DNA from: a virus
IMG/VR virus record: IMGVR_UViG_3300047300_000288
Span: 1-30,439 of that record
Length of the DNA stretch: 30,439 nucleotides
Direction: 5' to 3' (one strand)
The position numbers were made by a program, and so were the translations under genes. Position 1 is the first letter of the stretch, and every line of letters begins with the position of its first letter. Below are positions 1 to 30,439 of the stretch, one piece after another. The notes under the pieces were generated by a model. That model was not told where the DNA came from. It saw nothing but the letters and a program-made list of their open reading frames with translations, and did no database searches.

Positions 1-20
1 CTTAATTCATTTGCTTTCAT
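1..20 (-). CDS. 5' end of an unidentified small gene, cut by the contig end
   Basis: An ATG at 20 (read leftward) starts MKANEL before the sequence ends. It follows the stop codon of the 88-residue gene by 9 bases, across the same spacer that joins other small early genes. Only six residues are visible, so no function can be given. At the right end of the window the same upstream gene is followed by a different small gene (start 30312). This fragment is therefore either a strain variant or a second locus. Confidence 0.4.
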
Positions 21-38
21 TATTCTGATTTAAAGGTT
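20..38 (-). repeat. 19-bp intergenic spacer element, copy C
   Basis: Read on the minus strand it is AACCTTTAAATCAGAATAA. It contains the last two sense codons (Asn-Leu) and the stop of one gene and ends at or next to the ATG of the next. Identical copies lie at 30237-30255 and 30314-30332; a 17/19 copy lies at 298-316. Confidence 0.85.
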
Positions 39-145
39 AATATCTATACCCCAAATAAAATCTCCACCTATTTGATCTGATTCAGCCTGCCTCCATTCAA
101 GTTCACGTTCTATTTCAAAAGACCATTTACCATCAATATTTTCAA
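20..145. repeat. 126-bp perfect direct repeat, left copy
   Basis: Identical to 30314-30439. It covers the last ~38 codons of the ExoX-C-like gene plus its downstream spacer. The match stops exactly at the spacer: bases 1-19 differ from 30295-30313. This fits a circular or terminally redundant genome whose assembly ended in a region with two alternative continuations. A true gene duplication is also possible. Confidence 0.9.
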
Positions 146-296
146 ACATCCACATTACATAAAGTTCTTCATCTTCATCAAATAATTGCTTAATAGTTTT
201 ACCTTTATGCTTTCCAAAATCCAATACTGTTTCCATAGAAAAACTACGCATAACAACATTTTGTTTCAATTTGTTAGTTTTATTCTTTTTTTCCAT
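30..296 (-). CDS. Small ExoX-C-like (FGKxKG) phage protein
   Basis: 88 residues. A basic N-terminus (EKKNKTNKLKQ) is followed by DFGKHKGKTIKQLFDEDEELYVMW at residues 26-49. This matches the pattern (fGKyKGk...I...Dp.Yl.W) of the small domain found at the C-terminus of exonuclease X-like proteins and as stand-alone phage proteins. The exonuclease catalytic domain is absent, so a DNA-binding or accessory role is more likely than catalysis; this is inferred. The start at 296 lies 11 bases after the preceding stop, across the shared 19-bp spacer. The last ~38 codons recur at the right end of the window. Confidence 0.7.
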   Translation of the reverse strand: MEKKNKTNKLKQNVVMRSFSMETVLDFGKHKGKTIKQLFDEDEELYVMWMFENIDGKWSFEIERELEWRQAESDQIGGDFIWGIDINL

Positions 297-297
297 C

Positions 298-316
298 TTA
301 TTTTTATTTAAAGGTT
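298..316 (-). repeat. 19-bp intergenic spacer element, copy D (2 mismatches)
   Basis: AACCTTTAAATAAAAATAA on the minus strand. It joins the gene ending at 308 to the gene starting at 296. The upstream protein again ends Asn-Leu-stop within the element. Confidence 0.75.
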
Positions 317-490
317 TCTATTTTTCATGTATTTTTTACCATCTTCAAAGCCTCTTAGATATTCTTTAGCTCTTTCTGCTTTGTCCATTTCTTTAGCTTT
401 ATTAAACCAATCATTAATATTATTAACAATATCTTCTGGTGTTGAAGTTGCCATTTTATGCTGTATCCATTCTACTGCTGTCTGTTTCAT
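308..490 (-). CDS. Hypothetical small early protein
   Basis: 60 residues, beginning MKQTAVEWIQHKMATSTPED. Charged and predicted helical, with no transmembrane segment. The TAVEWI..K start and the short length fit a common type of small Bacteroidota phage protein (similar openings such as 'TAVEWLEEQ'), for which I know no function. The 21-residue ORF at 30247-30312 has a similar N-terminus (KTAEQWLEEQ), so the two may be distant relatives or remnants of one family. It ends Asn-Leu-stop within the shared spacer. Confidence 0.6.
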   Translation of the reverse strand: MKQTAVEWIQHKMATSTPEDIVNNINDWFNKAKEMDKAERAKEYLRGFEDGKKYMKNRNL

Positions 491-502
491 ATTCTCTCTA
501 TT

Positions 503-706
503 TTAATTATTAACTTCTCCCAGATGTCTGCCTTTACCTTTGCTTGAGCAGATGAGTCTGCTTCTACGATCTTGCTGAGCTTCCTCCACTGTCCTTGAGT
601 GTATGCTCGATAGTGTACCTTCCACATTGTTTATTGCTTTTAGATATCGGTGGTATAGTTTCTCATCAAACCTATCCCATCCTTTAATGTATGCTAAATT
701 TATCAT
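503..706 (-). CDS. Hypothetical small basic protein
   Basis: 67 residues from the ATG at 706 (MINLAYIKGWDRFDEKLYHR...). The frame is open further upstream to about 892, but that part overlaps the zinc-ribbon gene and a 32-residue ORF. The 706 start instead overlaps the preceding stop as ATGA, the normal coupling arrangement in this genome. The C-terminus is rich in Arg, Lys and Ser (DRRSRLICSSKGKGRHLGE). No family is recognised. Confidence 0.5.
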   Translation of the reverse strand: MINLAYIKGWDRFDEKLYHRYLKAINNVEGTLSSIHSRTVEEAQQDRRSRLICSSKGKGRHLGEVNN

Positions 707-801
707 CCTATTATTCCTAAATAGATTAGTACTATTGTAACTGCTAAGACAGTACCGATGCAGTATATTGTCTCTGCTATTGCTTTTTGATTTTCTGACA
801 T
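703..801 (-). CDS. 32-residue single-span membrane protein
   Basis: MSENQKAIAETIYCIGTVLA... ends in a hydrophobic stretch of ~20 residues (YCIGTVLAVTIVLIYLGIIG). The start lies two bases after the stop of the zinc-ribbon gene, and the TGA stop overlaps the next ATG. The position and membrane-span composition support a real gene; length alone would not. Function unknown. Confidence 0.5.
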   Translation of the reverse strand: MSENQKAIAETIYCIGTVLAVTIVLIYLGIIG

Positions 802-803
802 GA

Positions 804-1148
804 TTATAAAGATTTAAGTTTCTCAAGGTACATCTCAAGTCTTGCAAGTCCACGAGCTTGAATTTGAAGTCTGTGTTTATATTTCTTAACAAGATTGAAG
901 CATTCTAATTTAGCACACATCATGATGTTCTCAGATGATATTCTAATGCGAGTGATCATACCGTCAATCATGTACTGGATATTCCATATTTCAGCATCAA
1001 TATCCTCTTGATCATACACCTTACCAGTCTCATTGCATACCTTGCAGTCGTGACTCTCATCCCATTGAGGGTCCTTATCCCATGTGTCATTGGTTGAATA
1101 CCATCCAGACCCTTCACATTTTTCACAGTCAATTAAAAATTTTTCCAT
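804..1148 (-). CDS. DnaJ-type zinc-ribbon small protein
   Basis: 114 residues. Two CxxCxxxG motifs, CEKCEGSG (residues 8-15) and CKVCNETG (residues 35-42), resemble the zinc-binding repeats of the DnaJ central domain and probably hold one zinc ion. The remainder is predicted helical (NIQYMIDGMITRIRISSENI and after). There is no J-domain. It is the first gene of the leftward unit that follows the promoter at 1173-1203. A chaperone-adaptor or nucleic-acid-binding role is possible but unproven. Confidence 0.65.
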   Translation of the reverse strand: MEKFLIDCEKCEGSGWYSTNDTWDKDPQWDESHDCKVCNETGKVYDQEDIDAEIWNIQYMIDGMITRIRISSENIMMCAKLECFNLVKKYKHRLQIQARGLARLEMYLEKLKSL

Positions 1149-1172
1149 TTTGCTTTGTTTTTGATTACCTTA

Positions 1173-1203
1173 CAAATGTACTAAATTTATCTTTACTGCA
1201 AAA
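1173..1203 (-). promoter_or_regulatory. Bacteroidota-type promoter (TTTTG - N18 - TACATTTG)
   Basis: On the minus strand a TTTTG box (1199-1203) is followed after 18 bases by TACATTTG (1173-1180). This is a full match to the host -7 consensus TAnnTTTG with the usual TTG/TTTG box near -33. Transcription would start near 1168, about 20 bases before the zinc-ribbon gene. It follows the terminator at 1289-1313, as expected for a new early unit. Confidence 0.6.
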
Positions 1204-1249
1204 TTATATCAACAAATTTGTTAATATTTTTTCAATTATTTTTACTGAG

Positions 1250-1288
1250 TACGTATAAATACGTAGAAAATACTAAGTATAACTACGT
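1250..1288. promoter_or_regulatory. TACGTA palindrome cluster, possible operator
   Basis: TACGTAT-AA-ATACGTA (1250-1265) is a perfect 7-bp-arm inverted repeat. ACGTAG (1261-1266) is also mirrored by CTACGT (1283-1288). The cluster lies 45-85 bases upstream of the promoter at 1173-1203, a plausible place for a regulator to bind. The phage encodes at least two HTH proteins; which one would bind, if any, is unknown. Confidence 0.4.
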
Positions 1289-1313
1289 AAAAAAGCCCCC
1301 TAAATGGAGGCTT
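1289..1313 (-). terminator. Rho-independent terminator of the lysis/structural unit
   Basis: In the minus-strand RNA an 8-bp stem (AAGCCUCC / GGGGGCUU with one U-G pair) and a 5-base loop are followed by a run of U. It ends the transcript that carries the portal, lysis and AT-hook genes. Confidence 0.8.
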
Positions 1314-1436
1314 AGACATGTGACACCATATCACATGGGGGAGAAAAGACTCACTCTGAGCGCCCTGTTCTTATGAGAAGGGGAGTAAGTGTATTGGGTT
1401 GACCTGCTAACTGTTCTACTGGTAAGTATGCAGGTA
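1314..1436 (-). other. Structured 3' untranslated segment
   Basis: 123 bases without a convincing ORF. A perfect 7-bp hairpin (CATGTGA 1317-1323 / TCACATG 1331-1337) lies directly before the terminator. An imperfect pairing links the ACTCAC-type and GTAAGT-type segments around 1349-1391. A 6-bp pair ACCTGC/GCAGGT surrounds 1411-1435. It could be a stable 3' UTR or a small RNA cleaved from the late transcript; this is inference. Confidence 0.4.
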
Positions 1437-1679
1437 CTATTTCTTATTAAATCTCTTTACAATGAACTTAGATGCTAACTTAGCAACTGCCTTTAGGAAG
1501 CCATTGTCTGACTCTACCTCTACCTTGGTGCCAGTATCATCTTTTTTGATGTGCATATCTACCTTTTTGCCATCATACTTGAGATCATGGTTAGTGCCAT
1601 CTTTGTGATATTCTACTTCTGCCTTATTAGTCTCAATGATAAGGTCCACTTTGCGAGGTCTGCCTACTTTCTTTGCCAT
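1437..1679 (-). CDS. Small AT-hook-like basic protein
   Basis: 80 residues. MAKKVGRPRKVDL carries a GRPRK core typical of AT-hooks that grip the minor groove of AT-rich DNA. It is followed by a β-rich, Lys/Asp-rich middle and a basic C-terminus (KFIVKRFNKK). It is the last gene before the late terminator, just after the endolysin (2-base gap). Its role could be DNA binding or virion-associated; I do not recognise a specific family. Confidence 0.6.
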   Translation of the reverse strand: MAKKVGRPRKVDLIIETNKAEVEYHKDGTNHDLKYDGKKVDMHIKKDDTGTKVEVESDNGFLKAVAKLASKFIVKRFNKK

Positions 1680-1681
1680 AT

Positions 1682-2116
1682 TTATCTTTTAAATGGTGAG
1701 TATTTTCCGTTTGTCATTCTTAGTGCCTGTTTTCTGTTGCCAGATTTCTTATAGCTTATGTGAAACCATGATGCAGCATTCTCAGTTCCTCCTTCAAAGA
1801 TAGCTTGATCAAAGTCTAAGTTATCAATTATCCAAATGAATAGTGCCTTATCATGTAGGTCAAGGTCCATAGCTTCACCTTTGCAGTGCTGAGAGGTAGT
1901 ACTGCCACCTATAGCCTTATTAAGTGCAGCAGAACGAAAGCCTGAGTTTATCTTAATAGGCTGCCCTACATGTGCTCTGAGAGGCTGAAAGACTTTCTCA
2001 CACAATAGCTTAGCAGACTCAATCTGAGTAGCATTCATTTTGTTAGCAATACCTCTGGCAGTTGCTGTAGGAGATGCTTCAAACTCCTGTAGGGTTACGT
2101 TCTCACTTAGGTTCAT
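1682..2116 (-). CDS. Peptidase M15A endolysin
   Basis: 144 residues. Zinc D-Ala-D-Ala-type peptidase expected to cleave peptide cross-links of peptidoglycan at lysis. Visible family marks: SGFRS (R61), SQHCKGEAMDLDL with zinc ligands H77 and D84, and WFHISY with the third ligand H119. The length suits the single-domain phage M15 lysins, and no signal peptide is seen, so a holin is needed. The ATG at 2116 is preferred over a TTG three codons upstream because it overlaps the holin gene by 14 bases, an overlap length that recurs in this genome. Confidence 0.88.
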   Translation of the reverse strand: MNLSENVTLQEFEASPTATARGIANKMNATQIESAKLLCEKVFQPLRAHVGQPIKINSGFRSAALNKAIGGSTTSQHCKGEAMDLDLHDKALFIWIIDNLDFDQAIFEGGTENAASWFHISYKKSGNRKQALRMTNGKYSPFKR

Positions 2117-2318
2117 TGTTCTCAACTGTTAATTGTGATAGTGTTGCTGCCACAGTACCTGCTGTGATAGCATATGATGCAACAGTCACTACTGCTGCTG
2201 GTAGTGTGATAGGTGCTGCAATGAGTACACCTGCCACAGCTCCCACTGTGATGGCTATTTTTTGGACTCTCTTCCAAAATTTCGGGGTCTTAGCTGACCA
2301 GCGTTTTCTAATGTTCAT
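2103..2318 (-). CDS. Putative holin (two membrane segments)
   Basis: 71 residues. A basic N-terminus (MNIRKRWSAKTPKFWKRVQK) precedes two hydrophobic segments, about residues 21-37 and 39-60, and a short polar acidic tail. Size, topology and position immediately before the M15 endolysin fit a holin that would permeabilise the inner membrane. No sequence family is recognised. Its ATG overlaps the preceding stop (ATGA). Confidence 0.55.
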   Translation of the reverse strand: MNIRKRWSAKTPKFWKRVQKIAITVGAVAGVLIAAPITLPAAVVTVASYAITAGTVAATLSQLTVENNEPK

Positions 2319-2605
2319 CTGTTTAGTTGTACTTCTATTAGTTTCTTAACCGATGAGGTGAGCTCAGATATCTGTTCTGCCAGGTGTTTAATTTCAAGCT
2401 GAGTCATTTTCTCAATGGACTCATACTTAAACTTGGTCTCACTGTCTACCAGTTCAATCTTACCCTTGAGCTTACCTTGGGTCTCAATAATTTTCTTTTG
2501 TTCCTCAACCACGTCCTTAAGGTCATTGTGCACTCCTTTCAGAAAGTAAGTTATACCTGACATAAGTGCTGTTATTACTGCGAATGCTATCTCATTGAAT
2601 CCCAT
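2315..2605 (-). CDS. Membrane-anchored coiled-coil protein, possibly lysis-related
   Basis: 96 residues. One N-terminal membrane segment (about residues 5-22, IAFAVITALMSGITYFL), then a long charged heptad-like helix (DLKDVVEEQKKI to SSVKKLIEVQL). Many phages encode such an anchored coiled coil next to the holin or endolysin. It could be an accessory holin, antiholin or spanin-like protein; the sequence does not decide which. Confidence 0.55.
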   Translation of the reverse strand: MGFNEIAFAVITALMSGITYFLKGVHNDLKDVVEEQKKIIETQGKLKGKIELVDSETKFKYESIEKMTQLEIKHLAEQISELTSSVKKLIEVQLNR

Positions 2606-2611
2606 TTCTCT

Positions 2612-2884
2612 CTATGCTGGTGTTGTTAATTTTACAATTCTCTCTAAGTAACTGCCATTCAGTGGTGTGCCGTTACCTAACTTGACAGCAATGCTGTGAT
2701 ATAGGTCACCCTCCTTGTTAGTAGCTCCTAACTTAGATGCTATGTTACTGAGTAGGTCACCCTTAGTAGTATTAGCTCCTATCTTGAGAGCTATAGCATT
2801 AAGCCATGAGCCTCCTACTGGTTGTGTTACTCCTATATTATTAGCCCACTGTTCAATAAGTGGTGGTGTTGCAAGTACTGGCAT
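2612..2884 (-). CDS. Short-repeat protein of the virion/lysis module
   Basis: 90 residues. From residue 25 there are four units of about 17 residues with the pattern G(D/S)xLxxIAxKLGaxx (25-41, 42-58, 59-76, partial 77-86). The N-terminus resembles a Gly/Pro-containing lead (QWANNIGVTQPVGG). Such regular amphipathic helix-turn repeats often form a small solenoid or oligomer interface. It sits between the head connector gene and the lysis genes, so a minor virion component is likely. I do not recognise the family. Confidence 0.6.
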   Translation of the reverse strand: MPVLATPPLIEQWANNIGVTQPVGGSWLNAIALKIGANTTKGDLLSNIASKLGATNKEGDLYHSIAVKLGNGTPLNGSYLERIVKLTTPA

Positions 2885-3450
2885 TACAATATAAGTATTG
2901 AGTTATTATATCCATTCTCTCTCATCCCTCCACATGGACAGGTGCTATCACAGTAGCCATTGCAGTTACATCTGCAGTGATCTATCATAGGTCTTAAGTC
3001 AGTATCTCTATTCGCTGGGTCAGTGAACTCTGGATACAAGTCCTTATTAGCTATCAAGTACCTTGTCAACCGTTGCTCAAAGAATGAAGCCTTTTGTGCG
3101 TAGTGCTCCATCCCAAAGGCTACCTCTGAACGTCCTACAGAGGATGAGAAATCTCCAAACTGAGTCTGCAATCCTTTGTTCTTAAGTTGATAAGTAAGCC
3201 CGAACACAGCATCCTCTGCACTCCTCCATGCAACCACAGGCTGTATGTATGATACAAGTATCTCCTCATCAGGGTTTAATGTCTGAGCATTGTATGCTGT
3301 TAGCAGATAGTTGTAGAACACTGTGCCCAGTATAGGCATTACTCTAAGCTGGGCTTGTGTTGCTATATATGGAGTCACATCAGTCACATCAACATTGGCT
3401 GTGATAGGTGTGTTAGTTTTGAGGTATGTCTCAGTTATAAAGTAGTTCAT
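2884..3450 (-). CDS. Head completion/connector-like protein with Cys-rich tail
   Basis: 188 residues. It directly follows the portal gene (4-base ATGA overlap). Its helical body resembles Bacteroidota phage neck proteins of the DUF6712 type (TPYIATQAQLRVMPILGTVFYNYL, then AWRSAEDAVFGLTYQLKNKG). That assignment is from memory of the family and from position. The C-terminus has six cysteines between residues 159 and 173 (HCRCNCNGYCDSTCPCGG), which could bind zinc or form disulphides. It shares one base with the next gene (TAATG). Confidence 0.6.
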   Translation of the reverse strand: MNYFITETYLKTNTPITANVDVTDVTPYIATQAQLRVMPILGTVFYNYLLTAYNAQTLNPDEEILVSYIQPVVAWRSAEDAVFGLTYQLKNKGLQTQFGDFSSSVGRSEVAFGMEHYAQKASFFEQRLTRYLIANKDLYPEFTDPANRDTDLRPMIDHCRCNCNGYCDSTCPCGGMRENGYNNSILIL

Positions 3451-4766
3451 GGTGCAGGTGTTGTTGGTGTATCACTCACTATGACATCACCACCATCTAC
3501 AGGTGGCAAAGATGCCAGGGCTCTAATCTCATTAGGTGTCATTCTCTCAAGTACCTTAGTAGCTACCAATGGACTCAATGAGTTCAGTGCATCAGATGTC
3601 TTAGATGCATCACCTTCTATCTCTACGATAGTCTCATTGATTATCTGGAAGTTATTAATAGTGTATTTGCCTGGTATCTTAGCTATGTGTAGGAGCTCGT
3701 TAATGATGTTTTCTACTTCATGTCTCAGAGGCATTACTACGTTCTTCTCAAATACAACATAAGCCTGTTTAATATCACTGCCTGAACCAAGTGCACCTGT
3801 AGTACGTACCCCCATAAGTATAGGGTCAATGGTATGAGCAAAGCATATCTGCTCAGTGTTCAATCCAGATGCCTCTTGGAAGAGTTTATCATTGTTGTTC
3901 ACTGGTAGAGCTTCAATCTTAGGTAGTTGGTCTTGGTTGTTAGCAAAGAATGCAACAGCTTTCCCAGCATTAGCAGCACCTTTCAACCTGTCTATGGTTG
4001 ACTTAATCATTGACTTCTCCTCTTCTGACTGTGGTCTCTTAGGGAACATCATGGCAAAGGATGGGAATATTGAGTTCTGTATGTTAGCCTTAGCGAAGTA
4101 ACTCAGCTCCCCAGATAGAAATGCAAAATTAAGTGCAGAACTGTATTGAGGTAGTGGATACCACTCCTGCCCAAGGGTCATTAACTCATAGCAGTATAGT
4201 TGCTCTAAGTCAGTGCAGGTAGGATGGTACTTTTTAATAGGTGTAACATCTATACGGGCACTCCAGTCATCACATAAGTAGTAGGTTATCTTATCCCTTG
4301 AGATGCGAACCTTCTCAGGTGATACATTCTCAATCTTATATAAATCACCTTTCTTATTGTAGCATAACTTGAAGTATACCCTGTGGTGAACTATCAACTG
4401 CTGAGCCAGAGCCTTATCAACCTTACCTAACTTAATCTTTTTCTCAAAGGTGTATAGCTTGAGCTTGTCCTCATTTGACATTTTCTCAGTCTCAAGGGTG
4501 TAGCCACCACCTATCACAGCATTAGTTTTGAAGTCAACTATAGCACCATGTAGCGGTGAAGTGTAGTACAGCTGGTTGAGTAGCTCAGGGAACATGTTAT
4601 CCTGCCCGAAAGGGATGTATCCTGCCACCTGGTATCTACCATTGACATAAGGCAGAGATAAGTTAGCACCTCCCACCTTCTGAAAGGGTGTAGAGAATGA
4701 TTGATATCCTTCTATTACTTCTGTTGGTTGAGGCTTACTGCCTATGAATCTGCTATACCACGCCAT
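3447..4766 (-). CDS. Portal protein
   Basis: 439 residues. It forms the dodecameric ring at the capsid vertex through which DNA enters. Seen: an early Arg/Phe-rich segment, the region MFPELLNQLYYTSPLHGAIVDFK (residues ~58-80) typical of phage_portal/PBSX-type proteins, and a helical wing with GALGSGSDIKQAYVVFEKNVVMPLRHEVENIINELL near residues 328-367 as the crown/stem part. The Pro/Thr-rich end is probably disordered. It overlaps its neighbours by 1 and 4 bases. Confidence 0.85.
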   Translation of the reverse strand: MAWYSRFIGSKPQPTEVIEGYQSFSTPFQKVGGANLSLPYVNGRYQVAGYIPFGQDNMFPELLNQLYYTSPLHGAIVDFKTNAVIGGGYTLETEKMSNEDKLKLYTFEKKIKLGKVDKALAQQLIVHHRVYFKLCYNKKGDLYKIENVSPEKVRISRDKITYYLCDDWSARIDVTPIKKYHPTCTDLEQLYCYELMTLGQEWYPLPQYSSALNFAFLSGELSYFAKANIQNSIFPSFAMMFPKRPQSEEEKSMIKSTIDRLKGAANAGKAVAFFANNQDQLPKIEALPVNNNDKLFQEASGLNTEQICFAHTIDPILMGVRTTGALGSGSDIKQAYVVFEKNVVMPLRHEVENIINELLHIAKIPGKYTINNFQIINETIVEIEGDASKTSDALNSLSPLVATKVLERMTPNEIRALASLPPVDGGDVIVSDTPTTPAP

Positions 4767-5101
4767 TAGTCATATATTGAGTTAGTAGTTACACCTGCCA
4801 CAACAAGTCTACCTTCCTCTATCATGGTCAATCCAGTAGGATCAAGAGTAGGTGTTGAGCTCTGATACACCTTGTATCTGTACTGACCCTTCACGAAGTC
4901 AATATCTGTAGGCTCATCTATTGTGAACAGGTTATATCTTGAAGTCCATGGTGAGGTATCAGTACCCATCCAGTATATTGGTTCAGGTGCAGTGTTGAAC
5001 TCATCCTCAAACTCAAATAAATAGTAAGGGTTGGGTATAGTAGTGACCTCTGTTAGAGTCAACACAAAGCTATTAACCTGACCTTTCTCAAGATATATCA
5101 T
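4766..5101 (-). CDS. Hypothetical virion protein, first gene of the portal operon
   Basis: 111 residues, β-rich, no membrane segment (MIYLEKGQVNSFVLTLTEVT...). Its form (short β-sandwich: 'YYLFEFEDEF', 'YNLFTIDEP', 'GQYRYKVYQS') is shared by small structural proteins of Bacteroidota phages, function unknown; a neck or decoration role is plausible. It starts directly at the late promoter element (TACAATATAGGT-ATG), just after a terminator, so it opens a transcription unit. It shares one base with the portal start. Confidence 0.55.
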   Translation of the reverse strand: MIYLEKGQVNSFVLTLTEVTTIPNPYYLFEFEDEFNTAPEPIYWMGTDTSPWTSRYNLFTIDEPTDIDFVKGQYRYKVYQSSTPTLDPTGLTMIEEGRLVVAGVTTNSIYD

Positions 5102-5133
5102 ACCTATATTGTATTACGGGTTAGTAATAATTA
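5102..5133 (-). promoter_or_regulatory. Late promoter element P5101
   Basis: Read 5'-3' before the ATG at 5101: TAATTATT at -32 to -25, 12 bases, then TACAATATAGGT ending at -1. The last 12 bases are identical to those at 11230, 18530 and 21352. It lies between a terminator and the first gene of the portal operon, which supports promoter function. The hexamer-to-ATG distance predicts an mRNA starting at the A of AUG. Confidence 0.65.
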
Positions 5134-5157
5134 AAAAAGCCCCACCGAAGTGAGGCT
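5133..5157 (-). terminator. Strong terminator after the tail tube gene
   Basis: Minus-strand RNA: 8-bp stem AGCCUCAC/GUGGGGCU closed by a cUUCGg tetraloop, followed by U6. It separates the protease-capsid-tail tube unit from the portal unit. Confidence 0.9.
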
Positions 5158-5179
5158 CTTAGTATAATCTATGGCAAGA

Positions 5180-5704
5180 TTAAAGGAGTCCAGGTACAAT
5201 TGTAGGGTCAACTGCATATGCCAAGTAGTCATTTTCAGAGACCAGTGTAACACTGTACTTAGAACCATCTGCACGTGCTGTGCCAGATCCTTCACCTGTA
5301 GCAGATAACTGCAAATAAGGGAAGTACCAGTAATTACCATTAGCATCTTGAATGATACCAGCTAAGTACTGCTGACCTGCACCTAATACTTTAATAGCTT
5401 GAGATTTAGTTTGGTCTCTTCTATGGAACATTAAGTTGACAGTTGCAGTCACGTAGGATGAACCATTGATTAAGTCAATGGCAGACTCTTCTGTATATGA
5501 AGAGGTGTTTCTTTTGAACTCTAATTCAATGAAGGGTGCAGCACCTACCACTAATGGTAGTGTATCTATAGTCCAAGTGTTAGTAGCATCAAATGTGATA
5601 CCAGTCTCATCTATGTTATCCTGTTGGTTGACATAGAACTTGTATATACCTCCAGAGTTGTTGTCGCAAGATTTTAAAATTGTCTCTAATGTTGAGCAGC
5701 TCAT
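5180..5704 (-). CDS. Probable major tail tube protein
   Basis: 174 residues, β-rich, Ser/Thr/Gly-rich. MSCSTLETILKSCDNNSGGIYKFYVNQ followed by FIELEFKRNTSSYTEESAIDLINGSSYVTATVNLMFHRRDQTKSQAIKVL and GIIQDANGNYWYFPYL...GEGSGTARADGSKYSVTL fits tail-tube/major-tail proteins of Bacteroidota siphophages. It is the second short gene after the protease, framed by terminators on both sides, as expected for a highly expressed structural protein. A minor capsid protein is the alternative. Confidence 0.6.
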   Translation of the reverse strand: MSCSTLETILKSCDNNSGGIYKFYVNQQDNIDETGITFDATNTWTIDTLPLVVGAAPFIELEFKRNTSSYTEESAIDLINGSSYVTATVNLMFHRRDQTKSQAIKVLGAGQQYLAGIIQDANGNYWYFPYLQLSATGEGSGTARADGSKYSVTLVSENDYLAYAVDPTIVPGLL

Positions 5705-5725
5705 CTGTGTTAATTTTTTAAGTGT

Positions 5726-5755
5726 TAAAAATAGGGGAGCACTTACTGCCCCCCT
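5726..5755 (-). terminator. Terminator after the major capsid gene
   Basis: Minus-strand RNA: 9-bp stem (AGGGGGGCA/UGCUCCCCU with one G-U pair), 5-base loop, then AUUUUU. It lies between the capsid and tail tube genes and probably sets their relative dosage rather than fully separating them, as no late element precedes 5704. Confidence 0.8.
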
Positions 5756-5765
5756 GGTTTATTTG

Positions 5766-6698
5766 TTAGTCAAAACATACATTGTATAATACAATCTCTG
5801 CTGGGTTAGTGTAATGGAAACCAGCCTTCATGTTAGCACGAGTTCTTAAGTAAGGCTCAGCAACTGAGTCAGATAAGTTCACTGCTTTCAATGCTTTAGA
5901 ATCTCCCTCAGCATCAAATGCATAGATCAAGTTGTTTTTCAAAGTCAACAAGATAGTGTTGTCAGGCATACCCTCACATACTACAACATTGATACCTAAG
6001 AAAGTCAATCCTAATGGTAATGTAACATAAGTCTGAGTGTTACCTTGAGCAGCTTTCAACTCATAAGCATTAGCTACGTTAGTTGAAACATACAATCTAA
6101 GGTCTGCTTTTTTACGTACAATAGCAGCAGGAGCAGCGTTAACAACTGACTCTAATACTGTTAACACATTTGATGTAGATACAGCACCAGCATACAATCC
6201 ATTCACATCAGCATCACCACACAATTGAACTAAGTATCCATTGCACAAAGACAATAAAGGATCTACTGATGCAACATCACCTTGCCATCTCAACAACTCT
6301 AAGTCTTGACCTATAACCATTGCCATCTCATTCCAGTAGTAAGACATGAAAGATGCAACAGTGAAGTCACCATTTGAACCTTGAGACATTTGAAGAGCTA
6401 AGAAAGATTGCTCTAAGTCAAACTGACAAAGCTGAGCCATAGCAGACAATGCACATACGTCAATGTCAATAGCATCCAATGAGTCAGTTGGTGCAGAGAA
6501 GTTACAAGTAGAAGCCTGTAATAATGAACCAAAAGTTACATTAGCTAACTTTGTTTTTGATTTGATACCTGGTAATGTTCTAAAATTAGATGCAATATCA
6601 GGGCTTGATAAATAAGCCTTAGAGTAGAACTCTTCAGGGTTAGCACATAACAGTGCATTTGTTTCGATATCTAAATCGAATTTAAGATTACGTGTCAT
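5766..6698 (-). CDS. Major capsid protein (HK97-fold expected)
   Basis: 310 residues from the ATG at 6698 (MTRNLKFDLDIETNALLCANPEEFY), one base after the protease stop. An upstream in-frame start would overlap the protease gene and is disfavoured. The order protease-capsid, the length, and the compositional balance fit an HK97-fold coat protein. The visible P-loop/A-domain-like end (DNTILLTLKNNLIYAFDAEGDSKALK...YHTNPAEIVLYNVCFD in part) also fits. Followed by a terminator. Confidence 0.75.
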   Translation of the reverse strand: MTRNLKFDLDIETNALLCANPEEFYSKAYLSSPDIASNFRTLPGIKSKTKLANVTFGSLLQASTCNFSAPTDSLDAIDIDVCALSAMAQLCQFDLEQSFLALQMSQGSNGDFTVASFMSYYWNEMAMVIGQDLELLRWQGDVASVDPLLSLCNGYLVQLCGDADVNGLYAGAVSTSNVLTVLESVVNAAPAAIVRKKADLRLYVSTNVANAYELKAAQGNTQTYVTLPLGLTFLGINVVVCEGMPDNTILLTLKNNLIYAFDAEGDSKALKAVNLSDSVAEPYLRTRANMKAGFHYTNPAEIVLYNVCFD

Positions 6699-6699
6699 T

Positions 6700-7686
6700 T
6701 TATTTGGTTTTTGAAAATTGTACAAATGCTTTGAACTTCTCATGAGCAGACATTGCTACTGGTGCAGCCTCCTCTTCAATAGTTTCTGCTGAAAGACTTT
6801 CTTCCAGTTGGTTTTTTAAGTCAGCTATCATAGCCACTAATTGATTAACCTGCTCTTCAATCACAGGGTTAACAATAGCAAGTACAGCCTCAGCATCCAT
6901 AGCAGGATCAACTGCCATTTCAACATCCTCTGCAGCTGCTGCTGTCTCTTCCTCTGTGACTGCTTCCTCAGCATTATCAACAGTTGCTTGAGCTTCTTCC
7001 TCAACGGCAGGATCTGCTGCCATTTCTGCCTCCATTTCGGTAGGCTTGTCCTTGATTTCAATAACTTCCCCGTCTTTTACCACGTAGATTTTATCCTCAA
7101 TCAAGTGTTCTCCATCAGGTAACTTCATTGTGTTAGTATTTAGATTTAATAATTCCGAAAGTTTCATACCAAGGAAGCCCTGAATAGAGTACCCTACTTG
7201 ACCAGACTCAACTAACTTATCATAGTACTCTCTATCTGTTACTTGACTTGTTAGCATCAGAGTTCCTTTAGGTACTTCAATGCCATAAGTTGTGAATGCC
7301 TTATCAGTTTTTGGGCTGTCAACTATCCATGCCTCAAGGATGTACGCTGGTACCTTCTCCTCTGCATCATGCTCAAGGTTAAAGATATCCTTGTTGCGTA
7401 GGTTAAGCATGAACTTGTTGTGTATAGCTTCAATAGTTTTAGCTGTGAACTCAACATCATACTCAGAGCCATCCTCATCTCTTCTATAGATTTGCATAGG
7501 TATCATGGCAGGTGCTACAATTCTCATCTTGACATCATCACTGAATGTCATAGGAGCTACAGAAGTGAATGCCATACCTTTAACTTTTACTGCTGGTTTG
7601 TTGGTGAAGGCTATCATTTCAATCCCTAAGTCCTCACCATCGGAGTACTCAGGATCTATTGTAATTTTGTAACATGGTCTATCCAT
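6700..7686 (-). CDS. Prohead protease fused to a scaffold-like domain (XkdF type)
   Basis: 328 residues. Residues 100-172 carry the XkdF-like serine protease core: NLEHD (H106), YILEAWIVDSPKTDK, GTLMLTSQVTDREYYDKL and GYSIQGF (S167). Residues ~215-310 are very acidic and Ala/Glu-rich, a coiled-coil stretch expected to act as scaffold that the protease removes during maturation. It begins at a variant late element (TCAATATAGGGT-ATG). Its start is divergent from the plus-strand island. Confidence 0.8.
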   Translation of the reverse strand: MDRPCYKITIDPEYSDGEDLGIEMIAFTNKPAVKVKGMAFTSVAPMTFSDDVKMRIVAPAMIPMQIYRRDEDGSEYDVEFTAKTIEAIHNKFMLNLRNKDIFNLEHDAEEKVPAYILEAWIVDSPKTDKAFTTYGIEVPKGTLMLTSQVTDREYYDKLVESGQVGYSIQGFLGMKLSELLNLNTNTMKLPDGEHLIEDKIYVVKDGEVIEIKDKPTEMEAEMAADPAVEEEAQATVDNAEEAVTEEETAAAAEDVEMAVDPAMDAEAVLAIVNPVIEEQVNQLVAMIADLKNQLEESLSAETIEEEAAPVAMSAHEKFKAFVQFSKTK

Positions 7687-8078
7687 ACCCTATATTGAAG
7701 AATGTTGTATATTTGTTAAAAATTAAAATCTATTATATTCGACATGTAGAAAAAGCCTTGTTGAAATACAAGGAACAAACATTCCCCAACTGGGAAGAAC
7801 CATTTATCGAGTTAACAAATATCGAAGATGTGAAAGGTGTAGCCCCAAAAGTTATATTTACAATTCAGTCAGACCCAATTAAAGAGGTTGGAGTTAATGG
7901 TGTTCAAGCATTAGATATGCTTATATACACTAAATGTTTGTTTGAAAGTTTGAATGAAGCCTTTCCTTGCAGAGAAAATTCTTTGACAATCACAAAAATT
8001 GAAGAGGCAATCCATTGGCAAGAGGCAAGAACAAAAGATAGATCAAGAAGAGGAGTTGAAGGTTATAACAAAAAATAA
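7674..8078 (+). CDS. Acb2/Tad1-hairpin-like protein (candidate cyclic-nucleotide sponge)
   Basis: Up to 134 residues. The end PCRENSLTITKIEEAIHWQEARTKDRSRRGVEG (residues ~98-130) and the preceding TIQSDPIKEVGVNGVQALDML match the pattern of the helical hairpin domain in phage Acb2 (anti-CBASS) and Tad1 (anti-Thoeris). Those proteins sequester host defence signal nucleotides. Family match is from memory; the function is inference. The start is uncertain: ATG 7674 overlaps the divergent protease start by 13 bases. In-frame TTG (7713, 7758) and GTG (7830) are alternatives. It is the first gene of the only plus-strand group. Confidence 0.6.
   Translation: MVYPYPILKNVVYLLKIKIYYIRHVEKALLKYKEQTFPNWEEPFIELTNIEDVKGVAPKVIFTIQSDPIKEVGVNGVQALDMLIYTKCLFESLNEAFPCRENSLTITKIEEAIHWQEARTKDRSRRGVEGYNKK
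7687..7718 (-). promoter_or_regulatory. Late promoter element P7686 (variant)
   Basis: TAACAAAT at -32 to -25 and TTCAATATAGGGT before the ATG at 7686. The AATATAGG core is shifted one base by an additional G compared with the four perfect copies. It drives the protease-capsid-tail tube unit. It overlaps the plus-strand promoter candidate. Confidence 0.5.
7708..7715 (+). promoter_or_regulatory. Candidate host-type -7 box for the plus-strand island
   Basis: TATATTTG on the plus strand matches TAnnTTTG. No clear TTG lies at the expected -33 distance, so this is weak. If used, transcription starts near 7720 and the ATG at 7674 could not be the true start of the first gene. Confidence 0.35.
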
Positions 8079-8089
8079 AAAATAATTCT

Positions 8090-8638
8090 ATGGTAACAAT
8101 TTTAGGTAAACAAGTACCCAACCAACTAACTGAGTTAACGGTACAGCAGTTTGAGGATATCACATCCATCCATGCAAGGCAGGACCTTGATGCTATTGAG
8201 AAACATCTTGAAGTGTTCGCACTGTTAGGTGTGCCAGAGGCTGACTTTGAGGATGTATCTATTGAGGAGTTCAAGGAGTATGTCAAGCAATTCAACAACC
8301 TTAGTGGTAAGCCAGAGATGCAACAATCCATTGAGCTTGATGGATACCCTTGCAAGGCTTATGAAGGTGATGCATTTAGGCTATCTGTGAAGGATACTAA
8401 GCACATTGAGAAGGTTATGACATCAAGACATAAGGGATATATCTCTGAGATGTTGGCTATACTGTTCAAACGTGAGGACCTTACCAAGGCAGAGCACTAC
8501 TCAGATGCTCACATCAAGCATAAGGCAAAGATGATACGTGAACTCAAAGCTGAGTTAGCAGTGCCATACTTAGTTGAGATAGGTCAGAAGTTAGCTAAGC
8601 AAATGCCTAAGGATGAACCTGCCGAAGTCGTGGAGTGA
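8090..8638 (+). CDS. Tail assembly chaperone-like protein 1
   Basis: 182 residues, acidic and helical. The segment VPNQLTELTVQQFEDITSI and LLGVPEADFEDVSIEEFKEYV aligns with the start of the next gene's product (both have P..(s/t)E(l/i).V.QF..I and P..D(f/l)ED(v/l).IEE). This architecture, next to the tail module, is typical of Bacteroidota tail-assembly chaperones that act on the tape measure. It overlaps the next gene by 26 bases in the +1 frame, which suggests translational coupling. A clear slippery site was not seen. Confidence 0.55.
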   Translation: MVTILGKQVPNQLTELTVQQFEDITSIHARQDLDAIEKHLEVFALLGVPEADFEDVSIEEFKEYVKQFNNLSGKPEMQQSIELDGYPCKAYEGDAFRLSVKDTKHIEKVMTSRHKGYISEMLAILFKREDLTKAEHYSDAHIKHKAKMIRELKAELAVPYLVEIGQKLAKQMPKDEPAEVVE

Positions 8639-9347
8639 GATAGATGTACTGCAGTTCAAAGAGATTAGAGAACTGTACAGCATTGAGGAAGTATTTACCA
8701 GAGAGATTGAGATACTTGCAGCACTGGCTGACATACCATCTGATGACTTAGAGGACCTTGACATTGAAGAGGTCAGTGCTATGCTTAAAGATATCACCTT
8801 CATTAACTCTGAGCCTTCTAAGTTCTATAAGCACACCCTTGACCATTGGAAGGTTAAGCCTCTATCTAAGCTCACAGTGGGTGAGTTCATTGACCTTGAG
8901 TACTTCTTTGCTAATGACTACACTAAGCACATCTCACATATAGCAGCTATACTATACAGGAAGCACACTATCAATGAATGGGATGACATGGTGATTGAGC
9001 CTTATAAGTACTCACCCTTTGACCGGGCTGAGCTGTTCGATGACTATTGCATCAATGACATCTATGGCTTAGTACCTGAGTACTTAGCATTCAGAGCTAA
9101 CTTCATGGAGAAGTATGAGCTACTATTCCAAGCAGATGAGAGTGATCCCGATGAGGAGGAAGAGAAACCAAAGACTTCACAGGATGTAAAGGCTGAACGT
9201 GAAGAGAAGAGTGCCATCAAGTGGAGCTGGGAGAGGTTGCTGTACAGTTTATGCCAGGAGGACCTAACTAAGTTTGACCAAGTCACTGACATGCCACTTG
9301 TATTGACCTTTAATATGTTGGCTATGAAGAAAGAGCTTAACCTATAG
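8613..9347 (+). CDS. Tail assembly chaperone-like protein 2
   Basis: 244 residues. LPKSWSEIDVLQFKEIRELY is the typical beginning of this family, followed by LTVGEFIDLEYFFAND, HISHIAAILYRK, an acidic linker (SDPDEEEEKPK) and a C-terminal helical part SWERLLYSLCQEDLTKFDQVTDMPL. It is a longer paralogue of the upstream protein. It has its own start and a full N-terminal domain, so it is probably translated independently rather than by frameshift fusion. The TAG stop lies in a CTATAG palindrome shared with the convergent minus-strand gene. Confidence 0.6.
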   Translation: MNLPKSWSEIDVLQFKEIRELYSIEEVFTREIEILAALADIPSDDLEDLDIEEVSAMLKDITFINSEPSKFYKHTLDHWKVKPLSKLTVGEFIDLEYFFANDYTKHISHIAAILYRKHTINEWDDMVIEPYKYSPFDRAELFDDYCINDIYGLVPEYLAFRANFMEKYELLFQADESDPDEEEEKPKTSQDVKAEREEKSAIKWSWERLLYSLCQEDLTKFDQVTDMPLVLTFNMLAMKKELNL

Positions 9348-9779
9348 TTGACCTGTGAACTTCAAAGGAGCTGAGAACTGTCCACCGATAGGTTCAAATG
9401 TGTAAATGATTGACCTCTTCTCACCTAAGATACGAGCCACATCTAAGATAGGATACCTTTGAGTCATCCACTCAGTGTACTGTGAGTATATCTCAGCTGT
9501 GATACCTTGACTGTCAAGCTCCTTTGTTAGCTTAGCACATAGGTCAAAGGGTGCAATGTGGATAGTACCGTTGTTGAGAAACCCAAAGTAATACATTGCA
9601 AGTATCTGTATCTCAAGCTCACCAAGTGCAGGTATCTTTGCATTGATACGTACTGAGTCATATAGTGCCTCTGTATCAATCAAGCCTTCTCTGAGAATAA
9701 TCTGTTGCATTATTTTCTGTATCTTCCTTCTGGTAGGATAGAGCACATTGAACACACCATTATTTGCGTATCTTGCCAT
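9342..9779 (-). CDS. Conserved tail-module protein
   Basis: 145 residues. Seen: a basic N-terminus (TRRKIQKIMQQIILREGLIDTEALYDSVRINAKIP), a core LGELEIQILAMYYFGFLNNGTIHIAPFDLCAKLTKEL, and EWMTQRYPILDVARILGEKR. The 'DTEALYDSVRI' theme resembles HK97 gp10-type proteins involved in head-tail joining. I infer a tail completion or neck role. The stop is inside the CTATAG palindrome shared with the plus-strand gene. Overlaps the next gene by one base (TAATG). Confidence 0.5.
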   Translation of the reverse strand: MARYANNGVFNVLYPTRRKIQKIMQQIILREGLIDTEALYDSVRINAKIPALGELEIQILAMYYFGFLNNGTIHIAPFDLCAKLTKELDSQGITAEIYSQYTEWMTQRYPILDVARILGEKRSIIYTFEPIGGQFSAPLKFTGQL

Positions 9780-10012
9780 TATACTAAGTACTTAGGAAGT
9801 TCTACATTATTAACCCATGCCTCAATATCTGCATCATCCCATGTAGTATCATAAGTGAAGCCTTGAAAGTTCACTCCAAATACTGCAGATGGTGTAGTCA
9901 ATACTACATCCACTGTGCATGATTGATATAAGATAGAGTCATTAACTCTCTCAATATTTACTATCGGATCTGTTATCTCTACGTTGAACTGGGGGAAGCT
10001 ATATGTTGCCAT
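9779..10012 (-). CDS. Small β-rich tail-module protein
   Basis: 77 residues (MATYSFPQFNVEITDPIVNI...), no membrane segment and no motif that I recognise. Tight coupling on both sides (TAATG overlap with its downstream gene and a one-base gap to the lectin-like gene upstream) and the location in the fibre operon suggest a minor tail protein. Confidence 0.5.
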   Translation of the reverse strand: MATYSFPQFNVEITDPIVNIERVNDSILYQSCTVDVVLTTPSAVFGVNFQGFTYDTTWDDADIEAWVNNVELPKYLV

Positions 10013-10013
10013 G

Positions 10014-10619
10014 TTATGTTAGTGTTGTTCCTGTTACTGTGAAATTCCTTACAGCAAAGTAAGTGTTTCGGGTGTTAGTCTTAGAATAATTCAAGATAGA
10101 GTTAGTACTGTTACTAATGACTATCAATGCACTGGTAGTATCATTGTTATTGGTTGTACTTGTCCAGTGAGATATAGAAGCTAATGAGAAAGGTGTGTAG
10201 TTTAAGTTAGCACTCAATGACCAGTTCATAAGGTTCATTAACTCATTGATGTTAGGTAGCCTCCATCCTGTTGTGAATGTACTTACTGTCAATAGATACG
10301 CCCAGTCAATAGCTTGAGCCCAAGTCTGCAGCAATGGTGATGCTAACTGATAGTATCCTAACACTGTTGAACCATCATAAGTACTCCAGTCTATTCTTAT
10401 TCTATTAGTGTATGTCTGACCTCCTAACTCATCTGTGAACCTATTAGTGTTACCAAAGGGGTTGTTCTCAGCTAACACTGTGAACGAGGTAGCTCTACCT
10501 GCTTCAATATCACCATCATCACCTGTACGATACGAGGTAGTTTGACCCGTCTTCATTAGCTTAGCAGTACTCCTTGATACAGCTGTTGCCTTAGCCTTGA
10601 TGTATAGGTCCTGTATCAT
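10014..10619 (-). CDS. DUF1566/C-type-lectin-like tail protein, candidate receptor binder
   Basis: 201 residues. GWRLPNINELMNLMNW near residues 119-134, ASISHWTSTTNNNDTTSALIVI near 148-169, and the end NTRNTYFAVRNFTV carry the signature of DUF1566/Lcl-type C-lectin-fold domains (W-R-L-P-x-x-x-E-L ... W(T/S)ST ... aYfAVR). The fold presents variable surface loops in phage adhesins. Adjacent to fibre and tail tip genes, it is a good receptor-binding candidate. No reverse transcriptase or template repeat is present. Confidence 0.6.
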   Translation of the reverse strand: MIQDLYIKAKATAVSRSTAKLMKTGQTTSYRTGDDGDIEAGRATSFTVLAENNPFGNTNRFTDELGGQTYTNRIRIDWSTYDGSTVLGYYQLASPLLQTWAQAIDWAYLLTVSTFTTGWRLPNINELMNLMNWSLSANLNYTPFSLASISHWTSTTNNNDTTSALIVISNSTNSILNYSKTNTRNTYFAVRNFTVTGTTLT

Positions 10620-11230
10620 AACCTTGTTGCGTTCAATGTTACTACTGCAGCAGTGTTCACTGTTACTGTTATCTTACTGCCAGAGGCTATAGTGTTACCC
10701 AGTGTATATGTCACGCCATCATCCTTAAGTGTAGTGGTAGGTGAGTTCAGTATGTTAGTAACTGAGTCAATTGATAGGTTATAAGGTGCATAGAAGTCCA
10801 CTGTCAAGGCATCAATCAGCTCCACAGTGTACTTAGGTTTAAGCACTGTTACGTTCTTATTTTTTATTGTGAATAACTCCTCACCTGTATTGTGGTCCTT
10901 GACTGCAAAGCTGTGGTATGTTGCATCACTACGGGTCTCAAATGTAATGTTATCAACACCATTCTTATGGCTATGTACATTGAACTGACCTAAGGTCTGC
11001 AGCAACAATACAAAGTTATCACCTGTCAAAGTACGATCACCTGTAAGTGTGCCATCAATGTTATATATGTTATCACTTACTCCACCACTTGCAGCATCTA
11101 TAATCTCCTGCCCTGTGATAGAATATGTTGAGTATCCTGAACCTATCTGAACACTGACCTCAAGCAAATCTGTTGCCTCAAGGTTAGCACCCTTAGGTGT
11201 CATCTGTGATATCTTTTGTCTTTGAGCCAT
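10616..11230 (-). CDS. Tail fibre-like protein
   Basis: 204 residues. The N-terminus MAQRQKISQMTPKGANLEATDLLEVSV is a recurrent anchor of fibre proteins in Bacteroidota phages. It is followed by a β-rich, Gly/Thr/Asn-rich body (YNIDGTLTGDRTLTGDNFVLL) as in trimeric fibres. The gene starts at a perfect late element. It overlaps the lectin-like gene by 4 bases, so the two are co-translated. Confidence 0.6.
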   Translation of the reverse strand: MAQRQKISQMTPKGANLEATDLLEVSVQIGSGYSTYSITGQEIIDAASGGVSDNIYNIDGTLTGDRTLTGDNFVLLLQTLGQFNVHSHKNGVDNITFETRSDATYHSFAVKDHNTGEELFTIKNKNVTVLKPKYTVELIDALTVDFYAPYNLSIDSVTNILNSPTTTLKDDGVTYTLGNTIASGSKITVTVNTAAVVTLNATRL

Positions 11231-11262
11231 ACCTATATTGTATTGAACTTAATCTCCTGTTA
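11231..11262 (-). promoter_or_regulatory. Late promoter element P11230
   Basis: TAACAGGA at -32 to -25, 12-base spacer, TACAATATAGGT directly before the ATG at 11230. Both boxes are identical in sequence and spacing to those at 18530, while the spacer between them differs. It overlaps the 3' end of the gene at 11249. Confidence 0.7.
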
Positions 11263-11695
11263 TAATTGGCACTTGGCAGTCAGTCCAGTTACTCATGTCA
11301 ACATCTATAGTCATCACCCACCCTGCAGCATAGTCAAGCAACTGGTTGTTGAGAGGGTTAAGTGATGGCTGTCCTAAGATATCGAAGTCATAGTCTGAGC
11401 TGAAAGTAAAGTAGTTCACCAAGTCAACCAGTATCTGATGACAATCTGAGAGTATCACAGTGATGTTAGCACGATCCTTCTGTATGATGTCAAGGCAGTA
11501 TATCTCTAAGCTGATAGTGTTAGTGTTCTCAGTAGGTATAGCCACAATAGGAGCTATGAATATCAGAGGATACTTCTCATCTTTAGTAGCGAAGTTAGGT
11601 AGTTGCTCAGTGAAGTCACTGCCCACCTTCTTAACCTGTAGGTGAGCATTGTAAAAGGCTTCAATCTTGTTTATTAGTGCTTGATAACTTGTCAT
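11249..11695 (-). CDS. Tail terminator/completion-like protein
   Basis: 148 residues (MTSYQALINKIEAFYNAHLQVKKVGSDF...). The α/β layout with a helical start, YPLIFIAPIVA, SLEIYCLDIIQKD and SDCHQILVDLVNYF resembles small tail completion proteins. It lies directly after the tape measure gene (4-base overlap). No diagnostic motif, so the assignment is from context. Confidence 0.45.
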   Translation of the reverse strand: MTSYQALINKIEAFYNAHLQVKKVGSDFTEQLPNFATKDEKYPLIFIAPIVAIPTENTNTISLEIYCLDIIQKDRANITVILSDCHQILVDLVNYFTFSSDYDFDILGQPSLNPLNNQLLDYAAGWVMTIDVDMSNWTDCQVPIITGD

Positions 11696-14250
11696 AGTTC
11701 TGCGTTCTTTTTAATCTTATTAACTCTATCCTGTGTATTAGTCATCTCAGTTTCACTCACTACAGCTGTTACTGTGATGTTCTGACCTTGAGTCTGCTCT
11801 GCATTAGGGTTGCCTACGTTGTTGAGGTTGTTACCTCCCCCGAATAGACTCACAGAAGGTACTGCCATACCACCTGTAGTTGTGGTTGCTCCGAAGCCTC
11901 CAGTAGGTACATCAGGTGGCACAGGTGCAGAGCCTCCACCTTGGAAGGTTGCACTGGCTATCTTGCCAATGTTTACAGCAGATGCAATCCCAGCAGATGC
12001 AAGTGCTGCTGCCATGGCAAACCCACCATCAAACTTAGGATACTGTGCAAGTATTGAAGTGATAGCCTTAGCTCCATCTATCACAGCCATACCAAGGTTG
12101 AATGCTTTTTGTACAGCAAACTCTTGACGGGCTGCTTTCTCTGCCTCTGCAGTACCCTCTTTTAGTTTCTTTTTCTTGAATGAGAATAGTAGTTCAGCCA
12201 CTTGTTGACCAGCCTGTAATCCTTGAGCTGCATAGTCAAGCCCTTGAGCTATCTGTTTAGCTTCAATCTCATTGATTTTCTTAGCTTTCTCTTCCTCTGC
12301 TACTATCTTAGCCTGTCTATATTTCTCTTCAATAGCTGCCTTATCTGCCTCACTCAAGTCCTTAGCTGCTAACTCTGCTGCCTTCTGTTTGTCAAAGGCA
12401 TTCAATTGAGCATTAAGTACAGCATCTGCTGCAGATATTTGAGCCTTAGCATTCTCATCTGCACGAGCTGCATCAAACTCAGTTTTTGATAGTTCAGTTT
12501 CTGCTACAGTTTGAGCTGCTGCTAATATCTTTTGTTGGTTCTCAAGTTTCTTATCTGTGATCTGAGTATCAATAGCACCCAAAGCCTTAGCAGTTTCTGC
12601 TTCAAGGAGTAGTCTCTCTTCTGAGCCCACCTCAAGGGCAGCCATCTTTTGTCTTGACTCCTCTGCTATCACAGCCTTTTGTGCCTCAAGTTTAGCAAGG
12701 TCACCCTCTGCCTCTACTTCATTTCTTTTGAGCCTGTTGAGAGTAGCCTCGTTCTCTTTTTTCTCTCTCTCTTCAAGGGTCTTATCTTTGGTCTTCTCAA
12801 TCTCGCTGTTAATCTTACTCAATGCATCCTTCTGGTCAAGCTCTTTTTTGTATATCTGTTTAAGATGCTCAGTAAGGTATTTACGTTCAGCTTCAAGTTG
12901 AGTCACTTTCAAGTCTCTCAATTCCTGCTCATTCTTACCTGCTGTCTCAGCTTCTCTGTATGCTATGTCATTCTTTTTACGTAGGTCTGCCAGTGCATCT
13001 GAGTACTTATTCTTTACCTCCTTATTAGTGTTACCAACACTGCTCACAGTTGCCTTAGCTATCCCAGCATTACCCTTGTTAGTGATCTCAAGCTCCTGTC
13101 TCTTGAAGTCCTCAATGATGAGGTTCTTTAACTTCTGAGCCTTAGCCAGTGCAGCAGTATCACCTAACTGTTGAGCCTCTTTAATCTGTTGCTCTACCTT
13201 AGACAATGCCTCCTTCCTTTGTATCTCAAGCATAGCCTTAGCTCTCTCAGATTCATTCTTGATCTGCTTAGCTGAGAGTAGTTCAATCTGCTTATCAAGG
13301 TCAAGGTTCAGCTTCTGCTTAGCCTGTACTCTGGCTATCTCATTAGCCATCATATCCCTGTTAAGCTGCACCTGCTTAGCAAAGAGTTCATCCATCCTCT
13401 TCTTATCCTCCTCTGTTAGCTCCTGCTTAAGTGACAATGCATCCATCTCAGCCTGGTTCTGAGCATAGGTCTGCTCCATTGTCTGCTGCTTGATGTCATA
13501 GATAGACTCGTTTTGGTTTATCTCAATACCTAACTGCTTCTCAAGAGCTGCAATCTCTGCATTGCTCATGTCCTTAGTTAGGTTATATAAGTCCTCTCTT
13601 GCCTTACCTTGCTCCTGTATGTTCTTAATGTTTGCCTCACTGGTCTCTTTAACCTTCTCAGCATTCTCTTCTGCTGCATGGTCAGTCAATCCCAGCCAGT
13701 CAGTTAAGTCCTTGAAGCCTTGTATCACTGCATTGATAGGTGCCATAATAGCCTTAAGAATAGCATCAAGTACACCAATCTTTTTAAGGAACACCCCAAT
13801 GGCTACCACTATGGCAGTGATCACTGCTACCAGTAGAAAGATAGGATTAGCTAAGATGGTAGCTCCTAACTTCACGAATGCACCACCAATGGTTGACAGT
13901 GTACCCATGAAACCTTTGAAGCCCTTAGCTAAGTCTGCAGGGTTAAGGTTACCCATCACCTGACTAAACACTTGAGCCTTCTGTTGTGCCTCTTCAAAGT
14001 CTAAGCTCATCAATGAGTCCTTGATACCTCCGATAGAGTTACTTACCTGCTCAAACTTAGAGCCTGATGCAAAGACATTCACTGCATCATTAGCATCTGC
14101 AAGTTGGTCCTTTAGCTCCCCTGCTCTTGCAGATAGTGCAGCAATCTGTTGAGGGTCTGTGGCATCTGCTATAGCTCCCTTGAGTTCTCTCAATTCTGCC
14201 TTGATAGCTCCGATGCCCGTTATCTTGAGGGGTATTTCTACTTCATTCAT
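11692..14250 (-). CDS. Tail tape measure protein
   Basis: 852 residues, the second largest product. It sets tail length and is ejected with the DNA. Seen: an N-terminal helical region; a hydrophobic segment near residues 120-155 (ANPIFLLVAVITAIVVAIGVFL); a very long charged coiled coil rich in Lys/Glu/Ala (about 190-670); and a C-terminal Gly/Ala-rich hydrophobic region (AVIDGAKAITSILAQ, FAMAAALASAGIASAV). At ~0.15 nm per residue a tail near 125 nm is expected, an inference from known tape measures. Confidence 0.88.
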   Translation of the reverse strand: MNEVEIPLKITGIGAIKAELRELKGAIADATDPQQIAALSARAGELKDQLADANDAVNVFASGSKFEQVSNSIGGIKDSLMSLDFEEAQQKAQVFSQVMGNLNPADLAKGFKGFMGTLSTIGGAFVKLGATILANPIFLLVAVITAIVVAIGVFLKKIGVLDAILKAIMAPINAVIQGFKDLTDWLGLTDHAAEENAEKVKETSEANIKNIQEQGKAREDLYNLTKDMSNAEIAALEKQLGIEINQNESIYDIKQQTMEQTYAQNQAEMDALSLKQELTEEDKKRMDELFAKQVQLNRDMMANEIARVQAKQKLNLDLDKQIELLSAKQIKNESERAKAMLEIQRKEALSKVEQQIKEAQQLGDTAALAKAQKLKNLIIEDFKRQELEITNKGNAGIAKATVSSVGNTNKEVKNKYSDALADLRKKNDIAYREAETAGKNEQELRDLKVTQLEAERKYLTEHLKQIYKKELDQKDALSKINSEIEKTKDKTLEEREKKENEATLNRLKRNEVEAEGDLAKLEAQKAVIAEESRQKMAALEVGSEERLLLEAETAKALGAIDTQITDKKLENQQKILAAAQTVAETELSKTEFDAARADENAKAQISAADAVLNAQLNAFDKQKAAELAAKDLSEADKAAIEEKYRQAKIVAEEEKAKKINEIEAKQIAQGLDYAAQGLQAGQQVAELLFSFKKKKLKEGTAEAEKAARQEFAVQKAFNLGMAVIDGAKAITSILAQYPKFDGGFAMAAALASAGIASAVNIGKIASATFQGGGSAPVPPDVPTGGFGATTTTGGMAVPSVSLFGGGNNLNNVGNPNAEQTQGQNITVTAVVSETEMTNTQDRVNKIKKNAEL

Positions 14251-14251
14251 A

Positions 14252-17035
14252 TTAGTAAGTTCTTATTTCTATTGTTGCGTATTGTAGTAAGTCATCTGCC
14301 AAAGCACCAAGTGAGGTATCTTGAGTGACTATCCTTATCTCATTACTATGATACCAGTATGCTGTTGCCAGTCCAGGATTGGTTGTGCCGTTCAGCATGA
14401 TGTATGTCCTATCTGCTGTAGGGAAGGCAGCTGTTAATGTACCTGCATAGAAGCCTGTTGATAACCTTGTCCACACAATGTCACCTATAGTGTTCTCAAA
14501 TACTGTAGCAGAGGGATCAGAAGTGCCACTCTGAAATATGTTAGCTATGTACTTAGAATAGTTCACAACTACTGCACCATTGATACTGCCAGTCACTGTG
14601 AGGTCACTCACTACCATGCCATCATTCTCAAGTACTTGACCATCACCTACTATGATACCCTTAGTACCTGCAGTCACTGTGTTACCTTTGCCCTTGATAA
14701 GTACATCTGCTCCTGGCATGATCACGTTGCTGTTGGCAGCCATTGAACGTAGTACACTATCAAGTCCTACAGCTGTGATTGTATCACCTATAGGGTTGCC
14801 GTTGCCAGTCTGAAAGTTAGCTAAGTCAATCTCAGTATCTACACTGATAAGCTCTACCTTAGTGAGCTGGTTGTTGTTAGCATTGTAGTCAGCTATCTTG
14901 TTGATGTTCCACCATGAGTTATCTATGTAGATCCTATCATTGAGCTTGAGTGACTGGATGTCCACCTCATCAAGGTCAAAGTAAGCTATCAACATCTTGC
15001 CCACGTTAATCTGGTTGACTGTCCTCCTCCAGTACAGGTTATACAGGTTGTTGTTGGTCAATGTACCTACCTCATAGAAGTAGTAGTCATTAGTGCCAAA
15101 GTTGATGTCAAAGGTAGGATACAAAGGGTCATTGAAGTGACCTGTCACAGGGTAGTTAACAAGCCCAAACTCACCCGTAGTACCAAACTCTACTATATCA
15201 TAAGGTTGACATGTACCAACACCACCATCATACAAGATGCGGATGTTGACATTTGGTGCAGCTCCTGCTATGGCTGGGACATAAGCCCCAAAGACTGTAC
15301 GATACACTGGAGTCGGGGAGAACAATAGCTCCTTAACATCCACATCCTTAACATATTCATTCTCAAAAGTATATTCTATCTGACCATATATCTCACTGGT
15401 AGCTTGAGTGTATGCCACATTAGGACCATCATCATCAGGTGCATAGGTTAGCTTGAGCTTCTTATTAGTCACATCCGGAAGGAACATAAGCTCTTGAGCT
15501 CTATCCTTTGCTAACTTAGCTGACCAGTCCTTCTCAGCTCCTGAGTCGTAGTACTCATCCCTATGTCTCAGTATTAGGTTGTACGGGTTATCAACATCCT
15601 GCTCAATGTACAGGTTATACATCTGGAAGATAGCCTTCACAAAGTCAGACTGCTTCACCTCAACTGGCACGTATTGGTTCATGGTCAAGGTTGAGCCACT
15701 CACTTGGATGTTATTAGATGGTAACACTACCATGTTGATAGTAGTCAAGTCAAGGACCACGTTCACATCTACGAAGGTGAAGCCACCCCCTGATGCTATC
15801 CAGTAGTTAGTGCCTAAGCCATTACCCTGTACTACTCCATTCTGAGTACCAACTACCTCAACACCTACATGCAGTACTTGGATGTCACCAGATGCAATAC
15901 CAGGTATCAATCCATTACTTACAGCAGGTATGCTTAATGACTCTGCAAAGGTTAGTATTGTTGTGCTCCCTGTTGCAAGTGGTGAGCCTGTTGGGTAGTC
16001 TACTGTGATGCTTGAGCCATACACATTGACTTGACCAACTCCAGCCACATATACTATTGCAAAGACTCTATACTTATTCTCATCTATTGACCCACCTACT
16101 ATGTTACTCAGTAAAGCTGTACCCCCACTGGTATTGTCAAGGGAGATGCTCCCTCCAATGTTAAGTGTGTACATATAGTGCTCACCTGCTTGAGCATTGG
16201 TGTTGAATGGTGAAGTGTACTTACCAGTGGTAGGGTCAAAGATACCTTGAGTATCTATCACCTCTGACCATCCAGAGTCTACTGCCTCACTGAATGTAAC
16301 GTTGTATCCTGTTGCCTGTACATTGGTGGTGGTCCATGTGTTGGTTGCCTCTACCCTGTAGTCGTTATAGTCTTGGTCATTAGTATCACCATTGTAAGGT
16401 ATCAACAACTTATCAAAGTGTGCAGCCGTTAACTCATTCCATGTGTAGGTGAAACCAGCTACAGCGAATATCCTATCAAAGTAGGTCTTGGCATAGATAG
16501 CAGGTTTAAACTCATTAGCACTATAGCTGTTAGTGTTGTTGAATGGCATCACATACTTATACCCATCTGCCACAGTGTTGACAAAGCTACTCACTATAGC
16601 AGTTGCATCCCATGTATGGTTGAGGTCTGAGAAGTCTAAGTCAGTGAGGTTAGCATTAGTGATGGCAGTAAAGAACTCAGCTCTACTGTCCTTGATGAGT
16701 ACAGTGTAAGACACCTCATCCTCATAGCTGTTATTACTCTGCACCTTGTTCACACTTACCAACTGGAGCAAAGCCTCATCTAAGATAGGCACTCCATTCT
16801 GTATCAGTTGACACTTAGTCAAGGTGTTGATGTTAAATGTTCCAGCTTGGATGTTCACATCATAGTAGTGACCCAGTAGCTCGTTGTTGTTCTTAGTGCC
16901 ATCAAGTACAATGGTTTTAGAGAACGTACCCTTGCGAGATGTTAAATCTCTAATGTCTCCGATGTTAAATGTTATAGGAACTGATACTGTCTCTGCAACA
17001 TCAAGCTCCCCTGTGCTTAGTACTATCTTAACCAT
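14252..17035 (-). CDS. Large baseplate/tail-tip protein
   Basis: 927 residues. The N-terminus contains DIRDLTSRKGTFSKTIVLDGTKNNNELLG and a following hub-like region found in tail proteins of Bacteroidota phages. The middle is β-rich with YFDRIFAVAGFTYTWNEL; the C-terminal ~150 residues (GADVLIKGKGNTVTAGTKGIIVGDGQ...) look like a fibre or adhesin. The position next to the tape measure suits the distal tail hub (Dit/Tal equivalent). Overlaps its upstream neighbour by 8 bases. Confidence 0.65.
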   Translation of the reverse strand: MVKIVLSTGELDVAETVSVPITFNIGDIRDLTSRKGTFSKTIVLDGTKNNNELLGHYYDVNIQAGTFNINTLTKCQLIQNGVPILDEALLQLVSVNKVQSNNSYEDEVSYTVLIKDSRAEFFTAITNANLTDLDFSDLNHTWDATAIVSSFVNTVADGYKYVMPFNNTNSYSANEFKPAIYAKTYFDRIFAVAGFTYTWNELTAAHFDKLLIPYNGDTNDQDYNDYRVEATNTWTTTNVQATGYNVTFSEAVDSGWSEVIDTQGIFDPTTGKYTSPFNTNAQAGEHYMYTLNIGGSISLDNTSGGTALLSNIVGGSIDENKYRVFAIVYVAGVGQVNVYGSSITVDYPTGSPLATGSTTILTFAESLSIPAVSNGLIPGIASGDIQVLHVGVEVVGTQNGVVQGNGLGTNYWIASGGGFTFVDVNVVLDLTTINMVVLPSNNIQVSGSTLTMNQYVPVEVKQSDFVKAIFQMYNLYIEQDVDNPYNLILRHRDEYYDSGAEKDWSAKLAKDRAQELMFLPDVTNKKLKLTYAPDDDGPNVAYTQATSEIYGQIEYTFENEYVKDVDVKELLFSPTPVYRTVFGAYVPAIAGAAPNVNIRILYDGGVGTCQPYDIVEFGTTGEFGLVNYPVTGHFNDPLYPTFDINFGTNDYYFYEVGTLTNNNLYNLYWRRTVNQINVGKMLIAYFDLDEVDIQSLKLNDRIYIDNSWWNINKIADYNANNNQLTKVELISVDTEIDLANFQTGNGNPIGDTITAVGLDSVLRSMAANSNVIMPGADVLIKGKGNTVTAGTKGIIVGDGQVLENDGMVVSDLTVTGSINGAVVVNYSKYIANIFQSGTSDPSATVFENTIGDIVWTRLSTGFYAGTLTAAFPTADRTYIMLNGTTNPGLATAYWYHSNEIRIVTQDTSLGALADDLLQYATIEIRTY

Positions 17036-18530
17036 TGATGATGTCGTTGTTGCTTAACCTAATCTGAACCGACTGCTTGATGAGGTGCTTGTTGCGTAGC
17101 CTCTGTATGTCAAAGGTGTTGTTGAGCACATTACAGCTGATGTACTCAGTACTCTCAGGGATGTGTACAATACAGCCATCCTCATCATAGACTGGTAGTC
17201 CATCTTGAGTAGTGTGATACACCACGTTCTTAACATAGGTCTGAGGTGAGGTTACTAACTCCTGAAAGTATATACCTTCATTCTCACTCATCCAGTTAGT
17301 GTTGAGGTCAATGGTCTTAGTCACTTGGGTGTTATAGTTAACAGTGCCTTGTTCATAAGTCTTATACTTCCATTCTGAGCCAATCACGTATCCAGGTACA
17401 TCCTTGTTGTAGGTATCTCTCTTGATGTTCAGCTTCTCATAGCTCTTAAGCTGGAAGGCAAAGCTACTCCATGAACCCATCCTATCTAAGAACAGGATAT
17501 GACTCTCAGAGATCAATACTCTTCTATCTATGTTCACCTGATACTTAAGTGACTTCACTGGGTTAAAGATACCATCACTGTAGTGAACAGTGTAGTACTG
17601 AGTCGTAGGCTTGACCAATGGAGCAGTGCCACTGACTAAGGTTAACGAGCCATAGTTGTTAGGACCAACTGCCACACCTTTGATGTAGTCAGTTCCTGTG
17701 ATTGACTTATAGAACACTGAGCCGTCATCACTTTGGAAGTACACCCTCTTGTTGACAGGAACAGGACCAACATCCTTAAGGTTGAGCCATAAGTCCTGCC
17801 CAGGTGTGCAGCTGAATGATAGCGGTTGATTAGTCAACCATTGACCATTGACATTGTCAAGCTCGTAGTCAAGCTCATCCCAGAATGGCATGTCAATCCA
17901 TGGCTGTACACCATTGAACACATACTTGTTTAGGGTGCTCACTATGTCTAAGTCTATAGTCTTCCTGTTATCTGCATACTTCACTGAGCCGTTAATGGTC
18001 GCATCTGTTACCTCTGAGTACAAAGCATTGATGGTGAAGGATGTTGTGCCACTCACAGCGATCACTGTGTGCAGTCCTTCCACCCCTGGGTTAGCAACAC
18101 CACCATCCACTTGTATGATGTTCACCTGGTCACCCACAACAAAGGGGTGAGGAGATGAGGGAGTGATACCGACATTGCCGCTTTCATCTGACAATGAAGA
18201 GGTATAAGCTAACTCATATATGTACTCCTCACCTACCTTAACATCGTATTTGTAGTAAGAGTTTGCAGCATCATAGAAGGTAGTGATAGCAGGGTTGAAG
18301 TCAAAGGTAACCATGTTGCTCAGTAGCTTACTCAAGTCCTGCTCACCATAGCCTGTGCCATAAGTGGGTAGTGCCTTATAGTATCCTATCCTGTTGGTAG
18401 TACCTGACTCGAACACCTCAAAGATGTATCTGAACCCAGCGTTGTTGACATTGGTTGAGTCAACTATGAACTTGCACTCATTGTATGCTGGAGTGAACGC
18501 TTGAGGCTCTGCTATTATTGTTGTTGCCAT
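17028..18530 (-). CDS. Tail/baseplate protein
   Basis: 500 residues, β-rich with many Tyr/Asn/Asp. Begins MATTIIAEPQAFTPAYNECKFIVDSTNVNNAGFRYIFEV, characteristic of a tail protein type in Bacteroidota phages that precedes the large hub protein. The segment IDRRVLISESHILFLDRMGSWSSFAFQLKSYEKLNIKR is another visible landmark. It opens the tail operon and its ATG abuts a perfect late element. Receptor contact or baseplate assembly are both possible. Confidence 0.6.
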   Translation of the reverse strand: MATTIIAEPQAFTPAYNECKFIVDSTNVNNAGFRYIFEVFESGTTNRIGYYKALPTYGTGYGEQDLSKLLSNMVTFDFNPAITTFYDAANSYYKYDVKVGEEYIYELAYTSSLSDESGNVGITPSSPHPFVVGDQVNIIQVDGGVANPGVEGLHTVIAVSGTTSFTINALYSEVTDATINGSVKYADNRKTIDLDIVSTLNKYVFNGVQPWIDMPFWDELDYELDNVNGQWLTNQPLSFSCTPGQDLWLNLKDVGPVPVNKRVYFQSDDGSVFYKSITGTDYIKGVAVGPNNYGSLTLVSGTAPLVKPTTQYYTVHYSDGIFNPVKSLKYQVNIDRRVLISESHILFLDRMGSWSSFAFQLKSYEKLNIKRDTYNKDVPGYVIGSEWKYKTYEQGTVNYNTQVTKTIDLNTNWMSENEGIYFQELVTSPQTYVKNVVYHTTQDGLPVYDEDGCIVHIPESTEYISCNVLNNTFDIQRLRNKHLIKQSVQIRLSNNDIING

Positions 18531-18562
18531 ACCTATATTGTACTAAGGTCAGCATCCTGTTA
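18531..18562 (-). promoter_or_regulatory. Late promoter element P18530
   Basis: TAACAGGA (-32 to -25), N12, TACAATATAGGT, ATG. The TAA of the upstream box is the stop codon of terL, so the promoter is compressed into the 30-base gap between the genes. Confidence 0.7.
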
Positions 18563-19729
18563 GAAGGATAGATATGAGTCATCTGTGTAGTACTCTTCCT
18601 TGATGTAGGTAGCTGCATATCGGATGGCATCCATGGCATCATCCCACAGCTTGACGGGCTCATCTGTGATGGTGTCACCTATCTTTTTCCATTTGTAGTT
18701 TTCATACTCCTTCTTAAGTTGTGGATGGTCCTCACAGAACACACCAAAGGTCTTGATGTTATCTATACCTTTCTTCACTACCTTGTTAGCGTTCTCAATG
18801 TAATACCCTGCCCTGTCTATCTCTGCAATGGTCTCAGGTCGTGAATAGTCAGCCAGTATGTTGATGTGCTTCTCTATTCCTAACTGGTCCATCCTTGTGA
18901 TGAGGTCAGTGGTAGTCAAGTAGCTCTCATAGATCACTGGCTCAATGTACAGATCCTTATCCCTCCAATAGACTCTGACTAAGGCAGTAGGGTGATTGTA
19001 ACCGAAGTCAAGTCCATACACATACTCAGTGAACTTAGCAGGTCTATGCTTGACAAAGGTCCATGTGGAGTAGATGTTGCTCTTAGAGATAGCCTTCTCA
19101 CCAAGGGCATATATCTGATACTGTGCCTCATCGGTTCGCTTGAGGTCTTCAATCTGTTTCTTGATACTCTCAGGCAGGAACGGGTTATCCTTGTACGTTG
19201 ACTTGATGAGCACTGACTCCTCCTCTGGTAATTCATAGAGCCATGAGTTGCTCTCACTTGGGTTGTAGTCAAAGATTAGCTTCCCCTCTGTTCTCATGTT
19301 CAGCTGAGTGAAGTCATCATAGTACAGCTCATTGGCTTCATTGCACCATGCTATATCTCTCTTCCTACCTCTAATCTTTTGCTCATCATCTACTGAGAAG
19401 AACTCCACTATTGAGCCATTGTCAAAGGTATAGATGTGTTCAGACTTATTGTGCTTGTTGACATCATATATCTCTAAGGTCTTCATTATCTCAAGGAAGT
19501 CTCTCATCACTGTAGCCCTCAATGCTGGGAAGGTCTTGCGGATGATACTCACTACCTTGCCTCTGTTCTGTAGGCAGTAGACTATGATGAGCTGACATAG
19601 TGAGTAGGTCTTAGATGACCTTGAACCACCCTCATTGATGATGAACCTTGACTCACCATTGAGTGCCTCATAGTTCTTCTCGAATATTACTGTGCTACGT
19701 ATCTCCATAGTGTGCAATAGTTGAACCAT
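18560..19729 (-). CDS. terL: Terminase large subunit
   Basis: 389 residues. Packaging ATPase-nuclease. Walker A at residues 34-41 (GGSRSSKT), Walker B around 125-131 (DIAWCNEANE with the catalytic Glu), and the C-terminal RNase H-like nuclease with D241 (GLDFGYNHP), D294 (ILADYSRPET) and D364/D367 (WDDAMDAIRYA). All key residues are present. The length is short but normal for Terminase_3/6 types. An ATG seven codons downstream is an alternative start. It follows terS after a 42-base gap. Confidence 0.95.
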   Translation of the reverse strand: MVQLLHTMEIRSTVIFEKNYEALNGESRFIINEGGSRSSKTYSLCQLIIVYCLQNRGKVVSIIRKTFPALRATVMRDFLEIMKTLEIYDVNKHNKSEHIYTFDNGSIVEFFSVDDEQKIRGRKRDIAWCNEANELYYDDFTQLNMRTEGKLIFDYNPSESNSWLYELPEEESVLIKSTYKDNPFLPESIKKQIEDLKRTDEAQYQIYALGEKAISKSNIYSTWTFVKHRPAKFTEYVYGLDFGYNHPTALVRVYWRDKDLYIEPVIYESYLTTTDLITRMDQLGIEKHINILADYSRPETIAEIDRAGYYIENANKVVKKGIDNIKTFGVFCEDHPQLKKEYENYKWKKIGDTITDEPVKLWDDAMDAIRYAATYIKEEYYTDDSYLSF

Positions 19730-19771
19730 ACCACTTATTAGTAGTATAGTAGTAAATATGTCTAAGATACA

Positions 19772-20206
19772 CTATTTAATAATAGTTACCTTAATATCAT
19801 TAACAGCCTGACCTTGAGTAGTGGTATCTACCCTCTCAGTGAGGTTGTTAAGTCGCTGGGTTATGGAGGGGTTATACTGCCCAACCATGCCACCTGTTAT
19901 CTGGTCATTCTTAATTGACCTTCTAATACGTGAACAGATACGGACATATGCGGAATATCTCCCATCCTTATTTTCAAAATAATCACTTAAATCTGGACAG
20001 TCAGTATCGAACTTAGTCTCAGGGTGATCACATACAAATTCATAGAAACCTATCTCAGTTAATGGAGCTTCATGAGGCACAGGAACTAAGTTACCAATCT
20101 TATCAAGTTGATAGATAAGTCTTGGATTGTCTTTGACATGTTTCTTATATTGCTCCCAGAGGTCAAGCATCATCTCAGGAGTCTCTATGTACTTATGCTT
20201 TGCCAT
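19772..20206 (-). CDS. terS: Terminase small subunit (DNA-recognition)
   Basis: 144 residues from the ATG at 20206 (MAKHKYIETPEMMLDLWEQYKKHVKDNP), which overlaps the previous gene by 14 bases. An earlier start at 20257 would overlap by 65. Seen: LTEIGFYEFVCDHPETKFDTDCPDLSDYF, helical part SAYVRICSRIRRSIKNDQITGGMVGQYNPSITQRL. This is the pattern of Bacteroidota terS ('DNA-packaging protein' with an end domain of gp3 type). It precedes terL. Confidence 0.75.
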   Translation of the reverse strand: MAKHKYIETPEMMLDLWEQYKKHVKDNPRLIYQLDKIGNLVPVPHEAPLTEIGFYEFVCDHPETKFDTDCPDLSDYFENKDGRYSAYVRICSRIRRSIKNDQITGGMVGQYNPSITQRLNNLTERVDTTTQGQAVNDIKVTIIK

Positions 20207-20963
20207 CTTTAATCTGTTTAAGTTTACGTTGTGCCCATTCAATGCCTTCATCACCACCCCATGCTAACCACATCAATCTACCACATCCATCACCAAGTTC
20301 ACGCTGTGAATTTTGTCTATGCCGTTCAAATCCTGCCATTCTGGATATGGTCTCTTCTGTGAGAGCTTCACCCTTTGCTAGTTGGTTAGCTCTTGCCTTT
20401 CCTACAGCAGTACCACAGCTTCCCCATCCATGCTCTTCTGCCCATCTGAGTGCTATCTTAGCATTCTCAGTAGCAGCTTGAGGGTAGTCTGAGTATGACT
20501 CAGCTAACTTGACTCCTATAGGACCAAGGTCAGCAATGACATCTGCGTTGTTATCATAATGTTTAGCTATCTTGAGCTCTTTAATTTTCTCCACTTTTGC
20601 CTTGTTGCTACCTGTAGCATAGACCCTGGATAGTGGTATCCCTAACTCCTTAGCTCTGTTGATCATTGGTTCAATGTTCCTTCGAGCTGAAATGATGTAA
20701 ACATCTGCACCTTTGGCTATCCATTGCTTAGCTAACTCCATGCCATGTGGTTTAGTTAGGGTCTCATCATAGTCAAATGAGATACGTTGAGCAGCGAAGG
20801 CTCTCCTGTACTTAGCCATTGCAGACATCTTAGACTCCTGCCACTTAGACTCACACACAGCATACCTCTGCTCCTCATTTGGATAGGTATCTGTTGACTC
20901 TTGGTCTGACATACACCTGGTGATGTAGTCATTGTGGGTCTCTTTTGGGTTAGGACTTGGCAT
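20193..20963 (-). CDS. Three-part HAD-phosphatase-like phage protein
   Basis: 256 residues from ATG 20963. (1) Residues 1-45: PSPNPKETHNDYITRCMSD...YPNEEQRYAVCESKW, a Cys-containing module that I also know from the N-termini of phage head proteins. (2) ~60-150: HAD core with FDYDETLT (D64, D66), IISAR (S92), K121/K123 and HYDNNADV (D137). (3) ~200-256: LTEETISRMAGFERHRQNSQ...GCGRLMWLAWGGDEGIEWAQRKL. The HAD catalytic residues appear intact; the substrate is unknown. Lying between the sigma factor and terS, it may serve packaging or DNA end processing. Confidence 0.6.
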   Translation of the reverse strand: MPSPNPKETHNDYITRCMSDQESTDTYPNEEQRYAVCESKWQESKMSAMAKYRRAFAAQRISFDYDETLTKPHGMELAKQWIAKGADVYIISARRNIEPMINRAKELGIPLSRVYATGSNKAKVEKIKELKIAKHYDNNADVIADLGPIGVKLAESYSDYPQAATENAKIALRWAEEHGWGSCGTAVGKARANQLAKGEALTEETISRMAGFERHRQNSQRELGDGCGRLMWLAWGGDEGIEWAQRKLKQIKDGKA

Positions 20964-21204
20964 CTGCTGCTGGTTTCTTTTTACGTTTCTTTTTAGGTGC
21001 TGGTATAGGACCCTCAACAGCCTTATACTCTATGACAGTCACTTCTGGCACTTCCTCAAAGATGTGCTTAAGTCCTATTGACTGGTAGTACTTCACCTTA
21101 GTCATGTCTATCTTATCCACTACTATTGTGCGAGTTCCTAAGATGCGGTCATACACCTTGACAGTAGTACCTAAGTACTCTGGTTTGATTTTAAAATTGC
21201 TCAT
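20950..21204 (-). CDS. Hypothetical small protein with lysine-rich tail
   Basis: 84 residues. A β-rich start (MSNFKIKPEYLGTTVKVYDRILGTRTIVVDKIDMTKVKYYQSIGLKHIFEEV) and a basic disordered C-terminus (PKKKRKKKPAAD). The first part resembles small head/neck proteins from Bacteroidota phages. The tail could bind DNA. Overlaps neighbours on both sides by exactly 14 bases. Confidence 0.6.
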   Translation of the reverse strand: MSNFKIKPEYLGTTVKVYDRILGTRTIVVDKIDMTKVKYYQSIGLKHIFEEVPEVTVIEYKAVEGPIPAPKKKRKKKPAADAKS

Positions 21205-21352
21205 ATTGGTTTATTATTATGAATATTAAATAAAATGCCAGTGTTGCACCAGCGAATTTGAAGAGCATGTATATGTTCTCATTGAATAATGCCAGTACTA
21301 CACCCCATGCCAGGATGTAAGTCAGTAGCCCTATGATATCAACACTCTTCAT
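21191..21352 (-). CDS. 53-residue membrane protein, first gene of the packaging unit
   Basis: MKSVDIIGLLTYILAWGVVL... with two hydrophobic segments (about residues 6-23 and 29-47). It starts at the late element and overlaps the sigma factor gene by 14 bases and the next gene by 14. The regular overlaps and the promoter element support it as a genuine gene. No known family; a membrane role in late infection is possible. Confidence 0.6.
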   Translation of the reverse strand: MKSVDIIGLLTYILAWGVVLALFNENIYMLFKFAGATLAFYLIFIIINQYEQF

Positions 21353-21881
21353 ACCTATATTGTATTGACTTTATATTTTCTTTAATTTCTTTAATCAGGA
21401 AGTAAGCAGAGGTAGTGTTAATATTGAAGTACTTAGCCAGTGCAGTCTGAGTAGAGTGCCCTTTATCATAGTATGCCTCAAAGATTATCCTCTTGATGCG
21501 GTCATGTTGTTGGTTTCTATATATCTCAATGATAGCCTTCTTAAAGTTGTGCCGTTCCTCTATCTCAATCTTATGGTCAAGGTCAGTGGTATCATCTAAG
21601 CTATCACCTATGTACTCCTGTGACCTGTATATGTCATCTCTCTTGGTCCTTGAGCCTTGAGTCCAGATTAACTCATACTTGATGGTGTTAAGTAGGTAGC
21701 TCTTAGCCTTATCTTGAGTCATCTCTGGTAGGTGTACCTTGGTGCAGTGTATGTATGCGTTGTTGATCACTGCATCTGCATCTATTGAGCTGGGTATATT
21801 GAGCACCTTTAAGAAGTGCTTAGTGTATCTGAGCACCTCATCATAGTTGCGGTTGATATATCTATCCAGTTGCTCCTTCAT
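21339..21881 (-). CDS. ECF-like phage sigma factor
   Basis: 180 residues from ATG 21881 (MKEQLDRYINRNYDEVLRYTKHFLK). Region 2-like: IDADAVINNAYIHCTK and the following AKSYLLNTIKYELIWTQGSRTKRD (residues ~33-80). Region 4-like HTH: RIKRIIFEAYYDKGHSTQTALAKYFNINTTSAYFLIKEIKENIK (~126-170). Length and spacing suit ECF sigma factors, which lack regions 1 and 3. The match is from the pattern and is not database-verified. Its 3' end contains a late promoter element, and the elements found upstream of the structural genes are its likely targets. Confidence 0.7.
   Translation of the reverse strand: MKEQLDRYINRNYDEVLRYTKHFLKVLNIPSSIDADAVINNAYIHCTKVHLPEMTQDKAKSYLLNTIKYELIWTQGSRTKRDDIYRSQEYIGDSLDDTTDLDHKIEIEERHNFKKAIIEIYRNQQHDRIKRIIFEAYYDKGHSTQTALAKYFNINTTSAYFLIKEIKENIKSIQYRYEEC
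21353..21384 (-). promoter_or_regulatory. Late promoter element P21352 inside the sigma factor gene
   Basis: TAAAGAAA (-32 to -25), N12, TACAATATAGGT, then the ATG at 21352. The element lies within the last 15 codons of the sigma factor gene, where it encodes the residues IQYRYE. It would let packaging genes be transcribed separately from the sigma gene. Confidence 0.65.
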
Positions 21882-22068
21882 ACCAGATGTTGAAGTCTTT
21901 GAGCCATACCTTCCTACGTACAGATGCACAGAAGCACTCCTTATCTTTGATGCCAGTGACTCTGCTCTTAATACGCTGTAGTTGTATCAGGCTGCTCTTG
22001 GTGAGTAGTCTATCCTCTGGTTGGTTGAGTATTGACTCTATGAGTTGTATATCAGTTTGTTCAAGCAT
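21862..22068 (-). CDS. Small conserved phage protein next to the sigma factor
   Basis: 68 residues from the ATG at 22068 (MLEQTDIQLIESILNQPEDRL...). The signature ECFCASVRRKVWLKDFNIWYE is a pattern I recall from small Bacteroidota phage proteins of unknown function. It has two cysteines but no zinc motif. An earlier start (22152) would overlap the preceding gene much more. It overlaps the sigma factor by 20 bases, so translation of the two is probably linked; it could be a sigma partner or antagonist, but this is a guess. Confidence 0.55.
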   Translation of the reverse strand: MLEQTDIQLIESILNQPEDRLLTKSSLIQLQRIKSRVTGIKDKECFCASVRRKVWLKDFNIWYEGATG

Positions 22069-22268
22069 ACGGCAGTGAGTGATGTGGCACATGCCACTAT
22101 GAATGATTGAGAGTATATCAGAGTGAACCAGAAGGAGCAGCACTTCCAGCAACCTAAGGCAGTGTGTAGCCAGTCAGGGAGTATGAGCCTGTCATCTATG
22201 TAGTTCTGTATGGGCTCGAAGTGGGTGAACCACCATGAGACCACTAATGGTGCTATGTAGTTTATCAT
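22038..22268 (-). CDS. Small membrane protein with CWKC motif
   Basis: 76 residues. MINYIAPLVVSWWFTHFEPIQNYIDDRLILPDWLHTALGCWKCCSFWFTL... has a CxxCC pair (GCWKCC) next to a membrane segment and a second one (IVACATSLTAVCLNKLIY). Small membrane proteins with this form (LxCxKCxxFW.TL) are common in Bacteroidota phages, function unknown. It is the first gene of the sigma factor unit, after the terminator and promoter candidate at 22273-22323. Confidence 0.55.
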   Translation of the reverse strand: MINYIAPLVVSWWFTHFEPIQNYIDDRLILPDWLHTALGCWKCCSFWFTLIYSQSFIVACATSLTAVCLNKLIYNS

Positions 22269-22272
22269 GGCA

Positions 22273-22303
22273 CTAAGATAATGAATGTTGTTGACATAAC
22301 AAA
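22273..22303 (-). promoter_or_regulatory. Candidate host promoter for the sigma factor unit
   Basis: TTTG (22300-22303), 19 bases, TATCTTAG (22273-22280; TAnnTTTG with one mismatch). It overlaps the U-tract of the preceding terminator. The box is only four bases from the ATG at 22268, so this mRNA too would be nearly leaderless, or a later start is used. Confidence 0.35.
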
Positions 22304-22323
22304 GGGGAGCTGTTAACTCCCCT
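22296..22323 (-). terminator. Terminator of the replication operon
   Basis: Minus-strand RNA: perfect 7-bp stem AGGGGAG/CUCCCCU with a 7-base loop followed by a U-rich, interrupted tract UUGUU. Moderate strength; it closes the long operon from the primase to the HTH gene. Confidence 0.6.
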
Positions 22324-22433
22324 GCAGTCAGTGAGGGACATCCATGTCCCTCTGTGTGATACCCCCTTGCTGTGCATTATTCATATTTCCCAGATTTTGA
22401 AAGTGAACAAGGGGGTAGGTTGCCGAACCTCAG
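22324..22433 (-). ncRNA. Structured noncoding segment, possible small RNA
   Basis: 110 bases without an ORF. A 9-bp perfect inverted repeat (22333-22341 / 22344-22352, GAGGGACAT/ATGTCCCTC) adjoins a 10-bp perfect inverted repeat TACCCCCTTG (22360-22369) / CAAGGGGGTA (22408-22417), which encloses a 38-base AT-rich loop. With the terminator at 22296-22323 this gives three consecutive hairpins. It follows the HTH gene, as would a processed 3' UTR RNA or a protein-binding leader. Also compatible with a DNA site. Confidence 0.35.
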
Positions 22434-22649
22434 TTATTTCATTAAGTAATTAAAAGCCTTATCATAGAACTCACTCTGTACTGGTCTCCCATGTAGGAAG
22501 CGGTGCAGTGTGATGTTAGTCACTCCCATGTCCTCTGCCATGTGCACAGCTCTGTTCCTATTGGATATCTTATCCTTAAGTTCAGCCCTCACCCAGTCAG
22601 TGAGGGTCTGATTATCTTTGAGATATACGGTCTTAGAACGGGAGATCAT
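22434..22649 (-). CDS. Small HTH DNA-binding protein
   Basis: 71 residues. Helix-turn-helix NRAVHMAEDMGVTNITLHRFLHG (residues ~32-54) is seen, resembling XRE/Cro-like domains; the flanks are short. It is the last gene of the replication operon and overlaps the SSB gene by 17 bases. It may switch early to late expression or bind the palindromes near 1250 or 28889; this is inferred. Confidence 0.6.
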   Translation of the reverse strand: MISRSKTVYLKDNQTLTDWVRAELKDKISNRNRAVHMAEDMGVTNITLHRFLHGRPVQSEFYDKAFNYLMK

Positions 22650-22959
22650 CTTGCTCGTTGTTTAGTATGTCATCCAGTACACTTGGAGCCTTAGCCTCAC
22701 CTTGCACCTTCCATGCATCCAGTGTGTTGTAATACTTCTCACCTACTTGTCTACCTCGTAGGTTGAATGATACCTCCACCACTTGACCCTCACCATAGGG
22801 TGCTATGATATCCATGCGGTCATTGACTGTCTGGAAGATAATCTCCTGTGGGTACTTGTCAGCTGTAGTGATCACGAACTCTCTCACTGAGAACTTGTCT
22901 GATATCACATTGACATCCTTGATGAGCTTGATAGCTCCTTTGATTGTTAAATCTGCCAT
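22633..22959 (-). CDS. DUF3127-type single-strand DNA-binding protein
   Basis: 108 residues. OB-fold signature of DUF3127: SVREFVITTADKYPQEIIFQTVNDRMDII (residues 24-52), VVEVSFNLRGRQVGEKYYNTLDAWKV (60-85). The end EQDDLPF is an acidic tail like that of SSB proteins, which binds repair and replication partners. It would protect ssDNA made during replication and during exonuclease-ERF recombination encoded upstream. Confidence 0.8.
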   Translation of the reverse strand: MADLTIKGAIKLIKDVNVISDKFSVREFVITTADKYPQEIIFQTVNDRMDIIAPYGEGQVVEVSFNLRGRQVGEKYYNTLDAWKVQGEAKAPSVLDDILNNEQDDLPF

Positions 22960-22962
22960 TTG

Positions 22963-23058
22963 TTACTTTTTAAAATATTCTCTAATTATTGCAATAGTTC
23001 CTAAATATACTAATACTAAAACTGGTATACCTAACAATATAAAAATAGTTGCTTTCAT
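22963..23058 (-). CDS. 31-residue membrane protein
   Basis: MKATIFILLGIPVLVLVYLG... one hydrophobic helix with basic ends (IREYFKK at the C-terminus). Starts one base after the stop of the lipoprotein gene and ends three bases before the SSB start. The frame, spacing and composition support a gene; function unknown. It could act with the lipoprotein in the envelope. Confidence 0.5.
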   Translation of the reverse strand: MKATIFILLGIPVLVLVYLGTIAIIREYFKK

Positions 23059-23059
23059 A

Positions 23060-23461
23060 TTATTTACGTTCAATTATTGGAATGTTAGCCTCAGTTGGTA
23101 CATATACCGTCTTGTTGTTGTTATACATTCCTTCGACCATCATGTATTTGATGTAGTCAGGGTTAGTACTGATAGCTTTTGATATTATATCAATTGACTT
23201 AGCTTTTGCTTGTGACTCGATTAACTTAGCTTCTGCATTTGAATTTGCAGTAATAACTTTAGTTTTAGCATCTAATTGCGCACTTTCAAAATCAGCTTTA
23301 GCCTCTTCAATTTTTGCCTTTTTAGAACTTTCGGCTTTAAGTAGTATTTGCTTACCTTGACTTTGTGCGTCTAATTCGTCTTGGTGTCTGTTGAAGTCAT
23401 AACATGAAGTCAGTGACATTGCAGTCAATAATACTGCTACTGTTTTAATTGTTGTTTCCAT
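23060..23461 (-). CDS. Lipoprotein with band-7-like C-terminal segment
   Basis: 133 residues. Signal peptide with lipobox LTSC (C20): TIKTVAVLLTAMSLTSC. Then a long helical Ala/Lys/Glu segment (QILLKAESSKKAKIEEAKADFESAQLDAKTKV), then AEAKLIESQAKAKSIDIISKAISTNPDYIKYMMVEGMYNNNKTVYVPTEANIPII, which resembles the C-terminal tail of prohibitin/stomatin-like proteins. The SPFH core itself is missing. A phage lipoprotein of this kind may alter the envelope, for example to exclude other phages; inferred only. Confidence 0.6.
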   Translation of the reverse strand: METTIKTVAVLLTAMSLTSCYDFNRHQDELDAQSQGKQILLKAESSKKAKIEEAKADFESAQLDAKTKVITANSNAEAKLIESQAKAKSIDIISKAISTNPDYIKYMMVEGMYNNNKTVYVPTEANIPIIERK

Positions 23462-23480
23462 TTTTATTTATTATTTAATT
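23452..23480. repeat. Duplicated start region, copy 1
   Basis: 29 bases around the start of the lipoprotein gene. On the minus strand: AATTAAATAATAAATAAAAA, then ATGGAAACAA. It matches 23666-23693 except for one T indel. Both genes begin Met-Glu-Thr. Confidence 0.75.
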
Positions 23481-23675
23481 ATTATCGAATACTATCTCTG
23501 CTGTAGTCTTATCTAATATCTCATCTGCTATGATGTTAGCATAGTCAACTGCTAATACATAATCTGGTTTAGTTTGAGAGTTATTATCATAGGACCATCT
23601 AATATCCTGCATTCGTTCAGGACTTGTTAAAAATGCTGCCACTAACTGAGTGACAATCTGTGTTCTTGTTTCCAT
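23475..23675 (-). CDS. Hypothetical small acidic protein
   Basis: 66 residues (METRTQIVTQLVAAFLTSPERMQDIRWSYDNNS...). Predominantly helical, acidic C-terminus (TAEIVFDNN). I recall similar 'I..QL...L.sPe.mqdi' small proteins in Bacteroidota phages, without known function. Begins within the duplicated start region. Confidence 0.55.
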   Translation of the reverse strand: METRTQIVTQLVAAFLTSPERMQDIRWSYDNNSQTKPDYVLAVDYANIIADEILDKTTAEIVFDNN

Positions 23676-23693
23676 TTTATTTATTATTTAATT
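23666..23693. repeat. Duplicated start region, copy 2
   Basis: 28 bases at the start of the 66-residue gene, matching 23452-23480 with one base missing. It probably represents a re-used translation start (A-rich, as Bacteroidota ribosomes prefer), or a remnant of a gene duplication or insertion. Confidence 0.75.
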
Positions 23694-24297
23694 CATTTAC
23701 ATACTGTGAGTAGTACTCAGAGCAATGTCTGAGCCTCTCAATTATTAACTCCTCATACATCACATCTCTCTCATACCTCACAACTGTAATACGCTTAGCT
23801 GGGTCAATGTGGTCCACTCTATGGATGGATAGGTTATCCCACTCAGTGAGCAACTCATCTGGAGTAGTGTACATGGTGTAGATTAGTTCAAATGCTGGTC
23901 TATTATACAGCATCATGTAAGCTCTTCCCTGCCATTCGTAGTCACTTGACTCAGCCTCTGATGGTGTTGCTGGGAAGGTTTCTAAGGACCATGAACTTTT
24001 GATGTCAATGATTAGGTCATCTGTTATGATATCACAACACCCTGATAGGTAGTCATTGGTAACTCTATTCTCATTCTTAGTGTAGTTGGTGAACCTAACA
24101 TTGTTGAGTAGATTGATACCTTCCTGCTCCCAGTCAGTGCCCTTGATCATTGGTTTAGTCTTGAGCTCAGTGTTGTATCCATAGAACTGCTGCTTAGCTA
24201 TCCTTCTAATTTCAGACTTAGCAGTCTCAGATAGCACCTCTGACTTACTCCTTGAGTTAGTCATGAGCTTCCCTAATTGTGATGGTCTGAAAATCAT
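23677..24297 (-). CDS. PD-(D/E)XK phage exonuclease (YqaJ/λ-exo type)
   Basis: 206 residues. MIFRPSQLGKLMT starts the fold; KGTDWEQEGINLLNN carries a candidate catalytic Glu (~57-59); GCCDI (D89) and DLIIDIKSSW (D98, K100) form the D...DxK centre. Pairs with the upstream ERF annealase for single-strand annealing recombination of phage DNA; pairing supported by operon position. Overlaps the upstream 86-residue gene by 4 bases. Confidence 0.8.
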   Translation of the reverse strand: MIFRPSQLGKLMTNSRSKSEVLSETAKSEIRRIAKQQFYGYNTELKTKPMIKGTDWEQEGINLLNNVRFTNYTKNENRVTNDYLSGCCDIITDDLIIDIKSSWSLETFPATPSEAESSDYEWQGRAYMMLYNRPAFELIYTMYTTPDELLTEWDNLSIHRVDHIDPAKRITVVRYERDVMYEELIIERLRHCSEYYSQYVNELNNK

Positions 24298-24554
24298 AGC
24301 TCTATGTTTACTTGTTTCTCATATCCTAATAATATACTATTCATTGGTAAGTGTTCATTGTGAATCACATTGTAACCAAATATAGTAGTTTGAATAATTT
24401 TTGAACTTGGAACATCCCATCCATAATGTTCTCCAATTGTTTTTAAATGCTGTGTATTCATAATAAAACACAATCTATCTATTGTTACTGGAGTATTTTT
24501 ATAAATGTCTAAAAGTAAATTTTGACAAGTATCTAATATATCATTGCATTTCAT
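24294..24554 (-). CDS. Hypothetical protein between annealase and exonuclease
   Basis: 86 residues (MKCNDILDTCQNLLLDIYKNTPVTIDRL...). Mixed α/β, no membrane segment, contains three cysteines. ATGA overlaps on both sides tie it to the recombination genes. No recognised family. Base composition is more AT-rich than neighbours, a sign it could be a later insertion. Confidence 0.5.
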   Translation of the reverse strand: MKCNDILDTCQNLLLDIYKNTPVTIDRLCFIMNTQHLKTIGEHYGWDVPSSKIIQTTIFGYNVIHNEHLPMNSILLGYEKQVNIEL

Positions 24555-25144
24555 AGTTGTGCCTCCTGTTCTTTAGTAAGTGAGTAATTCTTAACAAGCT
24601 CCTCCTTAGTGTATTGACCTGCTGCTATCTTAGCCAGTGCATTTTTGAACCTTTCATCCTCCAGTGATGGCTTTGCCTTAGGTTGTACAGGTGCAGTTGC
24701 TTTCTCAGCATCATCATCTACAGCCTGTAGTGATAGAGTACTTTGAAGGGTGTACCTGCGATAGTAGGTTATGGCACTACCCTGCTGCTGTGGGTTCATT
24801 CCTGTTGGTAGCTCCATGCATGACTCTATCATTGTGCCTGAGTCAATGTCAATAATCTGAGTGCACACACTATTGCTCATGATAGGCTGCAATAATAGCA
24901 GACCATTCTCAAGTAGGATAGGTTCTACAGCATCAAGTATTGCATTGATGTCAGCATAAGCCTTTTTAAAGTGGGGGTTGTTAGCGTTTTTGGTCACCTT
25001 ACCGATTGCTAACTTAGCTCTGTGGAGCTTCTGATGGAAGTTGAGAGTGATCTCAGCTTCATTTGCCTGTCTGATTTTCTCAGATGTACTGATTAGTTCT
25101 TTCATTTGCTTTATATTTTCTTCAAAGATAAGTGTTTTTTGCAT
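24551..25144 (-). CDS. ERF-family single-strand annealing protein
   Basis: 197 residues. ERF core about 35-148: KLHRAKLAIGKVTKNANNPHFKKAYADINAILDAVEPILLENGLLLLQPIMSNSVCT in short parts, then SGTMIESCMELP and GSAITYYRRYTLQSTLSLQAVDDDAE, the family's most conserved stretch. It anneals complementary ssDNA with the exonuclease. The C-terminal ~45 residues form a Lys/Glu-rich helical extension. No start codon competitor except M14. Confidence 0.85.
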   Translation of the reverse strand: MQKTLIFEENIKQMKELISTSEKIRQANEAEITLNFHQKLHRAKLAIGKVTKNANNPHFKKAYADINAILDAVEPILLENGLLLLQPIMSNSVCTQIIDIDSGTMIESCMELPTGMNPQQQGSAITYYRRYTLQSTLSLQAVDDDAEKATAPVQPKAKPSLEDERFKNALAKIAAGQYTKEELVKNYSLTKEQEAQL

Positions 25145-25162
25145 ATATACAAATAAAAGTTA

Positions 25163-25279
25163 TTAACAATCATCTGTTAATTCATTGTTGATACCCTCAA
25201 CTGGGTGTTTGTACTTCTTTCTAAGGTGCTTGAGCTTCACTCTGAACTTAGGCATCTTGAGTTTGATTCTATACTTCAT
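25163..25279 (-). CDS. 38-residue basic peptide gene
   Basis: MKYRIKLKMPKFRVKLKHLRKKYKHP... is strikingly basic (about 15 Lys/Arg) with an acidic end (NNELTDDC). It overlaps the preceding gene by 11 bases and stops 18 bases before the ERF gene. Possibly a nucleic-acid-binding peptide; not a family I know. Confidence 0.45.
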   Translation of the reverse strand: MKYRIKLKMPKFRVKLKHLRKKYKHPVEGINNELTDDC

Positions 25280-25499
25280 AGTTCTCTATCTCTCGTTTAA
25301 CATCCAGGAGCCATTGATGAGCTAAGCTACCCTCATTGATATACAATGCATTTCTAAAATCTAACATTTCATTGACTGCAATCAAGGCACATTCCTTAAC
25401 TGAGTGCATGTTGGCAAAGTATCCATTTTCAAATTCATCAAATCTGACAGCATATTGATACTTAGTGATTAGTTCTATTGCTTTATCCTTTGCATTCAT
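25269..25499 (-). CDS. MTAKEKA-family paralogue 3
   Basis: 76 residues. Opens MNAKDKAIELITKYQYAVRFDEF, has KECALIAVNEMLDF and WLLDVKREIENYEV. It aligns over its whole length with the next two products (common: (T/N)AK(E/D)KA..., (K)xCAL..V(d/n)(q/e)M(L/M), and EV(K/R)..I). Members are frequent in Bacteroidota phages, often in copies next to replication genes; no known function. Confidence 0.55.
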   Translation of the reverse strand: MNAKDKAIELITKYQYAVRFDEFENGYFANMHSVKECALIAVNEMLDFRNALYINEGSLAHQWLLDVKREIENYEV

Positions 25500-25738
25500 A
25501 GCTTATGTATCTCGTTCCTAACTTGTTCTAAGTATTTCTGCATATGAATAGCATACTCATTTAGACCTTTATGCTTATCTGTAAATGGTAGTACTAACAT
25601 CATTTGGTCTACTGTGTTCAATGCACATTGCTTGGCAGTACTTTCAAATAGTGTATGTACTGGATGTGGGCATCCTGTATAATTAAATGGATTGATATGC
25701 ATATCCACTAACTCCCTTGCCTTCTCCTTCGCTGTCAT
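25496..25738 (-). CDS. MTAKEKA-family paralogue 2
   Basis: 80 residues: MTAKEKARELVDMHINPF, TAKQCALNTVDQMMLVLP, YLEQVRNEIHKL. Middle copy of three tandem genes. Coupled by ATGA overlaps on both sides. Confidence 0.55.
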   Translation of the reverse strand: MTAKEKARELVDMHINPFNYTGCPHPVHTLFESTAKQCALNTVDQMMLVLPFTDKHKGLNEYAIHMQKYLEQVRNEIHKL

Positions 25739-26028
25739 AGTAATTCTATTTGCTGTTTAACTTCTGCCCAGTATCCAAAGTTACTAAGCACATGACTATC
25801 AATTTGGTCTTGAATATTTTTACCTGACTGCATAAAGTCTTTTGCTGTTTTATACGCACTAATCTGATGAGATACACTAATTTTTTTATGTGTTTTCAAT
25901 ATCTCATCCACTGCTATATTAGATAAATTTTTAGCTATTTTATCCTTTAATAACTCAGAGTCATGTAGTAAAGCTATTTCAGTTCTAATTAACCCAAATA
26001 TCCTAATTGCCTTCTCCTTCGCTGTCAT
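25735..26028 (-). CDS. MTAKEKA-family paralogue 1
   Basis: 97 residues: MTAKEKAIRIFGLIRTEIALLHDSELLKDKIAKN, LSNIAVDEILKTH, YWAEVKQQIELL. It lacks the CAL cysteine and is longer by a middle insert. Together the three could form a heteromeric complex or be dosage duplications. Overlaps the nuclease gene by 4 bases. Confidence 0.55.
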   Translation of the reverse strand: MTAKEKAIRIFGLIRTEIALLHDSELLKDKIAKNLSNIAVDEILKTHKKISVSHQISAYKTAKDFMQSGKNIQDQIDSHVLSNFGYWAEVKQQIELL

Positions 26029-26501
26029 AACCCTAATACAAACGATTCATACCACTCAACAAAGCTATCAAAGTCTCTCACTATGATATACACCCCACCA
26101 GCTTTTTCAATGGCAGCTTGATATTGTTTTTGAACGTCACTCTGCTTATCCTTCTGCTTAATCTCTATCTTAACTGACCTGCCTCTGATAGTCGCAGAGA
26201 TATCTGCAGTACCTTTGGTTGACTGTCCAGGTGTCCACTTACCAGGGAGCTGCTTAGTGTGTGCCAGTTCACCGGTGCCTATCTGTATCTTAGTTCCTTC
26301 TCTGTACTGACCTTGAGATGAGATACGTTCAGCCTGACCACCCATGTATTGCACATAGGCTATAACACACTTAGTAAGTGAGTTTGCTGAGTTATCCTTC
26401 CAGTCAGTGTAAGGTATATACCTCTCATCAATGGAGGGGTATCGTAGTCTTAAGTCTTCAAGCTCTAATGCCTTGAGCTTATCTTTGTTTAGTTTGTTCA
26501 T
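26025..26501 (-). CDS. VRR-NUC-like nuclease
   Basis: 158 residues. N-terminal helical part; YVQYMGGQAERISSQGQYREGTK, and the core KGTADISATIRGRSVKIEIKQKDKQSDVQKQYQAAIEKAGGVYIIV with G-x-x-D (D100), E113-x-K115 and a helix, as in the PD-(D/E)XK VRR-NUC/Holliday-junction resolvase-like group. It probably processes branched replication or recombination intermediates. Overlaps the primase gene end by one base and the next gene by four. Confidence 0.7.
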   Translation of the reverse strand: MNKLNKDKLKALELEDLRLRYPSIDERYIPYTDWKDNSANSLTKCVIAYVQYMGGQAERISSQGQYREGTKIQIGTGELAHTKQLPGKWTPGQSTKGTADISATIRGRSVKIEIKQKDKQSDVQKQYQAAIEKAGGVYIIVRDFDSFVEWYESFVLGL

Positions 26502-28888
26502 TAAAATCCTGCTTTATTATTTAACTCATCCCACACATCATCAGGCTGTGGTTTTACCTCATCAGTAGTATATTCAATCCATCTCCTTCCATTAGTCTTA
26601 CCATCAAGTATCTTATAGCCATGATGCTTACCATAGATATTAAGCCATTGAGTGAATTTCTTTTTAGTTAGCCACCTGGATAGATCACTATAGTCTTTTG
26701 TGATTATCTCATGCAGCTCATCTTTATATAGTCTGGTGTTCAATGGGATGTTACCATCCTCTGACCATTCATAGAACTCATGAGAGGTCTCTTTTATGAA
26801 CTTTCTTATGTCAAGATTAGTGAACTCATGAGATACAAGTCCATTGCGAAGGTAGAACTGAGCACACTGTATCATGAAGTTATCAAACATCATCCACTGG
26901 TCATCCTTCCAGTCATCAAAAAGCATGTGCCCAAACTCATCCAAGGGAGTCTTTTTAAACCCGAAGTAGTCTGACATCTCTACTTCAAACTTTCTCCTCT
27001 CAAATGAGCCACCAACACCACCTATGGTGTAGTTAGTAGTGATCACAATCTTAGGTGACTTGGTCACTGGTAGCTTGATAGCATCTTGACCTTTGTACTC
27101 AAGGGTGATTCCCTCTGTAATTAGACTAAATAGGTTCTCAAAGTTGAAGTTCTTTTTAACGTCATCAAATACCAGGAGCTGAGTATCTGTAGATACTGTC
27201 TGATAAGGGAATGACTTAGTAAATTCAAAGGTCTTACCATCTATTGAGGCTACCTTTTTAAGTTTAGCCAGTGCATTCCAGAACAATCCCTTACCACTTC
27301 CTCCATTGGGGTTCTCTGAGATAGTCTCATCATTGAAAATAATAGCTTTGTTGTTAGCTGATGTCTTATAAGAGTGCATCAAGTAGCCTATGACTGACTT
27401 AAAGCTGTTGTACTTAGCTGAGTCCTTGCCACTTACCAACCACAGGAAGGTTCTGAACTCACTATTGTGGTGATCGTATTCTTTGTACTCCCTGTCAATG
27501 ATTTGTTTTTTCCATACATATCCATCCAGGTCAATGTATTCATGTTTTTTTATGCTATCTTTTGTAATTTCTACAGCACAATTTTTGTAATATAGGTAGC
27601 AGATATCAGAAGTATCCTCAAGCATGTTCACATCTGAACTATCAAGCATTGAAAGGAACTCAGAAGTGAAATACTTAGTTGCTCCTGCCATTAAGTCGTA
27701 TGGTTGAAAGCCTATCTCAGGACGTGCAAGGAGTGCAGTCAAAGTGAAGTCTTTTATCCTCTTCTCATTGGTCTCTTCAATAAGGTTCTGCTCTTTTTTA
27801 ATGAATGTATAAGTGTTGCTGTCAGTTGGGAAGTGTTTAAAAAAGTTGTTTTGTTGTAGCCAGAATTTATACTGATGGATGCTCAGTTGTATCTTATTGT
27901 TTTTTGTATAGGTCCAAAAGTCCTCAATATTCCCAGTTTCTTTGATGCCATCAACACACTTATCAATCTCCTCCTGGGTGAACTCAGGAAGTGATTTTAT
28001 TATATCACTTGTTTTCTTACCAGCTCTGATATGCTTCTCTATTTTCTCCCTGGATGAGGTATCCTCAAAGAACTTAGTGCCAAAGTTTGAAGTCTTTGAA
28101 TAAGCACTTTTTATAATTTTACGGATCTCATTTTCTTTGCCACCTTCATCAAACTTAAGCAGAACATTCTCAGCCTCTGATTGATTGACTCCGAAGTCAT
28201 TAAGTGCAGCAGCTAACTTGAATAAGTTATTATTCTTAGATCCTGCCACCATGCCGTACTTTTTACCCCACCATTTGAGTAGGTTCTCAATGATTCTATT
28301 ATCAGACTTGATAGGTATCATGACATCAATAGATCCTATCTCTTCAATATCTGGCTCCTCAATCTGAGTCCATGTAGTTGAGTCCAGGTTAAGATACAAG
28401 TCAGGGTCATATGACTCATAGCAGAACCTATCAATGTTACTACCTACATTATCCCAATAGTCTGAGTCAAAGTGAGTTCTCAAAGCATCAAAATATCCTT
28501 TGAAGTTGCCATCAGTAGGTATCTTAACAAGTACTTTCACTCCTTTACCGGATGGTGATATCCATGCAGAGAACACATACTCATCCTTTGACACTAATTC
28601 TTTGAACTGAACAGCCTCTGACTGGTGAGCCATGTTATCGAAGTCAAGGATGATAAGTCCTGACCTCTGGTCAATACCTTTGATAGTTCTCTTTGTGAAT
28701 GTTCCATTGAAGCACACCCCAGGGAGCTGAGCCTTAATAGGTTTCTGTTCATCCTTAGTAGGTAGAGCTCTAATCTGCTCAACTAAGTCCTTTGACTTAC
28801 CTATTTTAATACGTTCAAGACAGTACAGAGCTGACTTGTTAAATGGGTTGGTGGTATCTGTTACCTTTTTGAAAATTGATACAATCAT
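26501..28888 (-). CDS. VirE/BT4734-type primase-helicase
   Basis: 795 residues. Primase-like N-terminus (about 55-170): LIILDFDN (D82), SPSGKGVKVLV (112-121), NIDRFCYESYDPDLYLN (151-167), as in Bacteroidota VirE N-terminal/BT4734 proteins. Helical linker 200-320. SF3/DUF5906-like helicase 500-640: Walker A NGGSGKG (528-534), Walker B LLVFDD (571-576), sensor VITTNY (615-620), arginine finger at R631/R632. It would initiate and drive replication from the adjacent noncoding region. Preceded by a 13-base tandem repeat touching its start codon. Confidence 0.85.
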   Translation of the reverse strand: MIVSIFKKVTDTTNPFNKSALYCLERIKIGKSKDLVEQIRALPTKDEQKPIKAQLPGVCFNGTFTKRTIKGIDQRSGLIILDFDNMAHQSEAVQFKELVSKDEYVFSAWISPSGKGVKVLVKIPTDGNFKGYFDALRTHFDSDYWDNVGSNIDRFCYESYDPDLYLNLDSTTWTQIEEPDIEEIGSIDVMIPIKSDNRIIENLLKWWGKKYGMVAGSKNNNLFKLAAALNDFGVNQSEAENVLLKFDEGGKENEIRKIIKSAYSKTSNFGTKFFEDTSSREKIEKHIRAGKKTSDIIKSLPEFTQEEIDKCVDGIKETGNIEDFWTYTKNNKIQLSIHQYKFWLQQNNFFKHFPTDSNTYTFIKKEQNLIEETNEKRIKDFTLTALLARPEIGFQPYDLMAGATKYFTSEFLSMLDSSDVNMLEDTSDICYLYYKNCAVEITKDSIKKHEYIDLDGYVWKKQIIDREYKEYDHHNSEFRTFLWLVSGKDSAKYNSFKSVIGYLMHSYKTSANNKAIIFNDETISENPNGGSGKGLFWNALAKLKKVASIDGKTFEFTKSFPYQTVSTDTQLLVFDDVKKNFNFENLFSLITEGITLEYKGQDAIKLPVTKSPKIVITTNYTIGGVGGSFERRKFEVEMSDYFGFKKTPLDEFGHMLFDDWKDDQWMMFDNFMIQCAQFYLRNGLVSHEFTNLDIRKFIKETSHEFYEWSEDGNIPLNTRLYKDELHEIITKDYSDLSRWLTKKKFTQWLNIYGKHHGYKILDGKTNGRRWIEYTTDEVKPQPDDVWDELNNKAGF

Positions 28889-28914
28889 ATTACTTGTTTA
28901 AATTACTTGTTTAA
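28889..28914 (-). promoter_or_regulatory. 13-bp tandem repeat abutting the primase start codon
   Basis: Minus strand: TTAAACAAGTAAT twice in direct succession, the second ending exactly before ATG 28888. An inverted third copy AACAAGTAA lies at 28934-28942. Such a cluster could be an operator for autoregulation, or a translational control site. Confidence 0.5.
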
Positions 28915-28978
28915 AAAAAAAGAGGGGGAAAGGAACAAGTAAAAACCTTTTATGTGGATGCCTCCGACAACCCCTTTG

Positions 28979-28986
28979 CAAATATA
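28979..28986 (-). promoter_or_regulatory. Host-type -7 box of the replication operon
   Basis: Minus strand TATATTTG, a full TAnnTTTG match; the expected start is near 28972, giving a leader of ~85 bases. No good TTG box lies upstream at the usual distance, so activator help is possible. Confidence 0.45.
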
Positions 28987-29027
28987 GATAATTATTTCAT
29001 TCATGATGTAAAAATACACTTTTTTTT

Positions 29028-29061
29028 ATCTGCCCCGCAATCTGCCCCGCAATCTGCCCCG
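29028..29061. repeat. Iteron-like tandem repeat ATCTGCCCCGCA x 2.8
   Basis: Two perfect 12-bp units and a 10-bp third one, bordered by T8 tracts on both sides. The CTGCCCC core recurs at 29201-29207. GC-rich, unlike the rest of the region. Confidence 0.7.
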
Positions 29062-29209
29062 TTTTTTTTGAGTATTTTCAAGGCTTTCAGCAATTCTAGG
29101 GCACATTTTCTTTAATTTTACCAACTTTTAGAAAAAATAAAAAAGTAATAATTGAGCAAAAAATAAATACATATAGATATATAGGCAGAAATGTGCCCTT
29201 CTGCCCCAT

Positions 29210-29241
29210 AAAAAAACCCCCTCACTCGTTTGTGTAGGGGG
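29210..29241 (-). terminator. Terminator of the DnaA-like unit
   Basis: Minus-strand RNA: stem CCCCCU + CAC / GUG + AGGGGG with one bulged base and a 6-base loop, followed by U7. It closes the early unit before the noncoding region. Confidence 0.85.
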
Positions 29242-29268
29242 CTAAAATACAAAGCGGTGCTAAGATAG

Positions 29269-29631
29269 TCAATAATATTCATTATCTGCAATCCTTTGCT
29301 TGATTATCTGTAAGTCAGTGGTGTTGTTAGCTCTGAGGATGTCATCAAAGATGTCTCTCTTCTCTTCCTGGACTGGCTCAAATATGTCAAGCTCCTTCTG
29401 TATGTGGAATAGGTAGATTGTATCCTTACTCTTCATGAAGTGCTCATGCACATTGATTGAGTGCAGGATGGTAGCATGTGTTCTGTGGAATATGTCAGCT
29501 ATATTTTGAAAGGACAGTCCTTCCTTTCTCAGCAGGTTAGCCAGATAGAACCTTCTGTATGCATATTCTCTGTGTCTCTTATTAGAGTCCAGCTTGTTCT
29601 CTTGTATGTAATCAACTATCTCTTGTATCAT
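29269..29631 (-). CDS. DnaA domain IV-like protein without AAA+ domain
   Basis: 120 residues. SNKRHREYAYRRFYLANLLRKEGLSFQNIADIFHRTHATILHSINVHEHFM (residues ~16-66) follows the DnaA C-terminal DNA-binding domain, including the HATILHS (52-58) stretch that matches the DnaA signature (HaTv.ha). Domains I-III are absent; an acidic C-terminus follows. It may bind the nearby repeats as an origin-binding protein or compete with host DnaA. Overlaps a 30-residue membrane ORF by 20 bases. Confidence 0.75.
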   Translation of the reverse strand: MIQEIVDYIQENKLDSNKRHREYAYRRFYLANLLRKEGLSFQNIADIFHRTHATILHSINVHEHFMKSKDTIYLFHIQKELDIFEPVQEEKRDIFDDILRANNTTDLQIIKQRIADNEYY

Positions 29632-29704
29632 TGTATCTCTGTATTACTCTTATTAAAATCATAATGAAGGCAGCAGCCCAGGTGATCATAGCTAATTCTT
29701 TCAT
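29612..29704 (-). CDS. 30-residue membrane protein
   Basis: MKELAMITWAAAFIMILIRV... one hydrophobic helix and a polar tail (QRYNDTRDS). ATGA overlap with the winged-helix gene and a 20-base overlap with the DnaA-like gene. Small and unproven. Confidence 0.45.
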   Translation of the reverse strand: MKELAMITWAAAFIMILIRVIQRYNDTRDS

Positions 29705-29889
29705 TTTCTTAATTGGTATTTATTATTATTCTTATCTACTGAGTACCCTAATGCCTTGAATAGTTCAAAGTATCTGTACACTGTTCTTTCACTTACTCCT
29801 AAGTATCTTGCAATGGTATGGATAGGTCTGTACTTATCCTGCAGGAGCTCCATGAGTCGGATGCATCTGTACATCTTATGCTGGTTCAT
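29701..29889 (-). CDS. Winged-helix (HTH_11-like) regulator
   Basis: 62 residues: MNQHKMYRCIRLMELLQDKYRPIHTIARYLGVSERTVYRYFELFKALGYSVDKNNNKYQLRK. The HTH (TIARYLGVSERTVYRYFELFKALG, residues ~25-48) and a wing (VDKNNNKYQL) give the full fold; no effector domain. An early transcription regulator or DNA-binding helper of the DnaA-like protein. Confidence 0.7.
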   Translation of the reverse strand: MNQHKMYRCIRLMELLQDKYRPIHTIARYLGVSERTVYRYFELFKALGYSVDKNNNKYQLRK

Positions 29890-29957
29890 GAGTAATTAGT
29901 TACGTAGTATATCGCTTTCCAAGCCAATATAGCTGTTGTTGGGTTTAGTATGTTCAT
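29886..29957 (-). CDS. 23-residue ORF (MNILNPTTAILAWKAIYYVT...)
   Basis: Its ATG overlaps the preceding stop (TAATG) and its TGA overlaps the next ATG (ATGA), the two standard junctions in this genome. Hydrophobic, one possible short membrane segment. The coupling supports it, but length gives little certainty. Confidence 0.35.
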   Translation of the reverse strand: MNILNPTTAILAWKAIYYVTNYS

Positions 29958-30235
29958 TATTCTGTTTTAGAAATTAATTTTCCATCAAGGCCAAAGTTCT
30001 CTAACACAAATTTGGTAAACTCATTAAAGTGCTCTTGCACTGGATAAGCATTCCAAATAATTGGTGTCCAAAGACCTTTATATCTTGGATTAAACTTTTG
30101 GTATTGTATACCTTTTGATTTGAGAAATGCAGCTGTGATATCTGCAGTTGTTTTGTTAGTTACTTTATAACCTTTACTACTCAACCATCTTTCAATACCA
30201 TAAGCTGCATTTGTTCTTCTTTGTAGATTACTCAT
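29957..30235 (-). CDS. Hypothetical early protein
   Basis: 92 residues (MSNLQRRTNAAYGIERWLSSKGYKVTNKTTADITAAFLKSKGIQYQKFNPRYKG...), basic, α/β. No recognised family. It begins right after the shared spacer element. Confidence 0.5.
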   Translation of the reverse strand: MSNLQRRTNAAYGIERWLSSKGYKVTNKTTADITAAFLKSKGIQYQKFNPRYKGLWTPIIWNAYPVQEHFNEFTKFVLENFGLDGKLISKTE

Positions 30236-30236
30236 C

Positions 30237-30255
30237 TTATTCTGATTTAAAGGTT
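30237..30255 (-). repeat. 19-bp intergenic spacer element, copy B
   Basis: Perfect copy of AACCTTTAAATCAGAATAA between the 21-residue ORF (stop 30247) and the gene starting at 30235. The upstream protein ends Asn-Leu-stop inside the element. Confidence 0.85.
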
Positions 30256-30312
30256 CATTAAATACTTATCTTGTTCTTCTAACCATTGTTCTGCTGTTTT
30301 TTCTTTTTTCAT
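30247..30312 (-). CDS. 21-residue ORF (MKKEKTAEQWLEEQDKY...)
   Basis: It lies between two copies of the 19-bp spacer and ends Met-Asn-Leu-stop. The sequence KTAEQWLEEQ resembles the start of the gene at 308-490 (QTAVEWIQHK), suggesting it is a truncated or minimal member. Very short, so it may be a remnant. Confidence 0.4.
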   Translation of the reverse strand: MKKEKTAEQWLEEQDKYLMNL

Positions 30313-30313
30313 C

Positions 30314-30332
30314 TTATTCTGATTTAAAGGTT
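30314..30332 (-). repeat. 19-bp intergenic spacer element, copy A
   Basis: Perfect copy joining the partial ExoX-C-like gene (stop 30324) to the 21-residue ORF starting at 30312. It forms the inner edge of the 126-bp repeat. Confidence 0.85.
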
Positions 30333-30439
30333 AATATCTATACCCCAAATAAAATCTCCACCTATTTGATCTGATTCAGCCTGCCTCCATTCAAGTTCAC
30401 GTTCTATTTCAAAAGACCATTTACCATCAATATTTTCAA
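30324..30439 (-). CDS. Partial ExoX-C-like gene at the right end
   Basis: The last ~38 codons and the stop, identical to the 3' part of the gene at 30-296. It is cut by the end of the sequence. If the genome is circular it is the same gene. Confidence 0.7.
   Translation of the reverse strand, partial: ENIDGKWSFEIERELEWRQAESDQIGGDFIWGIDINL

Follow-up and report, generated by a model that had tools for sequence, protein, structure and literature searches.

A putative divergent ECF-like sigma factor proposed to read a dedicated promoter element at five late operons of a probable Bacteroidota phage

The gp55 protein of phage T4 is a small phage-encoded sigma factor for late genes, to which the protein studied here bears a likeness. 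In T4, the sliding clamp gp45 activates transcription of the late genes (PMC2988020). For phiEco32, SU10 and 7-11, it is already known that a phage ECF sigma factor drives late genes. These proteins, exemplified by phiEco32 gp36, guide the polymerase of the host to a short motif of their own in front of middle and late genes, while earlier phiEco32 genes are served by host promoters (PMC4281155, PMC4331800). One small phiEco32 protein also has a double role, as an inhibitor of the sigma-70 polymerase and as an activator at some promoters of the phage sigma (PMC4281155). Annotated two-domain ECF-type sigma genes are also found in the crAss-like phages cr6_1, cr50_1, cr53_1, cr114_1 and cr115_1; Crassvirales infect Bacteroidetes (PMC10136315). 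Activators of the RinA/Ltr/ArpU type are likewise encoded just upstream of the packaging operon and control a promoter there, although they are shorter and act at host-sigma promoters.

Here we analyze a window of viral DNA, by which we mean the whole stretch of 30,439 bases, and consider it likely that it encodes a divergent two-domain ECF-like sigma factor of a Bacteroidota phage, which redirects the host RNA polymerase to late promoters. The scheme is that of phiEco32, a 77-kb coliphage, whereas the details differ. The phiEco32 motif is tAATGTATA (PMC4331800), compared with TAAY-N16-TACAATATAGG in the window, where there are five late sites, one of them within the sigma gene and each abutting a start codon. 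A blastp comparison between phiEco32 gp36 and the window protein gave E=4 over 41 residues and hence no detectable similarity. The crAss-like phages differ in their genomes of about 100 kb and in their sigma factors, which BLAST clearly links to RpoE (29-32% identity), unlike the family described here. With RinA/Ltr/ArpU proteins there is a weak C-terminal similarity.

The 180-codon reading frame runs from 21881 to 21339 and encodes a protein of 21.7 kDa. The sequence-only reading of this interval had proposed such a product; the frame is present, and its orientation needed correcting to the minus strand, the plus strand being closed over 21339-21881. The same reading had placed the gene next to the packaging genes, which is the case: the terminase operon follows, and its promoter element overlaps the 3' end of the sigma gene (Table 1). 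The late genes run leftward on the minus strand, with the terminase followed by putative tail, capsid, portal and endolysin genes, these four being named from the translations of their reading frames. Between the minus-strand late modules, three genes lie on the plus strand (7662-9347). They are probably not late, as a host-type -7 box, TAATTTTG, occurs 4 nt before the ATG at 7674. An identical 126-nt direct repeat is present near both ends of the window (20-145 and 30314-30439), which suggests a complete genome that is circularly permuted or terminally redundant.

Table 1. Coordinates of the sigma operon, the late promoters and neighboring genes in the window
Feature	Position	Strand	Description
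Host-type promoter of sigma operon	22273..22303	minus	TTTG-N19-TATCTTAG, 4 nt before ATG 22268
76-aa hydrophobic protein	22038..22268	minus	Heads the sigma operon; WWF and LGCWKC motifs; conserved upstream of sigma
68-aa protein	21862..22068	minus	ECFCxxVRRKVWxKDF motif; overlaps sigma gene start; present in all nine clades
Sigma factor gene (likely)	21339..21881	minus	180 aa; AF2 models and Foldseek, TIGR02937 in relatives, reversed controls
Late promoter 1 (predicted)	21353..21384	minus	TAAA-N16-TACAATATAGGT; inside sigma gene 3' end; next ATG 21352
53-aa hydrophobic ORF	21191..21352	minus	First gene after late promoter 1; start conserved in relatives
Terminase small and large subunits	18560..20257	minus	Pfam and PHROG matches; downstream of late promoter 1
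Late promoter 2 (predicted)	18531..18562	minus	TAAC-N16-TACAATATAGGT; next ATG 18530; tail genes (500 aa, 927 aa, tape measure)
Late promoter 3 (predicted)	11231..11262	minus	TAAC-N16-TACAATATAGGT; next ATG 11230; 204-aa gene onward
Late promoter 5, variant (predicted)	7687..7718	minus	TAAC-N15-TTCAATATAGGGT-ATG; next ATG 7686; 328-aa gene, 325-aa putative major capsid protein
Late promoter 4 (predicted)	5102..5133	minus	TAAT-N16-TACAATATAGGT; next ATG 5101; 111-aa gene, putative portal and onward

Predicted structure points to a sigma factor. Two AlphaFold models built from different alignments (pLDDT 77.8 and 78.8, pTM 0.42) are of moderate confidence, with an unreliable placement of the two domains relative to each other. 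They show a region-2-like helical block (residues ~1-76), a low-confidence linker (77-98) and a region-4-like helical block (~99-178). When either model was compared with the PDB using Foldseek, nearly all rows down to E ~0.8 were sigma factors. More than 30 of them occupied the top of the ranking with alignments over the whole chain, and most alignments spanned 170-240 columns. The matches included the ECF sigma factors SigL, SigH, sigma-E, CnrH, AlgU, SigW and SigK, as well as sigma-28. Global TM-scores were low because of the uncertain interdomain placement, and the region-4 domain alone reached TM 0.61-0.64 to 3hug. In BFVD, the first-ranked match is an unannotated protein with 38% identity, which is probably itself a member of the family, and most of the named rows below it are phage sigma factors. 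The comparison with ECF sigma factors that had been suggested from the sequence thus matched both sigma regions, and the region 2- and region 4-like segments do lie in the order first described. Regions 2 and 4 in order, a size of about 20 kDa and the lack of regions 1.1 and 3 are those of an ECF-type architecture.

Sequence searches point in the same direction, with matches that are weak though specific. The gene was not recognised in Pfam, where there was no Sigma70 match, or in PHROGs, with the sole exception of phrog_351 sigma at E=0.03 in two family members. A profile search with the window protein itself returned a weak RinA match only. Among its relatives, the sigma70-ECF model TIGR02937 of NCBIfam matches 13 of the 30 members of alignment A5 (best 8e-5) and 8 of the 17 members of alignment A1 (1.3e-5, the best over both scans). 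Where the alignment is shown, the match is full-length and collinear, with residues 5-172 on profile positions 3-163. Sigma-32, Sig70_bacteroi1 and other NCBIfam sigma models gave additional weak matches in relatives, and ten reversed family sequences searched against the same models gave zero sigma matches. Members scanned one at a time score 18-21 bits with TIGR02937, less than the curated cut-off of 42.9 bits, which is an annotation threshold and not a biological trait; at such scores the sequence by itself is suggestive. No sigma factor was found by phmmer and profile searches of PDB sequences. A home-made ECF profile, thin with its 13 sigmas, returned a probability of 0.2 and did not separate the family from reversed controls (hhalign and hmmsearch). 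Since no curated sigma model is matched above its cut-off, we call the protein sigma-like by its fold and place it in no named ECF group. The earlier label 'ECF-like' therefore holds for the two-domain architecture and does not extend to a curated group.

The gene belongs to a large and strongly conserved family, with 183 relatives confirmed in one scan of viral contigs and nine clades whose identity goes down to ~32% (IMG/VR scans; alignment A5). No relative was detected when the protein was searched with tblastn against 50,697 phage records, nor in a scan of the GTDB bacterial genomes, and hence no prophage form was found. Given this absence from both collections, the lineage looks unisolated and probably lytic. 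The terminase and primase of the window are similar to those of Bacteroidota phages, among others, and the sigma-bearing phages are probably a lytic lineage of Bacteroidota. The 274-aa reading frame on the minus strand at 20193-21017 matches phrog_2859, a family of unknown function, over its last third; in clade B, mainly the two ends of this frame were found.

The late operons of the window are marked by a common element, TAAN-N16-TACAATATAGGT-ATG at four operons and a variant of it at the capsid operon. Exact copies of TACAATATAGGTATG occur at 21364, 18542, 11242 and 5113, all on the minus strand, and each ends on the ATG with which the leading gene of a late operon begins. When up to two mismatches are allowed, the window contains five matches compared to 0.14 expected, and no shuffled sequence reached five. 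A plus-strand match at 2885 with two mismatches was set aside as chance, because it lies at a minus-strand gene junction and has no start codon on its own strand. Every late operon bears the element, which is absent from the sigma operon and from the early region of the window. The upstream box is TAAC at 18562, 11262 and 7718, the three copies with AAC that had been pointed out before, TAAT at 5133 and TAAA at 21384. The count of five operons given in the sequence-only reading was also correct, as four exact copies plus the capsid variant. Two details needed correcting: at the capsid operon the spacer is 15 nt long and the element contains one additional base, and the upstream box is better written TAAY. 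The five operons share a dedicated two-box promoter, TAAY and TACAATATAGG separated by 15-16 nt, whose link to the sigma protein is predicted. In register, TAAY extends from -32 to -29 and TACAATATAGGT from -12 to -1, with TACAAT at -12 to -7.

The element is kept at all five sites in relatives. Among the distinct sequences of site 2 (37) and site 3 (12), TAAY and the distal box are retained and the spacer is largely variable. At site 4, all 29 upstream regions keep TAAY-N16-TACAATATAG, a count that is biased because the pattern itself served to retrieve many of the loci. The copy at the capsid site would be dubious on its own; it is backed by near-canonical copies in 19 relatives, which carry TAAC-N15-TACAATATAGGC/T-ATG or a one-base variant. 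We also scanned 2.9 million viral contigs with the full 35-nt pattern, and nearly all matches were starts of late operons in the sigma phage family. Among the 91 matches read, 46 precede the 500-aa or 204-aa genes, one more precedes the 500-aa gene in a truncated copy (L275), and the remainder, except two, precede the 111-aa gene. The two exceptions (L286 and L298) lie outside the family in unrelated records and were taken as chance. All nine family records longer than 25 kb among the element-scan matches listed also have the sigma gene. Eight of nine other records tested have no sigma match, and these are seven fragments shorter than 21 kb and one unrelated record of 32.6 kb.

The form of the element differs between clades with different sigma variants. 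In clade B, site 1 carries TTCAATATAGTTATG and site 2 TTAATATAGTTATG. Behind terL in clades C and D there are TTAATATWGKYATG-like boxes, even though the gene that comes next is not the same one. The element reads TACAATATAGTTATG in clade E and AAAACACGAA-N9-TAATATTATAA in clade F, and a repeated ACAATATAAATAAAAAC is found in clade I. This joint divergence matches what co-evolution of sigma factor and promoter would predict, and phylogeny alone could also produce it. The late modules are rearranged in several clade C and D loci (L163, L188, L192, L194 and others), where terL is separated from the 500-aa tail gene by relatives of the 204-aa and 201-aa genes; the late element stays immediately behind terL. 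In four further loci (L235, L236, L231 and L212), AAACACGA(A) codes for the C-terminal K-H-E of sigma. This box also occurs upstream of other late genes in clades B-F and may be their -35 box.

Late promoter 1 coincides with the DNA of codons 173-177 (I-Q-Y-R-Y), among the last of the sigma gene. Not one synonymous change occurs in these codons (ATA CAA TAT AGG TAT) across 94 distinct coding sequences of clade A, while other conserved codons have an average synonymous entropy of ~0.9 bits. Since 10 of the 107 conserved degenerate codons are invariant, the chance that all five of codons 173-177 would be among them is ~2e-6. Codons 165 and 167, around the TAAA box, also belong to the ten.

The sigma operon (22268 to 21339) encodes the 76-aa protein, the 68-aa protein and the sigma factor, and its head resembles the Bacteroidota sigma-A promoter type, with consensus TTTG / TAnnTTTG and the -7 box at -12 to -5 (PMC6847099, PMC9723704). 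Among 89 distinct relatives, 74 have a TAnnTT[TA][AG] box no more than 22 nt from the start, compared to 5% at random positions. Over the whole window, TAnnTTTG occurs 41 times against 27 expected; as these matches are mostly intragenic, only boxes a few nucleotides before starts were used. An ECF sigma factor often, though not always, has its cognate anti-sigma encoded next to it. The two small proteins upstream of the sigma factor are co-conserved; the 76-aa protein has no Pfam or PHROG match and the 68-aa protein matched no PHROG family. The 68-aa protein may be a sigma partner, either a co-activator or an anti-sigma. Two strong hairpins at 22300-22356, one of them kept in many relatives, lie just upstream of the operon and are possibly the terminator of the preceding one.

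In the switch that we propose, the host sigma-A holoenzyme would transcribe the sigma operon from TTTG-N19-TAnnTTnR, a conserved promoter whose use we infer. The phage sigma factor would bind the host core RNA polymerase, and the new holoenzyme would initiate at the five late promoters, whose sites are observed and whose recognition is predicted, leading to packaging, tail, capsid, portal and lysis genes. Expression would thus presumably pass from host sigma to phage sigma. With +1 positioned by analogy to host promoters, the start falls on the A of the ATG, and late mRNAs would probably be leaderless or nearly so; the same placement would put the start of the sigma operon at or beside the A of its own ATG. 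Leaderless mRNAs are a minority in Flavobacterium, with 5.5% in F. psychrophilum (PMC9723704), which weighs against this prediction and makes it a sharp test. The late boxes match the -33/-12 layout of host promoters, sharing the -12 register and lacking TTTG at both boxes (PMC6847099, PMC9723704), and we counted this geometry in favor of reading by a sigma factor.

The main competing explanation of the protein is a RinA/Ltr/ArpU-type activator, region-4-like, that recruits the host sigma-A holoenzyme without replacing its sigma. The published arrangement for Ltr/RinA (PMC13123087) likewise has the regulator directly upstream of the packaging genes and of the promoter it would control, and 14 of 17 members match TIGR01636 phage_rinA in their C-terminal half (E ~1e-3 to 1e-2), at 15-19 bits against a cut-off of 31.9. 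We nevertheless consider this activator unlikely. The late core promoter lacks the host -7 box, with TACAATATAGG where TAnnTTTG would stand; for the staphylococcal Ltr target P23, by contrast, a sigma-A-like box has been reported. Moreover, Ltr proteins have ~130 aa, compared with 180 aa and two domains here, and the N-terminal half of the window protein resembles sigma region 2 in fold, with weak agreement from TIGR02937.

The other alternatives concern the element. It is very improbable that TACAATATAGGTATG serves late starts as an RNA signal, be it for translation initiation or otherwise, and that the sigma-like protein has some other target. The motif does end on ATG at nearly all sites; however, the L033 subclade keeps TACAATATAGGTAT with the ATG of the next gene 15 nt further on, so that the element is not a start-codon motif. 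We therefore rejected a ribosome-binding or Kozak reading, and the shifted start favors recognition as DNA. The fixed distance of 16 nt to TAAY where the spacer sequence varies, and the single copy per transcription unit, one of them (late promoter 4) directly behind a terminator hairpin, also argue against an RNA signal. We give equally little credence to a real sigma-like protein and real late promoters with another phage factor as reader. The genome does encode further predicted DNA-binding proteins, and the HTH proteins at 22434-22649, 29269-29631 and 29701-29889 would be candidates, yet they are small and single-domain. A change of sigma yields just such a replacement of both core boxes, -10 and -35, and the sigma gene is present in all clades, physically fused to promoter 1. 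Reading of the late element by the 180-aa protein is the interpretation that we favor.

As far as searched, the novel aspects of this system are a family beyond Pfam and PHROGs, a phage of ~30 kb, a late regulon of five promoters, a promoter embedded in the sigma gene and late mRNAs predicted to be leaderless. A more ambitious picture, which we offer tentatively and hold to be rather doubtful as a whole, is that of a self-contained switch in a ~30-kb phage. It would combine an undescribed sigma family, a first promoter in the last codons of the sigma gene, five late mRNAs starting with AUG, and an overlapping 68-aa CxC protein acting as co-activator or as inhibitor of host sigma-A.

A conserved gene found in well over 100 environmental phage contigs and blank in the family libraries is now assigned a likely function, and the collection of phages that we searched contains no isolate of its lineage. 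For Bacteroidota phages, the locus provides a complete and testable late regulon, with five promoters, one proposed reader and one host-type promoter. The sigma/element pair may also become an orthogonal expression tool for Bacteroidota. Finally, the covariation of sigma factor and promoter over nine clades offers a natural series for matching sigma residues to bases.
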